64,000 nt of DNA from Oceanobacter kriegii DSM 6294 (GTDB lineage Bacteria; Pseudomonadota; Gammaproteobacteria; Pseudomonadales; Oceanobacteraceae), in assembly GCF_000422845.1 (NCBI RefSeq), contig NZ_AUGV01000016.1:1-64000 (forward strand). Reading direction: 5' to 3'. The notes beneath the pieces are model-generated. The model did not search any database. It saw only the letters and a program-made list of their open reading frames with translations, and was not told where the DNA came from. The position numbers and the translations under genes are program-made. Shown piece after piece: positions 1 to 64,000 of the stretch; position 1 is the stretch's first letter; each line of letters opens with the position of its first letter.

Positions 1-275
1 TGCTTGGGAGTCACGGAATGATTGCGAGCATGAACCGACCGGGAAAGTGTACTGACAATGGCGCTATGGAGTCTTTCTTCCACAGCCTGAAAGCAGAAAA
101 GTTAACCGGCAATATTTGGAAAACATACTCAGGGTTAAAATCGGCGCTCAAACAGTATATTGATCGCTTCTACAACAGAACTCGCCTGCACTCTGGCTTG
201 GGATACATGAGTCCGTTAGAGTACGAGGCGATAAATGGATAACTGCAATGTGTCCGGAAAAGCGGGTGAGGATCA
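1..275 (+). mobile_element. Right end of an IS3-type insertion sequence
   Basis: The transposase stop at 240-242 is followed within 10 bases by a stretch starting TGTCCGGAAAAG, the kind of sequence IS3 elements carry at the right terminal repeat. The terminus is placed at the CA at 274-275 because IS3 elements end in CA, but the left end is outside the window, so the inverted repeat and target duplication cannot be confirmed. Confidence 0.55.
3..242 (+). CDS. IS3-family transposase (OrfB/DDE integrase), C-terminal part
   Basis: Open from the left edge of the window, so the 5' part lies outside. The readable 80 or so residues match the end of the IS3-family integrase core: an HGMIASMNRPGKCTDN block, then AMESFFHSLKAE containing the last acidic residue of the DDE triad, then FYNRTRLHSGLGYMSPLEYE, the usual C-terminal signature. 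The enzyme cuts and joins the ends of its own element. An ATG exists at 18 but is internal to the family alignment, so it is not the start. Whether the upstream part and OrfA are intact cannot be seen. Confidence 0.85.
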   Translation, partial: LGSHGMIASMNRPGKCTDNGAMESFFHSLKAEKLTGNIWKTYSGLKSALKQYIDRFYNRTRLHSGLGYMSPLEYEAING

Positions 276-338
276 TTCGCTGCGCTCAGTTGGACCTCAA
301 AAGCTTCGCTTTTTCGGCCCCTTAGCATAGCGTTATAT
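276..338 (+). other. Integron attC-like half site beside the IS end
   Basis: The bases after the IS end look like the 3' half of an integron recombination site: TTCGCTGCGCTCAGTTGGAC, then an AAAAGC-TTC-GCTTTT inner hairpin at about 299-313, then CCCCTTAGCATAGCGTTAT ending in a GTT-type core at 332-338. The final core GTTATAT departs from GTTRRRY at one position. The 5' half with the RYYYAAC core is not visible, probably replaced or displaced by the IS. The call rests on pattern resemblance only. Confidence 0.4.
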
Positions 339-357
339 TTTTCAAAGATTTGAGATT

Positions 358-504
358 ATGCCTCGAATCATATTGATCTTAGGGAGCCTATTTTTCAGAG
401 GCTCCTTAGATAAGCCTCTCTCGACCACTTCTCCTTCAAATAATTCCGGCAGCAACAATGACGTGGCGCACCACGCCCCATTCCTCACCCAACAGCCGCT
501 TTAA
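358..504 (+). CDS. Possible truncated cassette ORF (48 aa)
   Basis: A short ORF beginning 20 bases after the attC-like core with a hydrophobic start (MPRIILILGSLFF) and a low-complexity Ser/Asn-rich middle. It runs into the 3' end of the convergent peroxiredoxin-like gene. It resembles the N-terminal piece of an integron cassette protein joined to chromosomal DNA, but it has no recognisable domain and may be spurious. An imperfect hairpin (GGAGCCT at 383-389 with AGGCTCC at 399-405) lies inside it. Confidence 0.2.
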   Translation: MPRIILILGSLFFRGSLDKPLSTTSPSNNSGSNNDVAHHAPFLTQQPL

Positions 505-1045
505 ACAACGGCTTGCCCGCAAACTGTTTAATCACCTTCATCGGAATATGGTCGCTGGTATTGCGGCCATACCAGGCCAGGCGGATTTCGCCGTTTTCGG
601 CAATCAGGAAGTCGGCCGGTACCAGTTTGACGTGTGGGTTGTTCATATCGCCGGTGCCGCCCTTGAGCATGCCGCGAATAATTCGCAGTGGGTGCAGCAG
701 CATGGCTTTCAGCATGGCAAAGCCGGAATGCTGAATGCCGTAGCGTTGGTAGAGTTCCAGATTGGGGTCGGCCAGCATGGTGAAGGGGCGTGGGTGGCGC
801 GCCACAAATTGCTTCACTTCTTCTTTGGTTGAGCTGAATACTGCAATCACTTCCAGTCCGGCGGCCTGCAATGCTTCATGGTCACGGGTGAGTTCGTAGA
901 GCCTGAGGTTACAGAAAGGGCAGGCGGCGTCTCGGAAGAAGGCCAGTAGCACCTTGCGGCCGCGGTATTTGCGCAAATCAACCGGCTCGTTGTAGATGTC
1001 GGTGGTGCGGAAATCAATTGTCTTGCAGGGCGCTGTTAACGGCAT
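485..1045 (-). CDS. Peroxiredoxin-like (AhpC/TSA, redoxin fold) protein
   Basis: 186 aa, thioredoxin-fold family that reduces peroxides or acts as a thiol oxidoreductase in the cytoplasm. A strand ending KVLLAFFRDAACPFCNL places a CPFC motif at residues 42-45, where peroxiredoxin-like proteins have their active cysteine. Later parts (VIAVFSSTKEEV, FTMLADPNLELYQRYGI) fit the AhpC/TSA core. No signal peptide. A Met/Leu-rich helical insert (FAMLKAMLLHPLRIIRGMLKG) is typical of the peroxiredoxin-like seleno/CXXC subfamily. It is a single gene with no clear operon partner, facing the IS end. The exact substrate is not predictable. Confidence 0.75.
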   Translation of the reverse strand: MPLTAPCKTIDFRTTDIYNEPVDLRKYRGRKVLLAFFRDAACPFCNLRLYELTRDHEALQAAGLEVIAVFSSTKEEVKQFVARHPRPFTMLADPNLELYQRYGIQHSGFAMLKAMLLHPLRIIRGMLKGGTGDMNNPHVKLVPADFLIAENGEIRLAWYGRNTSDHIPMKVIKQFAGKPLFKAAVG

Positions 1046-1166
1046 GGCGGAGCCTCTCGACCAGAAGTATTTTTAGTTGGTCATTACAGTGCGGGATTTA
1101 TCACATAAAAACTTTGGAAATTGGATTGCTGGCGTGAAATGCCCTGTGTGTTGGTAAGCTGGTTTC

Positions 1167-1186
1167 GATGGGCACAAGTGCCCATC
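1167..1186. repeat. Short palindrome, GTAGG-type intergenic element
   Basis: GATGGGCAC-AA-GTGCCCATC, a 9-bp perfect stem in the gap between the peroxiredoxin-like and AraC genes. It belongs to the same loose class as the palindromes at 11822, 43461, 51117 and 51325, each of which starts with or ends in a GTAGG/CCTAC-like head. Confidence 0.5.
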
Positions 1187-1210
1187 CTATAAGTAGCGCA
1201 TTTTCGGCGG

Positions 1211-2203
1211 CTACTTCCGCTCCCGCTGTTCGCGGAATTCAGATGGCGATAAACCCACCCGGCGGCGGAAGAAGCGCGAGAAGTATGCCGGGTCGTTAAA
1301 GCCCAGTTCGTAGCCAATCAGTGATACCGGTACCGATGAATAGATCAGCAGCCGCTGGGCTTCGAGGATCATGCGGTCGTAGATCAGGTCGGTGATGTTT
1401 TTACCGGCTACCTGTTTGCAGGTGCGGCTGAGGCTGGCAGGGGTGGTCAGCAGCAGGTCGGCGTAGAATTCCACCGGGTGGTGTTGGCGGTAGTGCTCGT
1501 CAATCAGCTGGTTAAGGCGTCGGAAGCGTTCGGTGTGCAGGTCTTGTGGTGCGCTGTCGGGAATCTGTTGGATCACGCGCCCCAGCCGGGTTAGCAGGCT
1601 GAACAGCAGCCATACAAACATGGATTGTTTGCCGACGGCGTCGCTGTGGTATTCGTGTTCCAGTTGCGCCACGGTCTGGTTGATGAATTCCAGTTGTTGG
1701 TCTTGTGGCAGCGAGGTGATGTTGGGTTTTTCCAGTAACGGTTGGCTGAACGCAAACTGACGGCTGAGCTGGTCGTCCATCATCAGCAGCTGCGAGACGG
1801 TAATTACCCAGCCAACGGTGGCTTCCCGTTCAAATTCGAAACCGTGTACCACGCCGGGCGGTACGCTGATCATCACCGGGCCGTAGCGGGTTTCTTCGCG
1901 GCCATCAATCAGGATGCGGACCTGTCCGCTTTGCACAAACACCACCTGGAACATGTTCGGGTGGGTGTGTACGTTAATTTCCCAATTGAACAGCCGGGCA
2001 CGGCTGGGAATATCTTCGATATGAACGAACTCAGGGTCCCGCTCGGACGGCGCTTCGCTGTAGAGGGTGTAACGCGATATGCCCTGGCCTGAGGGCTGTT
2101 CAGGGGCAATCACCCGCGACAGCAAGCTTTGCTCGGCGGATGGCATTGTCGGTTCAGACCCGGTGCTGTCGGGCGCTGAGTGGGGATGCTGCTGTGTTTT
2201 CAT
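1211..2203 (-). CDS. AraC-family transcriptional regulator (PobR/HpaA-like)
   Basis: 330 aa. The N-terminal half has a cupin-like effector domain with INVHTHPNMFQVVFVQSG and a VPPGVVHGFEF strand, typical of AraC regulators that sense aromatic acids such as 4-hydroxybenzoate or 4-hydroxyphenylacetate. The last 100 residues hold two helix-turn-helix motifs (FYADLLLTTPASLSRTCKQV and LIGYELGFNDPAYFSRFFRR, the second being the classic AraC signature). It sits just downstream of the aldo/keto reductase gene, 69 bp away and in the same direction, next to the lig cluster. Control of aromatic uptake or funnelling into protocatechuate is therefore a fair inference, but the target is not shown by the sequence. 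Confidence 0.85.
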   Translation of the reverse strand: MKTQQHPHSAPDSTGSEPTMPSAEQSLLSRVIAPEQPSGQGISRYTLYSEAPSERDPEFVHIEDIPSRARLFNWEINVHTHPNMFQVVFVQSGQVRILIDGREETRYGPVMISVPPGVVHGFEFEREATVGWVITVSQLLMMDDQLSRQFAFSQPLLEKPNITSLPQDQQLEFINQTVAQLEHEYHSDAVGKQSMFVWLLFSLLTRLGRVIQQIPDSAPQDLHTERFRRLNQLIDEHYRQHHPVEFYADLLLTTPASLSRTCKQVAGKNITDLIYDRMILEAQRLLIYSSVPVSLIGYELGFNDPAYFSRFFRRRVGLSPSEFREQRERK

Positions 2204-2272
2204 CGTCGATATTCTTGTTGTTCTGGCGACTGATCTCTGGCGGGATCAACCCGCCAGAGTCGATCAAAGCGT

Positions 2273-3271
2273 TCAGGCGAACTCTTCGGTATCGATTTCC
2301 TGCTGTTGGGCAGGGCTGTAGCGTGTGCCGGTAACGGTGTTCTGATTGATCAGGTCGTTCAGTTCCGTGACCACATCTGCGCCCAGCTTGATGTCGGCCG
2401 CTTTCAGGTTTTCTTCCATATGAGCGACGGAGCGGGTGCCCGGGATTGGCACAATGTGGTCGCCCTGAGCGCATACCCAGGCCAGAGACAGCTGTGCTGG
2501 CGTGCAGCCAATGCGGTCGGCAATTTGCACAAACTTTTGCAGCAGTGGCAGGTTTTGGCTGAAGTTTTCCGGGTAGAAGCGCGGCATGTTGCGACGGATG
2601 TCCTTCGCTTCCAGTGCTTCCAGCTCTTCCATGGACGGCAGGCCGTTGGCAAGGAAACCACGAGCCACCGGAGAGAAAGCAACAAAGGCGGTGCCGAGTT
2701 CTTTGGTGGCTTCCAGCACGGCGATTTCAGCGTTGCGGCTCCACAGCGAGTATTCGGTTTGCAGTGCGGCAATCGGGTGAACGGCGTGGGCTTTGCGCAG
2801 GGTTTCGGCGGATACTTCAGACAGGCCGATTGCGCCGATCTTGCCTTCTTTCACCATGTCGGCCAGTGCGCTAACGGATTCTTCAATCGGCGTGTTCGGG
2901 TCCAGACGGTGCAGGTAGTACAGGTCGATGTGCTCAACCTGCAAGCGACGCAGGGAGTTTTCGATTTGGCTGCGCAGGTTTTCCGGCGTGCCGTTGATTT
3001 CTTTCTTACCCAGCTCCGGGTTAATCGCCATGCCGCACTTGGAGGCCAGGAACAGCTTGTTACGCAGTTCTTTCAGTGCCTTACCAACCAGCAGCTCGTT
3101 CTTGCCACCGCCGTACAGGGTAGCAGTGTCGAAGTGGCGGTAACCCATCTCGAACGCCTGATGCAGCGCCTTGATGCCGTCTTCTTCAGACACCGGCACG
3201 CCGTAGGCATGAGACAGGTTCATGCAGCCCAGGCCAATGCCCGGGTTATTGAATTCGGTTTTCAGAGACAT
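2273..3271 (-). CDS. Aldo/keto reductase
   Basis: 332 aa (beta/alpha)8 NADPH-dependent oxidoreductase. The catalytic tetrad is readable: Asp48 in FDTATLYGGG, Tyr53 in the same motif, Lys78 in FLASKCG and His121 in LYYLHRLD. The C-terminal VPIPGTRSVAHMEENL is the cofactor-binding motif of AKR13/YakC-like enzymes. The start ATG at 3271 has an upstream GAGGAG. It lies between the AraC regulator and ligC, all on the minus strand, but a terminator separates it from ligC. It may reduce or oxidise an aromatic aldehyde feeding the lig pathway; that is inference. Confidence 0.85.
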   Translation of the reverse strand: MSLKTEFNNPGIGLGCMNLSHAYGVPVSEEDGIKALHQAFEMGYRHFDTATLYGGGKNELLVGKALKELRNKLFLASKCGMAINPELGKKEINGTPENLRSQIENSLRRLQVEHIDLYYLHRLDPNTPIEESVSALADMVKEGKIGAIGLSEVSAETLRKAHAVHPIAALQTEYSLWSRNAEIAVLEATKELGTAFVAFSPVARGFLANGLPSMEELEALEAKDIRRNMPRFYPENFSQNLPLLQKFVQIADRIGCTPAQLSLAWVCAQGDHIVPIPGTRSVAHMEENLKAADIKLGADVVTELNDLINQNTVTGTRYSPAQQQEIDTEEFA

Positions 3272-3306
3272 GTGTTTCTCCTCTTTTTAGAAATCCTGGA
3301 AACAAC

Positions 3307-3329
3307 AAAACCGGCAGTGCCGGTTTTTT
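3307..3329 (-). terminator. Intrinsic terminator after ligC
   Basis: AAAACCGGC-AGT-GCCGGTTTT forms a 9-bp stem flanked by A and T runs, so it can act in either direction. It closes the ligC transcript before the aldo/keto reductase gene. Confidence 0.7.
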
Positions 3330-3335
3330 AAATAA

Positions 3336-3406
3336 GTCGGGAGCTGGGCGTCGGGTGTCTGGAGTCGTGGATAACGCACCCGACTCCTGACTCCCAACTC
3401 CAGACT
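3336..3406. repeat. Inverted heptamer array
   Basis: Five 7-base units of type GTCGGGA/GCTGGGC/GTCGGGT/GTCTGGA/GTCGTGG at 3336-3370 face four units CCCGACT/CCTGACT/CCCAACT/CCAGACT at 3379-3406. The two arms are roughly complementary and can form a long imperfect hairpin right at the 3' end of ligC. Related arrays occur at 10311, 26532, 34344 and 43539. Confidence 0.7.
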
Positions 3407-3408
3407 GA

Positions 3409-4359
3409 TTATTCTGCTTCCAGCAGTTTCTCCAGCTGATCCAAAGTCTCCATTGCAGGCAGTACCTGAGCAACGGAAGAGTTTGGCTCACGGCCTTCTT
3501 TAACAGCGGCGATGAACTCACGGTCTTGCAGTTCGATACCGTTGTTGGAAACCGCAACGCCGGACAGGTCGATCGGGTTTTCGTGGCCGTCTACCAGGTC
3601 GTCGTAACGAGCGATGAAGGTGCCTTCGTCACAGATGTAACGGAAGAAGGTGCCGAATGGACCGTCGTTGTTGAAAGACAGGCTCAGGGTACAGATAGCA
3701 CCGCTTGGTACTTTCATGCCGATGGACATGTCCATGGCGATGCCCAGATCCGGGTGGATAGGGCCTTGCAGGGCCTGAACCTTGGAGCAGGTTTCGCCAG
3801 TCTGGTATTGGAACAGGTCAACGGTGTGACAAGCGTGGTGCCACAGCAGATGGTCGGTCCAGGAACGGGCCTGACCCTTGGCGTTGGTGTTGGTACGACG
3901 GAAGAAGTAGGTTTGAACGTCCATCTGTTGGATGTTCAGTTCGCCAGCCTTGATCTTGTTGTGAATCCACTGGTGAGACGGGTTGAAACGACGGGTCTGA
4001 CCAGACATGGCCACCAGACCGGTACGCTTTTGTACTTCAACCAGCTTGCGGGAATCTTCGATGTTGTCGGCCATCGGGATTTCAACCATCACGTGCTTGC
4101 CAGCTTCCAGACACTGGATGGCCTGGGAGGCGTGCATGGAGGTTGGGGTAGCCAGCAGAACGCCGTCTACGTCGTCGCGAGCCAGGGCTTCGGCCAGGTC
4201 GGTGCAGTAGTGTGGAATGCCACGCTCTTCAGCAACCTGCTTGATCACGTCAGGACGGGTACCAACAACGGATACCACTTCTGCGCCTTCAATGTTGGCT
4301 ACAGCATCCAAGTGTTTTTGGCCGAAAGCGCCCGCAGCGCCAGCAACACAAAGTCTCAT
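3409..4359 (-). CDS. ligC: 4-carboxy-2-hydroxymuconate-6-semialdehyde dehydrogenase
   Basis: 316 aa Gfo/Idh/MocA-type oxidoreductase. It oxidises 4-carboxy-2-hydroxymuconate-6-semialdehyde (its cyclic hemiacetal) to 2-pyrone-4,6-dicarboxylate with NAD(P), the second step of protocatechuate 4,5-cleavage. The Rossmann motif VAGAAGAFG is at residues 5-13. HVMVEIPMAD replaces the EKP motif of the wider family and WHHACHTVDLFQYQTG follows, both as in LigC. The length equals that of known LigC proteins. The start is backed by AGGAGAAG just upstream. It is transcribed alone, separated from the ligJKUIAB operon by the LysR gene, and has a long structured upstream region. Confidence 0.9.
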   Translation of the reverse strand: MRLCVAGAAGAFGQKHLDAVANIEGAEVVSVVGTRPDVIKQVAEERGIPHYCTDLAEALARDDVDGVLLATPTSMHASQAIQCLEAGKHVMVEIPMADNIEDSRKLVEVQKRTGLVAMSGQTRRFNPSHQWIHNKIKAGELNIQQMDVQTYFFRRTNTNAKGQARSWTDHLLWHHACHTVDLFQYQTGETCSKVQALQGPIHPDLGIAMDMSIGMKVPSGAICTLSLSFNNDGPFGTFFRYICDEGTFIARYDDLVDGHENPIDLSGVAVSNNGIELQDREFIAAVKEGREPNSSVAQVLPAMETLDQLEKLLEAE

Positions 4360-4426
4360 TATTCTTCTCCTGATCGGTCGTTGGGCACTCTACAGGTGCC
4401 TTCAGAGTGAGTTTGAACAAAATATG

Positions 4427-4495
4427 GTTACGACCTGACCATCGCTAACGCCCATAAGAGAGAGGAGCCAGTGTTAGCGCTGAGCAGGTCGTAAC
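4427..4495 (-). promoter_or_regulatory. Nested inverted repeat in the region upstream of ligC
   Basis: GTTACGACCTG (4427-4437) pairs perfectly with CAGGTCGTAAC (4485-4495). Inside it CGCTAAC (4443-4449) pairs with GTTAGCG (4472-4478). On the minus strand this lies 68-136 bases before the ligC start, so it would form a strong hairpin in the ligC leader if transcription starts further up, or else it is an operator or a small mobile palindrome. Confidence 0.5.
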
Positions 4496-4665
4496 AATAC
4501 TGTGTGATGGCCGAACCAGACGTTGAGTAAGAAAAATTCCCGCGGCGTATTCTTCGATGGGTTCTCCAGGAAGAGTTCCCGAATAGCACCGCGGGCAACA
4601 ACACAAAACTCAAAACGACCAAGTTCGAGAACTCCAATCTATCCGCCCTTGTCGGGCTTGAACAA

Positions 4666-4690
4666 TTGAATAACCAGTCAGGCTATTCAA
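4666..4690. promoter_or_regulatory. Palindromic site TTGAATA-N11-TATTCAA (likely LysR-type operator)
   Basis: A perfect 7-bp inverted repeat with an 11-base spacer in the gap between the LysR gene and ligC. LysR regulators bind interrupted dyads of this size. Similar half sites (TTCAAT/ATTGAA) occur in the LysR-ligJ gap at 6279-6304, which suggests the same regulator acts on both lig transcripts. The rest of the 4360-5012 gap shows no gene. Confidence 0.5.
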
Positions 4691-4961
4691 AATTGATAAT
4701 GGCATTTGGTTTTATGAAAAAGCCAGTTTGCAGCATGTCGAATTCAATATGGAAAAAAAGTAAAAGCCGACTGAAGAAAAAGTACCTGAAAATAGCGGAT
4801 TTCAGAGGTTTTAGGCTGGTTTGGCTCGAAATGATGCAGAAAAAGTGACGTTCTGCGACTTTTTGGGGGCTTCAATTGATGGCATTCAGGCGGCTGGTTG
4901 GGTATCAGTATTTGATATGGCGATCTGAATCAAAGGAGATTTCTGGTCAAGCAGGGGGCGA

Positions 4962-4995
4962 GACACCAAAGCAGCTGTTCGGCTGCTTTAGTGTC
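4962..4995 (-). terminator. Hairpin after the LysR gene, probable terminator
   Basis: GACAC-CAAAGCAGC pairs with GCTGCTTTA-GTGTC around a TGTTCG loop, a stem of 13 or so pairs placed 18 bases after the LysR stop. There is no good T-run on the minus strand, so rho-independent action is uncertain. Confidence 0.4.
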
Positions 4996-5012
4996 TGCAA
5001 TAGCTCAGAGGC

Positions 5013-6239
5013 TTACATGTCGCGCAGAACTTCTGCCTGGCTGCGCAGGATATCGAGGAATTTCATTTGGCTGGGCGTGGCCTGCCAGTTGTGGCGCAAG
5101 GTCAGGCCAATGGCGCGGCGCGTGTGCTCCAGCGATACCGGCAGCACCGACAAAATGCCAATGCTGAGTTCCAATTCGATCTGGTGAGTGGAAATCAGCG
5201 TCAGGCGGTCGCTGCCACGCAGCAGTTCGCGGATCAGAATTTGCGAGCTGGTTTCTACCAAGCGTTGCGGGCGTAACTCGGGCTGGTCTTCAAACAGTGC
5301 CTCGAAGGCTTTGCGCGTTGGGGTGCCCTGGCGCGGTACCACCCAAGCGTATTTGGCCAGGTCGGCGACGCCGGGGTTTTTAACCTCCATTAACGGGTGG
5401 CCGGGGCGGCAGATGACGGCCAGCGGCGGCGACAGCAGCTCTTCCTGAATCACGTCGTCAACCGGCGGCGGGAAGCGCAAGGCGCCAATCAGGAAGTCGA
5501 GTTCGCCGTGGCGCAGGTGATGCAGCAGGTCGTTGTAGGGCGCATCGACCACCTGAATATCAATATCCGGGTGGCTTTCGCTGAAGCGGATAATCGCCTC
5601 GGGCAGGATGGAAGTACGTGCCAGCGGCATACTGCCAACAATGATCTTACCCACTTCGCGGAATTGCAGGGCGCTGACTTCCGAGTAACCCTGATACAGC
5701 TCCGAAAAGGCCAGCTTGGTGGCGCGGGCCAATGCCTGTGCGGCTTTGGTGGCGCTGATGCCCGTGCTGGTTTTTTCAAACAGCGGTACTTGTAGCAGGT
5801 GCTCCAGTTCACGGGCGGCGCGGTGCAGCGACGACTGCGAAACGCCGACGGCGCGGCTGGCAATGCTGAAGTTCTGGGCTTCGGTCACGGCGACCAAGGC
5901 TCGCAGCTGGGTGGTGGTCAGCAACGACACCATTTGCTGTGCGGATTGGTTGCGGCTGTTGGCAGCACCGGAGCGCAGGGCGTCCCGAATGCCTTGCATC
6001 AGGTAGTTTACGCAGCGTTCTACCCGGTTGTACCAGACCTCGCCAGACTCGGTGGGGTACATGCCTTCGGCGCGGCGTTCAAACAGCTCGGTTTGCAACA
6101 TTTCTTCAAGCCGGGCCAGCGCCTGAGTGATGGCCGGCTGGGAAAGAAACACGCGGGGGGCTGCCTTGCTTATACTTTTTTGTTCCGTCACTTCAAGGAA
6201 AACCCTGAGGTGGCGCAGGTTGGGAACGGTGAACTCCAT
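5013..6239 (-). CDS. LysR-family regulator with two N-terminal HTH domains
   Basis: 408 aa, about 100 residues longer than a normal LysR protein. Residues 8-67 form a first LysR HTH (LRVFLEVTEQKSISKAA, LSQPAITQALARLEEML, then ELFERRAEG). Residues about 110-168 form a second complete one (LRALVAVTEAQNFSIASRA, VSQSSLHRAARELEHLL, then PLFEKTSTG). The effector-binding domain follows (GKIIVGSMPLARTSILPEAI to DFLIGALRFPPP). It is divergent from ligJ and upstream of ligC, exactly between the two lig transcripts, so it is almost certainly the lig activator, which would sense protocatechuate or a ring-cleavage product. Known LigR/GalR proteins have the same role. No symbol is assigned because of the odd architecture. 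Confidence 0.85.
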   Translation of the reverse strand: MEFTVPNLRHLRVFLEVTEQKSISKAAPRVFLSQPAITQALARLEEMLQTELFERRAEGMYPTESGEVWYNRVERCVNYLMQGIRDALRSGAANSRNQSAQQMVSLLTTTQLRALVAVTEAQNFSIASRAVGVSQSSLHRAARELEHLLQVPLFEKTSTGISATKAAQALARATKLAFSELYQGYSEVSALQFREVGKIIVGSMPLARTSILPEAIIRFSESHPDIDIQVVDAPYNDLLHHLRHGELDFLIGALRFPPPVDDVIQEELLSPPLAVICRPGHPLMEVKNPGVADLAKYAWVVPRQGTPTRKAFEALFEDQPELRPQRLVETSSQILIRELLRGSDRLTLISTHQIELELSIGILSVLPVSLEHTRRAIGLTLRHNWQATPSQMKFLDILRSQAEVLRDM

Positions 6240-6278
6240 GGTCAGCGGAACTCCCTTGTGAACAGCTCTATATCAAAA

Positions 6279-6304
6279 TTCAATAATGTATCAGTGAAAT
6301 TGAA
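6279..6304. promoter_or_regulatory. Interrupted dyad TTCAAT-N14-ATTGAA between lysR and ligJ
   Basis: Imperfectly spaced inverted repeat in the 249-bp divergent promoter region, 40-65 bases before the LysR start. It shares its half sites with the palindrome upstream of ligC and is the best candidate for the lig regulator's binding site. Confidence 0.4.
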
Positions 6305-6488
6305 ATAGCCAGTCACAAGTACCAATTCCTACCATGCTGATATCGTCTGCTGCGTTTCTGATCGTTTTGATCCGCCGTTGCAGATAACTCAGTACGGCAG
6401 TCGCAGTGGCGGCGCGTCGGTTACAGCTTCGAATGAATTCTGGCTTGCTGACCCGTTTGGCAAGCTCTCAAAAAAAGCGAGAAGAATA

Positions 6489-7499
6489 ATGATCATCGAT
6501 TGTCATGGACACTACACCACTACTCCTCCTGGCGTTGGCGCATGGCGCGATGCCCAGAAAGCAGAAGTTGCCAAAAACCCTGACTTTGTTGGCGAAAAAG
6601 GCGATTTCGGTGTTACTGACGACGAAATCCGTGAGTCCATCGTTAACAACCAGCTGAAACTGCAGCAGGAACGTGGCACGGACCTGACCATCTTCTCTCC
6701 TCGCGCCAGCTGGATGGCCCACCATGTGGGTAACGAGCACACCTCCAAATTCTGGACCCAGAACCAGAACGACCTGATCCGTCGTGTGTGTGACCTGTTC
6801 CCTGAAAACTTTGTACCGGTTGCCCAGCTGCCACAGTCTCCGGGTGTTGACCCAGCCAAGTGCGTTGACGAAATCAAGCGTACGGTTGAAGAAATGGGCT
6901 TCATCGGCATCAACCTGAACCCGGACCCATCCGGTGGTTTCTGGAACGGCAGCCGTCTGGGGGCTCGTGATTTCTACCCGATCTACGAAAAAATGGTCGA
7001 GTACGATATTCCAGCCATGATTCACGTATCCGCAGCCTGTAACGATTGCTTCGACACCACGGGTTCCCACTACCTGGGCGCTGACACCACTGGCTTCCAA
7101 CAGCTGATGATGTCTGACGTGTTCAAGGACTTCCCAGAGCTGAAAGTGATCATCCCTCACGGTGGCGGTGCGGTGCCTTACCACTGGGGTCGTTTCCGCG
7201 GTATGGCGCTGGACAAGGGCTTTGAACTGGAAGAACGCGTACTGAACAACGTCTTCTTCGACACCTGTGTTTACCACCAGAAAGGCATCGACTGTCTGCT
7301 GGATGTAATCCCGACCAAGAACATCCTGTTCGCTTCCGAAATGATTGGTGCGGTTCGTGGTATCGACCCTGAAACCGGTCACTACTTCGACGACACCAAG
7401 AAGTACATCGATGCGACCACCAAGATCGACGATGCTGCCAAGCAGGACATCTTCGAACACAACATCCGTCGTGTATTCAGCCGTCTGAAGACTGCTTGA
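6489..7499 (+). CDS. ligJ: 4-oxalomesaconate hydratase
   Basis: 336 aa amidohydrolase-superfamily hydratase. It adds water to 4-oxalomesaconate to give 4-carboxy-4-hydroxy-2-oxoadipate in the protocatechuate 4,5-cleavage route. It starts MIIDCHGHYTTTP, giving the metal-binding H-x-H at residues 6 and 8. MIHVSAACNDCFD and VIIPHGGGAVPYHWGRFRG supply further metal and substrate residues as in LigJ. The frame is open upstream to 6378, but the ATG at 6489 is preceded by a purine-rich AGCGAGAAG and matches the family's start. It is the first gene of the ligJKUIAB operon. Confidence 0.9.
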   Translation: MIIDCHGHYTTTPPGVGAWRDAQKAEVAKNPDFVGEKGDFGVTDDEIRESIVNNQLKLQQERGTDLTIFSPRASWMAHHVGNEHTSKFWTQNQNDLIRRVCDLFPENFVPVAQLPQSPGVDPAKCVDEIKRTVEEMGFIGINLNPDPSGGFWNGSRLGARDFYPIYEKMVEYDIPAMIHVSAACNDCFDTTGSHYLGADTTGFQQLMMSDVFKDFPELKVIIPHGGGAVPYHWGRFRGMALDKGFELEERVLNNVFFDTCVYHQKGIDCLLDVIPTKNILFASEMIGAVRGIDPETGHYFDDTKKYIDATTKIDDAAKQDIFEHNIRRVFSRLKTA

Positions 7500-7532
7500 T
7501 TTACTGATCAGAAGCTAACAGGAGTTAGAAAC

Positions 7533-8210
7533 ATGAAAGAAACAGTTGTAGTACAAAACATCGAACGCGCTGATCAGGCAGTTATCGACGGTCTGGCCAA
7601 GTGTGGCGTGGCTACTGTTCATGAAGCTCAGGGCCGTGTGGGTCTGCTGGCGCACTACATGCGTCCTATCCAGCAAGACGTTGCTGTTGCAGGTTCCGCT
7701 GTGACTATTTCCGGCGCTGCGGGTGACAACTGGATGATGCACGTGGCCATCGAACAGTGTCAGAAAGGCGACATCATGGTGTTCGCACCAACGTCTCCTT
7801 CCAACCACGGTTTCTTCGGTGACCTGCTGGCCACTTCTGCCCAGGCGCGCGGCGTGATTGGCCTGATCATCGACGGCGGTGTTCGTGATACTCGCGACCT
7901 GCGTCAGATGGGTTTCCACGTATGGTCCAAGGCGGTATTCGCTGAAGGCACCATCAAGGAAACCGTGGGTTCCGTGAACGTACCACTGGTATGTGCCGAT
8001 GAGCTGGTTAACCCGGGCGACGTCATTGTGGCTGACGACGACGGTGTTGTGGTTGTTCGCCGCGAGAAAGCTGCTGAGGTTCTGGCCAAGGCGGAAGCTC
8101 GTATGGCGCTGGAAGAAGAAAAGCGTGTTCGCATGGCGAATGGCGAGCTGGGTCTCGACATTTACAATATGCGTGGCCGTCTGGAAGAGAAAGGTTTGAA
8201 GTATGTCTGA
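7533..8210 (+). CDS. ligK: 4-carboxy-4-hydroxy-2-oxoadipate aldolase
   Basis: 225 aa, RraA-like fold class II aldolase (HMG/CHA aldolase). It splits 4-carboxy-4-hydroxy-2-oxoadipate into pyruvate and oxaloacetate and can also decarboxylate oxaloacetate. Signature blocks are [16 protein letters not shown] near the start, [10 protein letters not shown], and [20 protein letters not shown] with the substrate Arg and metal Asp. A good ribosome site (AGGAG) precedes the ATG. It begins 33 bases after ligJ, and its stop overlaps the ligU start in ATGTCTGA, so the two are translationally coupled. Confidence 0.93.
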
Positions 8211-9303
8211 GGCCACTCTCTCAGACGACCGCTCTGGGCAGACCGCCCTGGAAGAGGGCGTCCGCTGCATGTGGATGCGAGGTGGCACCTCAAAAGGGGG
8301 CTACTTCCTGGCGCAGGATCTGCCGGCCGACACGGCCGAACGTGATGCGTTTCTGTTGCGGGTCATGGGTTCTCCTGACCCGCGCCAGATCGACGGTCTG
8401 GGCGCTGCCGACCCGTTGACGTCCAAGGTGGCGGTGGTCTCCAAATCTGATCGTGACGATGCCGATGTTGAGTACCTGTTCCTGCAGGTGTTCGTGGATC
8501 AGGCCATCGTTACTGATGCCCAGAACTGCGGCAACATCCTTGCGGGTGTTGGCCCGTTTGCGATTGAACGTGGTCTGGTAGACGCCACTGGCGACACCAC
8601 TGACGTGCGTATTTTTATGAAAAATACCGGTCAGGTGGCGATTGCCAATGTGCCGACCCCCGAAGGCAAGGTGACCTACAGCGGTGACGCCAAAATTGAC
8701 GGCGTACCGGGAACCGCTTCTGCGGTACCAATCACCTTCCTCGATACCGCAGGTTCAAGTTGCGGTTCACTGTTGCCAACCGGCAATGCAGTGGATGTGA
8801 TCGACGGTGTTGAAGTCACCCTGATCGACAATGGCATGCCGGTGGTCGTGATGCGTGCTGCTGACATGGGCATTACCGGCACTGAAAGCCGCGAAGAACT
8901 GGAAGCCAACGACGCTCTGCGCGCCAAGCTGGAATCCATTCGCTTGCAAGCAGGTCCGTTGATGAACCTGGGTGATGTGAAAGAGAAGTCCGTGCCGAAA
9001 ATGAGCATGGTCAGCGCTGCCACTAACGGCGGTTCTATTTCTACCCGCACCTTTATTCCGCATCGTTGTCACGCCTCGATTGGCGTATTGGGCGCGGTCA
9101 GCGTGGCCACTGCGGCAGCGCTGCAAGGTTCGCCAGCGGCGGAAGTTGCGGTGGTTCCGGAAGGTGCTCAGAAAACGCTGTCTGTGGAACATCCAATCGG
9201 TGAAATGACCGTCATCCTCAACATGGATGAGCAAGGTCAGGTTGGTTCAGCTGCGCTGCTGCGTACTGCACGCAAACTGTTTGATGGACTGGTGTTCGGC
9301 TGA
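8203..9303 (+). CDS. ligU: 4-oxalomesaconate tautomerase (PrpF-family isomerase)
   Basis: 366 aa, diaminopimelate-epimerase-like fold, PrpF/GalD/LigU family. It moves the double bond of 4-oxalomesaconate so that LigJ can hydrate it. Family blocks: [20 protein letters not shown] near residue 25, [20 protein letters not shown] at about residue 105, and [20 protein letters not shown] near the C-terminus. The ATG overlaps the last 8 bases of ligK. It is co-transcribed with ligJ and ligK. An LigU rather than PrpF role is inferred from the cluster. Confidence 0.9.
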
Positions 9304-9426
9304 TTTTCAGCCAACGCAGTCTGACAAGGCGCAGCCGATGGTTCGAAAGAAACGTCGCCGCGCCTTTGTTCATTGTGGAATCGATAACGATTCTGCCCAC
9401 ACAAATAACAACATTGGTATAAGAGA

Positions 9427-10302
9427 ATGATGGACCCAGATTACCTGCCGTTTCATGCCAACCCAAGCAAGCCAGAATTCAAGGCTCCTGCTGGCGCGGT
9501 TGATGCCCACTGCCACGTATTTGGTCCAGCGGATCAATTCCCGTACCACCCGAAGCGTAAATACACCCCTTGTGATGCCTCCAAGCAGCAGCTGTTCGAC
9601 CTGCGCGATCACCTGGGCTTTTCCCGCAATGTCATCGTACAGGCGTCCTGTCACGGTACCGACAACGCGGCTCTGATAGACGCGCTGGAAACCGCCGGTG
9701 AACTGGCTCGCGGTATCGCTGTGGTTGATCCTGCGATCACGGTTGAAGAACTGGAAGCGATGGACAAAGCCGGTGTGCGCGGCGTTCGTTTCAACTTCGT
9801 TAAGCGTCTGGTCGACTCCACGCCAAAAGAAGTGTTCCTGTCGATTGCTGAAAAGATCAAGCCGCTGGGCTGGCACATTGTGGTTTACTTCGAAGCCCCG
9901 GACCTGGCCGAACTGATCCCGTTCCTGAACGAACTGGACACCACCATTGTGGTTGACCACATGGGCCGTCCTGACGTTGCCAACGGTGTGGATCACGAAG
10001 ACTTCCAGCGCTTCATCAAGCTGATGGAAGACAACGAGAAAATCTGGGTGAAAACCACCTGTCCAGAGCGTCTGACCCTGACTCCGCCAGACTACAGCGA
10101 CGTGGTGCCATTCATGAAGACCCTGGTCGAGAAATTCCCGGACCGTTGTCTGTGGGGCACCGACTGGCCGCACCCGAACATGAAGTCTCACACTCCGGAT
10201 GACGGTAAACTGGTCGACGTGATTCCACAGATTGCCGTGACCGAAGAGCTGCAGCAGAAGTTGTTGGTGGATAATCCAATGCGTTTGTACTGGGCGCGCT
10301 GA
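9427..10302 (+). CDS. ligI: 2-pyrone-4,6-dicarboxylate hydrolase
   Basis: 291 aa amidohydrolase-superfamily lactonase that opens 2-pyrone-4,6-dicarboxylate to 4-oxalomesaconate. GAVDAHCHVFGP puts the H-x-H at residues 28 and 30. HPKRKYTP, VIVQASCHGTDN, GVRGVRFNFVK and CLWGTDWPHPN are LigI landmarks, and the family works without bound metal. Two ATG codons lie in tandem at 9427 and 9430 after AAGAGA; either may start. A 123-bp spacer separates it from ligU. A heptamer array follows it before ligA. Confidence 0.93.
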   Translation: MMDPDYLPFHANPSKPEFKAPAGAVDAHCHVFGPADQFPYHPKRKYTPCDASKQQLFDLRDHLGFSRNVIVQASCHGTDNAALIDALETAGELARGIAVVDPAITVEELEAMDKAGVRGVRFNFVKRLVDSTPKEVFLSIAEKIKPLGWHIVVYFEAPDLAELIPFLNELDTTIVVDHMGRPDVANGVDHEDFQRFIKLMEDNEKIWVKTTCPERLTLTPPDYSDVVPFMKTLVEKFPDRCLWGTDWPHPNMKSHTPDDGKLVDVIPQIAVTEELQQKLLVDNPMRLYWAR

Positions 10303-10310
10303 GAACGCTC

Positions 10311-10466
10311 GTCTGACGTCTGAAGCTGGAAGTCTGACGCGATGAAGGCCTCCAGCCCTGATGCGATAAGAAATATCGCGGGGGCTGCTTGCCTCAGGTG
10401 TAATCCATTACCGCCTGGCAAATCACATTAGCGTCCGACATCTGACTTCAGACGTCCGACCTGAAC
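10311..10466. repeat. Inverted heptamer array inside the lig operon
   Basis: Units GTCTGAC/GTCTGAA/GCTGGAA/GTCTGAC at 10311-10338 oppose CGTCCGA/CATCTGA/CTTCAGA/CGTCCGA/CCTGAAC at 10432-10466. The arms are roughly complementary and enclose 93 bases. This fills the ligI-ligA gap, so the mRNA there could fold into a large stem that affects ligAB message level. Confidence 0.65.
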
Positions 10467-10480
10467 CCGAGGGTAAACGA

Positions 10481-10849
10481 ATGACCGATTACAAGATGAA
10501 AGCTGTTGAAGGGACGTACCACTTCGATGGCGAAGCCGCGACCAAGGGCTTCCATTTCAACAAGATGTGTTACTCCTTCAACAGCGAAGAAAACCGTCAG
10601 GCGTTTCGTGACGATGCCGAAGCCTACATGACCAAATACAAGCTGACTGAAGAGCAAAAGCAGGCCGTGCGTGATCACGACATCAACCGCATGCTGGAGC
10701 TGGGTGGCAGTATCTACTACATGGCCAAATTCGCAGGCATTTTCGGTTGGAATATGCAGGTGATTGGCGGCATGCAATCTGGCCGCAGCACTGAAGAATT
10801 CATCGCATACCTGGAAAGTCAGGGCAGGGGGAAAACAACCAATGGCTAA
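10481..10849 (+). CDS. ligA: Protocatechuate 4,5-dioxygenase alpha subunit
   Basis: 122 aa helical small subunit of the type II extradiol dioxygenase that cleaves protocatechuate to 4-carboxy-2-hydroxymuconate-6-semialdehyde. It matches LigA through GTYHFDGEAATKGFHFNKMC, LGGSIYYMAKFAGIFGWNMQ and a C-terminal GGMQSGRSTEEF. The subunit caps the active site of LigB. GAGGG lies before the ATG. Its stop overlaps the ligB start, the usual LigAB arrangement. Confidence 0.95.
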   Translation: MTDYKMKAVEGTYHFDGEAATKGFHFNKMCYSFNSEENRQAFRDDAEAYMTKYKLTEEQKQAVRDHDINRMLELGGSIYYMAKFAGIFGWNMQVIGGMQSGRSTEEFIAYLESQGRGKTTNG

Positions 10850-11693
10850 GATCATCGGTGGTATTACCACCTCTCACATTCCGGCCATCGGCGTTGCCAT
10901 GGACAAGGGCCTTGAAGAAACCGATTACTTCAAGGATCTGTTTGCCATCTACCCGCCTATTCGTGACTGGTTGACCGAAGAAAAGCCGGACATCGCGGTG
11001 TTGTTCTACAACGACCACGGTCTGGAAATGTGGCTCGACAAAAAGCCGACGTTCGCGATTGGTGCAGCGCCTGAGTACGAAAACGCCGACGAAGGTTGGG
11101 GCATCAAGCCGATTCCACCAGTAACCGGTGAAACCGAGCTGAGCTGGCACATCGTTAACCACCTGATCGAAAACGACTTCGACCCGACCGTGTGTCAGGA
11201 CATCAAAGTCGACCACGGTGCGACGGTACCACTGACGCTGTTGTGGCCAAACTTCACCTACCAGGGCATCAAGGTGATTCCGGTTTCCATCAACTGTGAA
11301 CGTCACCCAATGCCAAAACCAAGCCGCAGCTACGCGTTTGGTAAAGCCATTGGTGAAGCCATTCGCTGCTGGAATAAAGACCAGAAAGTGGTGGTTCTGG
11401 GTACTGGCGGCTTGTCTCACCAGCTGGACGGTCAGCGTGCGGGCATTCTGAACGCCGACTTCGACAACTGGTGTATGGATAAAATGGTTACCGACCCGGA
11501 AGCCATCACCCAGTACAGCAACGTTGACCTGATCGAAAAAGGCGGCGCCCAGATGGTCGAAATCGCCATGTGGCTGGCCATGCGTGGCTGTATCGAAGGC
11601 CCGGTGGAAGAGCGCCTGCGTAACTACGTCTCGCCGATCTCCAACACCGCCGTTGGTGTGCAGCTGCTGATTCCGGAAAACGAACAGGGCTGA
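10842..11693 (+). CDS. ligB: Protocatechuate 4,5-dioxygenase beta subunit
   Basis: 283 aa catalytic subunit holding the non-haem Fe(II). The iron-binding His12 is in GGITTSHIPAIG and the second His (59) in VLFYNDHGLEMW; the later KVVVLGTGGLSHQLDGQRAG segment carries the catalytic-region His. The frame extends upstream, but the ATG at 10842 inside the ligA stop (ATGGCTAA), with AGGGGG ahead of it, matches the family start. It is the last gene of the operon; a strong terminator follows. Confidence 0.95.
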   Translation: MAKIIGGITTSHIPAIGVAMDKGLEETDYFKDLFAIYPPIRDWLTEEKPDIAVLFYNDHGLEMWLDKKPTFAIGAAPEYENADEGWGIKPIPPVTGETELSWHIVNHLIENDFDPTVCQDIKVDHGATVPLTLLWPNFTYQGIKVIPVSINCERHPMPKPSRSYAFGKAIGEAIRCWNKDQKVVVLGTGGLSHQLDGQRAGILNADFDNWCMDKMVTDPEAITQYSNVDLIEKGGAQMVEIAMWLAMRGCIEGPVEERLRNYVSPISNTAVGVQLLIPENEQG

Positions 11694-11752
11694 TTGCCCA
11701 TCATGTGTGATTCGCACGGCTGCCAAGCCGTGGCGGATTGATTGGGTAAAAT

Positions 11753-11784
11753 AAAACCCCGTTCGGGCAACCGAACGGGGTTTT
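11753..11784 (+). terminator. Bidirectional intrinsic terminator after ligB
   Basis: AAAACCCCGTTCGG and CCGAACGGGGTTTT form a 14-bp perfect stem with a GCAA loop. The A and T ends make it able to end both ligB and the convergent small gene at 11868. Confidence 0.9.
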
Positions 11785-11821
11785 ATTGTTTTGGGCAGGC
11801 AATAAGCCAATTACAAAGCTC

Positions 11822-11845
11822 GTAGGGTGGGCCCTGCCCACCAAT
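11822..11845. repeat. GTAG-headed palindrome
   Basis: GTAGGGTGGGCCCTGCCCACC: a GTAG head followed by a short hairpin, the form of REP elements mobilised by RAYT transposases. It stands between the ligB terminator and the end of the zinc-ribbon gene. Confidence 0.5.
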
Positions 11846-11867
11846 AACCTTGCGCGTTACTCAAACC

Positions 11868-12134
11868 TTACTGCAATTTCTCACCGCAAAATGGGCAGAA
11901 ATTCACCACGATCATGCTGTGGTAGGTCAGTTCGCCGACTTCTTCGGCATCGCCCAAGGCGACTTCTTCGGCGTCAGCAAAATGCAGGTTGTGCAGTTGC
12001 CAGCTGTCCATCGGCTGTTCGTACTGGGAAGTGCAGTGCACCAGTCGATCACATTGCGGGTAGCTGTTGGCCGCGCAGGTGTGTTCCTTGTTGTATTCAG
12101 AGGCGGTGATCTCGCCCAGCTCAGTCAGGTTCAT
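11868..12134 (-). CDS. Small conserved-type protein with C-terminal zinc ribbon half (CPFCG)
   Basis: 88 aa, no signal peptide. The C-terminus VNFCPFCGEKLQ (Cys80, Cys83) is a zinc-knuckle half; Cys20, Cys28 and Cys34 could complete metal binding. The acidic middle (ADAEEVALGDAEEVGELTYH) has no known motif. I do not recognise a function. It is a single gene in front of the MFS-acyltransferase gene's 3' end and is transcribed towards ligB. Confidence 0.6.
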   Translation of the reverse strand: MNLTELGEITASEYNKEHTCAANSYPQCDRLVHCTSQYEQPMDSWQLHNLHFADAEEVALGDAEEVGELTYHSMIVVNFCPFCGEKLQ

Positions 12135-12197
12135 GGTTCTGATTCCAAAAAGAGAATGGGCGAGACAGTACGGCCTGATGGCACGGATAACAAGCGC

Positions 12198-14111
12198 TTA
12201 GTCTTTTCCGAGCAACGCCAGAACCTTGTCTTTCAAGGCATCGGCGCTGGCATGCTCCGGAGCCACTGGTTCACCGACGCTGAGTGATACTTTTGACCAG
12301 AAGCGTTTCGGCCGGGTAGTGAGCGCGTGGCCATCCTTGTGGGAGAAAAAGCTACCCCATAAGCCATCCAGCGCCATGGGCACAACAGGCACCGGTGTCT
12401 CTTCAATGATGCGTTCTATGCCTTTCTTGAAGGTGTCGACTTCGCCGTTGGTGGTCAGCTTGCCTTCCGGGAAAATACACACCAGATTGCCGGCTTCCAG
12501 CTCGGCCTTGATGCGTTTGAAGGCGTTGTCGTACATGGCACGGTCGGCTCTTGGTGAGCAGATAGGGATGGTTTTTGCCAGTCTGAAGAAGTATTTCAGC
12601 AGCGGCATTTCAGCGATGGCTTTGGCCATCACAAACCGAATCGGGCGTTGGCAGGTGCCTGCAATCAGCAGGGCGTCGACGTAGCTGACGTGGTTGCACA
12701 CCAGTACCGCCGGGCCTTCTTCCGGAATGTGTTGCAAGCCGTTATCTCGTACCCGGTACAGGGTATGGCTGAGCATCCAGATGCCAAATCGCAACACAAA
12801 CTCCGGTACCTGGCTGTATACATAGGCCGCGACCACCAGATTCATAATGGCCAGTACCAGAAAGTAGTCGCCAATCGACAGTTTCATCACGGCCAGCAGC
12901 ACAATGCCCAGCGCCGCGCTGCCGACCATAAACAGCGCGTTCATCACGTTGTTGGCGGCAATGATCTGGGCGCGTTTTTTCTCGTCGCTGCGTTGTTGAA
13001 TCAAGGCTTGCAGCGGCACCACAAACAAGCCGCCAAAGGCACTTACGAGAGCAATATCAGCCATCAAACGCCAGTGGTCACTGTTGCTGATAAAGGCCCA
13101 GGCGCTGATGCCGTCTGGAACATTCAGGCCCGAAATGGCAAACCAGAGGTCGATGCCAAATACGCTCATGCCAATGGAGCCGATGGGCACAATGCCCAGC
13201 TCAACCTTGTGGTTTGATAGCCTTTCACACAGCAAGGAACCCGTCGCGACGCCAAGGGAAAACAACGTCAGCAAAACCGTTACCAACTCGCTGGAGCCGC
13301 CCAGCACATCGCGGGCAAAATTCGGGAATTGGGTCAGGTAACTGGCACCCATAAACCAGAACCAGCTGATGGCCACAATCGACAGAAATACCCCGCGGTC
13401 TTCCCGTGCCTTGGCGATGGTGCTGAGCACGGCGGTGAAAGGGTTCCAGTTGACGTTCAGTTCCGGGTCATTGGCGGCGGCAGCGGGAATAAAGCGGCTG
13501 CTGAATACGCCCAACAGGGCAAAACCCACGATGCCTGCGGCTATCCATGCCGGTGCATCTTGCAAACCAAACAATACGCCTGCGCAAATGGTGCCGCCCA
13601 AAATGGCGATGAAGGTGCCCATTTCGACCAGTGCGTTGCCGCCCACCAGTTCGTCCTTATGCAGATGCTGGGGCAGCAGGGCAAACTTTACCGGGCCGAA
13701 CAGGGCCGACTGTAATCCCATCAGAAACAACAGCGCCATCAGAATCCAGCCGCTGCTGCCCTCAAACAGCGGTAGCAGCATGGCCAGGGCGGCCAGGCAC
13801 ATAATCGCCAGTTCCAGCAGTTTGGCCCATCGCATCAGCTGCGATTTTTCCAGTTTGTCCGCCAGCTGCCCGGAAATAGGCGAGAACAAAAAGAACGGCA
13901 GAATAAAAATACCTGCGGCCAGGTTGGTCAACAACGCGCTGTCTTCGGCGCTGGCGATTCCGCCAAACGCAATCATCAACAGCAAGGCGTTTTTGTACAG
14001 GTTGTCGTTGAATGCCCCCAAGGCCTGAGTCAGGAAATAGGGTAAAAAACGGCGCTTGGTAAGCAAGGAAAATTGGCTGTGAGGCTTGCTGGGCTGCGAG
14101 TTCGTGGGCAT
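12198..14111 (-). CDS. MFS transporter fused to 1-acylglycerol-phosphate acyltransferase
   Basis: 637 aa. Residues 1 to about 420 are an MFS permease like LplT, with many hydrophobic helices and ALGAFNDNLYKNALLLMIAFGG in the first helix. Residues about 440-637 are a PlsC-type acyltransferase: the HX4D catalytic motif in VCNHVSYVDALLI and the substrate motif IFPEGKLTTNGEV. Together these should flip lysophospholipid inward and reacylate it at the inner membrane, a role split between LplT and Aas in Escherichia coli. No AMP-binding acyl-ACP synthetase part is present, so the acyl donor must come from elsewhere. Confidence 0.88.
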   Translation of the reverse strand: MPTNSQPSKPHSQFSLLTKRRFLPYFLTQALGAFNDNLYKNALLLMIAFGGIASAEDSALLTNLAAGIFILPFFLFSPISGQLADKLEKSQLMRWAKLLELAIMCLAALAMLLPLFEGSSGWILMALLFLMGLQSALFGPVKFALLPQHLHKDELVGGNALVEMGTFIAILGGTICAGVLFGLQDAPAWIAAGIVGFALLGVFSSRFIPAAAANDPELNVNWNPFTAVLSTIAKAREDRGVFLSIVAISWFWFMGASYLTQFPNFARDVLGGSSELVTVLLTLFSLGVATGSLLCERLSNHKVELGIVPIGSIGMSVFGIDLWFAISGLNVPDGISAWAFISNSDHWRLMADIALVSAFGGLFVVPLQALIQQRSDEKKRAQIIAANNVMNALFMVGSAALGIVLLAVMKLSIGDYFLVLAIMNLVVAAYVYSQVPEFVLRFGIWMLSHTLYRVRDNGLQHIPEEGPAVLVCNHVSYVDALLIAGTCQRPIRFVMAKAIAEMPLLKYFFRLAKTIPICSPRADRAMYDNAFKRIKAELEAGNLVCIFPEGKLTTNGEVDTFKKGIERIIEETPVPVVPMALDGLWGSFFSHKDGHALTTRPKRFWSKVSLSVGEPVAPEHASADALKDKVLALLGKD

Positions 14112-14307
14112 TGGCGGTCCTTGCTGGCGCAGTTGCCGCGATAACGAAGCGGCCTGCTGAGTCGACGTTAAAAACGAGGGTTATGACAACCAATAGTGCC
14201 GGAAGTGGCAGCGGATGTCGTTGAACGAGTGGGCAGAAAGTGAGCCTGGATGTGAAGGGGAGGACGGACAATTATTCATACGGTGAATAGGCACTACAGC
14301 CTTCAAT

Positions 14308-14350
14308 TTGCAAATAGATACTTGCAATCCTTTTATTCCTGTTTAGGATG
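14308..14350 (+). promoter_or_regulatory. Candidate promoter for the DAHP synthase leader
   Basis: Two TTGCAA hexamers (14308-14313 and 14322-14327) can serve as -35 boxes with TTTTAT at 14331 or TAGGAT at 14345-14350 as -10 boxes at 16-17 spacing. Each -10 matches four of six consensus bases. Placement just ahead of the leader ORF fits, but this is weak evidence. Confidence 0.35.
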
Positions 14351-14372
14351 AAAACATCACTTAAACGCATAC

Positions 14373-14549
14373 ATGGACAAACACATGACTGCACTGACCA
14401 CCAACAACCAGACTCTGGCAACTGCGATCGCCGCAGCGGCAGACGTTCGTCTGGCGGGTGTGAAAGCGGTTGCACAGGTTGAGTCTGCGTCTGTGGCCTA
14501 TTGGTATTTTGGTTATGGCTATTTTAGCCAGGAGCCAAGCTGCCTGTAG
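14373..14549 (+). CDS. Aromatic-rich leader peptide 1 of DAHP synthase
   Basis: 58 codons from the ATG at 14373, or 54 from the in-frame ATG at 14385. Near its end lies a dense run of aromatic codons, AYWYFGYGYF (codons at 14499-14525: Tyr, Trp, Tyr, Phe, Gly, Tyr, Gly, Tyr, Phe), then SQEPSCL and a TAG stop. Ribosome stalling there would report shortage of Tyr, Phe or Trp. The stop is followed directly by alternating RNA stems and a strong terminator, and then by the DAHP synthase gene. No strong ribosome site is seen at either ATG, which is the weakest point of the call. Confidence 0.7.
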   Translation: MDKHMTALTTNNQTLATAIAAAADVRLAGVKAVAQVESASVAYWYFGYGYFSQEPSCL

Positions 14550-14634
14550 TGTGAATCTTACACCCGGCAGTTTGGCTTCAAGCCAGACTGCCACGGAAAA
14601 CCCCGGTTGGCAGTCTGCCAACCGGGGTTTTTTT
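14533..14634 (+). promoter_or_regulatory. Transcription attenuator (alternating RNA stems and intrinsic terminator)
   Basis: Five segments are visible. Segment 1, AGCCAAGCTGCC (14533-14544), pairs with segment 2, GGCAGTTTGGCT (14566-14577). Segment 2 pairs instead with segment 3, AGCCAGACTGCC (14581-14592). Segment 3 pairs instead with segment 4, GGCAGTCTG (14609-14617). Segment 4 is the core of the terminator AACCCCGGTTGGCA / TGCCAACCGGGGTT (14599-14612 / 14616-14629), followed by a T-run. A ribosome stalled at the aromatic codons leaves segment 1 free, giving 1:2 and 3:4 and read-through. A ribosome at the stop codon covers segment 1, giving 2:3 and the terminator. Confidence 0.85.
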
Positions 14635-14679
14635 ATGGGCGCAATAAAGTCCAACAGCATTGGAAACGGAGAGGTTGTG

Positions 14680-14763
14680 ATGAGCACCTTGCAACAGAAA
14701 CAGCAGCATTACTGGCGATGGCGATTTAGCTGCGGTGACGTTCGGGCCTGTTATTGGGCCTGA
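14680..14763 (+). CDS. Aromatic-rich leader peptide 2 of DAHP synthase
   Basis: 27 codons with a strong ribosome site (GGAGAGG, 6 bases before ATG). The peptide is rich in aromatic residues: QQHYWRWRFSCG in the middle and CYWA at the end, five of 27 residues being Tyr or Trp and one Phe. It lies after the terminator of the first leader and 83 bases before the DAHP synthase start. No second T-tailed terminator follows, so any role would be in translation, in rho-dependent termination, or as the leader of a second promoter. Composition and ribosome site make chance unlikely but not excluded. Confidence 0.55.
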   Translation: MSTLQQKQQHYWRWRFSCGDVRACYWA

Positions 14764-14846
14764 CGGCACCGATAACCCAGGCACAGAAAAACAAAGCGAA
14801 CGACACAAACACTTCAGTTGCAGAAAAATTTAAAAGGTACTTAGCC

Positions 14847-15947
14847 ATGAACCCGAACGCTCAAAACAGCCAGATCAACAACAGCCAGAACATCCCGATG
14901 CCTACGACCATCACCAGTCGTGTGGCCAACAGCAACGACCCGGCCATTCAGCCGATTGAATCGCCAGCGGCCATCAAGCAGCGCTTGGCGTTGCCGGAAA
15001 AACACCGGGTGCAGGTTGAAAGCCAGCGCCAGCAGATTCGCAATATTCTCAATGGCGAAGACAGTCGTTTGTTGGTGATTACCGGTCCGTGCTCGATTCA
15101 CGATGAAGAGGCCGCCCTCGACTACGGCCAGCGACTGGTGGCCCTGAACGAACAGCTTGGTGACCGTTTGCTGATTGTGATGCGTGCCTACGTTGAAAAG
15201 CCACGTACCAACATCGGCTGGAAAGGTCTCGCCTACGATCCGGATCGTAATGGCAAAGGCGACATGGCTCAGGGCATTGAGCGCAGCCGCAAAGTGATGC
15301 TGGAGCTGATTCGTATGGGCCTGCCGTTGGCGACCGAAGCACTGAACCCGGCGGTTATGATGTACCTGGACGACTTGATCAGCTGGACGGCTATTGGCGC
15401 CCGTACCGCAGAAAGCCAGATTCACCGTGAAATGGTCAGCCATCTGGGCATGCCAACCGGCATCAAAAATGGCACCGACGGTTCCATGACCACCGCCGTA
15501 AACGCCATGGTTGCAGCGCGTCACAGCCACCATACCCTGGGCATGGACGGCAACGGCCAAATGGCCATGCTGACCACCCCGGGCAACCCGGACACCCATA
15601 TTGTTCTGCGTGGCGGCAACAACCTGACCAACTACGATGAACACAGCATCGCCGATGCTCAAAGCCAACTGCACGATGCCGACTGTCATGTCGGTGTGAT
15701 GGTGGATTGCAGCCACGCCAACGCCTGCAAACAGCACCGCCGCCAGGTGCCGATCGCCCTCAACGTGGTTGAGCAGCGTGTTGCGGGTAATCGCAACATC
15801 ATGGGCGTGATGCTGGAAAGCTTCATTAATGAAGGCAACCAGAAAATGGGCGGCAAGTTGGTCTACGGCCAATCCATTACCGATCCGTGCATCGGCTGGG
15901 AGCAAACCGAAAACCTGCTGAAAGCCATGCACGCCAAATTGGTGTAA
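14847..15947 (+). CDS. 3-deoxy-7-phosphoheptulonate (DAHP) synthase, type I
   Basis: 366 aa. Condenses phosphoenolpyruvate and erythrose 4-phosphate, the entry step to chorismate and aromatic amino acids. ITGPCSIHDEEAALDYG carries the metal-binding Cys82. VEKPRTNIGWKGL, GARTAESQIHREM, GIKNGTDGS and VDCSHANACKQHRRQ are the AroF/AroG/AroH landmarks. Details such as RNILNGEDSRLLVI and YGQSITDPCIGWE look closest to the AroH branch, but the isozyme's feedback specificity cannot be read reliably, so no symbol is given. The ATG at 14847 has AAAAGG upstream; an in-frame TTG at 14754 overlaps leader peptide 2 and is not preferred. Expression is very likely controlled by the leader attenuator. Confidence 0.93.
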   Translation: MNPNAQNSQINNSQNIPMPTTITSRVANSNDPAIQPIESPAAIKQRLALPEKHRVQVESQRQQIRNILNGEDSRLLVITGPCSIHDEEAALDYGQRLVALNEQLGDRLLIVMRAYVEKPRTNIGWKGLAYDPDRNGKGDMAQGIERSRKVMLELIRMGLPLATEALNPAVMMYLDDLISWTAIGARTAESQIHREMVSHLGMPTGIKNGTDGSMTTAVNAMVAARHSHHTLGMDGNGQMAMLTTPGNPDTHIVLRGGNNLTNYDEHSIADAQSQLHDADCHVGVMVDCSHANACKQHRRQVPIALNVVEQRVAGNRNIMGVMLESFINEGNQKMGGKLVYGQSITDPCIGWEQTENLLKAMHAKLV

Positions 15948-16007
15948 TGGCACATCGGTGAGTTTGCGTCGGATGGCGCAGGTGCTCGGCGATGTTCAGC
16001 ATGAAGG

Positions 16008-16043
16008 TGGGAGCGAGCTTGCTCGCGATTGAGTTCGCGAGCA
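16008..16043. repeat. REP-like palindrome GTGGGAGCGAGCTTGCTCGC
   Basis: A GTGGGAGC head followed by GAGC-TT-GCTC and a second short repeat (GTTCGCGAGCAG). The form matches Pseudomonas REP elements. It stands between the convergent DAHP synthase and TSUP genes. Confidence 0.6.
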
Positions 16044-16057
16044 GTTTGCTGTCAAAG

Positions 16058-16813
16058 TTACACCAACGTCTGAATGCCCTGCCAAATCAGTCGCAGCGCC
16101 AACAGGGTGATGATGATTTTGAATATCTGCTTGAAGCGGTCGGCGGGTATTTTGTTCAGTAATTTCAGGCCGATCCATGTTCCCAATGCGCCGCTGGCCA
16201 CCATCAGGATGACCAGTGGTAGCCATTCAAAAAACGCGAATCCGACGAAGGTAAACACCACGGCTTTCAGTATGTGCTGAAGCGTCATGCAGCTGGCGAA
16301 GGTGCTGGTCAGTTGCAGTTTGCTGTAGTTGTTGCGGTGCACAAATCCGGCAACGAGCGGGCCGGTAGCGCCGACAAACAGGGTAAGGAAGGTGGTGAAA
16401 GCGCCGGCGAATATACGGCCGGGTTTGCTGAGTTCCTGTTTGCCGGGTTTGTTGCCCCACACCAGAAACAGAATAAACACCGCGACGGCAAACTGAATCA
16501 AATACAGCGGTAGCTGCACCACCACCACCGAGCCTATGGCAGCACCAATCAAAGCGCCGATGCTGAACAGTTTGATCATGCTCCAGTCAATGTGCTGGCG
16601 GGTCATCAGGGCGCGGTTGCCGTTGGAGCCTAATTGTACCAGTCCGTGTACCGGAATCAGTGCGGCGACGGGAATGGTGGATGCCATCAGTGCCAGTAGC
16701 AGGAGTCCGCCACCAATCCCCAGAGCCGCAGTCATAAACGAGGTAAAGCCGGCGGCCAGAATCAGAAATACAGAGGTCAGCAGGTCAAGGTTGGCGGGCG
16801 TAAGCCATTCCAT
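16058..16813 (-). CDS. TSUP/TauE-SafE family permease
   Basis: 251 aa inner-membrane protein of the sulfite exporter TauE/SafE family, with the duplicated four-helix halves visible: LTSVFLILAAGFTSFMTAAL and GIGGGLLLLALMASTI in the first, GRIFAGAFTTFLTLFVGATG in the second. LIPVHGLVQLGSNGNR and the ATGPLVAGF block are family signatures. Substrates are sulfur-containing organic or inorganic anions; none can be named here. It lies 45 bp downstream of the PepSY gene in the same direction and may be the tail of that operon. Confidence 0.85.
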   Translation of the reverse strand: MEWLTPANLDLLTSVFLILAAGFTSFMTAALGIGGGLLLLALMASTIPVAALIPVHGLVQLGSNGNRALMTRQHIDWSMIKLFSIGALIGAAIGSVVVVQLPLYLIQFAVAVFILFLVWGNKPGKQELSKPGRIFAGAFTTFLTLFVGATGPLVAGFVHRNNYSKLQLTSTFASCMTLQHILKAVVFTFVGFAFFEWLPLVILMVASGALGTWIGLKLLNKIPADRFKQIFKIIITLLALRLIWQGIQTLV

Positions 16814-16858
16814 GGGGAATCCATTTGTCGGTTGAGCGCACCCAACAGACAGTCGCTG

Positions 16859-17611
16859 TTACTTACGCTTTTGTTTTGAACGGGATTTGAGTGTGCGCTT
16901 CAGCCAGGTGTAGAAGCCACTCAGGCACAGGAAGATAAACACCAGACTGGCGGCATCGACCACGTACACGCCTATATCACCAAACAGTCGGCCACTGTGC
17001 AAATCCAGTAACAGGCGTTCGGTATTGATTCCTGGTAACGGCAAATCGCGGTTTAGTTCGGCAGCCAGTTCGACGGGCAGAACCTCCGGGCTGGCCCACT
17101 GAGCCGAGCTGTCGGTTTCTATTGCTTGCCAACTCCAGCTGAGGTCATCCAGCACCATCAGTGGCGCGGCCAACGCCAGTTGCGGGCCGTTGTCATTTTC
17201 CAGTAGGCCGATGCTGGTGGCTTGTATGGGCAGGGTGGGCAGTTGCTCTACCAGTTGGCCATCTTCCAGAAACAGGCTGATGCGGTTATCGCATAGAACG
17301 GCGATGGTCTCTTGCCAGTAAACGGCACCCAGAGCGGGAGTTTTGCAGTCTTGCAGTGGCTGCTGGTTCAGCAGCAGTTGTTGGTCGCGTTGGCTAACCC
17401 AGTGACCATTGGCGTTGAAGCCCTGGATTATCAGTTTGGGTTCAACGCCGTAAAGCCAGCCAATCCAGCTGGCATAGACGGGTTGCTTGGCAAAGCCGAG
17501 GGTTTGGCTGTGATTAATGAGGATGCCGGTGACCGACAGCATCAACACAATGGGAATGACAATCAGACCGCCGCGGCGATGCCATTGAATCAGTCGGGCT
17601 ACCAAACTCAC
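16859..17611 (-). CDS. PepSY-associated transmembrane protein
   Basis: 250 aa. N-terminal helix with the family start RLIQWHRRGGLIVIPIVLML followed by SVTGILINHSQ, a long periplasmic part, and a C-terminal helix (DAASLVFIFLCLSGFYTWLKRT) with a basic tail. LLLDLHSGRLFGDIGVYVVD just before the last helix is the typical PepSY-TM heme/iron reductase-like motif, with His residues that may bind heme. Next to an FMN-binding protein and a diheme cytochrome, it is probably the membrane electron carrier of a short redox chain; that is inference. Confidence 0.8.
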   Translation of the reverse strand: MSLVARLIQWHRRGGLIVIPIVLMLSVTGILINHSQTLGFAKQPVYASWIGWLYGVEPKLIIQGFNANGHWVSQRDQQLLLNQQPLQDCKTPALGAVYWQETIAVLCDNRISLFLEDGQLVEQLPTLPIQATSIGLLENDNGPQLALAAPLMVLDDLSWSWQAIETDSSAQWASPEVLPVELAAELNRDLPLPGINTERLLLDLHSGRLFGDIGVYVVDAASLVFIFLCLSGFYTWLKRTLKSRSKQKRK

Positions 17612-17639
17612 GGGTTAAATCTCTGTTACTCTGGCGTGG

Positions 17640-18194
17640 TCAGCCATTGTCGGCGACAGGGGAGGCGCCAGCAAGTCCTTCTTTATGGGCAAAAAACAAC
17701 GCCAGTCGGGCGACTTTGGTTACCGCTCGAACGGACAGGGTCGCGCCGGTGACGCCATCAATATGGTCGGACAGTTGCTGGTCGTCGGTCAGCGTCAGGC
17801 CTTTGAACTGATCGGTGAAGAAAGGGTATTTCACTTCCCAGCCACGGGACTCCCGGAAAGCCAGAATGTTCACACTGCGGATTTGGTCGGCATCCAGAAT
17901 CACACCAATGGTAATGGGGCGTTCTTTACCAATTTCTTCCAGAATCCATGCCGATTGGTTGCCCTGGTACCAGTAGCGTACCCGCAGCCCCGCGTAAGGA
18001 TGGCCTAGAATATCAGCCACTTGTGGCTTGATGTCTTTCTTCAGCCACAGGGTTTTGACTTTCGGCTGCTGCTCACCGAACGCCTGTTTCAGAAAATCCG
18101 CCTGGCTCAGGTATTCCTCGGCCTTTGCCGAGGTGGCCCCCATAACCATTAATAACGAAAAACTGGCCGTTAGCAGGTACTTACTCAGCTTCAC
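17640..18194 (-). CDS. Exported FMN-binding domain protein
   Basis: About 184 aa from the GTG at 18194 (MKLSKYLLTASFSLL), or 190 from an ATG at 18212; the GTG start gives a cleaner signal peptide ending TSAKA. The C-terminal part carries DGVTGATLSVRAV, the FMN-attachment motif in which ApbE transfers FMN to the threonine, as in RnfG, NqrC and NosR-like proteins. The gene overlaps the end of the upstream cytochrome gene (GTG lies inside its last codons), so the two are coupled. Its place between a PepSY membrane protein and a diheme cytochrome suggests a role passing electrons in the periplasm. Confidence 0.85.
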   Translation of the reverse strand: MKLSKYLLTASFSLLMVMGATSAKAEEYLSQADFLKQAFGEQQPKVKTLWLKKDIKPQVADILGHPYAGLRVRYWYQGNQSAWILEEIGKERPITIGVILDADQIRSVNILAFRESRGWEVKYPFFTDQFKGLTLTDDQQLSDHIDGVTGATLSVRAVTKVARLALFFAHKEGLAGASPVADNG

Positions 18195-19449
18195 AGGTTT
18201 CCCACTCCTCATCGGAAATCAAATGCTCATAGCGGGCGTCGGTCAGCGTCATCAGGAAGCAAACCATGGCTTCGATCTCGTCGGATTCGCCACTGCCATC
18301 GCTGTCTGTGGTGCGGAACAGTCGACCATCCAGCATTTCTGCTTCGGCAAAGTTCTCGGCCACTTCCGGTTCTGCCCATTCAACGCCGGTTTCCGGGTTA
18401 ATGGTAAAGGCGGAGCCAGTTTTGAAATGGTCGTAGAATTTCAGCACCGTTGCCAGTTCATTAAACACGCCATTGTGCATGTACGGTTCTGTGACGGCGA
18501 CGTTGCGCAGTGTCGGGGTTTTGAATTTGCCCGTTTGTGTCGCGTCGTCGCCCACGGTGTCGTTGTTGCCTTGCAAGCCGGTGTCGATAAATTCATCGCC
18601 AAGGCCATTGGCTGTGCGAACGGCGGTATTGACCGGTACACCAATGTTGTGGAATTCGTAGCCGGTGAAGGTTTCGGTGCTGCTGCCCTGACGGTTTAGC
18701 TGGTGGCAGGTGGCACAGTTGGTGAATTGCTGTGAAAAGAACAGCGCTTTGCCAGAAGCCACTTTGGAGATAACGCCGTAGTTGTAATAGTTCGGGTCGT
18801 CGCTATCCAGCAGGGAGCGGTCGTATTTGGAGTCGAACGGAGCGAACTCATCGGTGTTTTCAAACGCGGCAATGGCGTTTGTCATGGCGCTGTATGCGGT
18901 GTCGGTGTCGTTGAACACATCGCTGCCATACAGGCGTTCGAAGGCTTCTACGTAGTCCTGATTTTCTAGCAGACGGTCGACCACGCTGGCTCTGTCGGCC
19001 ATGCCCATTTCAATAGGATTCAGTGGTGGCCCACCGGCCTGTGCCGCTAAACCTGCAGCACGGCCATCGTGGAATTGGCCACCCATCCAGCCAGAGTAGT
19101 CGTCTTGTTGGCTATTGAAGCGGTTTCGACTGCCATTTTGAAAGGCCGGTGCAAACATGGCGTAAAGCGCAGAAGGCGCGTTGCGGTCGCCCAGTGATAC
19201 CCCGTCGTCGCCCGTCGATACGGCGACGGTAGAGCCATCGGTATTGGTAGCGCTGTCGGTGAAGGCTTTGTCGGGATCATGGCAGGTAGCGCAGGATTGT
19301 GTGCGGTTCATCGACAGATTCACGTCGCTGAACAGATTTTCCCCAAGAGCTTCCTTGCTGCTAAAAGCTGGCTCATCGCTGCCTGAAGACCCTGATCCCC
19401 CGCAAGCTGCCAGCATCATGGCTAGACTGATTACCGCTAATTTTTTCAC
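18181..19449 (-). CDS. Diheme cytochrome c peroxidase/MauG-family lipoprotein
   Basis: 422 aa. Lipoprotein signal ending MMLAACGGSG. Two heme c sites: SCATCHDPDKAF near residue 55 and NCATCHQLN near residue 245, in the positions of the two domains of the CcpA/MauG family. GTPTLRNVAVTEPYMHNGVF-like wording appears as KTPTLRNVAVTEPYMHNG, the usual family block. It would sit on the periplasmic side of a membrane. First gene of the left arm that runs divergently from imelysin, with a Fur-box-like site in the shared promoter. Confidence 0.9.
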   Translation of the reverse strand: MKKLAVISLAMMLAACGGSGSSGSDEPAFSSKEALGENLFSDVNLSMNRTQSCATCHDPDKAFTDSATNTDGSTVAVSTGDDGVSLGDRNAPSALYAMFAPAFQNGSRNRFNSQQDDYSGWMGGQFHDGRAAGLAAQAGGPPLNPIEMGMADRASVVDRLLENQDYVEAFERLYGSDVFNDTDTAYSAMTNAIAAFENTDEFAPFDSKYDRSLLDSDDPNYYNYGVISKVASGKALFFSQQFTNCATCHQLNRQGSSTETFTGYEFHNIGVPVNTAVRTANGLGDEFIDTGLQGNNDTVGDDATQTGKFKTPTLRNVAVTEPYMHNGVFNELATVLKFYDHFKTGSAFTINPETGVEWAEPEVAENFAEAEMLDGRLFRTTDSDGSGESDEIEAMVCFLMTLTDARYEHLISDEEWETCEAE

Positions 19450-19537
19450 GTTGCTTTCCGCTATTTGATTCAGGTCGCTCCGCCCTTAGCGGGCTGGCTG
19501 TCGTGTATAGCATTGTATAAGAGTTTAAAAATTCTAC

Positions 19538-19556
19538 CATGACCATAGTCATTATC
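19538..19556. promoter_or_regulatory. Fur-box-like site in the divergent promoter
   Basis: CATGACCATAGTCATTATC agrees with the 19-base Fur consensus at 14 positions, including the whole right half TCATTATC. It lies 89 bases before the diheme cytochrome start and 158 bases before imelysin, so Fur with iron could silence both directions. Confidence 0.6.
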
Positions 19557-19713
19557 TACTGTAATTAAAGATACGAGTATGTTTGTAAACCATTCGCATT
19601 AAGCCTATGATCTGGCCAACTCGTGAACAGTTAATCTCACGGGAATGTATAAAAATTCAGACCAGGTCACCGGATGTTGTGACCCTAGACCCCATGAATG
19701 GAGAGTTTTGCAC

Positions 19714-21204
19714 ATGAAATTGGCCCACTTGGCAGCCGCTGTTGCCACTGCTTCCCTGTTGACTGCCTGTGGCGGTAGTTCTTCTTCCAGTTCTGATGAT
19801 GTTGCGGTTATTCAGGTAGACAAGGTTTCCCAGGTTCTGGAAACCAACGCCGATATCGCTTACGCCGCCTATTCAGATGCCGTAACGACTGCCGTTGCAC
19901 TGCAAACTGCTCTGCAAACTTTCCGTGAAAACCCAACCGAAACCAACTTCGTTGCTGCCAAAGAAGCCTGGCTGGTGGCTCGTGAACCATATGGTCAAAC
20001 TGAGGTTTACCGTTTCCGTAACAGCCCGATTGATTCCACCGACTACAGCTCTGAAGACGGTCCGGAAGGCGATATCAATGCATGGCCTCTGGGTGAAGCC
20101 CTGATCGACTACGTGTCTGTAAACGACACCGATTTTGGCACGGACCAAGTGGGTGTTACCGCTAACATGGCCGGCATCAACGACAATGGTGCGCTGACAG
20201 CGGAAGATGCGGCTGCAGATAACAGCAACAACATTATCGGCGACACCTCAATCACCATTGATGCAGACCTGCTGTCCAACACCGCCACTGCTGAAGACGA
20301 GCACGACGTCATTGCGGGTTACCACGCGATCGAATTTTTGCTGTGGGGTCAGGATCTGAACGATTCTGCTGAAGTAACTGACGGCACCGATCGTGAATAC
20401 GCCGTTAAGACCGAAGGTGCTATGAACTACGCCGAAGGCGGTGACCGTCCACTGTCTGACCTGGCTGAGGGCTACAGCTCCGAGTCCCCATACGACAGCA
20501 CCAGCCTGAGCCAGCGTCGTCACAAGTACCTGGAAGTGGCTGTTCAGAAGCTGATCGACGACCTGACCGACGTACGCGATGGCTGGGCTGAAGGCGCTGA
20601 CTACCGCACTGCATTCACCACCATTTCTACCGAAGACGAAGCCAAGCAGAAGCTGGCTGAAATCCTGACCGGTATGGGTACCCTGTCTGAAGGTGAGCTG
20701 GCCGGTGAGCGTATGCAGATTGCATTCTCTGCCAATTCTCAGGAAGACGAGCACTCCTGCTTCTCCGACAACACCCACCGTGACATCTGGCTGAACGCCG
20801 AAGGTGTTTCCAACAGCTACTATGGTGAGTACGCCGGTTACGACAGCGATCTGGATGGTACCGATGACGTAACCACCAATGCTGTTTCTGGCTACGGTAT
20901 CGATGACTACCTGGCTGAAGTAGAGCTGTCTGCACTGGCAACCCAGATGGAAACCGCTCTGACTGCGACCGCTACGGCCTACACTGAAATCGATACACTG
21001 GCGCGTGCTGGTACTCCGTTCGATGTTCAAATCCAGGACGAGAATCAAACGACAGATGCGGCTGCCTACGCGACGATTGTTGCTCTGAACGCCCAGTCTG
21101 GCGTGATTGCTGACGTTGCCGAAGCACTGGAAATTGATGCTGATACCGTGGTTGACGTTGATGCATCCGAGTGTGATACCACTGACCCTCTGACCGAGTG
21201 CTAA
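19714..21204 (+). CDS. Imelysin-family (peptidase M75/IrpA-like) iron-regulated lipoprotein
   Basis: About 496 aa from the ATG at 19714, chosen for its ribosome site (GGAGAG) and the lipoprotein signal MKLAHLAAAVATASLLTACGG; the frame is open from 19645. Imelysins are helical-bundle periplasmic or outer-membrane proteins related to EfeO and induced by low iron. The GxHxxE motif is present in AGYHAIEFLLWGQDL. SQRRHKYLEVAVQKLIDDL and FTTISTEDEAKQKLAEILTG match the second half of the fold. Two pairs of Cys near the C-terminus are unusual extras. It heads the cluster imelysin - DUF1111 - DUF1513 - imelysin - porin, the arrangement seen around Pseudomonas icmP. Confidence 0.88.
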   Translation: MKLAHLAAAVATASLLTACGGSSSSSSDDVAVIQVDKVSQVLETNADIAYAAYSDAVTTAVALQTALQTFRENPTETNFVAAKEAWLVAREPYGQTEVYRFRNSPIDSTDYSSEDGPEGDINAWPLGEALIDYVSVNDTDFGTDQVGVTANMAGINDNGALTAEDAAADNSNNIIGDTSITIDADLLSNTATAEDEHDVIAGYHAIEFLLWGQDLNDSAEVTDGTDREYAVKTEGAMNYAEGGDRPLSDLAEGYSSESPYDSTSLSQRRHKYLEVAVQKLIDDLTDVRDGWAEGADYRTAFTTISTEDEAKQKLAEILTGMGTLSEGELAGERMQIAFSANSQEDEHSCFSDNTHRDIWLNAEGVSNSYYGEYAGYDSDLDGTDDVTTNAVSGYGIDDYLAEVELSALATQMETALTATATAYTEIDTLARAGTPFDVQIQDENQTTDAAAYATIVALNAQSGVIADVAEALEIDADTVVDVDASECDTTDPLTEC

Positions 21205-21222
21205 TGGTATGAAACACGCATC

Positions 21223-21243
21223 AGGCCTGATTTCAGGCCTTTT
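21223..21243 (+). terminator. Weak terminator/attenuating hairpin after imelysin
   Basis: AGGCCTGA-TT-TCAGGCCT followed by TTT. A stem of 8 pairs in the 72-bp gap could reduce read-through into the diheme gene, leaving imelysin the most abundant product. Confidence 0.5.
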
Positions 21244-21276
21244 GGCGCTGCAACAGCAGAAGCCGGGGGCGGCACG

Positions 21277-22830
21277 ATGAGTCAGCCCCTGACTTCGCAA
21301 AAGCCGGGCATGTCCCGGCTTTTTGCCGTTCTGACGATGCTGTTGTTGGCGTTGCTGGCCGGTGTGTACTGTGCCGGTCTCAAGTTGTCGGCAGGGCCGT
21401 TTGTTGTGACGCCTGTCAGTGAAACTGAACGCTATCCCGGTGGTAGCGCGACGGTGTCGATTTCGCCTTTTGCCAGCATGGAAAAGGTGGTGCCCAATCT
21501 GCCAGAGCGCGAAAAACCGCATTTCTATTCCGGTCGTGCATTGGCGCGGCAGCCATGGGTAAAAGCGCCCACCATCACCGACGCCCGTGATGGCTTGGGG
21601 CCAATTTACAACGCTCGCGGCTGTTTGGCGTGCCATATCAAAGGTGGCAAGAGTTTGTTGCCGACGCGCCCGGATGCGCCTCTGTTTGGACCACTGGTCC
21701 GAATGAGCGTGGTGCTGGACGATGCGTCCGCCATGCAAACGGCTGCGCAATCGGTGGATGGGGTGATTCCTGATCCGGTGTACGGCGATCAACTGCAAAC
21801 CCAATCCATTGCATTGCTGCACCAACTGCATAAAGCCACGCCACTGGAAATAGCCGAATCGGGCGATGTGCCGCCTGAAGCCTACGCCTATCTGGATTGG
21901 GAAGCCTCTTCCTACACCTATCCGGATGGTCATGTTGTTGAGTTGCGTAAACCGCTGTTGAATCTGAAGCACGCGGCCTACGGTGACTTCGATCCGAACA
22001 CCCGTTTCAGCTTGCGAAACGCACCTGCTATTCATGGCATGGGACTGTTGGAGCGCATTCCCCAACAGGCACTGGCGGCGCTGGCTGACCCGGATGACCT
22101 GAATGGCGATGGCATTTCGGGTCGACAAAATCAGGTTTGGGACTCCCGCACTCAGTCGTTTCAGCCAGGTCGCTTTGGTCACAAGGCCAATCGCCCGAAC
22201 CTGGATATGATCGTCGGCTCGGCGTTTGCCAATGACATTGGCATCAGCAATCCGATGTTCCCAAACCAGCCGTGCAGCCCGCAGCAGACGCTGTGCAACG
22301 CGCAAAGAAATGGAAATAATCGTCAGGGTTTTGAATTACCTGATAACCTTTTGCGCCTGGTCACGAATTTCAATCGTAATCTGGGTGTTCCGATCCGTCG
22401 TGACATGGACAATAGCGATGTAAAAGCAGGCCGTAGCCTGTTCTATCAGGCTGGCTGTCATCAGTGCCATCAGCCGTCGTTTGTCACCGAGGATCGGGTG
22501 GCTGGTATTGACGAGCCACAATCTCATCTCGGTGGCCAAACCATTTGGCCATACACCGACTTGTTGCTGCACGATATGGGGCCTGCGTTGGCCGATGGCC
22601 GTCCGGACTTTGCCGCCAGCGGCTCCGAGTGGCGTACACCGCCGCTGTGGGGGGCAGGCTTGCTGCAACAGGTGAATGGCGCGGCAGCGTACTTGCACGA
22701 TGGCCGTGCCCGAACGCTGGAGGAAGCCATCCTCTGGCACGGTGGCGAAGCCGCTGCAGCACAGGGCAGGTTCGTGAACCTGTCACAGCAGCAGCGTCAG
22801 CAATTACTGAAATTTGTCGGCTCGCTCTGA
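21277..22830 (+). CDS. Diheme thiol oxidoreductase-like protein (DUF1111)
   Basis: 517 aa. N-terminal membrane anchor/signal (LFAVLTMLLLALLAGVYCAG), then two heme c motifs: RGCLACHIKGGKS near residue 117 and CHQCHQPSFVTED near residue 395. The blocks FSLRNAPAIHGMGLLERIP, DGISGRQNQVWD, FGHKANRPNL and YLHDGRARTLEEAILWHGGEA are those of the DUF1111 family found beside imelysin genes. Its likely task is electron transfer in the periplasm during iron handling; the reaction is not established. Confidence 0.87.
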   Translation: MSQPLTSQKPGMSRLFAVLTMLLLALLAGVYCAGLKLSAGPFVVTPVSETERYPGGSATVSISPFASMEKVVPNLPEREKPHFYSGRALARQPWVKAPTITDARDGLGPIYNARGCLACHIKGGKSLLPTRPDAPLFGPLVRMSVVLDDASAMQTAAQSVDGVIPDPVYGDQLQTQSIALLHQLHKATPLEIAESGDVPPEAYAYLDWEASSYTYPDGHVVELRKPLLNLKHAAYGDFDPNTRFSLRNAPAIHGMGLLERIPQQALAALADPDDLNGDGISGRQNQVWDSRTQSFQPGRFGHKANRPNLDMIVGSAFANDIGISNPMFPNQPCSPQQTLCNAQRNGNNRQGFELPDNLLRLVTNFNRNLGVPIRRDMDNSDVKAGRSLFYQAGCHQCHQPSFVTEDRVAGIDEPQSHLGGQTIWPYTDLLLHDMGPALADGRPDFAASGSEWRTPPLWGAGLLQQVNGAAAYLHDGRARTLEEAILWHGGEAAAAQGRFVNLSQQQRQQLLKFVGSL

Positions 22831-22865
22831 AACAGCGGGGAGCTGGCAAGCAGAAGGACTTGGGT

Positions 22866-24068
22866 GTGAACAAGCAGAACAACAGTGCGGCTATCAGTCG
22901 TCGTCAATTGTTGAAAGCAACCGCTATCGCCGGAACGGCGATAGCGGGTGGCAGTGCGCTACTACCTTCTTCGGTGTGGGCTGCAGGTAAGAATCAGGAC
23001 GCTGCCATTGCTGGCACCGAAACCTGGATCAGTGCCCAGGGCAACGCCGATACTGGCTACTTTGCCAGTTGGATCACCGATGGCGAATATCAGCCATTGG
23101 TGCAATCCGCAGCCAGCGGCTTTCGCGGTCATGCGTTGGCCCAGCACTCCGGTCGGCCAGAGTTGCTGGTGATGTTTGCTCGTCGCCCGGGGACTCACGC
23201 CCTGGTGGTGAACATGCTGACGGGCGAAGTTGAACAGCGCATTGAATGTGCTGAACATCACCATATGCACGGCCATGGCTGCTTTGATCAAACCGGTGAG
23301 CTGCTGTTCACCACCGAATCCAATTACCAGACCGGCGTCGGCAAACTGGTGATCCGCAACACGCGTAGCTGGCAAGTCGAAGGCGAGTTCCTGACTCACG
23401 GCATTGGCCCCCATGACGTTCATCTGATGCCAGACCAGAAAACCCTGGTGGTGGCCAACGGCGGTTTGCTGACCCACCCGGATAGCGGTCGTAAGGTGCT
23501 GAATCTCGACACCATGGACCCATCGCTGGTGTACCTGTCGCTGTATAACGGTGAGCTGATCAGTCAGCATCGCTTGCCGGAAAGCAAAGCCAGTATTCGC
23601 CATTTGGCCGTTGCCAATGACGGCACGGTCGCCGTGGCGACCCAGCTGCAACGCCCGGCAATGACGGACAACCGGTTGGTGCCACTGGGTGCCATTCACA
23701 AGCCCGGTGCTGAAATGCAGCTGCTGCAATGCCCCGAATCCCTGACCGTTGCCTTCAACGATTACATGGGCAGCGTTGCCATCAATGAAAAAGAGCGGGT
23801 CGCCGGTTTTACCAGCCCTCGTGGCGACATTGCCGCGTTCTGGCACATGGATCGGGGGGAGCTGGTGGGCTATCACCCGTTTCATGATGTCTGCGGCCTG
23901 ACCGTCACCCGCGACCAACAGTATTTTGTGATGAGCAATTCAAAAGGGGATATCCGCCTGCTGGATGCCCTCAGTATGAAGGAAGATCGCTCGCACCGTC
24001 TCAGCTTTGCAGGCAAGCACTGGGACAATCATATGTTTACCATCACCCTCCCGGATCAGGCAGTTTAA
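22866..24068 (+). CDS. DUF1513 beta-propeller-like protein with Tat signal
   Basis: About 400 aa. The GTG at 22866 with AAGGA upstream starts the protein just before a twin-arginine signal, SRRQLLKATAIAGTAIAGG, so it is exported folded. Repeated four-strand blocks (for example MLTGEVEQRIECAEHHHMHG, GIGPHDVHLMPDQKTLVVANGG) fit a propeller, and the family is annotated DUF1513. It has the His-rich EHHHMHGHGCF stretch, which may bind metal. It always travels with imelysin and DUF1111 genes; its function is unknown. It ends 5 bp before the next gene. Confidence 0.85.
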   Translation: MNKQNNSAAISRRQLLKATAIAGTAIAGGSALLPSSVWAAGKNQDAAIAGTETWISAQGNADTGYFASWITDGEYQPLVQSAASGFRGHALAQHSGRPELLVMFARRPGTHALVVNMLTGEVEQRIECAEHHHMHGHGCFDQTGELLFTTESNYQTGVGKLVIRNTRSWQVEGEFLTHGIGPHDVHLMPDQKTLVVANGGLLTHPDSGRKVLNLDTMDPSLVYLSLYNGELISQHRLPESKASIRHLAVANDGTVAVATQLQRPAMTDNRLVPLGAIHKPGAEMQLLQCPESLTVAFNDYMGSVAINEKERVAGFTSPRGDIAAFWHMDRGELVGYHPFHDVCGLTVTRDQQYFVMSNSKGDIRLLDALSMKEDRSHRLSFAGKHWDNHMFTITLPDQAV

Positions 24069-24073
24069 AACGG

Positions 24074-25183
24074 ATGAAATCAATCACATCAGGTGGCGCT
24101 CGCGCCGTGCTGGCGGCCACAGCAGCAGGATTGCTGTTGAGTGGCTGCGGCGGTGAACGCGCCAACGACGAAGCCGCGCTCAGTGCCGGGTCTGTGGACC
24201 TGGCGCTGGAGCAGATCATCGACAATACCGTCATTCCATCGGCCCAGGCTTTTCAGTCTCAGGTGAGCGCCTTCAACAGTGCGGCCAGCAGCTTCTGCGC
24301 CAGCCCGGATGCAACCGGGTTAAGCAATCTGCAAAGCAGCTGGAACGCCATGGCGCTGGCCTGGTACGGACTGGTGCCGTTCAACTTTGGCCCGCTGTTT
24401 GACGATACGGTTTTCCCACAGTACCAATACATCGATTCCTATCGGGTTCGTGGTACGGATTACACCGCCACGGTACGCACCAATCAGTCTGGCCTGATCA
24501 ATGGTGATACCGAGTTAAGCAGCAGTTACTTCGACGCGCGTACCTTTCAATATGTGGGTTTGCTGGCGCTGGAAGTAGCCAGCTACGAAGCACTGGCAGA
24601 CGGTGTGACCGACGACAACCGCACCGATGCGGCGACGGTATTGGCAGAATATCAGGCGTCGGATCGCCGCTGCGGCATTCTGACGGGGCTGGCGGGCAGT
24701 TTGCAGAACCGCGCTGACTACGTGGTGAATGGCTGGACGCTGGATTCGCAGTCGTCCGGCACACCGTACCGCGACCTGTTTCTGGCGGGCGAAACCATTG
24801 ATGGCGCAGAGCCACTGACCGAAATGATCAGCGCGGTGCAGAGCTATCTGGATTACCTGCAACAGCGCAACACGGTGGCTAACGTGGCTCAGATTGCGGG
24901 CACCAGCTGGGCCCAAATGAGCGCGTCTATTGCCAGCATTGAAGCAACGCTGGCGGGCACAGAAAACTCCACCATTACACTGTTTGGACTGATGACCGCA
25001 GGCGGTAACAGCGCCGACGTGGACACGGTGCAGGCCAATATCGATGCCGCGCGGGTTGCGATTGCCAGTGAAAACACCACCGACTTCAATAGTCTGGCGG
25101 CCGAGCTGGATGGCAACTTCAAACGTGAAATCCCCGACGGGCTGGATGTCAGTCTGGGCATTAATTTCAGCGATGGCGACTGA
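24074..25183 (+). CDS. Second imelysin-family lipoprotein
   Basis: 369 aa, lipoprotein signal AATAAGLLLSGCGGERAN. The body resembles the imelysin/M75 family (SAFNSAASSFCASPDATGLSNLQSSWNAMALAW, then VGLLALEVASYEALADG and NGWTLDSQS). No GxHxxE motif is visible in the equivalent place, so it may bind iron differently or serve as a structural partner of the first imelysin. It is 5 bp after DUF1513 and co-transcribed with it. Confidence 0.8.
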   Translation: MKSITSGGARAVLAATAAGLLLSGCGGERANDEAALSAGSVDLALEQIIDNTVIPSAQAFQSQVSAFNSAASSFCASPDATGLSNLQSSWNAMALAWYGLVPFNFGPLFDDTVFPQYQYIDSYRVRGTDYTATVRTNQSGLINGDTELSSSYFDARTFQYVGLLALEVASYEALADGVTDDNRTDAATVLAEYQASDRRCGILTGLAGSLQNRADYVVNGWTLDSQSSGTPYRDLFLAGETIDGAEPLTEMISAVQSYLDYLQQRNTVANVAQIAGTSWAQMSASIASIEATLAGTENSTITLFGLMTAGGNSADVDTVQANIDAARVAIASENTTDFNSLAAELDGNFKREIPDGLDVSLGINFSDGD

Positions 25184-25282
25184 TCGCCAGCGCAGTGTTC
25201 AGCGAACACAGAGAACCTGTTCGACAGCGCCTGCTCAGGTTTGAGTGGGCTGGAATCCGATTTCTTTATTCAGGAACGAACC

Positions 25283-26461
25283 ATGAAATTTACTTTGGCA
25301 CCTCTGGCGATTGCGGTCGCCACTGTTTTTGCACTGCCTGCCAGTGCCGCCACCCAGGAAGACCAGGCGGAAACCATTCGCCAACTGGAAGCGCGTATTC
25401 AGCAACTGGAAGAAACGCTGGATGAACGCGTTGATTTTCTGGCCGACGCGATTGAGCGCCAGCAGCAGGATTCCATCGCCAGTCGCGTACATTTTGGCGG
25501 CTACGGCGAGCTGAACTACAGCAACCTGGATGTTGACGGTGAAGACGTTCGCGAAATGGACTTCCGCCGTTGGGTGCTGTTTGTGGGCTATGAGTTCAAC
25601 AACTGGGTCAGCTTCCACTCCGAGTTTGAAGTAGAGCACACGGTAGTACCGGCCTCTGACGGTACCGGCGCGGTTGAGCTGGAGCAGGCGTATCTGGAAT
25701 TCAAACTGGCTGACGACAAGCAGCTGAAAACCGGTATTCAGTTGATGCCGGTGGGCATCATCAGCGAAACCCATGAGCCGGTAACCTACTATGGCGTTGA
25801 GCGCCCGGTACTGGAAACTACGTTGATTCCAACCACCTGGTTTGCCGGTGGTGTGATGTACTCTCAGCAGTTCAGCAATGGTTTGAGCTATGACGTGTTT
25901 CTGTCGGAAGGCTTGCAGACCGATGACCCAACCACGGATTCTGAAGCCGATCCATTCGACATCAAGTCCGGCAAGCAGAAAACCCACTACGCCAACATGT
26001 TTGATCTGGCCACCACGGCGCGCATCAAATACACCGGCATCGCCGGTCTGGAACTGGCGGCTTATGCCCAGTACCAGCCAGACCTGGATCAGAGTGCTGA
26101 AGAGTCATACGCCGACTCTGCCACCATGCTGGGTGGCCACGCGGTGTATCAGTTCAACAGCGTAACCGGCAAGTTTATGTACGTGCGTTGGGATCTGGCT
26201 GGCGACGCGGCCAAGGAAGCAGGTAAGGACGTGCAGGACGGCATGCAGGCTGAAGTGTCCTGGAAGCCGCTCGAAGCTCTGGGTGTGTTCGGTCGTCAGA
26301 CCTATTGGTCGGTGGAGCAGGGCGTGGATGCTAGCCAGACGGATATGGGTGTGAATTATTACCCGATTTCCGATGTGGTGTTCAAAGCCAGCTACCAGCT
26401 GCAGAACGAAGACGCGGGTAACACCGATGGCTTCTATCTGGGCATGGGCTACCAGTTCTGA
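25283..26461 (+). CDS. Outer-membrane porin (phosphate-selective porin O/P-like)
   Basis: 392 aa. Signal peptide ending ALPASAA, then a coiled coil (ETIRQLEARIQQLEETLDER), then alternating strands of a beta-barrel (HFGGYGELNYSNLDVDG, RRWVLFVGYEFNNWVSFHSE) and a terminal strand ending in Phe (FYLGMGYQF), the BamA recognition signal. An ATG at 25283 after CAGGAAC is the start. As last gene of the imelysin cluster it may admit iron complexes or anions. A perfect terminator follows. Confidence 0.85.
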   Translation: MKFTLAPLAIAVATVFALPASAATQEDQAETIRQLEARIQQLEETLDERVDFLADAIERQQQDSIASRVHFGGYGELNYSNLDVDGEDVREMDFRRWVLFVGYEFNNWVSFHSEFEVEHTVVPASDGTGAVELEQAYLEFKLADDKQLKTGIQLMPVGIISETHEPVTYYGVERPVLETTLIPTTWFAGGVMYSQQFSNGLSYDVFLSEGLQTDDPTTDSEADPFDIKSGKQKTHYANMFDLATTARIKYTGIAGLELAAYAQYQPDLDQSAEESYADSATMLGGHAVYQFNSVTGKFMYVRWDLAGDAAKEAGKDVQDGMQAEVSWKPLEALGVFGRQTYWSVEQGVDASQTDMGVNYYPISDVVFKASYQLQNEDAGNTDGFYLGMGYQF

Positions 26462-26475
26462 TGTATTGATTGATT

Positions 26476-26500
26476 GCGTCAGCCAGCGGCTGGCTGACGC
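26476..26500 (+). terminator. Terminator after the porin gene
   Basis: GCGTCAGCCAGC and GCTGGCTGACGC form a long, nearly loop-less stem, followed by CTTCTTTTTCTTCT. Confidence 0.8.
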
Positions 26501-26531
26501 CTTCTTTTTCTTCTAACGCTACTCTATTCCG

Positions 26532-26559
26532 CCAGACGCCAGACGCCAGACGCCAGACG
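26532..26559. repeat. Tandem heptamer CCAGACG x4
   Basis: Four exact copies of CCAGACG in a row between the porin terminator and the end of the DUF610 gene. It is the most perfect member of the heptamer family of this window and lacks a visible opposite arm. Confidence 0.8.
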
Positions 26560-26566
26560 GCCCGGC

Positions 26567-27724
26567 TCAGGGAATCAGCGTCAGGTTCTTCTGTTCGCCA
26601 TTCGGCAATTCCACCGTCAGCATCGACGCATTGGCAGATCGCTTGTTGTCTTCAGACTGATGCTGCGCCAGCAGTAAGCCGCCTCCCTGTGCCTTCAGCT
26701 TGGCTATGGCTTGTCGGGTTTTGGCCTGAGCCTTGCGGCGTTGTTTGGCTTGCTCCAGCTCAATGGCTTTGGCTCGGGTTTGCTGAGCCAGCTGGACCCG
26801 GTGGGCATCAAACGGTAGCAGGGTATCCAGTTTTTTGAGTGTTAAGCCTGCTGGTAGCGGCGCCAAAGTCACCGTCTGCTGACGGGTTTGCGGATGACTG
26901 GTTTTCTGAATAGTTGGCTGAATATGGTTCCTGGTAGCAGCCTCGGGGTTGGGGTTCGGGGTGGTCAGTGCGGCTGGCGCTGGCAGCTCATGGTTGTGCT
27001 CTACCGGGGCGGCTTCGGTTTGGGTGATGCTGATTTCGCCGGACAGTTTGGCGTGCAGGTACGCCATGCTTTCTTTGTAGGGATGACCAATCAGAATCGC
27101 GCGGCCGCGTTTTTCCGCAATGGCAACGGCTTTGTTGAACTGGGCTTCCAACGCCTGATAGCTGCGGTCGTTGTCCAGAAATACATCCCGCGACAGCACC
27201 GCAATGCCCGCCGCTTTGGCTTGTCGGGCGGCACAACTGTTGGCAATGGTACGGCTGTCGACAAAGAACAGCTGGCGCTGTTGCGCGACTTCCATGGCCC
27301 AGCGCATTTTCTCGCAGTCCTGGGTCAGCAGACTGCCCATGTGGTTATTGAAGCCGCTGACGTGCGGGATAACATCCAGGCTGTGATTCAGCGTTTGCTT
27401 GAACTGCTGTTCGGTCATGTCCGGATACAGGCCACCGGCACCCAACGGCACGCCCGCGGTATTGGCCATTGGCGCATGCAGCATCACGTTATGGCCTTGT
27501 TGCCAGGCTTGTTCGGCCAGTCGTTTGGCGTAGGGGGTTTCGGGCAGGAAAGCCAGATTGACGGGGGCGGGCAGGCTGACGGCTTGCTCGCCCAGGGCGC
27601 GGTTGTTGCCGACGTCGTCAATCACAATAATCAGTTCACCGGCGCAGGCCGTGTTACCGTTGAATAACAGCGCCAGGGTGAGTGCTGCCGTGGCAGGCAG
27701 CCAGTGTTTTATGGTCATGCACAC
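26567..27724 (-). CDS. Divergent polysaccharide deacetylase family protein (YibQ-like)
   Basis: 385 aa. Signal peptide (LPATAALTLALLFNGNTACAG), then the DUF610 core: ELIIVIDDVGNN, VNLAFLPETPYAKRLAEQA, NVMLHAPMAN, FNNHMGSLLTQD, FFVDSRTIA and GRAILIGHPYKESM. The conserved Asp/His residues match the NodB fold. An appended tail of about 130 residues is rich in Pro, Gln and basic stretches. Located after ctpA and envC, as in the common gpmI-envC-ctpA-yibQ order, so it likely acts in peptidoglycan or cell-envelope maintenance. The substrate is unknown. Confidence 0.85.
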   Translation of the reverse strand: MCMTIKHWLPATAALTLALLFNGNTACAGELIIVIDDVGNNRALGEQAVSLPAPVNLAFLPETPYAKRLAEQAWQQGHNVMLHAPMANTAGVPLGAGGLYPDMTEQQFKQTLNHSLDVIPHVSGFNNHMGSLLTQDCEKMRWAMEVAQQRQLFFVDSRTIANSCAARQAKAAGIAVLSRDVFLDNDRSYQALEAQFNKAVAIAEKRGRAILIGHPYKESMAYLHAKLSGEISITQTEAAPVEHNHELPAPAALTTPNPNPEAATRNHIQPTIQKTSHPQTRQQTVTLAPLPAGLTLKKLDTLLPFDAHRVQLAQQTRAKAIELEQAKQRRKAQAKTRQAIAKLKAQGGGLLLAQHQSEDNKRSANASMLTVELPNGEQKNLTLIP

Positions 27725-27755
27725 TTCGTTGTTGGCTGCCGCAGCAGCAAGTTCA

Positions 27756-29186
27756 TCAGGACTCGTTGGTCTGGGCCGTGTTGTGCTTACGAGCTCCCAG
27801 AATGCTCATGCCGCGTAACAGGGTGTGAGCCTCGTACAGCTGGAAGTCCCGTTCCAACAAGTCGTTGGTAGTAGGACCAGTATTGCTATTTTCAGTTGCA
27901 GCCGTCGAGGACTCTGTCGGCGTTTTTGTATCCGCTGATGGGTTGGCCTGTTTCGATGGGTTGCTGAGGTGGCCGCGCAAGTCGGCTTCCTTGAAGGTGC
28001 GGCGGCTGGCAATAGGTGTCACGTCGCTCTGCTCGACCCGAATGTCCGGGGTGATGCCCTTGGCCTGAATCGAACGGCCGTTCGGGGTGAAGTAGCGTGC
28101 GGTGGTTAATTTAATTGCCTTGTCGTTGGCCAGTGGCAGGATGGTCTGCACCGAGCCTTTGCCAAACGATTGGGTGCCGACCACAACCGCCCGGTGATGA
28201 TCCTGCAAGGCTCCGGCAACAATTTCTGATGCTGACGCCGAGCCGCCGTTGATCAGAACGATCAATGGCATATCCGGCATTCGGGTTTGGCTAGTGGCGC
28301 TGAATTTCAGCTCGGAAGACGGATCACGGCCTTCGGTATACACAATCAGGCCGTCGTTCAAAAAGGCATTGGAGACATCCACGGCAGCGTTTAGTACGCC
28401 ACCGGGGTTGTTGCGCAGGTCGAGAATCACGCCATTGAGCGCTTCGCCTTGCCAGTCTTGCAGGGCCTTGTTCAGCTCGTTGCCGGTTTGGTCCTGAAAC
28501 TGGGTGATGCGGACGTAGCCAATGGCATCGCTGAGCAGTTTGGCGCGCACGCTGCGGCTTTTGATTTCGTCACGCGTCAGCGTGTAGCTGAGCAACTCCG
28601 GGTCTTTGTTGCGACGAATCTCCAGCGTGATTTCGCTACCGGGTTCGCCGCGCATTTTCTCAATGGCATCGCTCAGCGACATGCCCATCACGGCTTCGCC
28701 ATCCAGCGTCACAATAAGGTCTCCGGCCTGAATACCGGCACGTTCTGCGGGGGTGTCGTCGATCGGGCTGATGACCCGAATCAGGCCTTCTTCCTGACCC
28801 ACTTCAAGGCCCAGACCGCCGAACTTGCCTGAGGTAGACTCTCGCAGGTGGCTGAAATCATCCGGTTGCAGGTACATGGAATGTGGGTCTAACGACGTCA
28901 GCATGCCGTTGATGGCATAGCCAAACAGGGTTTCGTCGTCGACTTCTTCAACGTAGGCACCACGAATACGCTCAAACACTTCGGCGAAATTACGCAGTTC
29001 TTCCAGTGGCAGTTGGCCGCGCTGCGGGGCTGGGGCTGAAGCTTCTACCGGTTGTGCTGAGTCGGTTTGCGCAGCGCTTGCCGCTGCGTCGTTGCTGTCT
29101 GCCTGACTACGAAGTGGCAGGGTGGCTCCACCCAGGGCAACAGCGGTCAGTAACAAGGAAAAAAGCGCAGACCTGGATAGCGTCAT
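27756..29186 (-). CDS. ctpA: S41-family C-terminal processing peptidase
   Basis: About 476 aa from the ATG at 29186; an ATG nine codons upstream is also possible but gives a worse signal peptide. Signal sequence SRSALFSLLLTAVALGGATL, PDZ domain (LGLEVGQEEGLIRVISPIDD, AERAGIQAGDLIVTLDG) and the protease core with catalytic Ser in INGGSASASEIVAG and Lys in QSFGKGSVQT. It cleaves periplasmic proteins near unstructured C-termini and trims cell-wall enzymes. The extra C-terminal Thr/Ser-rich linker and EAHTLLRGMSIL tail follow the family. Transcribed with gpmI and envC. Confidence 0.93.
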   Translation of the reverse strand: MTLSRSALFSLLLTAVALGGATLPLRSQADSNDAAASAAQTDSAQPVEASAPAPQRGQLPLEELRNFAEVFERIRGAYVEEVDDETLFGYAINGMLTSLDPHSMYLQPDDFSHLRESTSGKFGGLGLEVGQEEGLIRVISPIDDTPAERAGIQAGDLIVTLDGEAVMGMSLSDAIEKMRGEPGSEITLEIRRNKDPELLSYTLTRDEIKSRSVRAKLLSDAIGYVRITQFQDQTGNELNKALQDWQGEALNGVILDLRNNPGGVLNAAVDVSNAFLNDGLIVYTEGRDPSSELKFSATSQTRMPDMPLIVLINGGSASASEIVAGALQDHHRAVVVGTQSFGKGSVQTILPLANDKAIKLTTARYFTPNGRSIQAKGITPDIRVEQSDVTPIASRRTFKEADLRGHLSNPSKQANPSADTKTPTESSTAATENSNTGPTTNDLLERDFQLYEAHTLLRGMSILGARKHNTAQTNES

Positions 29187-29280
29187 AAAAGATCCGATTG
29201 GTGGTGTACCCAATTAGCATGGCACAAAAAACAGGGGCAGTTAAATTTTGCGATTCATCGGTCTGTTGCTGAGCGGCTGC

Positions 29281-30438
29281 CTATTTCCGTGCCAGCCAGG
29301 CGGCGGGATCTTGTGGGCGGCCCTGATAGCGAATTTCAAAGTACAACCGCGGTTCTGTCAGACCACCACTGCGGCCCACGGCGCCAATGATATCGCCGGA
29401 ATTGACCCAGTCGCCGACGTCGTACATCAGGGTCTGATTGTGGGCATAGAGGGTCATGTAGCCATCGCCATGGTCGATGATCATTAGCAAACCAAAGCCA
29501 CGCAGCCAGTTGGAGTAGACCACCCGGCCATGATGCACGGCACGGATCGGCTGGCCTTCGGGAGCGGCAATCAGCCAGCCTTCCCAGTTGCCCGCACCAC
29601 TGCTGTTGGGGTTGCCAAACGCGGCGACGACGCGGCCAGCCAACGGTTGTGGCAGCTTGCGCTTGAGGCTTTTGAAGGGGCGGGCGTCGTTCTTGCGTGG
29701 GCTTTTTTCCACCAGGGTTTGCACTTCATCCAACAGCGCTTCCAGCCGTTTGCGGTCGGCCTGTTTCTGCTGCAAGCGCTGCTTCTCTGAGCTTACCTGG
29801 GTTTGCAGCTTGGCCAGCAGTTGCTGCTGCTGACGTTTCTGGTCTGCCAGGGTGGCGCTGCGCTGGTCGAGCGTGCTCTGGGTTTGTTGCAGTTGGCGCT
29901 GCTGGGCGAGAATTTCTTCTTCAATGCGCGACAGCCGTTGCAGTTCGGCGATGGTGGTGTGGATCTGTTCCACCCGAGCCTGATTGAAATAGCCAAAGTA
30001 TTTCATCATGCGCTGGGCCTCTTGCGGATCGGTCTGGTTCAGCAATGCCTTGATGGGGCCGTCGGAACCCAGTTTCTGGGCCGCTTGCAATTGTTCACGT
30101 AAACGACGGGTATGGCTGCTGCGCAGCTCATCCAGCTGCGCCTGATCCTGTTGGAGCTTTTTTAGGCGGTTTTGCTCCTGCTGCAATTGTTGGCGAATCT
30201 TTTCGACTTCGCGGGCAGTTGCGCCAATGTCTTTGTCGGTTTTTTGCAGCGATTTGGAAAGGCGGGATTGTTCGGTGTTGGCTTCGTCGAGCCATTGTTG
30301 CAGCTTGCTGATTTCGGCCTTCAAGGCTTTCAGTTTGGCTTCGTCACTGTCGTTGGCGAAGGCGCGATGAGGGGCCAATGCCAGCGTTGCAGCCATCAAA
30401 CCAGCCAGTGCGATACTGACCACGGTAGTGCGTTTCAT
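29281..30438 (-). CDS. envC: Murein hydrolase activator EnvC
   Basis: 385 aa. Signal peptide (IALAGLMAATLALAPHRAFA), a long coiled coil of about residues 30-240 (LKALKAEISKLQQWLDEANT and similar) and a C-terminal LytM/M23 domain (VVAAFGNPNSSGAGNWEGWL, IDHGDGYMTLYAHNQTLMYD). The catalytic His of M23 peptidases is replaced (LYFEIRYQGRPQDP), as in EnvC-type activators, so it switches on amidases AmiA/AmiB at the septum rather than cutting itself. It lies between gpmI and ctpA. Confidence 0.93.
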   Translation of the reverse strand: MKRTTVVSIALAGLMAATLALAPHRAFANDSDEAKLKALKAEISKLQQWLDEANTEQSRLSKSLQKTDKDIGATAREVEKIRQQLQQEQNRLKKLQQDQAQLDELRSSHTRRLREQLQAAQKLGSDGPIKALLNQTDPQEAQRMMKYFGYFNQARVEQIHTTIAELQRLSRIEEEILAQQRQLQQTQSTLDQRSATLADQKRQQQQLLAKLQTQVSSEKQRLQQKQADRKRLEALLDEVQTLVEKSPRKNDARPFKSLKRKLPQPLAGRVVAAFGNPNSSGAGNWEGWLIAAPEGQPIRAVHHGRVVYSNWLRGFGLLMIIDHGDGYMTLYAHNQTLMYDVGDWVNSGDIIGAVGRSGGLTEPRLYFEIRYQGRPQDPAAWLARK

Positions 30439-30519
30439 GGTCCAGCCAAATTCCTTGCAAGCCTGTGAATGTCGGTCAGCACCCGGGGCAATGCCTGCCG
30501 GGTGCTGTCGAGCGTTGAA

Positions 30520-32052
30520 TCAGCTGTAGTCTACCAGCGAAACGCCAGTCATTTCTGCTGGCTGTTCAATACCCATCATAGACAACAGGGTTGGGGCAAT
30601 GTCACACAAACGACCGGCGTTCAGAGTGCCTTGTGGGCGTTCGTTCACATAAATCAGGTTTACCGGGCCGGTGGTGTGCTGGGTCATTGGACGGCCCTGG
30701 CTGTCGAGCATTTGCTCGGCGTTGCCGTGGTCGGCGGTGATCAGGCATTCGCCACCCACTTCCAGAATGGCTTCAGTCACCTTGGCCAGCGCATCGTCGA
30801 TGGCTTCGGCCGCTTTCACCGCGGCGTCGAATTTACCGGTGTGACCCACCATGTCGCCGTTGGCGTAGTTACACACGATCAGGTCATAGCCGCCGTTCTT
30901 GATGGCATCGACCAGCTTGTCGGTCACTTCCGGAGCGGACATTTCCGGTTGCAGGTCGTAAGTGGCCACGTCCGGGGAGTTCACCAGAATACGGGTTTCA
31001 CCGTCGTATTTTTTCTCGCGACCGCCAGAGAAGAAGAAGGTCACGTGTGCGTATTTTTCGGTTTCCGCAATGCGCAGCTGCTTCATGCCCAGGTTGGACA
31101 CGTACTCACCCAGGCTGTTGCTGAGCGCTTCTGGCGGGAAGGCGCAGCTGGCGTCGATGTCGGCAGCGTATTCGGTCAGCATCACGAAGTCGGACAACTG
31201 TGGACGCTGGGCGCGCTCGAAACCGCTGAAATCGTCTTCAACAAAGGCGCGGGTCAGCTCACGGGCACGGTCAGGACGGAAGTTGTAGAAGATGATGGCA
31301 TCGCCGTCTTTTACCGGTGCAGCGTCCCCCAGCAGGGTAGCTTTGACGAATTCGTCGTTTTCATCACGCTCATAAGCGGCTTTCAGGCCTTCAACGCCGT
31401 TAGGCGCGCTGTATTCGGCTTTGCCTTCGGTCATCAGGTCGTAGGCTGCTTGCACACGATCCCAACGGTTGTCGCGGTCCATAGCAAAGTAACGGCCAAC
31501 AATACCGGTCAGGCGGGCGTTGCCCAGTTCGGCACACTTGGCTTCGATTTTGGCAATGGAGTCTTCGGCAGAGCGAGGCGGCATGTCGCGGCCATCCAGA
31601 ATACCGGTAATGGTCACTTGCTCGATGCCCTTGGCCTTGGCCATTTCCAGCAGCGCGATCAGGTGATCTTCGTGGGAGTGAACACCGCCCGGAGACATCA
31701 AACCGGTGAAGTGCACGGCACCGCCAGCGGCCTTGGCCTTGTCCATAGCAGCAACCAATGCTGCATTGGTGGCCAGTTCGCCATCGGCAATGGCTTTGTT
31801 AATGCGGGTGTAGTTCTGGTACACGATGCGACCAGCGCCGAGGTTCATATGGCCCACTTCGGAGTTGCCCATCTGGCCATCCGGCAAGCCCACCGCAGAA
31901 CCGGAGGTTTGAATCAGCGTGTTCGGGAAGGCGTCCAGCAAACGGTCCCAGGTTGGGGTGTTGGCGTTGGCAATGGCGTTGTTGTCCGTTTCTTCGCGGA
32001 AGCCCCAACCATCAAGGATGATAAGAGCAACTGGTGCTGGTCGCTGAGTCAT
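30520..32052 (-). CDS. gpmI: 2,3-bisphosphoglycerate-independent phosphoglycerate mutase
   Basis: 510 aa. Converts 3- to 2-phosphoglycerate in glycolysis with two Mn2+. [11 protein letters not shown] gives the metal-binding Asp14; [15 protein letters not shown] carries the phosphorylated Ser64; [12 protein letters not shown] and [13 protein letters not shown] give further metal ligands. Full family length. First gene of the operon running through envC and ctpA. Confidence 0.96.
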
Positions 32053-32313
32053 AAGGTTTTCCCGTGTATCGAATTCGTTATTGCAATTGATTGTACTTAA
32101 ACGGCGGGGCTGATCCCAGTACGTAACGATGTTGATCCGATACGACAGCGAATTCTGAATAGCTCTAACAGTTTATGGCTATTGGCCAGTGGGTTTTTAT
32201 AGTCATGGTTGTTTTTGTCGCTGTCAGGCTGCTCTAATGCCAGACACTTACTGACACGAATGTCATAAAAACGTATTTTTTGCCAATTAGTCTGGCGCGC
32301 TTCCGGAAGGCAA

Positions 32314-32626
32314 GGGACCCTCTGAATAACTCGGTGCCCGCTCTGGATGACAGGGCGACGCTGAGTCACGAAGCTGATTTGCAGGCCTGACGGGTCAAGT
32401 CAAAAATCAGCGACACAGAGTCAGCAATGCCCTGCCATCCCCTTCGGGCGCGGTCTGCAGGCCACCAGAACGGTGTTGGCGAATTTGGGAAGGACTGGTC
32501 ATTCCGCTGCATTCGCCGCCTTGTTCTGACAACCTGCAGGACTCGCGCACGACTGCATGGATGCAGGAGGTAGGGCGAAGCAGGAAGCCAGAGCCGAGAG
32601 CTGTGCAGAATTATTCAGAGGGTCCC
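32314..32626. mobile_element. MITE-like element, copy 1 (313 bp)
   Basis: Begins GGGACCCTCTGAATAA and ends with its exact inverse, a 16-bp terminal repeat. The interior is about 85-90 percent like copy 2 at 37542-37806, in the same orientation. It carries about 48 extra bases near the right end (roughly 32558-32606). No transposase is encoded. It lies in the gpmI-yibN divergent region, which otherwise holds only promoter sequence. Confidence 0.85.
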
Positions 32627-32730
32627 AAGCTGTTGTGGGTGATCGGATTAAATCGCGGCTCTCCACAGGACAGCAGCCTTGTGTGTGGTTATACTCCTGC
32701 GCTGATTTTCATCTGGCAATGACGAGAACT

Positions 32731-33144
32731 ATGAATCAGATCTTCGAATTCATCGGCAACTACTGGTGGCTGGTAGCTATCTGGGCGGGTTTCATGATTG
32801 CTCTGCTGCTGGACAACCGCAGCCGTAGCGGTCTTTCGGTATCACCTTCACAGGCGACCAGCCTGATCAACCGTGAAGGTGCTGTTGTGGTCGATATCCG
32901 TGACAAGAAAGACTTCAAATCCGGCCATATGTCCGGCGCGATCAACATCCCGTTCGGGGATCTGGCCAAGCGCCTGGGCGAATTGGAGCCTCACAAGGGC
33001 AAGCCGGTTGTACTGGTATGCAAAACCGGTAACACCGTGTCCATGGCTTCCAAAATGCTGAAGGAAAAAGGCTTTAACGCCGTCCGTCTGGCGGGTGGCA
33101 TGATGGAATGGAATGCACAGAACCTTCCGGTCGTTCGTAAATAA
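32731..33144 (+). CDS. Membrane-anchored rhodanese (YibN-like)
   Basis: 137 aa. One N-terminal helix (YWWLVAIWAGFMIALLL) then a rhodanese domain with VVVDIRDKKDFKSGHMSGAINIPFG and the active loop VLVCKTGNTVSMA (Cys97). Rhodanese domains move sulfur or act in sulfur/phosphate signalling. The ATG at 32731 directly starts the membrane helix. It precedes secB by 15 bp, as in many gammaproteobacteria, but the usual glutaredoxin gene between them is absent. Confidence 0.9.
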   Translation: MNQIFEFIGNYWWLVAIWAGFMIALLLDNRSRSGLSVSPSQATSLINREGAVVVDIRDKKDFKSGHMSGAINIPFGDLAKRLGELEPHKGKPVVLVCKTGNTVSMASKMLKEKGFNAVRLAGGMMEWNAQNLPVVRK

Positions 33145-33159
33145 AACCAGGAAATACTT

Positions 33160-33627
33160 ATGTCTGAGAACCAACAACCACAATTTGCCCTGCAGCGTGT
33201 TTACATCAAGGACGCTTCTATCGAAGTACCTGGTGCACCGGTTATTTTCACCAAAGAGTGGAAGCCTGAAATCAAACTGGACCTGAACTCTGGCGCTCGT
33301 CGCGTTGACGACAAGCACTACGAAGTGAACATCAAGGCCACCGTGACCGCCAAGCTGGGCGACGACACCGCCTTCCTGGTTGAAGTGATGCAAGCTGGCC
33401 TGTTCCTGGCGGACAACATTCCGGAAGAACAGCTGAAGCCAATGCTGGGCGCCATGTGCCCGAACATCCTGTTCCCTTACCTGCGTGAGTCGGTAGACAG
33501 CCTGGTGGTTAAAGGTGGTTTCCCGGCTCTGATGCTGGCGCCAATCAACTTTGACGCCCTGTACCAGCAGCGTATGCAGCAAGAAGCCGCTCAGGCTGCT
33601 GAAGAAGGTCAGGAAACCGTTCAATAA
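33160..33627 (+). CDS. secB: Protein-export chaperone SecB
   Basis: 155 aa. Tetrameric cytoplasmic chaperone that keeps pre-proteins unfolded and hands them to SecA. FALQRVYIKDASIEVPGAP, EVNIKATVTAKLGDDTAFLVEV, NILFPYLRESVDSLVVKGGF and the final PINFDALY are the family pattern, and the acidic/Gln C-terminal tail follows. AGGAA lies before the ATG. Ends with a strong terminator. Confidence 0.97.
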   Translation: MSENQQPQFALQRVYIKDASIEVPGAPVIFTKEWKPEIKLDLNSGARRVDDKHYEVNIKATVTAKLGDDTAFLVEVMQAGLFLADNIPEEQLKPMLGAMCPNILFPYLRESVDSLVVKGGFPALMLAPINFDALYQQRMQQEAAQAAEEGQETVQ

Positions 33628-33652
33628 GAACCGGTTTGCTGTTTCCTTTCAA

Positions 33653-33679
33653 ACGCCCGGCAACGCCGGGCGTTTTTTA
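33653..33679 (+). terminator. Terminator after secB
   Basis: ACGCCCGGC-AAC-GCCGGGCGT stem followed by TTTTTT. Confidence 0.92.
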
Positions 33680-33721
33680 TGGTCGAACGCCTCCGCCGAT
33701 TGGGTTTTCAGGATTTATCGC

Positions 33722-34267
33722 ATGTCTGCTCGTATCTTTACTTCTATTCGCACGCTGGGACTGGCTCTGTTACTGGCACTGACCAGCAGCCTGGCCTCCG
33801 CCTACACCATTGAACTGACTGAAGCCGAGCTGCAGCAGCGGCTGGAAAGCATGATGCCGATGCATCGTGATCGGTATTTCATGAAGGTGACCCTCGACAA
33901 GCCGGAACTGGATCTGACTCTGGGCGATGGCTTACTGGGTTTTGGCGCGCTGATGACGGTTGAAGCGCCTGGAGACCTGGGCGGTGACGTAAAAGTGAAG
34001 ATTGCCGGTGAGCTTGTTTACAACGCGGATCGCGGCACCTTTTATCTGAAGAAACCGAAAATCCTCAGCATGGATTCCAGTCATATCTCGGTAGGAAATC
34101 AGGCGCAGGTGAAATCCGTGATTGAACCGCTGGCCAGCAAATACCTGGAGCGCAAGCCGGTGTATACGCTGGACGATGAAGACCTGAAACAGAAACTGGC
34201 CAAAGCGGTGCTGAAGTCGGTGACGGTGCAGGACAACAAACTGGTGCTGGAATTGTCGCCGTTCTGA
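33722..34267 (+). CDS. DUF1439 periplasmic protein
   Basis: 181 aa. ATG at 33722 starts a signal peptide ending SLASA. The mature part (ELTEAELQQRLESMMPMHRD, VKIAGELVYNADRGTFYLKK, PLASKYLERKPVYTLDDEDL) follows the DUF1439/YceB family, a lipid-binding-like fold with no fixed function. No lipobox Cys is present, unlike E. coli YceB. It stands alone after secB. Confidence 0.75.
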   Translation: MSARIFTSIRTLGLALLLALTSSLASAYTIELTEAELQQRLESMMPMHRDRYFMKVTLDKPELDLTLGDGLLGFGALMTVEAPGDLGGDVKVKIAGELVYNADRGTFYLKKPKILSMDSSHISVGNQAQVKSVIEPLASKYLERKPVYTLDDEDLKQKLAKAVLKSVTVQDNKLVLELSPF

Positions 34268-34296
34268 TCATTTGCCGGGTACATCAAGTATTTGCA

Positions 34297-34371
34297 GGGC
34301 GGTGGAGATCGAGAGCAAGCTCTCTCCCACAGTCCTGTTAGCTTCCCGACCCAGACCTCAGACCTCAGAGG
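34297..34371. repeat. REP-like palindrome followed by heptamers
   Basis: An imperfect palindrome at 34297-34333 contains GAGAGCAAGCTCTC and, read on the minus strand, a GTGGGAGAG head. It is followed by TCCCGAC/CCAGACC/TCAGACC/TCAGAGG at 34344-34371. This is one gap with both repeat families. Confidence 0.5.
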
Positions 34372-34399
34372 CTACGCGCCCCGCCCAACTTCCGTCCTC

Positions 34400-34885
34400 T
34401 CAGCCCATTCCGGGTCCTTCAAATCTGGCGCCGCCAAAGCCATTCTGGCGCCACGCTTCGTACACCACAATCGCTACGGTATTGGACAGGTTCAGACTGC
34501 GGCTGTCGGGCAGCATCGGCAGCCGCATCCAGTGCTGTGCCGGGAAGGTTTGCAGCACTTCTGCTGGCAAGCCGCGGGTTTCCGGGCCAAACAAAAAGTA
34601 GTCGCCGTCTTTTAATTCTGCGCTGGAAGGCACCGTGGAGCCTTTGGTGGTAAACGGAAACAGCCGCTCGGGCTTGGCTTCTTCAATGAAAGCAGCGAAG
34701 TCGGCGTAGGTTTTGACGTTGGCAAATTCGTGATAGTCCAGCCCGGCCCGGCGCAAGGCCTTCTCTTCCATATTGAAACCCAGCGGCTCAATCAAATGCA
34801 GCTGACAACCGGTATTGGCACACAAACGGATGATGTTGCCGGTGTTGGGTGGAATCTCAGGTTCAAACAAAACGATATGAAACAT
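34400..34885 (-). CDS. trmL: tRNA (cytidine(34)-2'-O)-methyltransferase
   Basis: 161 aa SPOUT enzyme that methylates the wobble C34/U34 of leucine tRNAs. [41 protein letters not shown] and [18 protein letters not shown] (the SAM-binding knot) are complete. The ATG at 34885 matches the family start; the frame is open to 34918 but those residues are not conserved. Single gene. Confidence 0.95.
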
Positions 34886-35046
34886 GGCGCGGTGACGGCT
34901 CGGAACAAACGGCCGCACAGAATACCGTGCCCAAGGATGCGCTCCAAATTCTCTTCATTTGTGAACTGTAAAAATTGACGGCTCGCTTTGGCCTGCCCAG
35001 CAGAATCATAAAACCTGTCTACACTGACAGTAATCACAAATTGGAC

Positions 35047-36150
35047 ATGACTAACATGCGCTGGCCCTGGCAACGAAATACCAATCACGGACATGGCTCT
35101 GTTGGGATTGCAATGCACAAATCCGGAGCCATGGCCGCGGTTGCGATGCAAAACAACCTGGTGGTTTCCATGCTGTCACTCGACCACATCGACTGGTCGC
35201 ACCTGGGGCAGTGGGTGAAACAGCTGGGCTGGAAACGCTTTCAAAGCACACTGGTACTGCCGTATCAGGATTATCAGCTGCAAATGCTTCCGGCACCTGA
35301 CGTTGAGGATCATGAGCTGGCGGATGCCATGCGCTTCCGGCTGGGCGAACTCACCACGACACCTTTGGAGAAACTGCAGGTACAGGCATTCCGGTTACCG
35401 CCAGATGCCTATCGCGGCCGTCAGAGCATGGCCTTTGTGGCCTTTGCCGAGCAGTCGGCGGTGTTCCAACAGGTGCAGGGCTGCCGTGAGCAGGATTTGC
35501 GTCTGGAGCACATCACCATTGGCGAGATGGCGTTGCTGGATCTGGTGGCTGAAGTGGAGCCGGAAGCCAGCATCGCGTTGCTGCAGCTGGACGATACCTC
35601 GGGCAAAACCCTGCTGTACAGCAACGGTGCCCTGTATTTGCGGCGTGACTTCAACGTCGGTTATCAAACCGTGGCCAGTGAACTGGAAACCCTCAAACCC
35701 AAGGCTGCCCCCGAGCCTGAGCCTGTATCGGCCAGTGATCCATCACAAGACGACATGGGTAGCAGCGACGAGCAGCCAGACGGCATTGTCGAAGGTCTTA
35801 CTGCCAGTGAACTGACCCTGAGTGACGACTTTGCGCTCAATAAGCCTCTGGTTAATCACCCTGAACTGGACCGTCTGACCCTCGAAATCCAACGCTCGCT
35901 TGACTACTTCGACAGCCAATTGGCGATGGGCGTGGTGGGGCAATTGTGGCTGGTGACATCGGGCAGTCCGTTGGAAGACAGCCTGCTGGAAGCGCTGGAA
36001 CAGCAACTTAACCTGCCGTGTCGACGGTTTTCCTTGCGTACCTGGCTGAATGATACGGAATCAGACTGGAACCATGCCACCTCCTGCGCCCTGGGGGCAG
36101 CACTCGGAATCAGCCATGAAGTGGTGAGTGAGTCGGAGGATATTTCATGA
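35047..36150 (+). CDS. mshI: MSHA biogenesis protein MshI (PilM-like)
   Basis: About 367 aa. PilM/GspL actin-like fold of the cytoplasmic/inner-membrane assembly platform of an MSHA-type pilus. Blocks such as SVGIAMHKSGAMAAVAMQ, VLPYQDYQLQMLPAPDVEDH and DAMRFRLGEL match the family. The acidic, Pro-rich insert near residues 215-255 (PEPEPVSASDPSQDDMGSSD) is a flexible linker. ATG at 35047 or nearby 35056; the ribosome site is weak. First gene of the msh cluster; its stop overlaps the next start (ATGA). Confidence 0.82.
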   Translation: MTNMRWPWQRNTNHGHGSVGIAMHKSGAMAAVAMQNNLVVSMLSLDHIDWSHLGQWVKQLGWKRFQSTLVLPYQDYQLQMLPAPDVEDHELADAMRFRLGELTTTPLEKLQVQAFRLPPDAYRGRQSMAFVAFAEQSAVFQQVQGCREQDLRLEHITIGEMALLDLVAEVEPEASIALLQLDDTSGKTLLYSNGALYLRRDFNVGYQTVASELETLKPKAAPEPEPVSASDPSQDDMGSSDEQPDGIVEGLTASELTLSDDFALNKPLVNHPELDRLTLEIQRSLDYFDSQLAMGVVGQLWLVTSGSPLEDSLLEALEQQLNLPCRRFSLRTWLNDTESDWNHATSCALGAALGISHEVVSESEDIS

Positions 36151-36860
36151 CCTGGAAAGTCCGCCAGCGCGTCAACTTCTTCACCGAGGAGTTTCGTCCT
36201 ACCCGTCTGCCTGTGCCCGTGCGCAAACTGCTGATCGAGTCGGGGCTGATTGTGCTGTTTCTGGGTGTGGTGGCTGTTGGTGGCGTGGTGGCGGATGTGT
36301 ATCAAAAACATCGGGTCGGTGACGCCGAACAGCGGCTGGCGCAGCTGGATATTGCCATTAACAAAGAACAACAACGGCTGGTGGTGCCCGCGATGGACAG
36401 TCGCTTGCAGCAGCAGGTGATCGCTGCGGAAAAATCGGTATTTCACGCCACCCAGCAGTTGAACTACCTGCAAAGCAGCCGTGGCAAAGGTCAGCTCGGC
36501 CAAGCGGGCGCAGGAAGTAATCGCGGCGATTTCCTGTCCCTGATGAGCCAACTGGGCGAGGTACGCCTCAGCAGTGTTTGGCTGTCGGAAACGCGCCTGA
36601 GTCAACGGGGCGACCACGTGGTACTGGCGGGTTTGCTGCAAACGCCGGATGCGGTTTCCAGCTATCTGGACGAACTCAGAAAGCTGCCGTCCTGGCAGGG
36701 CGTGGTGTTCCAGCAGCTGGACGTTAATGAACAAGGCCGTGGGTACAGCTTCAGGCTCGATACCCGACAGCGGCCGCCGGAAGGCAGTGCGGCATCGGCT
36801 TTACGTCGTCAAGGTTTGGACGCCAGTGCCGTTATGACCGATGGAGGCGGCTATGAGTAA
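36147..36860 (+). CDS. PilN-like pilus assembly protein (MshI2)
   Basis: 237 aa. A single N-terminal helix (LLIESGLIVLFLGVVAVGGVV) then a periplasmic coiled coil (GDAEQRLAQLDIAINKEQQR) and a small alpha/beta domain (LAGLLQTPDAVSSYLDELRK). This is the PilN plan, with the helix partnering MshI. Overlaps both neighbours (start inside mshI stop, end over the mshJ start). Confidence 0.8.
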   Translation: MTWKVRQRVNFFTEEFRPTRLPVPVRKLLIESGLIVLFLGVVAVGGVVADVYQKHRVGDAEQRLAQLDIAINKEQQRLVVPAMDSRLQQQVIAAEKSVFHATQQLNYLQSSRGKGQLGQAGAGSNRGDFLSLMSQLGEVRLSSVWLSETRLSQRGDHVVLAGLLQTPDAVSSYLDELRKLPSWQGVVFQQLDVNEQGRGYSFRLDTRQRPPEGSAASALRRQGLDASAVMTDGGGYE

Positions 36861-37542
36861 TCGTGAAACCCTCTTGCTGACTCGCCTGGTCGATTACCTG
36901 ATGGGGCTGGAACCCCGTGAATTCCGGCTGTTACGTATCACGCTGCTTATGTCGCTGTCGGTGATTGGTTTGGTACTGGTCGAGCCGTTGTGGAGCAACG
37001 CCAATCGAGCAGCCAATTTGGCCAACGAACTGGAACACAAACAGCGAGCCTTGCAGCAATCCCTCGCCAGTCTGTCGGCGCAGGTCATGGTCGACCCTAA
37101 CGATGTGTTGCAACAGCAGTTACAGCAGTTGCAGCAACAGCAAGGCGTTCTGGTGCAGCAAACGGCGGCGTTGTCGCGCGACATTCTGCAACCGCATCAA
37201 ATGGCCGCTCTGCTGAAGCGGGTATTGAAAGACACCAAGGGCCTGAAGTTAGTGTCGCTGGAGAACCTGCCGTCGATGGCTATTCGACCGAATCAGGCCA
37301 AGGTGGCGGATAGTGACGCCGACGACGCGATGGCCAATGCGCCGCTGTTCTGGCAGCACCGTTTTCGCATTCGGATGAAAGCCACCTGGGCGGGCACGGT
37401 GAATTACCTGAAAGCACTGGAGAGCAGCGAACACACGCTGTTCTGGCAGGCGCTGGATTACCAGTTGGGAAGCTACCCTTGGGGCGAGCTGGAGTTGGAA
37501 GTATTCACCCTGAGTACCCGTAAGGAGGTCATCGGTGTCTAG
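36853..37542 (+). CDS. mshJ: MSHA biogenesis protein MshJ (PilO-like)
   Basis: About 229 aa from the ATG at 36853, which has GGAGG upstream; the ATG at 36841 lacks one. N-terminal helix (LLRITLLMSLSVIGLVLVEP), a Gln-rich coiled coil (QQQLQQLQQQQGVLVQQ) and a PilO-like domain (LFWQALDYQLGSYPWGELEL). Partner of MshI2 in the periplasmic alignment ring. Its TAG stop ends on the first base of the MITE, so the present C-terminus may be truncated or slightly altered by the insertion. Confidence 0.82.
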   Translation: MSNRETLLLTRLVDYLMGLEPREFRLLRITLLMSLSVIGLVLVEPLWSNANRAANLANELEHKQRALQQSLASLSAQVMVDPNDVLQQQLQQLQQQQGVLVQQTAALSRDILQPHQMAALLKRVLKDTKGLKLVSLENLPSMAIRPNQAKVADSDADDAMANAPLFWQHRFRIRMKATWAGTVNYLKALESSEHTLFWQALDYQLGSYPWGELELEVFTLSTRKEVIGV

Positions 37543-37806
37543 GGACCCTCTGAATAACTCGGTGCCCGCTCTGGATGACAGGGCGAAGCTGAGTCCCAAA
37601 GCTGATTTGCAGGCCTGGCGGGTCAAGTCAAAAAGCAGCGACACAGAGTTAGCGATGCCCTGTCATCCCCTTCGGGCGCGGCCTTCAGCTCGCCAGAACG
37701 GCGTTGGCGAACTTGAAAAGGACTCGTCATTTCGCTGCGTTCGCCGCCTTGTTCTGACAACCTGCAGGACTCGCGCAGAGCTGTGCAGAGTTATTCAGAG
37801 GGCCCC
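37542..37806. mobile_element. MITE-like element, copy 2 (265 bp), between mshJ and mshK
   Basis: Starts GGGACCCTCTGAATAACTC and ends with its inverse carrying one mismatch, a 19-bp terminal repeat. Interior matches copy 1 but lacks about 48 bases near the right end. It contributes the last base of the mshJ stop codon, and the frame from GTG 37535 is open right through it into mshK. Flanks CTA and CTG may be a 3-base target duplication with one change. Confidence 0.88.
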
Positions 37807-37837
37807 TGGTGGCTCTTTGAAATTCAGGACATTGCTT

Positions 37838-38230
37838 ATGTGCGCTGCACTGCTGCTCTTGGTCACAGGCCGAGCGCAGGCCGACGACCCCACCAAACCG
37901 CCGTCCTGGGCGGGAGCAGCGCCTGCTCCAAGTGTGCAGCGAGCAGCACCAGCGAAGCTGGAACTGAGCCAGATTTTGCACGGTGCAACGCCGGTCGCGG
38001 TGATCAATGGTCAGGCGGTATCGGCCGGTAACAAGGTCGATGGCTGGCTGGTCGAGCGCATCGTCAGTGATCGGGTGATTGCTCGTAAAGGCAACCGTAA
38101 ACGCACTCTGGTGCTGGCCGTTGCCAGTGTTAAACGTCCGGCCGCCGACGGCCCGACTCCGAAGATTTATCGTCTGCCTGCCAATCAAGCAGAGTCCGGC
38201 AAGGCAGCAACAGAAGGTGATGTTCAATGA
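37838..38230 (+). CDS. mshK: MSHA biogenesis protein MshK
   Basis: 130 aa from the ATG at 37838, preceded by AGGAC and followed by a clean signal peptide MCAALLLLVTGRAQA. A longer frame from GTG 37535 would add MITE-derived residues and is not preferred. The mature part (LELSQILHGATPVAVINGQA, VSDRVIARKGNRKRTLVL) resembles MshK/PilP, which links the inner platform to the secretin. It is Pro-rich at the start. Ends overlapping the mshL start (ATGA). Its transcription must pass through the MITE. Confidence 0.75.
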   Translation: MCAALLLLVTGRAQADDPTKPPSWAGAAPAPSVQRAAPAKLELSQILHGATPVAVINGQAVSAGNKVDGWLVERIVSDRVIARKGNRKRTLVLAVASVKRPAADGPTPKIYRLPANQAESGKAATEGDVQ

Positions 38231-39921
38231 CAGCAATACGGAAATCGATGAACAAGCCGTGGTTTAACCAACTTGCGGGGCCTGCGACGTCTGTTCGCCG
38301 GTTGCCACAGGCCTTGTTGGCCATTTGCCTGATGGGGTTGGCCAGTTGCAGCACCCAGCCGACCAACACCCGGGTTGCCAGCGATATTTTGCCAATTGAA
38401 ATCCCGCCTGCTGCCGACCGACAGCGTAACCGGGCGGCTGGAGACAGTATTCCGGCACTGGATCAGCATCAGCAATCGCTGGCGATGGACAAGGTGGAGT
38501 ACTTTGATGTGGTGGCCGACAACACCCCGGCGACCGCGTTCTTTAACAGTCTGGTGGAAGGCACCGGGGTAAACCTGCTGTTGCACCCGGAAGTCAGCGG
38601 CAACATCACCCTTACCCTGCGTCATGTCACCTTGCCGGAGGTGCTGGAAGCCCTGCGCGATATCTACGGCTACGACTTCAGCGTCACCAACTACGGTGTG
38701 CAGATCATGCCCGCCAAACAGCAGACCCGCATGTATCCGGTCAACTACCTGAACGTTACCCGTAAAGGTCGTTCTGGCATGCAAGTCAGCAGTGGTCAGG
38801 TCAGTCAACAGGATCTCAGTAGCTCGGACAGCAATAGCTCGTCTAATGTAACCAGTACCCAGACGATCAATTCCAGCGAGGTTGAAACCGAATCCCAGGC
38901 TGATTTCTGGCAGCAGCTGCGCTCGACGCTGCAACTGTTGGTGCAGGATGAAGAAAACGCCAGCGTGGTGGTGGACGCTCACGCCGGTATTGTCATTGTG
39001 CAAGCCAAGCCTGCGACGCAGAAAGCGATCTCCACCTATTTGCACCGGGCTGAAATCAGTGTGCAAAAACAGGTATTGATTGAAACCAAGATCCTCGAAG
39101 TGTCTCTCAATGATGGCTATCAGCAGGGCATCGACTGGGCGGCGCTGGTGGCCAGCAACAGCCGCGGCTCCATCACCGCCGGGCAAGGGGCGGTGGCGTT
39201 GGAGAATGCCGACCGTATTGGTGGCATTTTCTCGATGGGATTCAACATTGGCGACTTCACCAGTGCGGTGGAGTTGCTGGAAACCCAGGGCGATGTGCGG
39301 GTGCTGTCGAGCCCGCGGATTGCCACGGTCAACAACCAGAAAGCCGTGATCAAGGTTGGCTCGGATGAGTTCTTTGTGACCGAGGTGAGTACCACTACAA
39401 CCACCTCGACGACCGGCTCAACCCAGTCTCCGGATATTGAGCTGACACCGTTTTTCAGCGGTATTGCGCTGGATGTTACGCCACAGGTCAGCAGCGACGA
39501 AGAGGTGATTCTGCACGTTCACCCAACGGTGACGGAAGTGGAAGAACGGGTGAAGACGGTTGAACTGGGCAGCGAAGAATTCAACCTGCCATTGGCGTAC
39601 AGCACAGTGCGTGAAACCGACTCCATCATCCGGGCACAGTCCGGTCAGGTGGTGGTGATTGGTGGTTTGATGCAAAACCGCGTCGAAACCACCGAAGCCA
39701 GTGTGCCGGTGTTAGGCAGCATTCCGATCCTTGGCTGGTTATTCCGCCAGGAGCGGCAACAAAACATACAAAGTGAGCTGGTGATTCTGATTCAGCCTCA
39801 CATCGTCGACGGCGCCACGCCGGTACGGGAGATTGAGGCCATCAATCGTCGATTTTCGACGATAGCGCCAGCGGCTCGTACCCCGGAGGGCCAAAACCAT
39901 GAATCAAGCCTGGCGAACTGA
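38227..39921 (+). CDS. mshL: MSHA-type secretin MshL
   Basis: 564 aa outer-membrane secretin through which the pilus leaves the cell. Lipoprotein signal ending CLMGLASCST. N-domains with NTPATAFFNSLVEGTGVNLL and HPEVSGNITLTLRHVTLPEV, then the secretin core (VDAHAGIVIVQAKPATQK, SVQKQVLIETKILEVSL, LETQGDVRVLSSPRIATVNN, KVGSDEFFV, DVTPQVSSDEEVILHVHPTV, SGQVVVIGGLMQNR). A Ser/Asn-rich spacer (SSSDSNSSSNVTST) lies before the core. Same start overlap as usual in this cluster. Confidence 0.95.
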   Translation: MTAIRKSMNKPWFNQLAGPATSVRRLPQALLAICLMGLASCSTQPTNTRVASDILPIEIPPAADRQRNRAAGDSIPALDQHQQSLAMDKVEYFDVVADNTPATAFFNSLVEGTGVNLLLHPEVSGNITLTLRHVTLPEVLEALRDIYGYDFSVTNYGVQIMPAKQQTRMYPVNYLNVTRKGRSGMQVSSGQVSQQDLSSSDSNSSSNVTSTQTINSSEVETESQADFWQQLRSTLQLLVQDEENASVVVDAHAGIVIVQAKPATQKAISTYLHRAEISVQKQVLIETKILEVSLNDGYQQGIDWAALVASNSRGSITAGQGAVALENADRIGGIFSMGFNIGDFTSAVELLETQGDVRVLSSPRIATVNNQKAVIKVGSDEFFVTEVSTTTTTSTTGSTQSPDIELTPFFSGIALDVTPQVSSDEEVILHVHPTVTEVEERVKTVELGSEEFNLPLAYSTVRETDSIIRAQSGQVVVIGGLMQNRVETTEASVPVLGSIPILGWLFRQERQQNIQSELVILIQPHIVDGATPVREIEAINRRFSTIAPAARTPEGQNHESSLAN

Positions 39922-40312
39922 CGCCGATATCAACAGTAACACCGCCAGCGACCGCAGCGGGGCAACGTCCGGTCAGGAGAGCTGGCCCGCCCCGGCCGCG
40001 CTGGTGTTTGGTTTGGCGGGTATCTTTTTTGCCACCGTGATGGTCACCAGTTGGCTGTTGCATCTGACCGGCATCAATGAACACGGTTTGCTGGAGCGTC
40101 ACCAGCGACCGCTGCCGACAGTGCGCAGGCCAGATCCGGTCGTGCCTGTGGCAGAAACCCTGGAAAAGGTGGTGAATAAGGCCGTCAAACCGATCGAACC
40201 CCATCCGGTCGAGGCACCAGTAATGACCGAAGTGGATCTCAGTAACCGGGTTGTTGCCCCCACGCCTCATGCATCCGTGGCGGCGTTCGGGCATTCGGCC
40301 AACAGCCGGTAA
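39899..40312 (+). CDS. Small single-pass membrane protein in the msh cluster
   Basis: 137 aa. Hydrophilic N-terminus, one helix at about residues 33-55 (ALVFGLAGIFFATVMVTSWL), then a Pro/Val-rich periplasmic tail (PTVRRPDPVVPVAETLEKVV, KPIEPHPVEAPVMTEVDLSN). It overlaps the end of mshL. In other MSHA clusters this place is taken by mshM (an AAA ATPase) and mshN (a TPR protein). This short gene may be the N-terminal anchor part of an MshN-like protein without repeats, or an unrelated small protein. Not recognised further. Confidence 0.6.
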   Translation: MNQAWRTDADINSNTASDRSGATSGQESWPAPAALVFGLAGIFFATVMVTSWLLHLTGINEHGLLERHQRPLPTVRRPDPVVPVAETLEKVVNKAVKPIEPHPVEAPVMTEVDLSNRVVAPTPHASVAAFGHSANSR

Positions 40313-40336
40313 CACACAGCAGGAGTAGGGCGAGGG

Positions 40337-42040
40337 ATGACAAAACGGGTACGCATTGGCGATTTGTTGCTGGAACGCAACCTGATTACAGATACCCAGT
40401 TGCAGCAGGCGTTGGCTGAACAGAAACGCTCGGGCAAAAAACTGGGTCGTGCCATTACCGATCTCGGCTTCCTGCCCGAGGAGCAGTTGCTGAGTGCGCT
40501 GGCCGAATACTTCGACTACCCCTTTATCGATCTTTCCCGTTTTCGTCTGGACTCCCGCCTGGTGCAGCGTTTGCCCGAAAGCCAGGCACGCCGATACCGG
40601 GCGCTGGTGCTGAGCGAAGAACCCGGCGGCTACCGGGTTGGCATGGCCGACCCGACCGATCTGATGCTGGTGGACGAAATCCAGCGCACGCTGGGCAAAA
40701 CCGTGTTGCCAGCCTTCGTAAAAGAACAGGAACTGCTGGCGTTGCTGGATACCCAGTACCGCCGACAGGAGCAAATTGCCTCCATCGCCGGTGAGCTGGA
40801 AGGCGAACTGCAAGCCAGCGACTTCGACATCGACCAGATGGCGTTGGACTCCGAAGCCGGTGAGGCGCCGGTGGTGCGGCTGCTGCAAAACATTCTTGAA
40901 GATGCCGTACAGGTGAAAGCCTCCGATATTCACATTGAACCGGAAGAAAACCTGCTGCGTATTCGCCTGCGAATCGATGGCGAATTGCAGGAACAGATCA
41001 TGAAAGAACGGCGGGTGGCCTCGGCGCTGGTGTCGCGTCTGAAGATTATGTCCGGTCTGGATATTTCCGAAAAACGCCTGCCGCAAGACGGCCGTTTTAA
41101 CATCCGGGTGATGAACAAGAACATCGACGTGCGTCTGTCGACCATGCCGGTGCCCTTTGGTGAATCGGTGGTGATGCGTTTGCTCGACCAGTCGGCCGGC
41201 TTGCTCGATATCGAAAAACTCGGCATGCCCGAGGTACTGCGAAAACGTTACCTGCACCTGATTCGTCGTCCTCACGGCCTGATTCTGGTTACCGGCCCAA
41301 CCGGCTCGGGTAAAACCACCACCTTGTACGCCTCGCTCAATCAGCTGAATACGCCAGAAAAGAAAATCATCACCGCCGAAGACCCGATCGAATACCGTCT
41401 GCCGCGTATCAATCAGGTGCAGGTGAATCCCAAGGTTGGGCTGGAGTTTGCCACTGTGCTGCGAGCCGCCTTGCGTCAGGACCCGGACGTGGTGCTGGTG
41501 GGGGAAATGCGTGATCAGGAAACCGCCGAAATTGGCCTGCGCGCTGCCATGACCGGCCACATGGTGTTGTCGACCTTGCACACCAACGATGCCGCCTCCA
41601 GCGCCATGCGCTTGCTGGACATGGGGGTGGATTCCTATCTGGTGGCCTCATCGTTGCGGGCGGTGGTGGCGCAGCGTCTGATCAAACGTCTGTGCCCACA
41701 CTGCAAACAAGCACATCAACCCAATGCCCAGGAAAAAGTCTGGCTCAACAATCTTGAGCAGGGCGCGGGTGAACGAACCTATCTGATTGGCCGTGGCTGT
41801 CACCAGTGCCACAACACCGGTTACCAGGGGCGTATTGGTATTTACGAACTGCTGGAAATGACAGCGCCGTTGGTTACCGCCCTGCGCGATAACAACCCTA
41901 ACCAGTTTGCGCTGGAAGCAGCTCGCCAACCGGAATTCCGTTCATTGGCTTTGGGCGCGCTGGACTACGCCCGCCACGGCGTCACCTCGGTTGAGGAAAT
42001 CTTCCGCGTTGCCGCCACTCTGGATGAAGGGGACGGCTGA
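40337..42040 (+). CDS. mshE: MSHA pilus extension ATPase MshE
   Basis: 567 aa GspE-type ATPase driving pilus growth. N-terminal MshEN region, RIGDLLLERNLITDTQLQQA then KLGRAITDLGFLPEEQLLSA, resembles the two c-di-GMP-binding half motifs, though the first has RIG instead of RLG and Asn in place of a Gly. Walker A is GPTGSGKTTT, the Asp box ITAEDPIEYRLPRINQVQVN, Walker B EMRDQETAE, His box HMVLSTLHTNDAAS. A zinc-binding tetracysteine follows (RLCPHCKQAH, GCHQCHNTGYQG). Its stop overlaps the mshG start. Confidence 0.95.
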   Translation: MTKRVRIGDLLLERNLITDTQLQQALAEQKRSGKKLGRAITDLGFLPEEQLLSALAEYFDYPFIDLSRFRLDSRLVQRLPESQARRYRALVLSEEPGGYRVGMADPTDLMLVDEIQRTLGKTVLPAFVKEQELLALLDTQYRRQEQIASIAGELEGELQASDFDIDQMALDSEAGEAPVVRLLQNILEDAVQVKASDIHIEPEENLLRIRLRIDGELQEQIMKERRVASALVSRLKIMSGLDISEKRLPQDGRFNIRVMNKNIDVRLSTMPVPFGESVVMRLLDQSAGLLDIEKLGMPEVLRKRYLHLIRRPHGLILVTGPTGSGKTTTLYASLNQLNTPEKKIITAEDPIEYRLPRINQVQVNPKVGLEFATVLRAALRQDPDVVLVGEMRDQETAEIGLRAAMTGHMVLSTLHTNDAASSAMRLLDMGVDSYLVASSLRAVVAQRLIKRLCPHCKQAHQPNAQEKVWLNNLEQGAGERTYLIGRGCHQCHNTGYQGRIGIYELLEMTAPLVTALRDNNPNQFALEAARQPEFRSLALGALDYARHGVTSVEEIFRVAATLDEGDG

Positions 42041-43263
42041 TGCCTGTTTATCTGTATCGCGGTAAAGACAGCGAGGGGCGGCCGGTACAAGGTCAGATGG
42101 TGTCGCAGGACCAGGGCACTGCCTCCCGTGTGTTGCAGCGTCAGGGCGTGATGCTGTTGGGGCTGGAAGAGAAACAAAAAGACGCCAAAGCCAGCGGCGA
42201 CAGTCGGGATCTGTTCAAACGCCGTAACATCAAAATGGACGAAAAGATTTTGATGACCCGCCAGCTATACGCGCTGACGCGATCTGGTGTGCCGATCATA
42301 CGCGCGCTGACGGGCTTGTCGGAGTCATCCCCCAACCCTGAAATCAAGCGGGTGTTAGGGGAAATGGCCCGCACGCTGACAGCCGGTGGCGACCTCACCA
42401 CGGCATTCCGGCAGCATCCGAAGGTGTTCTCGCCCATTTACATCAGCATGGTGCAAGTGGGCGAAACAACCGGACGGCTGTCAGAGGCCTTGCAAGCATT
42501 GATCAATCACCTGGAAATGGAACGTGAAACCATCCGACGGGTATCCACCGCCATGCGCTACCCGACCCTGGTGATTTTTTCTATGGTGGCCGCCATGACC
42601 ATCGTCACCCTGTATGTGATACCGAACTTTGCTCCGGTGTTTGCCAGCATGGATGCCGAACTGCCGTGGGCAACCCGAGCGCTGATGGCGACCTCTGAAT
42701 TTGCGGTAAACAACGGTGCAGGGATTGCCGTTGCCCTGATAGTGGCTGGCTTGCTGCTCTGGAAATACATCCAGACGCCGGGCGGTGGACTGCAATGGGA
42801 TCGCCTGAAACTGCGCCTGCCGGTGTTTGGCTCCCTGTTCGAGCGGATTGCCCTTGGACGCTTTTCCCGCTCGTTGTCGATGATGATCGACGCTGGGGTT
42901 CCCATCCTCAGAAGCCTCGCCATCGTATCCGACACCGTGGGTAACAAGTACATTGGCGCTGCCGTCCGGCGTATGCAAACCGGCGTCGAGAGGGGAGAAC
43001 GACTGACCCAAACCGCCGCTAACACAGGGCTGTTCACACCGCTGGTGTTGCAAATGATGTCGGTGGGGGAAGAAACCGGCTCCATCGACCGGCTGATGAA
43101 CGACGTTGCTGATTTCTATGAAGAAGAAGTCGACTACGAACTGAAATTCCTCGCCGACGCCATCGAACCCCTGATGCTTGGATTTATGGCCGTACTGGTC
43201 CTGATACTGGCACTGGGCGTCTTCCTGCCAATCTGGGAACTCGGCGCCGCCGCACGGGGTTAA
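42040..43263 (+). CDS. mshG: MSHA inner-membrane platform protein MshG
   Basis: 407 aa GspF/PilC-family polytopic protein that couples MshE to pilin insertion. VYLYRGKDSEGRPVQGQMVS, LMTRQLYALTRSGVPIIRAL, VGETTGRLSEALQALINHLE, TLVIFSMVAAMTIVTLYVIP, and the duplicated domain with MMIDAGVPILRSLAIVSDTV and GEETGSIDRLMNDVADFYEE; terminal helix ends LALGVFLPIWELG. Ends the first block of msh genes. Confidence 0.95.
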   Translation: MPVYLYRGKDSEGRPVQGQMVSQDQGTASRVLQRQGVMLLGLEEKQKDAKASGDSRDLFKRRNIKMDEKILMTRQLYALTRSGVPIIRALTGLSESSPNPEIKRVLGEMARTLTAGGDLTTAFRQHPKVFSPIYISMVQVGETTGRLSEALQALINHLEMERETIRRVSTAMRYPTLVIFSMVAAMTIVTLYVIPNFAPVFASMDAELPWATRALMATSEFAVNNGAGIAVALIVAGLLLWKYIQTPGGGLQWDRLKLRLPVFGSLFERIALGRFSRSLSMMIDAGVPILRSLAIVSDTVGNKYIGAAVRRMQTGVERGERLTQTAANTGLFTPLVLQMMSVGEETGSIDRLMNDVADFYEEEVDYELKFLADAIEPLMLGFMAVLVLILALGVFLPIWELGAAARG

Positions 43264-43353
43264 GTGTTTCACCTAACAACGTAGGTACAGCCTGGCTTAC
43301 TCGTTCATGTAGGTCAGATAAAGACGCGTAGCGGCTGCCATCTGACGTCACCA

Positions 43354-43523
43354 TGTTGGATGGCACTCGCTGCGCTCGCTTATCCCACCTACGTTTCCCC
43401 CACGCCTTGTAGAATCCGGGAGCGCGGGCGGCTCGCCCGCTAACCGATACAGCCCACTTCGTAGGAGCAGGCTTGCATGCGAATGATCCGACAGGGAGAA
43501 GCGGTGCGCAGCGCGCACCCTAC
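43354..43523. repeat. Cluster of GTAG-type palindromes
   Basis: Within the 300-bp mshG-bdhA gap. A long unit at 43354-43392 ends in CCTAC on this strand and contains CACTCGCTGCGCTCG; it nearly repeats at 51205-51243. GTAGGAGCAGGCTTGCATGC at 43461-43484 nearly repeats at 51117-51140. GGTGCGCAGCGCGCACCCTAC is at 43503-43523. The remaining sequence of the gap holds nothing else. Confidence 0.7.
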
Positions 43524-43538
43524 ATGGTGCTAGATTCG

Positions 43539-43566
43539 CCGACTCCCGACTCCCGACCTCAGCTCA
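43539..43566. repeat. Heptamers before the 3' end of bdhA
   Basis: CCGACTC/CCGACTC/CCGACCT then CAGCTCA, single-armed, running into the last codon of the dehydrogenase gene. Confidence 0.6.
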
Positions 43567-44331
43567 ACGAGCCACCCAGCCGCCGTCGAGCACCATGGTT
43601 TGGCCAGTGATGTTCTTCGCTGCCGGGCTGGCCAAAAATGCCACGGTTTCGGCAATTTCGCTGATATCAATAAACTGCTTTTTCGGCATCGGTTCCAACA
43701 TGATCTTGTTGATCACGTCTTCTTCAGAAATGCCGTTTTCCTTGGCTTGGTTGGCAATCTGCTTTTCCACCAGCGGCGTTTTCACATACGACGGGCAGAT
43801 GGTGTTGATGGTGATGTCGGTATCGCCGGTTTCCAATGCCACAGTTTTGGCAAAGCCAATCAAGCCGTGCTTAGCGGCGACATAGGCGGATTTATACGGC
43901 GACGCCACCAGGCTGTGGATCGAACCAATATTGATAATGCGGCCGTAGCCCCCTTCACGCATCGATGGCAGCAGAGCGCGGGTCAGCATCGCAGGCCCCA
44001 CCAGCATTACATCAATCAGCAGTTTCCAGCGGTCGGCGGGGAAGTCTTCCAGTTTCGATACGTATTGCAGGCCGGCGTTATTGACCACCACATTGACCGG
44101 ATCGTCGGCCAGTTTGGCCGCCATGGCGTCAATGGCGTTGACGTCGGATATATCGGCGGCGACGCCGTTGGCATCAATGCCTTGCTCTTTCAATGAGCTG
44201 ACCGCGCTATCAATGGCTTCCTGAGATATATCCGACACCATAATGCGAGCGCCCTGTTTGCCCAGGGTTTCCGCAATACCAAGACCGATACCGCTGGCCC
44301 CACCTGTAACAAGAATATGCAGATTGTTCAT
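43564..44331 (-). CDS. bdhA: 3-hydroxybutyrate dehydrogenase (SDR)
   Basis: 255 aa short-chain dehydrogenase that interconverts 3-hydroxybutyrate and acetoacetate with NAD. TGGASGIGLGIAETLG is the cofactor site, NNAGLQYV the second motif, and the active site SIHSLVASPYKSAYVAAKHG gives Ser, Tyr and Lys. NTICPSYVKTPLVEKQI and EPMPKKQF are typical of bacterial BDH rather than other SDRs. AGGAGG precedes the ATG. It sits on the opposite strand between the msh assembly genes and pilin genes, an unusual place. Confidence 0.9.
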   Translation of the reverse strand: MNNLHILVTGGASGIGLGIAETLGKQGARIMVSDISQEAIDSAVSSLKEQGIDANGVAADISDVNAIDAMAAKLADDPVNVVVNNAGLQYVSKLEDFPADRWKLLIDVMLVGPAMLTRALLPSMREGGYGRIINIGSIHSLVASPYKSAYVAAKHGLIGFAKTVALETGDTDITINTICPSYVKTPLVEKQIANQAKENGISEEDVINKIMLEPMPKKQFIDISEIAETVAFLASPAAKNITGQTMVLDGGWVAR

Positions 44332-44759
44332 TTTTCAGCCTCCTATGGCAGTGATCTGACTATAGCAAGGTGATTCGGCCGTCGTTATCGACTTTGGGTG
44401 AAGAGTGTCGACATGGTCGCCGTTGCTGTGGGGTAGAGAGTTCTTCGAGCGGAATGGTTCAGACAACACTCTGTGTCATGGGGCTTGGGTTGGGCGCGGC
44501 TCAGGTATCGGCCAGGGTTTCGGTGTCGATGTCGACGGGAATTGATCTTCTAAACCAATAACTTGCGTCAAATATCAGCCGTTTTGGCGGGCTCTGTAGA
44601 CTTTCTGTGAATTTTAGTAATAAGCCGGGCAGAGGCATGCCGGTGGTCTATGTTTAAGAGACATTGATTAACGGTTACAAACCTAACGGTTACCTCGCAA
44701 ATGCTGGGTGCTCGGCACGGTGAGTGACCCCACCACCAGGTGTTTTTCAGGAGTTGGAT
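44332..44759. promoter_or_regulatory. bdhA-mshA intergenic region with direct repeat
   Basis: 428 bases with no gene. It must contain the start signals of bdhA (minus) and of mshA (plus). A direct repeat TAACGGTTAC occurs at 44669-44678 and 44684-44693, 15 bases apart, about 70-90 bases before the mshA start. It could be a regulator site. No clear sigma-54 box was seen. Confidence 0.4.
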
Positions 44760-45179
44760 ATGAAACGTAATTCTGGCTTTACCCTGATCGAATTGATCAT
44801 GGTGATTGTGATTCTCGGGGTCTTGTCTGCGTTTGCTCTGCCGCGTTTTGCGGACTTGAGTGGCGATGCAGAGCAGGCCAGTGCTGAGGCGTTGGCAGGT
44901 TCCCTGCGCTCCGCTGCAAACATTGCTCATGCGACCTTCCTGTCCGGTGGTAGCACTACGCCGATCACGCTGGAAGGAAACAGCATCACCATTGTCAACG
45001 GCTACCCGGATTACCTGACCATCGAAGATGCCATTACCGCAGATGGTTACGGTAATGCGAACGAGGTTGAAGTGTCGGGCGGTCAATCTACCGCTGACTG
45101 GACCGTGGGTGACTGTACTGTGACCTACACCGAAGCCGCGGCTGGCTCAACGCCAACGGTTGCGGTTACTGGCTGCTAA
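44760..45179 (+). CDS. mshA: Major MSHA-type prepilin (MshA-like)
   Basis: 139 aa type IV prepilin. Short basic leader MKRNSG, then the cleavage site and methylated Phe of FTLIELIMVIVILGVLSAFALPRFADL with the Glu at position 5. The long helix is followed by a beta region and a C-terminal disulfide loop (Cys in VGDCTVTY and the final Cys). AGGAG lies 7 bases before the ATG. It heads the pilin block mshA-C-D-O-P-Q. The number of residues after the helix is short compared with most MshA. Confidence 0.85.
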   Translation: MKRNSGFTLIELIMVIVILGVLSAFALPRFADLSGDAEQASAEALAGSLRSAANIAHATFLSGGSTTPITLEGNSITIVNGYPDYLTIEDAITADGYGNANEVEVSGGQSTADWTVGDCTVTYTEAAAGSTPTVAVTGC

Positions 45180-45188
45180 CGGCTTGCC

Positions 45189-45665
45189 ATGAAGCAAAAA
45201 CCGAAAGGATTCACACTGGTTGAACTGGTCATGGTGCTGGTGCTGGTGGGAATCCTTTCGTCGTTCGCGGCCAGTCTGTTTGCCACCCGCGACAATTATG
45301 ATCAGCGCATAGTCGCTGATTTTGTGGTTTCAGCGGTGCGTCAGGCCCAGCAAACGGCGTTGGCGCGCTCAACCGACAACGTCGCCCAATTGCAGCTCAG
45401 CAACAGTGGCTCTGAATGGTTGGGCCGGATTTCCGCACAAGGAGGCACAGTGCACACTCAGTCAATGGATCGGCATACCTTTTCCTTGCATGGCGGCACT
45501 GATATGGCAGCCGCCTGCTCATCTTTGCCAAGCCTGCCTTTGCAAATAGGCTTCGATGGCGATGGTGGCCTGACATCCGGCCAAAATTACCGCATCTGTG
45601 TGCCTTCCCGGTTGGAGGTGTGTGTCAGCGCTTCTGGTTACGCCTATGTTGGCAGCTGCCTCTAA
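45189..45665 (+). CDS. mshC: Minor prepilin MshC
   Basis: 158 aa prepilin with leader MKQKPKG and FTLVELVMVLVLVGILSSFA. The body (IVADFVVSAVRQAQQTALAR, ISAQGGTVHTQ, ICVPSRLEVCVSASGYAYVG) matches MshC with a GspH-like head. It begins 9 bp after mshA and overlaps the mshD start. Confidence 0.85.
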   Translation: MKQKPKGFTLVELVMVLVLVGILSSFAASLFATRDNYDQRIVADFVVSAVRQAQQTALARSTDNVAQLQLSNSGSEWLGRISAQGGTVHTQSMDRHTFSLHGGTDMAAACSSLPSLPLQIGFDGDGGLTSGQNYRICVPSRLEVCVSASGYAYVGSCL

Positions 45666-46173
45666 CAAGCGTTCAAACCGTCTCGGGCGATTAACCGCCG
45701 GGGGCTTCAGTCTGGTTGAAACCGTGATCACCATTATGGTGATTGCCGTTGCCCTGACGGCGGTGACCAGCAGCATGGACCTGTCGGTCCGGCGCGGCGC
45801 CGATCCGTTGTGGCAAGCCCGTGCTGTGCAAATGATGCAATCCTACTTCGATGACATATTGGCGTTACGCTTTCAGGACGAAACCCCACCGGGTGGTGGT
45901 GCGGTCGGCAGCTGCACGGTTGCCGGGCCGGAAGCGGGGGAGTCGGGTCGCGGCGACTACGATGACGTTGACGACTACGACGGTCTGGTAGAGCAGGGAC
46001 AGTTTCTGGATACCGGCGCAGGCCCGGGTTCCCAGTATCAAATCTCTGTTTCGGTTCAGTGCCTGTCTGTCACTGTGGGGTCGACCAATGGCTTCACCAA
46101 GGTGATCAGCATCACCATGACGGGCAGCGTCGGCGAGACGCTGGTGATGTCGGCCATGCGGGGGGATTTCTGA
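45646..46173 (+). CDS. mshD: Minor prepilin MshD
   Basis: About 175 aa from the ATG at 45646 inside the mshC end. Longer leader (LAAASNKRSNRLGRLTAGG) then FSLVETVITIMVIAVALTAV. The region LWQARAVQMMQSYFDDILAL is the standard MshD feature. An acidic segment (GRGDYDDVDDYDGLVEQGQF) follows. Weak ribosome site; translation is probably coupled to mshC. Confidence 0.82.
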   Translation: MLAAASNKRSNRLGRLTAGGFSLVETVITIMVIAVALTAVTSSMDLSVRRGADPLWQARAVQMMQSYFDDILALRFQDETPPGGGAVGSCTVAGPEAGESGRGDYDDVDDYDGLVEQGQFLDTGAGPGSQYQISVSVQCLSVTVGSTNGFTKVISITMTGSVGETLVMSAMRGDF

Positions 46174-47015
46174 TGACAGCCCAACCGCGCATTGTGACCG
46201 CTCAAAGGGGCTTCACCCTGATCGAGATGATCATGGTGATTGTGATCCTCGGCATCATCAGTTTGATCAGCATGCGATTCGTCGGCTTGTATGTGCAAGG
46301 ATGGGTCGACACCGGTGCCCGGGCGACCTTGTCGAGTGCGGCATATGTTGCCAGTGAGCAGATGTCGCGGGATATTCGCCGCGCTTTGCCCAACAGCGTG
46401 CGGGCTTTCAATGACGGCGGCAATGCCTGCCTGGAGCTGGTGCCGATTCGGGCCATGGCGGATTATTTATCGTTGCCAGTGGGCGAGTCTTCAACCGAAG
46501 CCGACGTCGTGGTGGTGCAAGGCATGGGCGTGGGCGACTCGGCGTATGTCGCCGTGTACCCAACATCCATTGCAGCGGTGTACGGCGCATCTGGCAGTGG
46601 ACCTTCAGTGTCGGACGCCACCGCAGTGCTTGGTGCGGTCAGCAACAATACCCAAACATTGACGTTCTCCTCGCTGGAATCCTTTCCCTATCACTCGCCT
46701 GCTCGGCGACTGTATTTGGTCGATACCCCCATCGCCTGGTGCGAAGACGGTGCCGGCAGGCTGTGGCGATACGCCAATTACGGCTTTGCTTTGAACAGTG
46801 CGGCGTTGTTGCCCACCACCGATGCCAGCTTGCTGGTCGACAACCTGCTGCCCGGTTCCTTACGGTTTGAAGTAGCCGCCGCACAGTTACAGCGCAACGC
46901 CATTGTGCACCTGGAGTTTCGTACCTTGCGTGCGCGCCGGGACGGTAATACCGATGGTAACGGTGGCGAGCAAATGATCATCAACAGGGAGGTGCAACTG
47001 CTCAATGTGCCCTGA
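46173..47015 (+). CDS. mshO: Minor prepilin MshO
   Basis: 280 aa, start overlaps the mshD stop (TGATG). Leader MTAQPRIVTAQRG then FTLIEMIMVIVILGIISLIS. Typical MshO parts: SEQMSRDIRRALPNSVRAF, LYLVDTPIAWCEDGAGRLWR and DNLLPGSLRFEV. The large globular head fits a tip/initiator pseudopilin. Confidence 0.88.
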   Translation: MTAQPRIVTAQRGFTLIEMIMVIVILGIISLISMRFVGLYVQGWVDTGARATLSSAAYVASEQMSRDIRRALPNSVRAFNDGGNACLELVPIRAMADYLSLPVGESSTEADVVVVQGMGVGDSAYVAVYPTSIAAVYGASGSGPSVSDATAVLGAVSNNTQTLTFSSLESFPYHSPARRLYLVDTPIAWCEDGAGRLWRYANYGFALNSAALLPTTDASLLVDNLLPGSLRFEVAAAQLQRNAIVHLEFRTLRARRDGNTDGNGGEQMIINREVQLLNVP

Positions 47016-47475
47016 CCTGAAGCGACTCATATACGCAAACAAACGCGTTACCAGACACGTAGCCAAGCCCTCAAGAATACCCGGTAAACCGAGGGCTTTG
47101 GCTCGCCAGCAAGGCATGGGTCTGCCGATGGCGTTGTTTATTATCCTGATTCTTAGCATCGTCGGGTTGGCCGTAAATCGACTGGCCGACACCAGCAGCC
47201 AGAACTACAGCAGCAACATTGCCGCCCAGCAGGCCTACTTGATGGCGTACAGCGCGATCCAACAACAGCTGGTTGATACATTGGCGGCGGACACCTGTCA
47301 GTGTGCAGCGGCCAATACTACGGTGACCTGGGCGGTGGCGGGTTTGAACAGCTGTCAGGCGGTGGTCAGTTGCTCCAGCTTTGTTGCCGAAGGGCAAACC
47401 TATTGCGATCTCAGCAGTGCTGCCAGCTGTGATGGGGGGAATGGCACACGGACGCTGGAGGTAAGGGTGAAATGA
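47005..47475 (+). CDS. mshP: MSHA biogenesis protein MshP
   Basis: 156 aa, starts inside the last codons of mshO. A 36-residue basic leader, then GMGLPMALFIILILSIVGLA, the PilX-like hydrophobic segment that lacks the Glu at position 5. The C-terminal half has many Cys (DTCQCAA, LNSCQAVVSC, TYCDLSSAASCD) that could form disulfides. Overlaps mshQ (ATGA). Confidence 0.82.
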   Translation: MCPDLKRLIYANKRVTRHVAKPSRIPGKPRALARQQGMGLPMALFIILILSIVGLAVNRLADTSSQNYSSNIAAQQAYLMAYSAIQQQLVDTLAADTCQCAAANTTVTWAVAGLNSCQAVVSCSSFVAEGQTYCDLSSAASCDGGNGTRTLEVRVK

Positions 47476-50400
47476 TACGAACGTACCTGCAATGGCTGGC
47501 GGTTGCCTGCCTGATGGTTGTTTCTCCGCTGGCAACAGCGGGTTTGGTGGCGCTGTATCATTTGGATAATGATGCCTACACGGCCACCACCGGCGAGGTG
47601 ATTGATAGCCAATCAGGCATGAACGGTACTGCCAGAAACGGCGTAACAGCCGGTGACGGTGACCGGGTGTTGGAGGGCGACCCGGGTACCTGTCGGTATG
47701 CCAGTTTCAATGGCAGTGGTGGCTACATAGAAGTGCCTCATGATGAGCGCATGAGCTTTAGGGAAGAGTTTTCCATCGGCGTGTGGGTACGCCCTACTGC
47801 CTACAATGCCGACCTGGCCTCTATTCTGTCGAAGGACACCAACTACGAATTCCACCTTGATCGTGATGGTCGGGTGTACTGGTGGTGGATGTTCGACGCA
47901 TTCACCTCCAATTCTGTGGTACCGCTGAATACCTGGACCCATATCACCATTACCTACACACGCGGTCGTCAGCGTATTTATCTGAACGGCGTGCTGGATC
48001 AAACAAGGGCTTACAACGGTGATCTGCAAACCAATACCGATGTGTTTCAGATTGGTTTCGACTTTATCAATGGACGTGAATTTCGTGGCGATATCGACGA
48101 AGTGGCGATGTACAACCACGAAGTCAGCGCCAGCGAAATCAGCGCATTGATGGAGCTAACCCACCCCTGTAGCACCAGCAACAGCAGCTTCACCTGTTCG
48201 ACCGTGTTCTCTGGCGCCGCTGCCAGCCATACCGGCGGGCAGATCAGTTTTGGTTACAACAGCTATTTGGATAACAACCCGACCACGACTCTGGAGGCGG
48301 GCTCGGTTGCGAGTAATTCCAGCTCGGTAACGCCAACCTGCTTAACTGCGGACTGTGTGGCGTCTGGTTCCGCTGCGGGTGGATTGGAGCAACCGGTGTT
48401 TGTCAGCAGTGCCAGCACCCAGGATTTATATGTTTTTCCGGGGGATCCGGGTAACTACCAGTTAAACGCGACGACCGATGAATATCGGGATTTGACCATC
48501 CGAAGCGCTCAGAATGGCCGTCGTTACACACTTCGTATTCGGGATACTTTCAGTGCCTACTCCTTTCGCAATGTGTCGATTGAGTTTGGCGGTATCTTGT
48601 ACTTACCGCCCGGGGATTTCTATTTTGAGTCCCTGTCGATGGGGCGCTTTTCGCAAATTCAACTTACGGGTACAGGAACCACCCGGTTATACGTCAGAAA
48701 TGGAATAACCATGGGACGTGACGTATATCTCAATGCCAATGGGCTGGGCAGCTTTGGTGATGCAAGCCAGTTGATTATTTACTCTTACGGCAACGTGACT
48801 ACCGACAGCGCTGCATCTATTTCCGGCTTGGTTTATGCAGAAAACGACGCAAGTTTTGGATTTGGTTCCACCATCAACGGTGCCGTCAACGCTGCCAATG
48901 TGACCCTTTCTGGCGGCAGTAACGACGTACAAAACTACATTCGTTACGACCCGGATGCAGCCGAAAATGCCGATTACTCGGGCATCTGTATTGGTAGCTG
49001 TGATTTCGGCAGTTTCAGTATCACCCAGCCAGCTTATGCGCTTGCCTGTTCGTTCAGCCTTGGCGAAGTCTCCATTCAGGCGATGTGCTCTGACGGCAGC
49101 ACGGTTAAGGACGACTATACCGGCACTTTTGACCTGACCTCAAGCGAGAACGCCAACTCCCTGTTTTACGATGCCGCCAGTGGTGGCAGCCAGATCACCA
49201 GCGTCACCATGTCGGAAGCCGATGCCGGTGAAACCACGGTGTACCTGTTTCATCAAAACGAAAACCCGGACCTTCAGATCACGGCCACAGATCGTGACAG
49301 TGGCATTGGCTCAACAGCGGCGGCGGGCACCGATGTACGCACCGAGGGTTTTGCTTTGCTGACGGCCCCGACTGACTTTGTGTGTGGCGCAACCACCAAC
49401 ATGCAGCTGGTGGCCATTGGTGACGATGAATCCGGTGCGGCCTGCCAGCAGCTGACCGGTTTCACCGGCAGCAAAGGCATGAAAGCCTGGTTCAACGCCA
49501 ACCTGTATCAGCCTCCAGCGGCGGCCAGCACCACCACGGTCTCAACACCGCTGGTGCTCAACGGCACGGCCATTCTCGATCAGGCGCGGCCTGACAATAA
49601 CAATTTCAACCTGACCTTTACTGATGGCGTCGCCGACATCAACGTGGCCTATGCCAATGCGGCGGAGCTGCAAGCTATCCACCTGGTACACGATGACGCA
49701 CCGTACTCCGGCACACCGGATGCTGGTGCGGTGGGTATCGACGAGCTGACGCTCGCTACCTCTTCCATTGTTGCCAGGCCGGAGCAGATAGTGCTGAGCG
49801 TGGCCGCTGCCGCCGCCAGTTGCAGTAGTGCTGATGCCAGTTGCAGCCCCTTTGTCAGCGCCGGCTCCGGCTTTGATATGACGGCACAGGCCCAATGTAC
49901 CGGCGGCGGCATTGCCTCCGACTTTATTGGCACCATCAGCCTCGACAGCCTGCTGGTGGCTCCAGCAGATGGCGACAATGCCATTGTCGGTACGTCTTCC
50001 GTGGCTATTTCCAGCAATGGCTCGGTGGATTTCCAGCAGTCGGTCGACAACATTGGCGTGTATTCACTGACCGCCGATGCCAACTACTTTGGCACGGCTC
50101 TCAGCACCAATACGCTGGCCAACATCGGTCGTTTTTACCCGGATTACTTCGATATGCCGGTATCCACGCTCACTCAAAGTTGCTCGGGTGGTTTTACCTA
50201 TATGGATCAGTACGGCATCGATGTGTCGTACCGATTGGTGGCGCGCAACAGTGATGGTTACATCGTCACCAACTACGAAGGTGCGTTTGCCAGTGCCACG
50301 CGCTACTGGGAAGCGGAAGATTCGGACGATGGCATTGACCTGTCGTCCCGCATTGCCAGCAACAGCAGCGATGCGGGAACCTGGAGTGGCGGTGTGCAAA

Positions 50401-51023
50401 ACCGGGCAGAATCATTGACCTTCAGCCGCGCCAGCAGCCCGGATGGACCATACAACAACCTGTCGATTGCACTTGGCATCAACGACAACGATGGCGGCTT
50501 GAGCATACTGGATGGCATGGACATGAACCCGGCAACCACTGGCGACTGTATTGCCTCGGGTGCCTGTACCTCACAGCAGTTAGGGGAAGTCGATGTGCGC
50601 TACGGCGTCATGCGACTGGAAAGCGCCTTTGGACCAGAAACCGAAACCCTGCAACAGCAAGTGAACATGGTGTACTGGGACAGCGACGGCGGCCTGTGGC
50701 GTATAAACACCGACGACAACTGCACCGTGCTAACGGCCGATAGTGCAACGCTTACAGCATCCAACTGGAGCGGTAACCTCGACTCGGGTGACATCACCGC
50801 ATCGGTGGCACAACAAACCACCAACGGCACCGGCATCCTGCAATACTCTGCCCCGGGCGTCGGCAACGACGGCAGCGTGGAGTTCACCTACAACGTCCCC
50901 GATTGGCTGCGCGGCGAATGGGACGACGACGGCGACTACGCCGATACACCCACGTCAATTATCCAGTTTGGCCAATACCGCGGCCACGACCGCATCATCT
51001 ACTGGCGTGATCCAGTGCGGTAG
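47472..51023 (+). CDS. mshQ: MSHA pilus tip/adhesin-like protein MshQ
   Basis: 1183 aa, the largest gene here. Signal peptide (AVACLMVVSPLATA), a LamG/concanavalin-like domain at about residues 60-235 (SFNGSGGYIEVPHDERMSFR, TWTHITITYTRGRQRIYLNG, GDIDEVAMYNHEVSASEISA), a mid-region with a DUF-like beta-helix/choice of anchor (DLYVFPGDPGNYQLN, FGGILYLPPGDFYFE), and a long C-terminal region (FNANLYQPPAAAS, NIGRFYPDYFDM, DYADTPTSIIQFGQYRGHDRI) of the DUF6701 type found in MshQ. It likely sits at the pilus tip or cell surface and mediates attachment. Last gene of the locus; palindromes follow. Confidence 0.9.
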   Translation: MIRTYLQWLAVACLMVVSPLATAGLVALYHLDNDAYTATTGEVIDSQSGMNGTARNGVTAGDGDRVLEGDPGTCRYASFNGSGGYIEVPHDERMSFREEFSIGVWVRPTAYNADLASILSKDTNYEFHLDRDGRVYWWWMFDAFTSNSVVPLNTWTHITITYTRGRQRIYLNGVLDQTRAYNGDLQTNTDVFQIGFDFINGREFRGDIDEVAMYNHEVSASEISALMELTHPCSTSNSSFTCSTVFSGAAASHTGGQISFGYNSYLDNNPTTTLEAGSVASNSSSVTPTCLTADCVASGSAAGGLEQPVFVSSASTQDLYVFPGDPGNYQLNATTDEYRDLTIRSAQNGRRYTLRIRDTFSAYSFRNVSIEFGGILYLPPGDFYFESLSMGRFSQIQLTGTGTTRLYVRNGITMGRDVYLNANGLGSFGDASQLIIYSYGNVTTDSAASISGLVYAENDASFGFGSTINGAVNAANVTLSGGSNDVQNYIRYDPDAAENADYSGICIGSCDFGSFSITQPAYALACSFSLGEVSIQAMCSDGSTVKDDYTGTFDLTSSENANSLFYDAASGGSQITSVTMSEADAGETTVYLFHQNENPDLQITATDRDSGIGSTAAAGTDVRTEGFALLTAPTDFVCGATTNMQLVAIGDDESGAACQQLTGFTGSKGMKAWFNANLYQPPAAASTTTVSTPLVLNGTAILDQARPDNNNFNLTFTDGVADINVAYANAAELQAIHLVHDDAPYSGTPDAGAVGIDELTLATSSIVARPEQIVLSVAAAAASCSSADASCSPFVSAGSGFDMTAQAQCTGGGIASDFIGTISLDSLLVAPADGDNAIVGTSSVAISSNGSVDFQQSVDNIGVYSLTADANYFGTALSTNTLANIGRFYPDYFDMPVSTLTQSCSGGFTYMDQYGIDVSYRLVARNSDGYIVTNYEGAFASATRYWEAEDSDDGIDLSSRIASNSSDAGTWSGGVQNRAESLTFSRASSPDGPYNNLSIALGINDNDGGLSILDGMDMNPATTGDCIASGACTSQQLGEVDVRYGVMRLESAFGPETETLQQQVNMVYWDSDGGLWRINTDDNCTVLTADSATLTASNWSGNLDSGDITASVAQQTTNGTGILQYSAPGVGNDGSVEFTYNVPDWLRGEWDDDGDYADTPTSIIQFGQYRGHDRIIYWRDPVR

Positions 51024-51027
51024 CTGT

Positions 51028-51348
51028 CTAGGGGCGAGGCATGCTTGTGGAGGCATGTTTGTGGGAGGCAGCTTGCTGCCGATTGTGAATTAGCGGCCTG
51101 TCCGCAATGTCATTGCGTAGGAGCAGGCTTGCCTGCGAATGTTGGGCGGAGCCCAACCTACAAAAACGAATGAGCGTGGTGTTTGAAGTCATCTGGCACG
51201 GCCATGTTGGATAGCACTCGCTGCGCTCGTTTATCCCACCTACGGCTTACATAAACATCCGGCTTTGCCGGACGGATAGGGCATGCCCTATCCCTACAAA
51301 ATAACGCTAATTCGTTTATAAATTGTAGGGTCGAGGCATGCCTCGACC
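51028..51348. repeat. Cluster of GTAG-type and REP-like palindromes
   Basis: The whole mshQ-ntrC gap is made of these: GGGCGAGGCATGC and GTGGGAGGCAGCTTGCTGCC at 51028-51085; GTAGGAGCAGGCTTGCCTGC at 51117; GTTGGGCGGAGCCCAACCTAC at 51141-51161; the CACTCGCTGCGCTCG unit at 51205-51243; TCCGGCTTTGCCGGA and GATAGGGCATGCCCTATC at 51258-51297; GTAGGGTCGAGGCATGCC at 51325. No gene is present. Confidence 0.75.
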
Positions 51349-51351
51349 GGT

Positions 51352-52779
51352 TTACTCTTCGGATTCGCCGTCGTCGTCAGAACCGGTTTCCATGCCCAGT
51401 TCCTTGATCTTGCGGGTCAGGGTGTTGCGGCCCCAGCCCAGCAGGTTGGCGGCGTCACGGCGGCGGCCAGCGGTGTGCTTGAGGGCGGTTTCGATCATGA
51501 TACGTTCGAAGATCGGTACGGCGGTGTCCAGCAGGTTGACCGCGCCATGGGTCAGTTGCTGGTCGGCCCAGAAGCGCAGGTTTTGTTCCCAGTTGCCAGA
51601 AGTCTGCGCGGTGCTGCCTTGTTCCATCAATTCTGGCGGCAGGTCGTTGATCAGCACTTCGCGGCCGGAGGCCATAACGGTGATCCAGCGGCAGGTGTTT
51701 TCCAGCTGACGCACGTTACCCGGCCAGTCCAGTGAGCTGAGGAATTCCTCGGTTTCCGGGCGCAGGGTTTTGGCTTCCACGCCGAGTTCTTCGGCGGCGC
51801 GTTTGAGGAAGTGGCTCAGCAGCTTGGGAATGTCTTCACGACGATCAGACAGACGCGGAATGTGAATGCGGATCACGTTCAGACGGTGGAACAAGTCTTC
51901 CCGGAAACGGCCTTCTTTCACCAGCCCTTCGAGGTTCTGGTGAGTTGCCGCGATGATGCGCACGTTGACGTTGATAGGGGTGGTACCACCAACACGGTAA
52001 AATTCGCCGTCGGCCAGTACCCGCAGCAAACGGGTTTGGGTTTCGGCAGGCATGTCACCGATTTCATCGAGGAACAGGGTGCCGCCGTTGGCTTGTTCGA
52101 AGCGACCGCGACGCATGCCGCCAGCACCGGTGAACGAGCCTTTTTCGTGGCCAAACAGTTCGGATTCAATCAGGTCGCGCGGAATGGCGGCCATGTTCAG
52201 GGCAATGAATGGCTCGGCTGAACGCGGGCTGTGCTTGTGCAGAGCATGAGCAACCAGTTCTTTACCGGTACCGGACTCGCCGTTGATCAGCACGGTAATG
52301 TGGGATTGCGACAGGCGGCCGATGGCGCGGAAAACTTCCTGCATGGCCGGTGCTTCACCGATGATTTCCTGCTGCTCTTCCTCTTCTTCCACTGGTTCTG
52401 CTGCGGCAGAAATTTCTTCGTAGTGGGCAATGGCGCGCTGGATCAGCGACACGGCTTCGTCAACGTCGAATGGCTTTGGCAGGTATTCAAACGCGCCGCG
52501 GCGATAGGAGGATACGGCGCTTTCCAGGTCGGAGTGCGCAGTCATGATAATCACTGGCAGGTTGGGCCAGCTTTCATGCACCTGATCGAGGAAGCTGAGG
52601 CCGTCCATACCTGGCATGCGCACGTCGGAAATGATGGCGTCCGGGCGCTCGCGCTTGAGCTGGTTCAGGGCTGGTTCAGCTTGTTCGTAGACGCGCGTCT
52701 GGATGTTGGCCTGAGCCAGTGCTTTTTCCAGTACCCAGCGGATGGATTTGTCGTCGTCGATGATCCAGACAGTACTCAT
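51352..52779 (-). CDS. ntrC: Nitrogen regulation response regulator NtrC
   Basis: 475 aa sigma-54 enhancer-binding protein controlling nitrogen assimilation. Receiver domain with phospho-Asp52 in IISDVRMPGMDG. AAA+ domain with Walker A GESGTGKE, the sigma-54 contact GSFTGAGGMRRG (a GAFTGA variant with Ser), and Walker B GGTLFLDEIGDM. The Fis-type HTH GRRRDAANLLGWGRNTLTRK is near the C-terminus, followed by an acidic tail. Starts inside the ntrB stop (ATGA). Confidence 0.96.
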   Translation of the reverse strand: MSTVWIIDDDKSIRWVLEKALAQANIQTRVYEQAEPALNQLKRERPDAIISDVRMPGMDGLSFLDQVHESWPNLPVIIMTAHSDLESAVSSYRRGAFEYLPKPFDVDEAVSLIQRAIAHYEEISAAAEPVEEEEEQQEIIGEAPAMQEVFRAIGRLSQSHITVLINGESGTGKELVAHALHKHSPRSAEPFIALNMAAIPRDLIESELFGHEKGSFTGAGGMRRGRFEQANGGTLFLDEIGDMPAETQTRLLRVLADGEFYRVGGTTPINVNVRIIAATHQNLEGLVKEGRFREDLFHRLNVIRIHIPRLSDRREDIPKLLSHFLKRAAEELGVEAKTLRPETEEFLSSLDWPGNVRQLENTCRWITVMASGREVLINDLPPELMEQGSTAQTSGNWEQNLRFWADQQLTHGAVNLLDTAVPIFERIMIETALKHTAGRRRDAANLLGWGRNTLTRKIKELGMETGSDDDGESEE

Positions 52780-53858
52780 AGCGATTCCAAAGGTATGTAG
52801 ATAGAGAACACAGTGCAGCCAGGTACACTGGTGAATTCGATGATGCCGTTAACCTGGTTGATCAACGACTGGGATATAGACAAGCCAAGCCCGGAGCCAT
52901 CGGCACGGCCACTGACCATGGGGTAGAACAGGTCGTCGCGCAGGTCTTTGGGGATGCCGGGGCCGTTGTCGACCACATCAATATGGGCCACCAAGCGGTG
53001 ACGGTGCTGGCCAATGGTGAACTGGCGCACGGTACGGGTCTTGATGGTGAGGCTTGGCGGTTGTTGTTGGTTCGGGTTTTCCAGCATTGCCTGCATGGCA
53101 TTGCGGCAGATATTCAGGAACGCCTGAATCAGCTGATTACGGTCGGCCACGATTTCCGGAATGGATGGGTCGTAGTCGCGGTGAATTTGCACCACGTTGT
53201 TACTTTCCACCTCAATCAATTGGCACACCCGTTCGGTGACTTCGTGCAAACTGAATTCTTCGGTTTGTGGCAGGTTACGAGGGCCTAACAGTCGATCGAC
53301 CAGATCGCGCAGGCGATCGGCTTCTTCGATGATGATGTTGGTGTATTCCTTCAGGTCTTCGCTGGGCAGCTCACGTTCCAGCAGCTGTGCCGAACCTCGA
53401 ATCCCGCCCAGCGGGTTCTTGATTTCATGGGCCAGGCCACGCACCAGGGAACGGGTGGTTTCCTGCTTGGCGATTAATTGTTCTTCACGGCTGATGCGCA
53501 TCAGACGGTCGCGGCCCTGCAACTCCATCAACAGCGTCGGCATACGGGTTTCCGGGTGGGAAACCGGGCTGATGCTGTAATCCAGTGTCAGGGTTTGCTG
53601 ATTGTGCAGCACGATGTGTGCTTCGCGACGGGTGTAGGAATGACCGGTGATAACGGCATCGCGCATGGCTTCGATGTCGTCGTCATCTTCTTTGACCACT
53701 TCGTAGTAGGGAGCACCGATACCGCGTTTGCCGCTGACTTCCAGCAGCGCTTCGGCTGATGGATTCATGTAGATGATGGTGAGCTCGGCATCCAGCAACA
53801 GAACACCTGTGTTCAGGTTTTCCATTAGTCGCTGTGAGAGCAGTGGACTGGCACGCAT
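52776..53858 (-). CDS. ntrB: Nitrogen regulation histidine kinase NtrB
   Basis: About 360 aa from the ATG at 53858, which follows GGGAGA; an ATG 63 bases upstream is in frame but lacks the family's N-terminus. PAS domain (LMENLNTGVLLLDAELTIIY, MNPSAEALLEVSGKR), H-box RGLAHEIKNPLGGIRGSAQL, N-box (NQLIQAFLNICRNAMQAM), G-boxes (VVDNGPGIPKDLRDDLF, GSGLGLSISQSLINQ). It phosphorylates NtrC under low nitrogen. ntrB-ntrC are coupled; a DUF4124 gene stands upstream as in the glnA region of pseudomonads, though glnA itself is not in the window. Confidence 0.95.
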   Translation of the reverse strand: MRASPLLSQRLMENLNTGVLLLDAELTIIYMNPSAEALLEVSGKRGIGAPYYEVVKEDDDDIEAMRDAVITGHSYTRREAHIVLHNQQTLTLDYSISPVSHPETRMPTLLMELQGRDRLMRISREEQLIAKQETTRSLVRGLAHEIKNPLGGIRGSAQLLERELPSEDLKEYTNIIIEEADRLRDLVDRLLGPRNLPQTEEFSLHEVTERVCQLIEVESNNVVQIHRDYDPSIPEIVADRNQLIQAFLNICRNAMQAMLENPNQQQPPSLTIKTRTVRQFTIGQHRHRLVAHIDVVDNGPGIPKDLRDDLFYPMVSGRADGSGLGLSISQSLINQVNGIIEFTSVPGCTVFSIYIPLESL

Positions 53859-54154
53859 ACGGTATTGTCTCCCTTTTGCAGCACGTTTTTGCAAGAAGCG
53901 AGCCACAGTTGTTGAATGCACAACATTAGCGCTTGTCGCGCATTAGGATGTGGCGTACCGGAATAAGTTACCGAAAGCGGGCTTTTTTATCTGCACCAAA
54001 ACAAGACTTTATAGTTCTTTTGTGTTCTTTTTTGGTGCGACCGGTGTTCGGTATTGGATCTGAATGCCTTTCAATAGAGCAAAACTGCACTCTTGTTCAG
54101 GATGACTTTGAATGACTCTGAGCCGCTCTGTGCAGTTGCCTCATCTATCGGGTG

Positions 54155-54691
54155 CTAGTCATTGGCTGAGCGACGGTTTAGCAAGGATGGCTGCTGAATG
54201 TAGATATTGATGGTGCGGCTTTTCAACAGGGTGCGATTACGGTCATCGACAATGCGGGCTTCCAGGATGTGTTTGCCGCGGCTCAGGTTTTTCAGTGGGT
54301 AGCTGTTGCTGGTGCCACGACCAGCGGTGTTGCCATCGACCGTCAGGATGATTTCGTCATCGGGCCGCAAGGCTGGTTGCACGTCTATCACGGCACTGAG
54401 TTCGGATGCCAGCCCGTGGGGAATGTTGGCTTCGTTGTTGGGGCTGAGGATTTGAACATTGGTGTAGAAGTTTTCAGGCTCCAGGTCGACGGGCTCTGTT
54501 TCTCCCTGTTGCTTTTTCACCTTGAAGGCTGGCACCGTGGGCAGCGCTTCCACTTCGTGGGTTTCGGCGTCGGCACTGGGGCGGTCGCTGAAGATCAGAT
54601 TGCCTTCGGCATCGCGGGTCACATACACCTGGGTTGTGGCGATGGCATTAAAGCTAACCAGTGTTAGAAAAAGCAGTAGAAAGCGTGTCAT
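54155..54691 (-). CDS. DUF4124 periplasmic protein
   Basis: About 178 aa from the ATG at 54691, chosen because AGGAGCTAAC precedes it and it starts a signal peptide (MTRFLLLFLTLVSFNAIA). A DUF4124 motif follows (TQVYVTRDAEGNLIFSDRPS) and then an immunoglobulin-like part (VQILSPNNEANIPHGLASEL, DEIILTVDGNTAGRG). Function unknown; often between glnA and ntrB. A pair of TGCACCA/TTGGTGC half sites is in the gap before ntrB but is too far apart for a standard NtrC site. Confidence 0.78.
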   Translation of the reverse strand: MTRFLLLFLTLVSFNAIATTQVYVTRDAEGNLIFSDRPSADAETHEVEALPTVPAFKVKKQQGETEPVDLEPENFYTNVQILSPNNEANIPHGLASELSAVIDVQPALRPDDEIILTVDGNTAGRGTSNSYPLKNLSRGKHILEARIVDDRNRTLLKSRTINIYIQQPSLLNRRSAND

Positions 54692-54811
54692 GTTAGCTCC
54701 TGCAGAAGGTCTCTGATGAGTAAATGTGTCTGCTGTAGACCATCTTTGTTCCCTTAACGGTAAATAGCAAGGGAGCGGTGTTTGGATGATTGAAATTGTG
54801 AGGAATAACCA

Positions 54812-55252
54812 ATGAAAGGTGTGATTCAGCGGGTGGCGCATGCCAACGTGGTGGTGGATGGTGAAACCGTTGGAGAAATTGGCCAGGGCATTATGTTGCT
54901 GTTAGGGGTTGAGCCGGAAGACACCGAAGCCGTTGCCGATAAAATGCTGCACAAGGTGTTGGGCTACCGGATTTTTTCGGATGCCGATGGCCGTATGAAT
55001 CTGAGTCTGAAGGACATTGCCGGTGAATTGTTGGTGGTCTCGCAATTCACCCTCGCTGCCGATACTCGCAAGGGCATGCGACCGGGGTTCTCGACCGCCG
55101 CCAAGCCGGATCATGCCGAGCGTTTGTACGAGTATTTTTCTGCTGAGGCTTCCAAGTCGGTTACCGTCGCCAATGGCCGTTTTGGTGCCGATATGAAGGT
55201 GTCGCTGCTGAACGACGGGCCGGTGACTTTTCTGATGGATATACAGCCTTGA
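54812..55252 (+). CDS. dtd: D-aminoacyl-tRNA deacylase
   Basis: 146 aa. Removes D-amino acids (and glycine) wrongly loaded on tRNA. The SQFTLAADTRKGMRPGF segment carries the active SQFTL motif and LNDGPVTFLMD the cross-subunit GP motif. Starts MKGVIQRVAHANVVVDG with GAGGAA upstream. Divergent from the DUF4124 gene. Its end is followed by a 139-bp AT-rich gap. Confidence 0.97.
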   Translation: MKGVIQRVAHANVVVDGETVGEIGQGIMLLLGVEPEDTEAVADKMLHKVLGYRIFSDADGRMNLSLKDIAGELLVVSQFTLAADTRKGMRPGFSTAAKPDHAERLYEYFSAEASKSVTVANGRFGADMKVSLLNDGPVTFLMDIQP

Positions 55253-55391
55253 TGTACAGGCGCCCAGTTTAATAGCAAGGAAATTGAGCGTTTTTTAGCG
55301 ATGTAATTGTTGTTTATATTGGGAATAAATGTTCCCGGATTTTAATTTTGTTGCCCCATTCGGCCTTATTACAATTTGATGAAATATCCGA

Positions 55392-56138
55392 ATGACAATG
55401 CCCATGGATGGGTCAGGTGCAACCAGTATGAATTTAACGCAGTTTTCCCTCCCGGGTGTGGGCATATTCCAGACCTTTCTGACGGTTCAGGCCGAACAGC
55501 CGACCAGTGGTCGTCAGCATGTTCGGTCTACCGGCCCCTTGATTATCGACCACACGCCTTCGACGGTACTGATGGCGGACGATGGCCGCAGTGTATTGAA
55601 GTTCATCAAGGCCCGTAGCTGGCATGAATACTTCAAAACCTTCTGGGCTCGCAGCCGCTTGTTCAAGGAAGTAAAAGGCAATCAGCTGCTGGCCGGTTTG
55701 GGCATTGAAGTCGCGCGTATTCACGAAGTGGGCATCGGCCTGGTGCCGGGCTACAAGTATCGTTACCTGGGTTACTACCTGATGGAAGACCTGGCGGCCC
55801 GGCAAGCGGTGGAAATGCTGAGCTGGTTCCAGTCTGGCGAAGTAAGCGAAGCGCAACGCATGCAGTGGCTGGACCGGGTGATTGATGACTTGCGCACCAT
55901 GCGTGACGCCGGCGTGATCTTTTCCGATTGCCACTTGCGTAACGTGTTCGCCCAACCGAATGCCGATCAGGTGATCTGGATTGATACCGGGGTTACCCGT
56001 TATCTGTGTCCGCGTAGCCGCAAGTTTGCTCGCAAGTTCAATTTCTCGATGCGTCGTTTTGCCAACTATCACGATGGCGAACTGACCCTGAGCGAAGAAG
56101 AAAAACGCCGTATTCTGGCACTGCAATTGCCTGAATAA
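55392..56138 (+). CDS. Kinase-like protein (Kdo/InaA-type fold)
   Basis: 248 aa from 55392 or 236 aa from the ATG at 55428. It has the pattern of small lipopolysaccharide-kinase-like enzymes: SVLKFIKARSWHEYF with a Lys for ATP, a helix RLFKEVKGNQLLAGL, a catalytic loop IFSDCHLRNVF (Asp...His...Asn) and VIWIDTGVTRY in place of DFG. A basic C-terminal stretch (CPRSRKFARKFNFSMRRF) may touch membrane or nucleic acid. It could phosphorylate envelope sugar. Not linked to a lipopolysaccharide cluster here. A perfect hairpin follows. Confidence 0.65.
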   Translation: MTMPMDGSGATSMNLTQFSLPGVGIFQTFLTVQAEQPTSGRQHVRSTGPLIIDHTPSTVLMADDGRSVLKFIKARSWHEYFKTFWARSRLFKEVKGNQLLAGLGIEVARIHEVGIGLVPGYKYRYLGYYLMEDLAARQAVEMLSWFQSGEVSEAQRMQWLDRVIDDLRTMRDAGVIFSDCHLRNVFAQPNADQVIWIDTGVTRYLCPRSRKFARKFNFSMRRFANYHDGELTLSEEEKRRILALQLPE

Positions 56139-56147
56139 GACGCCCTC

Positions 56148-56171
56148 TGTGACGGCTGCTCAGCCGTCACA
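56148..56171. terminator. Hairpin between kinase-like and TolQ-like genes
   Basis: TGTGACGGCTG-CT-CAGCCGTCACA, an 11-bp perfect stem with no T-run. It may stabilise the kinase transcript or weakly terminate it. A likely promoter for the next operon lies in the 130 bases after it. Confidence 0.5.
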
Positions 56172-56304
56172 CCTGCTACTTTTGACCCCCGCGGTCGTCC
56201 CTTGTTGTCCTGCCAACTGCTGCTAACGTACCGGTGACGTTGGTTTCCTTCTACGCTTAGCATGAGCTTCTGATACAGCAGCGCTGGGCTATGGTGGAGC
56301 GACG

Positions 56305-56970
56305 ATGGCACAACACTCATCCCTGATGACCTTTTTGCTTTGGCTGCAAAGCCTGATAGTGATGCTTTTTGCGGGCTGGTTGTTGTTGGACCTCGGTCTG
56401 CTGGGCAAGCTGCTGGCAGAGGACGTTACCCGCATCAGTTCGGTGGCTTTGCTGTTGTTTATCGGCAGCAGCGCTTACTGCGGCTACCGGGCATGGTGGC
56501 TGTCCCGCGAGTTTGACGCCTTGCCGCGTGTCAGAGGCTCGTCTTCTGCGGCGTCGCAGCCTGGACGGCTCGGCAGTGATTACTTGCAGGTATTGGGGCC
56601 GGACGATGCTGAAAACGCCATCGCTGCCGAAGTGCTGGCGGAGCGGGCCAAGGGCAGTCATCAAACCGCCTGGTTTCTGGCCGGGGTGCTGGTCAAATTA
56701 GGATTATTGGGCACGGTTGTCGGGTTCATCCTGATGCTGGGTTCGGTGTCGGGGCTCGAAAACCTCGATACCTCCGACATCAAGGAACTGATGCAGCAAA
56801 TGACCACCGGCATGGGTGTGGCGATGAACACCACGCTGGTGGGATTGGTTTGCAGTATGTTGTTGGGTGGCCAGTGTTTGTTGCTGGATCGGGCGGCGGA
56901 TCAGCTGGTGGTCGACACCTTGTGTTTGGGCCAGTTGGGTGAACGCCCTTCTGGCGAGAGCGGCCGCTGA
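56305..56970 (+). CDS. MotA/TolQ/ExbB-family proton channel protein
   Basis: 221 aa. Helices at about residues 13-35 (LQSLIVMLFAGWLLLDLGLL) and 45-62, then the conserved pair GVLVKLGLLGTVVGFILMLG and GMGVAMNTTLVGLVCSMLLG, which match the channel helices of TolQ/ExbB/MotA. The cytoplasmic part between them is short and its acidic/alpha content is not that of TolQ. It differs from TolQ in having two helices before the channel pair. Its stop overlaps the next start (TGATG), so the next gene is its natural partner. Confidence 0.8.
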   Translation: MAQHSSLMTFLLWLQSLIVMLFAGWLLLDLGLLGKLLAEDVTRISSVALLLFIGSSAYCGYRAWWLSREFDALPRVRGSSSAASQPGRLGSDYLQVLGPDDAENAIAAEVLAERAKGSHQTAWFLAGVLVKLGLLGTVVGFILMLGSVSGLENLDTSDIKELMQQMTTGMGVAMNTTLVGLVCSMLLGGQCLLLDRAADQLVVDTLCLGQLGERPSGESGR

Positions 56971-57617
56971 TGGCGTTGTTTCGCCGTCACCAGCAGGCGG
57001 ACATCGACCCATTCACCGACCTGTTGTTCAACGCCTTGCTGACCTTCACCTTCCTGTTTCTGATTGCGCTGGTGCTGCTAAACCCGCCAGCGCAAACCGG
57101 CATTATTGACCCAAAGGCGGAGTTTCTGATCACCGTCAGTTGGCCTGATGGTAATCCCAACGACATAGATATCTGGATGGCCGGGCCGGACGGCATGCAG
57201 GTGAACTACAAGCAACCGCAGTCGGGGCTGATGCACCTTGATCGAGATGACCGCGGCATGATTAACGACACCCAGGTGGTCAATGGCACCGTGATCGATA
57301 ACCCCTTGAATCAGGAAGTGCTGACCCTGCGTGGTCGGCCGCCGGGGGAGTACATCGTTAACCTGCATTACTTCAAAACCCAGCAATCAGGCGGTATCTC
57401 GACGCTTGAAGGTTCAAGTACGAATGCTGCGACGGTGCCGGTTACCGTCTATCTGGCGGAGGTGAACCCTCGTATGAAAGTGCTGTTTTACAACACCAAA
57501 GAGCTGCAAAAGGAAGGCGATGAAATCACAGCCTTTCGGTTCACCATATTGCCCGATGGTCGGGTAACCAATATCAATGAACTGCAAAAGCGCCTGGTGC
57601 AGGGGCAGAACAAATGA
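56970..57617 (+). CDS. ExbD/TolR-like stator protein with large extracytoplasmic domain
   Basis: 215 aa. The N-terminus has a single helix preceded by Asp residues in DPFTDLLFNALLTFTFLFLI, the place of the proton-carrying Asp in ExbD/TolR. The rest is outside the membrane: an Ig-like/YfaP-like domain with WPDGNPNDIDIWMAGPDG, RPPGEYIVNLHYFKTQ and ITAFRFTILPDGRVTNIN. Classic ExbD has a much smaller periplasmic part. It could push or pull something in the periplasm using proton flow. Its end overlaps a short ORF. Confidence 0.7.
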   Translation: MALFRRHQQADIDPFTDLLFNALLTFTFLFLIALVLLNPPAQTGIIDPKAEFLITVSWPDGNPNDIDIWMAGPDGMQVNYKQPQSGLMHLDRDDRGMINDTQVVNGTVIDNPLNQEVLTLRGRPPGEYIVNLHYFKTQQSGGISTLEGSSTNAATVPVTVYLAEVNPRMKVLFYNTKELQKEGDEITAFRFTILPDGRVTNINELQKRLVQGQNK

Positions 57618-57706
57618 TGCCGGCCAACACACACATGGGCGCCATACGCCTGAGGAGTGAAGCGATGGACAGCAGATTTTTCGACAGCGGAGTACAGCAT
57701 GACTGA
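57614..57706 (+). CDS. Possible translationally coupled 30-codon ORF
   Basis: ATG overlaps the stop of the ExbD-like gene (ATGA) and the ORF ends 5 bases past the start of the next gene. It may only keep ribosomes moving across the 81-bp gap. No motif. Confidence 0.25.
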   Translation: MMPANTHMGAIRLRSEAMDSRFFDSGVQHD

Positions 57707-58214
57707 AACCCTTCTGATTCTGGTACTGGCCTATCTGGTGGTGACGCTGCTGTTAATTCTGGCGCTGCTCTACAGTCGCTGGAAAGCCGGTCCCAAGTTG
57801 CTGCTGGTCTTGCTGAGCGGGCTGCTGTTCTGGGCCAGTTATGAAGGCTGGAAGCAAAGTCAGGGCTGGCCAACCAGCACCGCCTTGCCAGACAAGTTTC
57901 TGCTGCACTATTCCGTGATCGAAGAGCCCGACGACGTGGCGGGTACCGAAGGCGCTATCTACCTTTGGGCCACCGATCTCGCCAATAATCAGTTAGCGGA
58001 CGTGCCTCGGGCCTATCGCCAGCCGTATTCGCAGGAACTTCATGCCAAGGTGGAAAGTGCCATGCGGCGAGCCAAGGCCGGTAATTTGCAGTTGGGCCTC
58101 AAGCGCAGTACCGAAGACCTGCCCGAGGTGAAGCGTTTCCGGATGGAGCTGGGCGACAAGCCGATTGAGCTGGAGTTTGTTCCGGTTCCTGATCCAGCCC
58201 TACCGGAGAAATAA
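57699..58214 (+). CDS. Membrane-anchored protein in the proton-channel operon
   Basis: 171 aa. Two close helices (TLLILVLAYLVVTLLLILAL and LLLVLLSGLLFWASYEGW), then a soluble C-terminal part with VIEEPDDVAGTEGAIYLWAT and KRSTEDLPEVKRFRMELGDK. GGAG lies before the ATG at 57699. No family recognised. Gap of 1 bp to the lipoprotein gene, so it is one operon. Confidence 0.65.
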   Translation: MTETLLILVLAYLVVTLLLILALLYSRWKAGPKLLLVLLSGLLFWASYEGWKQSQGWPTSTALPDKFLLHYSVIEEPDDVAGTEGAIYLWATDLANNQLADVPRAYRQPYSQELHAKVESAMRRAKAGNLQLGLKRSTEDLPEVKRFRMELGDKPIELEFVPVPDPALPEK

Positions 58215-58215
58215 C

Positions 58216-58998
58216 ATGATGCGTCGGATATTGTTGCTGGGGCTGGGACTGATGTGTGGCGTCTTGACGGGTTGTTCTTCGCCTTCTGAACCGCATGGCT
58301 GGTTTCCGTTGCAACCGGGGTATCACTGGTCCTATCAGGTGACCGAACGGGTGTCCGAAGCGGTTGAAGAACGCTTTGGCGATGCCGAGGCTGTCACGGC
58401 GACCCATATTCGGCGCTTTGATGTTGAAACCCGTGCCGTGGCGTCGACAGACTATTTTAACGACCTGTTGGAGGGTGATTCTGCTCCGGTGTTTGCTCGC
58501 TACACCAGCGATGGCACTCGCTATTTCTACAGCGTGACCGACGAAGGGGTCATGCAGCTGGGCGTCCAGAATCTGATTGAGTACCGGCCGAGGCTGCGCA
58601 CCGAGCCACTTTTGACGATACCGGCGTTGGACGTTTTGCAGCACGGCATCAGCTGGAACATGCCGACTCGCCCGTATCTGTTGCACAGCACCCAGAGTCA
58701 TGTGGCCTGGAACCGTGCCAGCAATGGCTTTGAGCTGACGTTTGAACTGGTGGAAGAAGGCATCACGCTTGCTACGCCAGCAGGCAGGTTCGACAACTGC
58801 ATTCTACTGGAAGGACGGGCCTTGATTGGCTTGTACGCCGATCCGCGGCTGGGCTATCAGGAAGTCGAAGTTACCCAGAAAGAATGGTACGCGCCCGGGG
58901 TTGGGCTGGTGCGATTAGAGCGTAATGAGCCAATGGATCTGGCGATGTTCAAGGGCGGTTCGGTGCAATTCGAGCTGGTGTCGTTCCGGTCGCCATGA
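58216..58998 (+). CDS. Lipoprotein of unknown function in the proton-channel operon
   Basis: 260 aa. Lipoprotein signal LLLGLGLMCGVLTGCSSP. The mature part (WFPLQPGYHWSYQVTERVSE, ARYTSDGTRYFYSVTDEGVM, AGRFDNCILLEGRALIGL, EWYAPGVGLVRLERNE) is an all-beta repeat pattern seen in several secreted 'DUF' lipoproteins. Probably the outer-membrane-side partner of the stator. Ends just before the AcuR-like gene's promoter. Confidence 0.65.
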   Translation: MMRRILLLGLGLMCGVLTGCSSPSEPHGWFPLQPGYHWSYQVTERVSEAVEERFGDAEAVTATHIRRFDVETRAVASTDYFNDLLEGDSAPVFARYTSDGTRYFYSVTDEGVMQLGVQNLIEYRPRLRTEPLLTIPALDVLQHGISWNMPTRPYLLHSTQSHVAWNRASNGFELTFELVEEGITLATPAGRFDNCILLEGRALIGLYADPRLGYQEVEVTQKEWYAPGVGLVRLERNEPMDLAMFKGGSVQFELVSFRSP

Positions 58999-59032
58999 AA
59001 TGTGTTTGTGCGTTGCGTTCTTGATTATTAAA

Positions 59033-59045
59033 AGACGATCGGTCT
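59033..59045. promoter_or_regulatory. Operator AGACGATCGGTCT before the TetR gene
   Basis: Near-palindrome AGAC-GATCG-GTCT inside ATTAAA...ATAT, 45 bases before the TetR start. Nearly identical to the site at 59862, so it is very likely where the regulator binds to repress itself and acuI. Confidence 0.75.
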
Positions 59046-59089
59046 ATATTTGCGATCAGTCACTGAATCAGGCTTTGAGTTCGCTATTT

Positions 59090-59743
59090 ATGAGCGCCAA
59101 CAGCAGTAACCAATCCAGCAACCGCAGCATAGAATCGGCCCAGACCCTGAAACGGGGGCGGGGACGTCCGCCAAAGGACGGCCGCAGTGCAGCGGAAACC
59201 CGCCAATTGCTGATCCGCAGTGGGGTGGAAGTTCTTACTGCCCAAGGCTTCAGTGCCACCGGACTGGACCAGCTACTGAAGCGGGTGGGGGTGCCAAAAG
59301 GCTCGTTCTATCACTTCTTTGAGAGTAAGGAAGCCTACGTACACGCGGTGGTCGAGCACTATGGCCGCTCGTTCGAGCGCTTGTTGGCGGACAGCTTTGA
59401 GTGCCAGCAGCTGGCGCCATTGCAACGTCTGCAGCGCTTTGTAAACAACGCGGCTGAGTGGATGGCCAAACATCAGTATCAACGTGGCTGTCTGGTGGGT
59501 AACCTCGGACAAGAGGTGAACCAGTTACCCGAAAGTCTCAGAGCACCGTTGCAGCAGATTCTGGCAAGCTGGGAGCAACAGGTGGCCCAATGTCTTGAGG
59601 CGGCGGGCATCGAACACGCAGAGACACTGGCTCACGTATTCTGGATTGGTTGGGAAGGCGCGGTGATGCGGGCCCGACTGGAGCAAAGCGCCGAGCCACT
59701 GCACCGTTGGCATCAGTGGTTTGTTGGCAGTTTGAACCCGTAA
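59090..59743 (+). CDS. acuR: TetR-family regulator, AcuR-like
   Basis: 217 aa from the ATG at 59090; the frame is open upstream but lacks a better start. Basic, Pro-rich head (TLKRGRGRPPKDGRSAAE) then the HTH TRQLLIRSGVEVLTAQGF and LLKRVGVPKGSFYHFFESKE, and a C-terminal ligand domain (RGCLVGNLGQEVNQLP). The same tail pattern and neighbouring acuI gene identify it as an AcuR-type repressor relieved by acrylate or acryloyl-CoA-like compounds. Confidence 0.8.
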   Translation: MSANSSNQSSNRSIESAQTLKRGRGRPPKDGRSAAETRQLLIRSGVEVLTAQGFSATGLDQLLKRVGVPKGSFYHFFESKEAYVHAVVEHYGRSFERLLADSFECQQLAPLQRLQRFVNNAAEWMAKHQYQRGCLVGNLGQEVNQLPESLRAPLQQILASWEQQVAQCLEAAGIEHAETLAHVFWIGWEGAVMRARLEQSAEPLHRWHQWFVGSLNP

Positions 59744-59861
59744 AGTCATGAGGTTGTGACGTGACGTTATGAACGCAAGCCACTTGATATACGCAATACC
59801 TGCCTTGCTTTTGCCGGAATGATCGGCTCCGCAAAGACGGGGTATTTTTTGAAAAATTAAA

Positions 59862-59874
59862 AGACGGTCGGTCT
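59862..59874. promoter_or_regulatory. Operator AGACGGTCGGTCT before acuI
   Basis: Second copy of the palindrome, within ATTAAA...AAATA, 81 bases before the acuI start. One base differs inside the core from the first copy. Confidence 0.75.
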
Positions 59875-59954
59875 AAATAAATAGCGCTACGCGCTGGATC
59901 TGAAAACATCAGACCTCAAAACACCACAATCCAACAACACAACAGGAGTGGGTT

Positions 59955-60959
59955 ATGAACGCTACCCCGGATTCTGTCTTCAAGGCGGTGCAAATCAACA
60001 AGGACGACGACGGCTATCGGGCTGAGCTGGTATCGCTGTCTCGCGACGCCTTGCCCGACGGCGATGTTGAGGTTCAGGTGCAGTATTCCACCCTGAACTA
60101 CAAGGATGGTTTGGCCATCACGGGTAAAGGCCCTGTGGTGCGCCGCTTCCCGATGGTGCCGGGTATCGACCTGGTCGGCACGGTGAGCGCCAGCAGTAGT
60201 GATGAATTTGCCGTTGGCGACGAAGTACTGCTGAACGGCTTCGGCGTCGGTGAAGTGCACTGGGGTGGGCTGGCGGGCATGGCTCGGCTCAGCAGTGACT
60301 GGCTGATTCATAAGCCTGCGGGGCTTGCAGCCCGACAAACCATGGCGATTGGTACGGCGGGCTACACCGCCATGTTGTGTGTGCAAGCGTTGGAAAATCA
60401 CGGTATTACTCCCGCCAGCGGCGATGTCTTGGTAACCGGAGCTAATGGTGGGGTAGGCAGTTTTGCCATTGGTTTGCTGACCAAGCTGGGTTATCGGGTG
60501 GTGGCCTCAACCGGACGGCCACAAGAAGCCGATTACCTGAAGCAACTGGGAGCGGCCGAGGTTATTGATCGTACTGAGCTGTCAGAACCCGGCAAGCCGT
60601 TCCAGAAAGAACGCTGGGCGGCGGCGGTGGATTCGGTCGGGTCTCATACCCTCGCCAATGTGCTGGCCAGTACCCGTTATGGCGGCACGGTCGCGGCCTG
60701 CGGTCTGGCACAAGGGGCCGAGCTGCCGGCGACGGTGATGCCGTTTATTCTGCGCGGAGTGACGCTGGCGGGCATCGACAGTGTGATGCGTCCGAAAGCC
60801 GACCGGGTTGAGGCCTGGCGACGGCTGGAGCAATTGGTCAGCGACGACATGCTCAACGGCATCAGTCATGAAATCGGTTTGGCAGAGGTGGTTGATACTG
60901 CAGGCAGATTGATGGCTGGACAGGTGCGTGGGCGGGTGATTGTGGATGTAAATAAATAG
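59955..60959 (+). CDS. acuI: Acryloyl-CoA reductase (MDR family, YhdH/AcuI)
   Basis: 334 aa. Uses NADPH to reduce acryloyl-CoA to propionyl-CoA, detoxifying acrylate from DMSP breakdown or other sources. FKAVQINKDDDGYRAELVSL start, FPMVPGIDLVGTV, WGGLAGMARLSSDWLIHKP, TGANGGVGSFAIGLLTKLGY (cofactor), GVTLAGIDSVM are AcuI/YhdH landmarks. AGGAGTGGGTT lies before the ATG. With the upstream AcuR-type repressor and its two operators it forms a self-contained response unit. Confidence 0.93.
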   Translation: MNATPDSVFKAVQINKDDDGYRAELVSLSRDALPDGDVEVQVQYSTLNYKDGLAITGKGPVVRRFPMVPGIDLVGTVSASSSDEFAVGDEVLLNGFGVGEVHWGGLAGMARLSSDWLIHKPAGLAARQTMAIGTAGYTAMLCVQALENHGITPASGDVLVTGANGGVGSFAIGLLTKLGYRVVASTGRPQEADYLKQLGAAEVIDRTELSEPGKPFQKERWAAAVDSVGSHTLANVLASTRYGGTVAACGLAQGAELPATVMPFILRGVTLAGIDSVMRPKADRVEAWRRLEQLVSDDMLNGISHEIGLAEVVDTAGRLMAGQVRGRVIVDVNK

Positions 60960-60983
60960 GATTGGCCCCGGTAGTTAATACCA

Positions 60984-61002
60984 GAGGGAGCGAAGCTCCC
61001 TC
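60984..61002. terminator. Terminator between acuI and the chemoreceptor gene
   Basis: GAGGGAGC-GAA-GCTCCCTC, an 8-bp stem followed by GTCTTTGTT. Genes converge here, and it may serve both. Confidence 0.6.
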
Positions 61003-61048
61003 GTCTTTGTTCCCTCGTCCTTGCTCCCTAGTGGGTAAGGAAGACCAC

Positions 61049-62677
61049 TTACAAGCGGAAGCCGGATACCTGCTGGTTGAGGCGGCTGGCGCGGGATTTC
61101 AGGTCGCCAACGGCTTCCTTCATTGTATTCACACTTTGGTTGCCTTGCTCGCTCATGGCCTTGGCCGAGGTGAGGTTGTCGTTGATGTGGCCGATCACTG
61201 AGGTTTGCTCTTCAATGGCGGAGGCAATCTGGATGATGCGGTCGCTGATGTTTACCAGTGAACCAGAGATCGTCTGAATGTTTTCCTGCGAACGGCTGGC
61301 CAAAACCACGGTTTGCTCGGCTTTGTTCTGGCTTTCTTCCATAGCACCCACCGCACGACCGACTCCTGCACGCAGACGTTCGATCATCTCGTTGATGTCG
61401 CCGGTGGACTGTTGGGTTCGACTGGCCAGCGTTCGTACCTCGTCGGCCACCACCGCAAAGCCACGGCCTTGCTCACCGGCGCGGGCCGCTTCAATCGCAG
61501 CGTTCAGCGCCAACAGGTTGGTCTGTTCGGCAATGCCCTTGATCACGTCCAGCACCGATTCGATATTGGTGGTTTCGGCTTCCAGGGCCTGAATAACTTC
61601 GCCGGAGTCGTCCACTCGCTGCACCAGAATGCGTAGCTCTTCCATGGCTTTGGCAAATTCCTGGGCGACCATTTGCGCAGTATCTTCAGAGGCTTTGGTC
61701 TCTTCAGAGACCTGCTGGGTATTGATGGATACTTCCTGAATGGCGAGGCCCATTTGACCGTTGGCAGTGGCTACCATGTCCATCGCCGATGAATATTCCA
61801 TGCTGATGTTCTGGCTGTCGGAGGCGCTGGCTTGCAGTCGTTCGGTGGTATTGGCAACGCCATCGGACTCCTGACGAATGTTGCCAATCATGGCCCGCAG
61901 GTTGTCCATAAAGTCGTTGAAATGCTGCGCCATAACACCCAGCTCGTCGGCGGATTTCAGGTTCATATGAGCGTTCAGGTCACCCTGGCCCTTGGCCAGT
62001 TTTTCCAGCGCATCGCTCATGGTGCGTACCGGTTTGGTGATGGCTTTGGGGAAGGTGACGGCAAATACCACCACCATCAGCAGGGCCAGACCAACCAGCG
62101 TCAGAATGGTGGTCATGGCCGATTCACGGTGCTCGGTAGCAAGGGCATTCTGGGCTTGTGATTCCTTGCTGGCCATTTCACCCAGCTTGTCGAGAAGATC
62201 CCGAACCGCACCGAACTGGCTGTCGAGCTGCCCTGTGGTGATGGTTTGGGCTTGCTGGCGGTTGAAGCGGCCTTGCTCCAGTGCAGTAACAAACTGACTG
62301 CTCTGCTGCCGCCATTGTTCAAACGCCGCCAAAAAGGCATCGGCTTGTTTGCGGATACCGTCACTCACCTGCAGGGATTTGACTTTGGTGATGCGGTCGA
62401 ATACCTGTTGTACGTTTTCGTCATGCTCGCCCTTGAGTGACTCGTCGGTCATCCCCAGCGCCATGCTGCGTTCGGCCAGTTTGGCCTGGTAGAGGTCGCG
62501 GTCGGCGTTGAGAATCAGGCCGATGGCCGGCAGGTACTCGGTGTTGATCTGGCCATATTCCCTGGCAACTTGCCCCATGCTGCTGATTTGCACGTACGAC
62601 AGCACCAGCATAAGTACCGCCGTGAGGGCAGTAGGCAAGAGGATTTTGCTTGTGAGGCCGAGGTTGGACCAATTCAT
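61049..62677 (-). CDS. Methyl-accepting chemotaxis protein
   Basis: About 542 aa from the ATG at 62677, which follows GGAG; an ATG 18 bases upstream is less likely. First membrane helix ([18 protein letters not shown]), a four-helix sensor (about residues 35-185), second helix ([19 protein letters not shown]), HAMP ([20 protein letters not shown]) and signalling domain with the CheW/CheA tip [20 protein letters not shown] and [15 protein letters not shown]. The ligand is not known. Single gene. Confidence 0.95.
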
Positions 62678-62766
62678 AAAGTACTCCAGAGTCATGCGAT
62701 CGCGGGGCCATCCCTTTGGGGGATTCTTTAAGCCTAGTCGCTGTATCGGCTGGAGCCGGATTAATT

Positions 62767-63420
62767 TTAGCGTGGCGGATCAATGACCCCGTTCACTGAG
62801 GTGTTGATGCGGAACCAGCCGGCAATGCTGTAACGATCGCGTTTGGCAGGCAGCACTTCATGAGGAAACTCTTCGCTCAAAAAGGTCACCAGCGTGCCGA
62901 ATTCCGGCCGCAGTACCGCCCGTACGGCATCGCTGTGCTCGCTTTCATATACCACCAGCTCGCCACCATCGGCCAGATGCCACTCCGGGTTGAGGTAAAA
63001 CACCGTGGTCAGCATGCGGTTGGACTTGCCCTTGAAGGCATCCAGATGGCGTTTGTAAAAGGCACCGGGCTGGTAGTGGGCAAAATGACATTCATGGCTG
63101 AACAGCCCCAGCAGCAGGCGGCGGTTCATGGCGACTCGCATTTCATCCATAAAATTCAACCAACAGGATTCGGCGTCATCCTGTCGGCTCAACCAGTGAA
63201 TCTTGTCGCGGCGCACGCGCTCATTGAGCTGGTGTTCCTGCAAACGCCCGGTGCCAGCACTTTCCATTTGATGGGATTGCAACTGCATCAGACGTTTGAA
63301 CAGGCGGCTGGCGAGGCATTCGGTGGTGTCTGTGGCGACGCTGACATCTTTCAGGCGTACCACCGACAGGCCTGTTTGGCGCAGGTCATTGGCAATGGCG
63401 TCGAACAACGAGTCTTGCAT
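62767..63420 (-). CDS. 2OG-Fe(II) oxygenase (prolyl 4-hydroxylase-like)
   Basis: About 217 aa (ATG at 63420 or 63444). [18 protein letters not shown] gives the His-x-Asp iron ligands, [20 protein letters not shown] the distal His, and [13 protein letters not shown] the Arg that holds 2-oxoglutarate. It could hydroxylate a protein side chain in the cytoplasm; the target is unknown. Confidence 0.85.
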
Positions 63421-63616
63421 GGGGCGGCTGTCGGCTCCGGGCAACGAAACAAAAGGCGCGCGAGTTTCGTGCCTTGTTGGCCGGCAAGACAGCGAAATTT
63501 TGTTGTCCTGTCGATCTGAAACTTTTGTTGGTCATCGATCAGGCGGAGGAGTAAATAGCAATTTATGCCGTCAGGCAGTTTCCAGGGCGTTATTGATCAG
63601 CAAAAGAGGAATGGTC

Positions 63617-63793
63617 ATGGCCAAGCAATTTGAAGAATACGAACAAAACGATTTCGACGAAGAACCCAAGCGCCGCATGCGCCAGCGCAGCCCCGACTAC
63701 GAGCGCAAGAAGCGCCGTGCCGAAGCCTATCTGGAAAAGCGTCGTCTGCAGGACATGCTGGGCTTTGATGTTGACTACCCGGATTACGGCTAA
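63617..63793 (+). CDS. PA3496-like small charged protein
   Basis: 58 aa. Acidic start (KQFEEYEQNDFDEEPKRRM) and a basic, helix-prone middle (SPDYERKKRRAEAYLEKRRL) with DMLGFDVDYPDYG at the end. Family known as PA3496-like in pseudomonads; function unknown. AGAGGA upstream supports ATG 63617 over the ATG at 63611. Confidence 0.75.
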   Translation: MAKQFEEYEQNDFDEEPKRRMRQRSPDYERKKRRAEAYLEKRRLQDMLGFDVDYPDYG

Positions 63794-63820
63794 CCCAATT
63801 CCAAGGACATTTTTACACCA

Positions 63821-64000
63821 TTGAACACCTTGCCATCGTCACTGGTTGACGTACTGAAAAGCCTGATCCGCTGCCCTTCGGTAGTGGGCCATGAGCATGC
63901 GTTCTTCCGCGTTTTACAGCGGGAGCTGGAAGATCGGGGCGCCAGGGTAACCTGGTATGAAGGGCTGTTGGTGGCGCAGGGGAATGACCCTATGTCGCTG
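63821..64000 (+). CDS. M20-type peptidase/deacylase, 5' part only
   Basis: At least 60 aa, open at the right edge. Starts at TTG 63821 with AAGGA 12 bases upstream, which is a little far. VDVLKSLIRCPSVVGHEHAF is the typical first helix and turn of M20 enzymes (acetylornithine deacetylase or dipeptidase type). The metal ligands lie beyond the window, so substrate cannot be told. Confidence 0.6.
   Translation, partial: MNTLPSSLVDVLKSLIRCPSVVGHEHAFFRVLQRELEDRGARVTWYEGLLVAQGNDPMSL

Follow-up and report, generated by a model that had tools for sequence, protein, structure and literature searches.

The window examined here, a 64,000-nucleotide stretch of the Oceanobacter kriegii genome, carries a class I DAHP synthase gene of the aroFGH type on its plus strand at 14847–15947 (NF009395, 483.6 bits; TIGR00034, 434.8 bits; PF00793, 250.4 bits). 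A divergent MFS-acyltransferase gene occupies 12198–14111 on the minus strand, and the gap between the two genes holds a predicted attenuator, 0.2 kb upstream of the DAHP synthase gene, with all of its parts on the plus strand. The attenuator opens with a leader ORF at 14373–14549, of 58 codons from the ATG at 14373 or 54 from the ATG at 14385, which translates as MDKHMTAL...ESASVAYWYFGYGYFSQEPSCL followed by the stop codon and has the C-terminal end AYWYFGYGYFSQEPSCL. Its aromatic codon run YWYFGYGYF, read from the sequence at 14499–14525, is the proposed stall site. Folding, shuffle tests and covariation delimited segment 1 (14531–14544), segment 2 (14566–14579, a partner of 1 or of 3) and segment 3 (14581–14593, a partner of 2 or of 4), and segment 4 (14608–14617), which pairs with segment 3 or forms part of the terminator hairpin, was delimited by folding and covariation. 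Sequence and folding revealed an intrinsic terminator with a T tail (segments 4:5) at 14595–14634; its hairpin spans 14595–14633 with 18 pairs and the core AACCCCGGTTGGCA/TGCCAACCGGGGTT, and seven T residues occupy 14628–14634. A simple terminator scan of the window did not list it, probably because the stem uses part of the T tail.

Between the terminator and the DAHP synthase gene sits a second short ORF, uORF2, at 14680–14763 (MSTLQQKQQHYWRWRFSCGDVRACYWA, then stop), which was recognized from the sequence and from a peptide pattern in relatives and had been missed by the earlier sequence-only reading of this DNA. It has a good Shine–Dalgarno sequence, GGAGAGG at 14668–14674, and comparison of loci identified the conserved string GGCGATTTAGC within it at 14720–14730. 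By eye, an A-rich stretch, ACAGAAAAACAAAGCGAACGACACAAACAC, was seen at 14764–14846 ahead of the DAHP synthase start. Farther upstream of the attenuator, an amidohydrolase and a LigB-type aromatic ring-opening dioxygenase (Pfam) at 9427–11693 suggest a putative aromatic degradation cluster. Inspection by eye of the span 18181–22830 also showed ORFs that contain c-type haem motifs and begin like lipoproteins, at 18181–19449 (minus), 19645–21204 (plus) and 21277–22830 (plus).

Three alternating stems were obtained by folding of the window: 1:2 (14531–14544 with 14566–14579, 14 pairs), 2:3 (14566–14577 with 14581–14592, 12 pairs) and 3:4 (14584–14593 with 14608–14617, 10 pairs). With 200 shuffles per segment, p was 0.00 for each of them. 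A leader ORF with aromatic codons, followed by alternating stems and a T-tailed terminator, had been proposed from the letters alone, and the sequence, folding and shuffles (p 0.00) all bore this out. In the family of the window, hereafter f1, the merging of identical leaders reduced 28 loci to 27, and pairing energy reached the 5% point of the shuffles or lower in 23/27 loci for 1:2 and in 26/27 for both 2:3 and 3:4. Over all groups, the same test covered 81 distinct loci, with two of the four f39 loci (L127 and L136) missing, and was passed by 70/81 for 1:2, 59/81 for 2:3 and 41/81 for 3:4. Stem 3:4 passed in 7/18 loci of f20 and in just 2/19 loci of the Pseudomonas-type family f21, so the test did not demonstrate the antiterminator pairing in f21.

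Covariation was evaluated on alignment A1, which contains 27 f1 sequences aligned by sequence with no structure fit. For 3:4, standard pairs filled 87.0% of cells, and none of 500 shuffles reached either this percentage or the covariation score; when the partners were slid by 1 to 3 columns, pairing fell to 14–46%. The 2:3 stem plus terminator was 84.4% paired, with its covariation score reached by 0/500 shuffles, and 1:2 was 71.7% paired (27/500 shuffles), with its score reached by 1/500. Related sequences can beat such shuffles without structure, and the counts least inflated by relatedness, those of both-side changes, were less clear: 5/10 pairs for 3:4 (37/500 shuffles as high), 9/30 for 2:3 plus terminator (61/500) and 5/14 for 1:2 (280/500). 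Further pair types on A1 showed no excess over shuffles for any of the three. Because kinship alone can exceed shuffles, we rate the covariation support as good in the case of 3:4, fair in that of 2:3 and weak in that of 1:2, for which the direct pairing test gives the better support. The seven-base core of 3:4 occurs as GACTGCC with GGCAGTC, AGCTGCC with GGCAGCT, and GACTGCT with AGCAGTT; at its second pair, 24 of the 32 loci tabulated have A-T and 8 have G-C. Folding, shuffles and covariation together revealed a mutually exclusive antiterminator and intrinsic terminator in the window and in f1.

The f1 sample was drawn by a protein search, which identified the DAHP synthase in 28/42 family genomes, with E of 1e-120 or lower. 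A leader ORF and a CCCCG...CGGGG-T terminator lay upstream of the gene at 28/28 of these loci, upholding the proposed link to DAHP synthase. The same held for 9/9 named records tested (L003–L010 and L040), among them Oceanobacter mangrovi (L003), two other Oceanobacter (L004, L040), Thalassolituus marinus (L008) and Marinobacter persicus (L010). By contrast, the genome of the window has another DAHP synthase, 46% identical to the first, and no such leader was found in the 650 nt upstream of it by the same test, the best ORF there having 3 aromatic codons.

The sequence-only reading had called for a covariance search in relatives. Our covariance model of the attenuator, R1, matched at E 0.01 in 86/390 genomes of the order, many of the matches being weak, and at E 1e-8 or better it gave 28 places in 28 genomes of four families (f1, f7, f20 and f39). 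Among the R1 loci, 22/22 of L106–L127 adjoin a DAHP synthase and L128 does not; 11/20 of the weak R1 places fetched lay by a DAHP synthase and 9/20 did not. Of these 28 genomes, 17 belong to f20, which resembles Marinobacter persicus (L010) in both leader and gene; the fetched loci that follow are taken from the R1 matches. A search of the class at E 1e-5 matched 1/369 genomes, the window's own; R1 misses P15-type members at that cut, and therefore this search does not show absence elsewhere. Far from a one-off, the element is more widespread than had been thought: Marinobacter carries it, and Rfam P15 of Pseudomonas-type genomes occupies the same place and has a similar kind of leader. In a tree of DAHP synthases, the second DAHP synthase of the window's genome and four f39 loci stood apart from all rows of f1, f7, f20, f21, f37 and f43 on a branch of length 1.23 with full support, the root being placed by midpoint only. 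Because of this separation, the DAHP synthases of these six families are probably orthologues. Three f39 loci with the other DAHP synthase type (L126, L136 and L138) were also seen to have aromatic-rich leader ORFs, ending ..LGYFWLGYFYFIDR, ..LGYYYFRDF and ..AAYTYGYAYVS before the stop, plus terminators, perhaps through separate origin or an exchange of leaders.

Mixed Tyr, Phe and Trp codons, as had been noted in the window, are a general property of these leaders. In the protein-based f1 sample, the last 22 codons included 7 to 9 aromatic ones, with Y, F and W each present in 28/28 leaders. The run itself varied in composition (YWYFGYGYF, FNWWFYGYYF, YFWWYGFGYF, YWCFTEFFWSYF, YWYSAVFYFGYF). 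In a wider, mixed set of 74 loci, 46 of which had entered by RNA score or RNA search, at least four aromatic codons were found in the last 22 at 72/74 loci, with F, W and Y all present in 71/72; L166 and L167 yielded nothing by script, and a leader is visible in both. Leader codons at 27 loci favored U-ending forms, with TAT 75/TAC 6 and TTT 68/TTC 15; the DAHP synthase genes matched to them, from 28 loci, had TAT 34/TAC 145 and TTT 3/TTC 26. According to a passage in PMC4046918, translation is mostly slower at NNU than at NNC codons. Ahead of the aromatic run, 284 synonymous and 338 non-synonymous changes were counted, versus 111 and 464 in the +1 frame; this enrichment of synonymous changes points to a codon-position signal in relatives.

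Folding was also modeled with a ribosome whose footprint was taken as 12 nt starting at the first A-site base, the remaining free RNA being folded. When the ribosome stood at the stop codon and the RNA extended to segment 3, the probability of 2:3 exceeded 0.8 in 27/27 f1 loci. When the ribosome occupied the first aromatic codon instead, the probability of 2:3 was below 0.2 in 10/27 loci and had a median of 0.58, which rose to 0.99 once the sequence between the last aromatic codon and the stop had been shuffled; in five loci (G006, G025, G023, G001 and G039), 2:3 stayed at 0.89 or higher on every aromatic codon. When the RNA extended to segment 4, the mean 3:4 probability was above 0.8 in 23/27 f1 loci with the ribosome on the aromatic run, and at the stop codon 3:4 was below 0.5 in 19/27 and at least 0.5 in 8/27. 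The mean on the run exceeded the value at the stop codon in 27/27 loci, and in the window the switch between states falls at the last aromatic codon or just past it. At loci without a full switch in equilibrium folding, kinetics may decide. By a looser measure, the pairing of the terminator 5' arm with upstream RNA was greater in the stalled than in the stop state at 73/73 distinct loci, and by at least two pairs at 57 (L078, L081, L082, L084, L166 and L199 were not parsed). Shuffling of segment 1 left most of this pairing in place (f1 median 9.97 versus 10.90 pairs; 290/1185 shuffles as high), and the real stall pairing exceeded the mean shuffle in 72/79. Untranslated RNA of the window, taken from about 30 codons before the stop, adopted the read-through form with P(3:4)=1.00, and free RNA of five family members (G020, G007, G006, G025 and G021) had 2:3 at 0.96 or higher. 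What the analysis itself demonstrates is the set of parts, how far they are conserved, pairing that exceeds shuffles, and the match between ribosome position and switching.

We consider it highly probable that the element is a his-like, ribosome-mediated transcription attenuator with mixed aromatic codons, which would couple DAHP synthase jointly to the charging of tRNA-Tyr, tRNA-Phe and tRNA-Trp. A ribosome stalled on the aromatic run would leave segment 1 free, so that 1:2 could form and release segment 3; segment 3 would then pair with segment 4, which supplies the terminator's 5' arm and loop, allowing RNA polymerase to read through. A ribosome at the stop codon would mask segment 1, its front edge lying near 14559, between segments 1 and 2; 2:3 would then form, segment 4 would be available to the terminator and transcription would stop. 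This switching logic had already been put forward by the sequence-only reading, and it is now supported by the conservation of the element, by the pairing and covariation tests and by folding in the presence of a modeled ribosome. We infer that the leader is translated, that termination takes place and that the switch responds to aromatic supply.

A different role of the leader peptide was considered. In a nascent-chain arrest switch, the conserved end ..YFSQEPG. or ..GYWFS.. would halt the ribosome near the stop when free aromatic amino acids are abundant, masking segment 1. Such an arrest would work in the same manner as that of TnaC, with the opposite outcome. Most Oceanobacter-, Marinobacter- and Pseudomonas-type leaders continue with F-S after the aromatic run, which exceeds what codon stalling requires, and TTTAGC is found again in the uORF2 of the window and of many other loci. 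However, the residues past F-S vary along with segment 1 (SQEPGCL, SFTLGRT, SRRRV, SPGVPGGRVT), in keeping with RNA pairing; F-S is missing in L098, L147 and L168; and the bias towards U-ending codons fits codon stalling, which makes arrest improbable.

Codon stalling on a leader peptide decides termination in the trp and pheA attenuators of enterobacteria as well, with one amino acid and one antiterminator. The predicted attenuator of the window would share this codon stalling, with three amino acids and an extra alternating stem. The contrast with trp drawn by the earlier reading stands, but the extra stem is not unprecedented, as the layout is that of the his attenuator, B:C and D:E against E:F (outlined in PMC4046918). 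In the his attenuator of Salmonella and E. coli, as described there, stalling leads to stems B:C and D:E, which block the terminator E:F. Likewise, the window has a leader peptide with codons for the pathway product, and its 1:2, 3:4 and 4:5 correspond to B:C, D:E and E:F; folding and pairing indicated two stems on stalling, the second of which blocks the terminator. The window differs in mixing Tyr, Phe and Trp codons and in controlling one gene. It has no A segment, and the his A:B stem, which imposes termination without translation, has no counterpart in a free RNA with P(3:4)=1.00.

Scanned in full against Rfam at gathering scores, the window gave no match. A lax scan of 14250–14900 returned 23 matches, all below cut-off, the best E-value belonging to F6 sRNA on the terminator alone; all except P15, which covers leader and terminator, were dropped. 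Positions 14498–14628 align with positions 1–119 of P15, the whole of RF00627, at 23.9 bits against a cut-off of 70, and the window thus falls short of this family in score at full length. The same place in f21 scored 87 to 105 bits (four f21 loci among eight scanned). Searched over 244 genomes of the order, RF00627 matched in 25 at E 0.01, 11 of them over the cut-off; the genome of the window matched only at another place, C11:11756–11853. In a protein-based sample of f21, which avoids selection by RNA score, 19 of 30 genomes had a DAHP synthase at E 1e-120. A leader ORF (..GYFFYGYWFSQRRA before the stop, and similar) plus terminator was found by script at 18/19 of these loci, with the remaining one, L193, recognized by eye and having a short T tail, and P15 was over the cut-off at 17/19. 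P15 and the attenuator of the window thus lie at the same locus, ahead of a DAHP synthase of the same branch, and they also share the kind of leader ORF, which in P15 ends ..GYWFS.., and the order of stem 2:3 and then terminator; they differ in that f21 leaders have a Shine–Dalgarno site and that 3:4 passes in only 2/19 of them. We infer that f21 is Pseudomonas-like because of P15 itself and because of PrrF RNA in L196. This PrrF RNA (RF00444, 126.3 bits) lies at 1281–1429 of L196, in the same stretch as the P15–DAHP synthase unit. What looks like the same switch in Pseudomonas would have been filed as the small RNA P15. Below the P15 cut-off and lacking the his A:B feature, the attenuator of the window is assigned to neither type, although it would work like his.

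P15 has been counted among earlier-detected sRNAs in a passage of PMC2375449, and Rfam files it as a gene, sRNA. Its name would thus fit a trans-acting small RNA product whose link to DAHP synthase is incidental. We regard this as very unlikely, since all 20 RF00627 matches fetched (11 over the cut-off) share a stretch with a DAHP synthase, a mixed-aromatic leader ORF is present at 19/19 DAHP synthases of the protein-based f21 sample, and a cis element has already been suspected for P15 in a passage of PMC2527527. A leader that binds a metabolite or a protein, with no role for the ORF, draws on the strength of stem 2:3 and the terminator by themselves and on a synteny-based remark in PMC2527527 that P15 may be a riboswitch, but it leaves the aromatic codons, reading frame, codon choice and ribosome-edge fit unexplained, finds no Rfam family at cut-off in the window, and is the least credible of the alternatives. 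A search of mainly openly accessible literature found no paper assigning an attenuator role to P15, and the portions covered of PMC8297930 and PMC2965389 hold nothing on this gene under P15 or aro/heptonate terms.

The missing strong ribosome site, raised earlier as a weak point of the attenuator, is a real feature of the window: no Shine–Dalgarno sequence precedes the ATG at 14373 or that at 14385. In relatives, surveyed without L090, L096, L158, L159 and L160, a Shine–Dalgarno-like site ahead of the leader was present in 19/19 f21, 0/18 f20 and 0/26 f1 loci. With the leader ATG picked by a simple rule, the best −35/−10 pair ended 6–7 nt before the leader AUG in 18/18 f20 loci, which are close relatives and not independent cases. 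It ended 6–8 nt before the AUG in 17/26 f1 loci, 15 of these with at least 8 of 12 letters, and lay 22–26 nt before it in 18/19 f21 loci. As shuffled upstream stretches sometimes score as high (0 to 7 of 50 in f20, 0 to 14 of 50 in f1), the promoter case rests on the fixed distance, not on score. A −10 box 6–8 nt before the AUG suggests a leaderless start, and transcripts of f20 and much of f1 therefore probably begin at the leader AUG. The window departs from this pattern, as does most of its genus: its −10-like TAGGAT (14344–14349) ends 23 nt before the ATG at 14373 and 35 nt before that at 14385, and would place the transcription start near 14356. Together with the −35-like TTGCAA (14322–14327, 16-nt spacer), it matches 8 of 12 consensus letters, and a simple scan of the window listed no sigma-70 site at 9 of 12. 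The pair also occurs in L072, L074 and L075, and the candidate is weak, with 7/50 shuffles of the window's stretch scoring as high. In relatives, a leaderless start or a Shine–Dalgarno site is the likely answer to the missing ribosome site.

By peptide pattern, something similar to uORF2 was found at 36 of the loci parsed, and CGATTT, read as Arg-Phe in the uORF2 frame, was present in 35/36 (the window and 34 other loci, L094 being the odd one out). CGATTTA occurred in 34 and TGGCGATTT in 24 of these loci. Across 71/74 loci (L114, L166 and L167 were not parsed), the CGATTT counts by family were 17/28 in f1, 0/2 in f7, 2/17 in f20, 9/9 in f21, 4/4 in f37, 3/7 in f43 and 0/4 in f39, and uORF2 was present in 18/19 of the protein-based f21 sample. 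CGA accounts for 31 of 602 Arg codons in f1 DAHP synthases. Because the residue after Arg-Phe varies (S, T, N, I, R, K, Y), the constraint looks as if it acts on nucleotides or codons. A codon-position test of uORF2 gave no coding signal (28 synonymous and 62 non-synonymous changes; 34 and 69 in the +1 frame). RNAalifold gave no consensus structure after CGATTT over 18 f21 loci (energy 0) and weak hairpins in two f1 groups (−6.35 and −9.82). A frameshift from CGATTTA into DAHP synthase was rejected, as that frame is open for 402 codons, about 36 of them before the start, reaching to about 14739, short of CGATTT at 14722. A complement of CGATTTA near the DAHP synthase start was seen by eye in L087, not systematically, and this idea was dropped.

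An exact 14-letter uORF2 pattern was found in 6/9 genomes searched, once each, at 14720–14733 of the window in G000 and adjoining leader places in G019, G103, G162, G063 and G121. Matches with one mismatch were scattered across genomes; exact and one-mismatch matches together roughly equaled those of the reversed pattern in G000, G019, G121 and G228 and outnumbered them 2- to 5-fold in the remaining five genomes. By eye, the f21 uORF2 end CGAACAC..AGATAG seems conserved too. We tentatively propose, as a possibility well short of even, a two-stage DAHP synthase leader in the order of Pseudomonas, Oceanobacter and Marinobacter. It would comprise a his-type attenuator reading all three aromatic amino acids, with the mRNA starting at the leader AUG in many lineages and with P15 as its catalogued sRNA in Pseudomonas; then, on read-through only, uORF2 with its near-invariant CGAUUU would control translation or Rho-dependent termination by an undescribed mechanism.

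Attenuation ahead of DAHP synthase genes has been predicted or hypothesized before, in gammaproteobacteria as well, a point on which the earlier reading needs correction: putative attenuators ahead of Vibrio aroA-tyrA are noted in PMC1173090, and predicted regulatory RNAs ahead of Shewanella aroF and aroH in PMC2659441, which also cites a hypothesized tyr-tRNA attenuator of E. coli aroF-tyrA. Attenuation has likewise been predicted for the Acholeplasma aroF leader uORFC-13-1 (PMC8632094) and for the Corynebacterium glutamicum aroF leader with Phe-Tyr-Phe (PMC4046766). The Acholeplasma, Corynebacterium, Vibrio and Shewanella leaders share with the window predicted attenuation of DAHP synthase and, where the leader is described, aromatic codons. 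They differ, as far as the cited passages describe them, in having one to three aromatic codons or none and no his-type stems described. His-like stems with mixed Y/F/W codons before DAHP synthase would be a novel version of ribosome-mediated attenuation.

Aromatic amino acid synthesis begins with DAHP synthase, and through this switch the enzyme would probably be made only when tyrosine, phenylalanine or tryptophan is short. In enterobacteria, the textbook control of DAHP synthase is by TyrR and TrpR. If the proposed mechanism is true, one RNA would sum three tRNA pools at the entry gene across a large group, Pseudomonas among them. It would also give a role to the unexplained Rfam family P15, the terminated transcript having been counted as a small RNA. 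In Pseudomonas putida, it may provide a ready-made sensor for aromatic overproduction.
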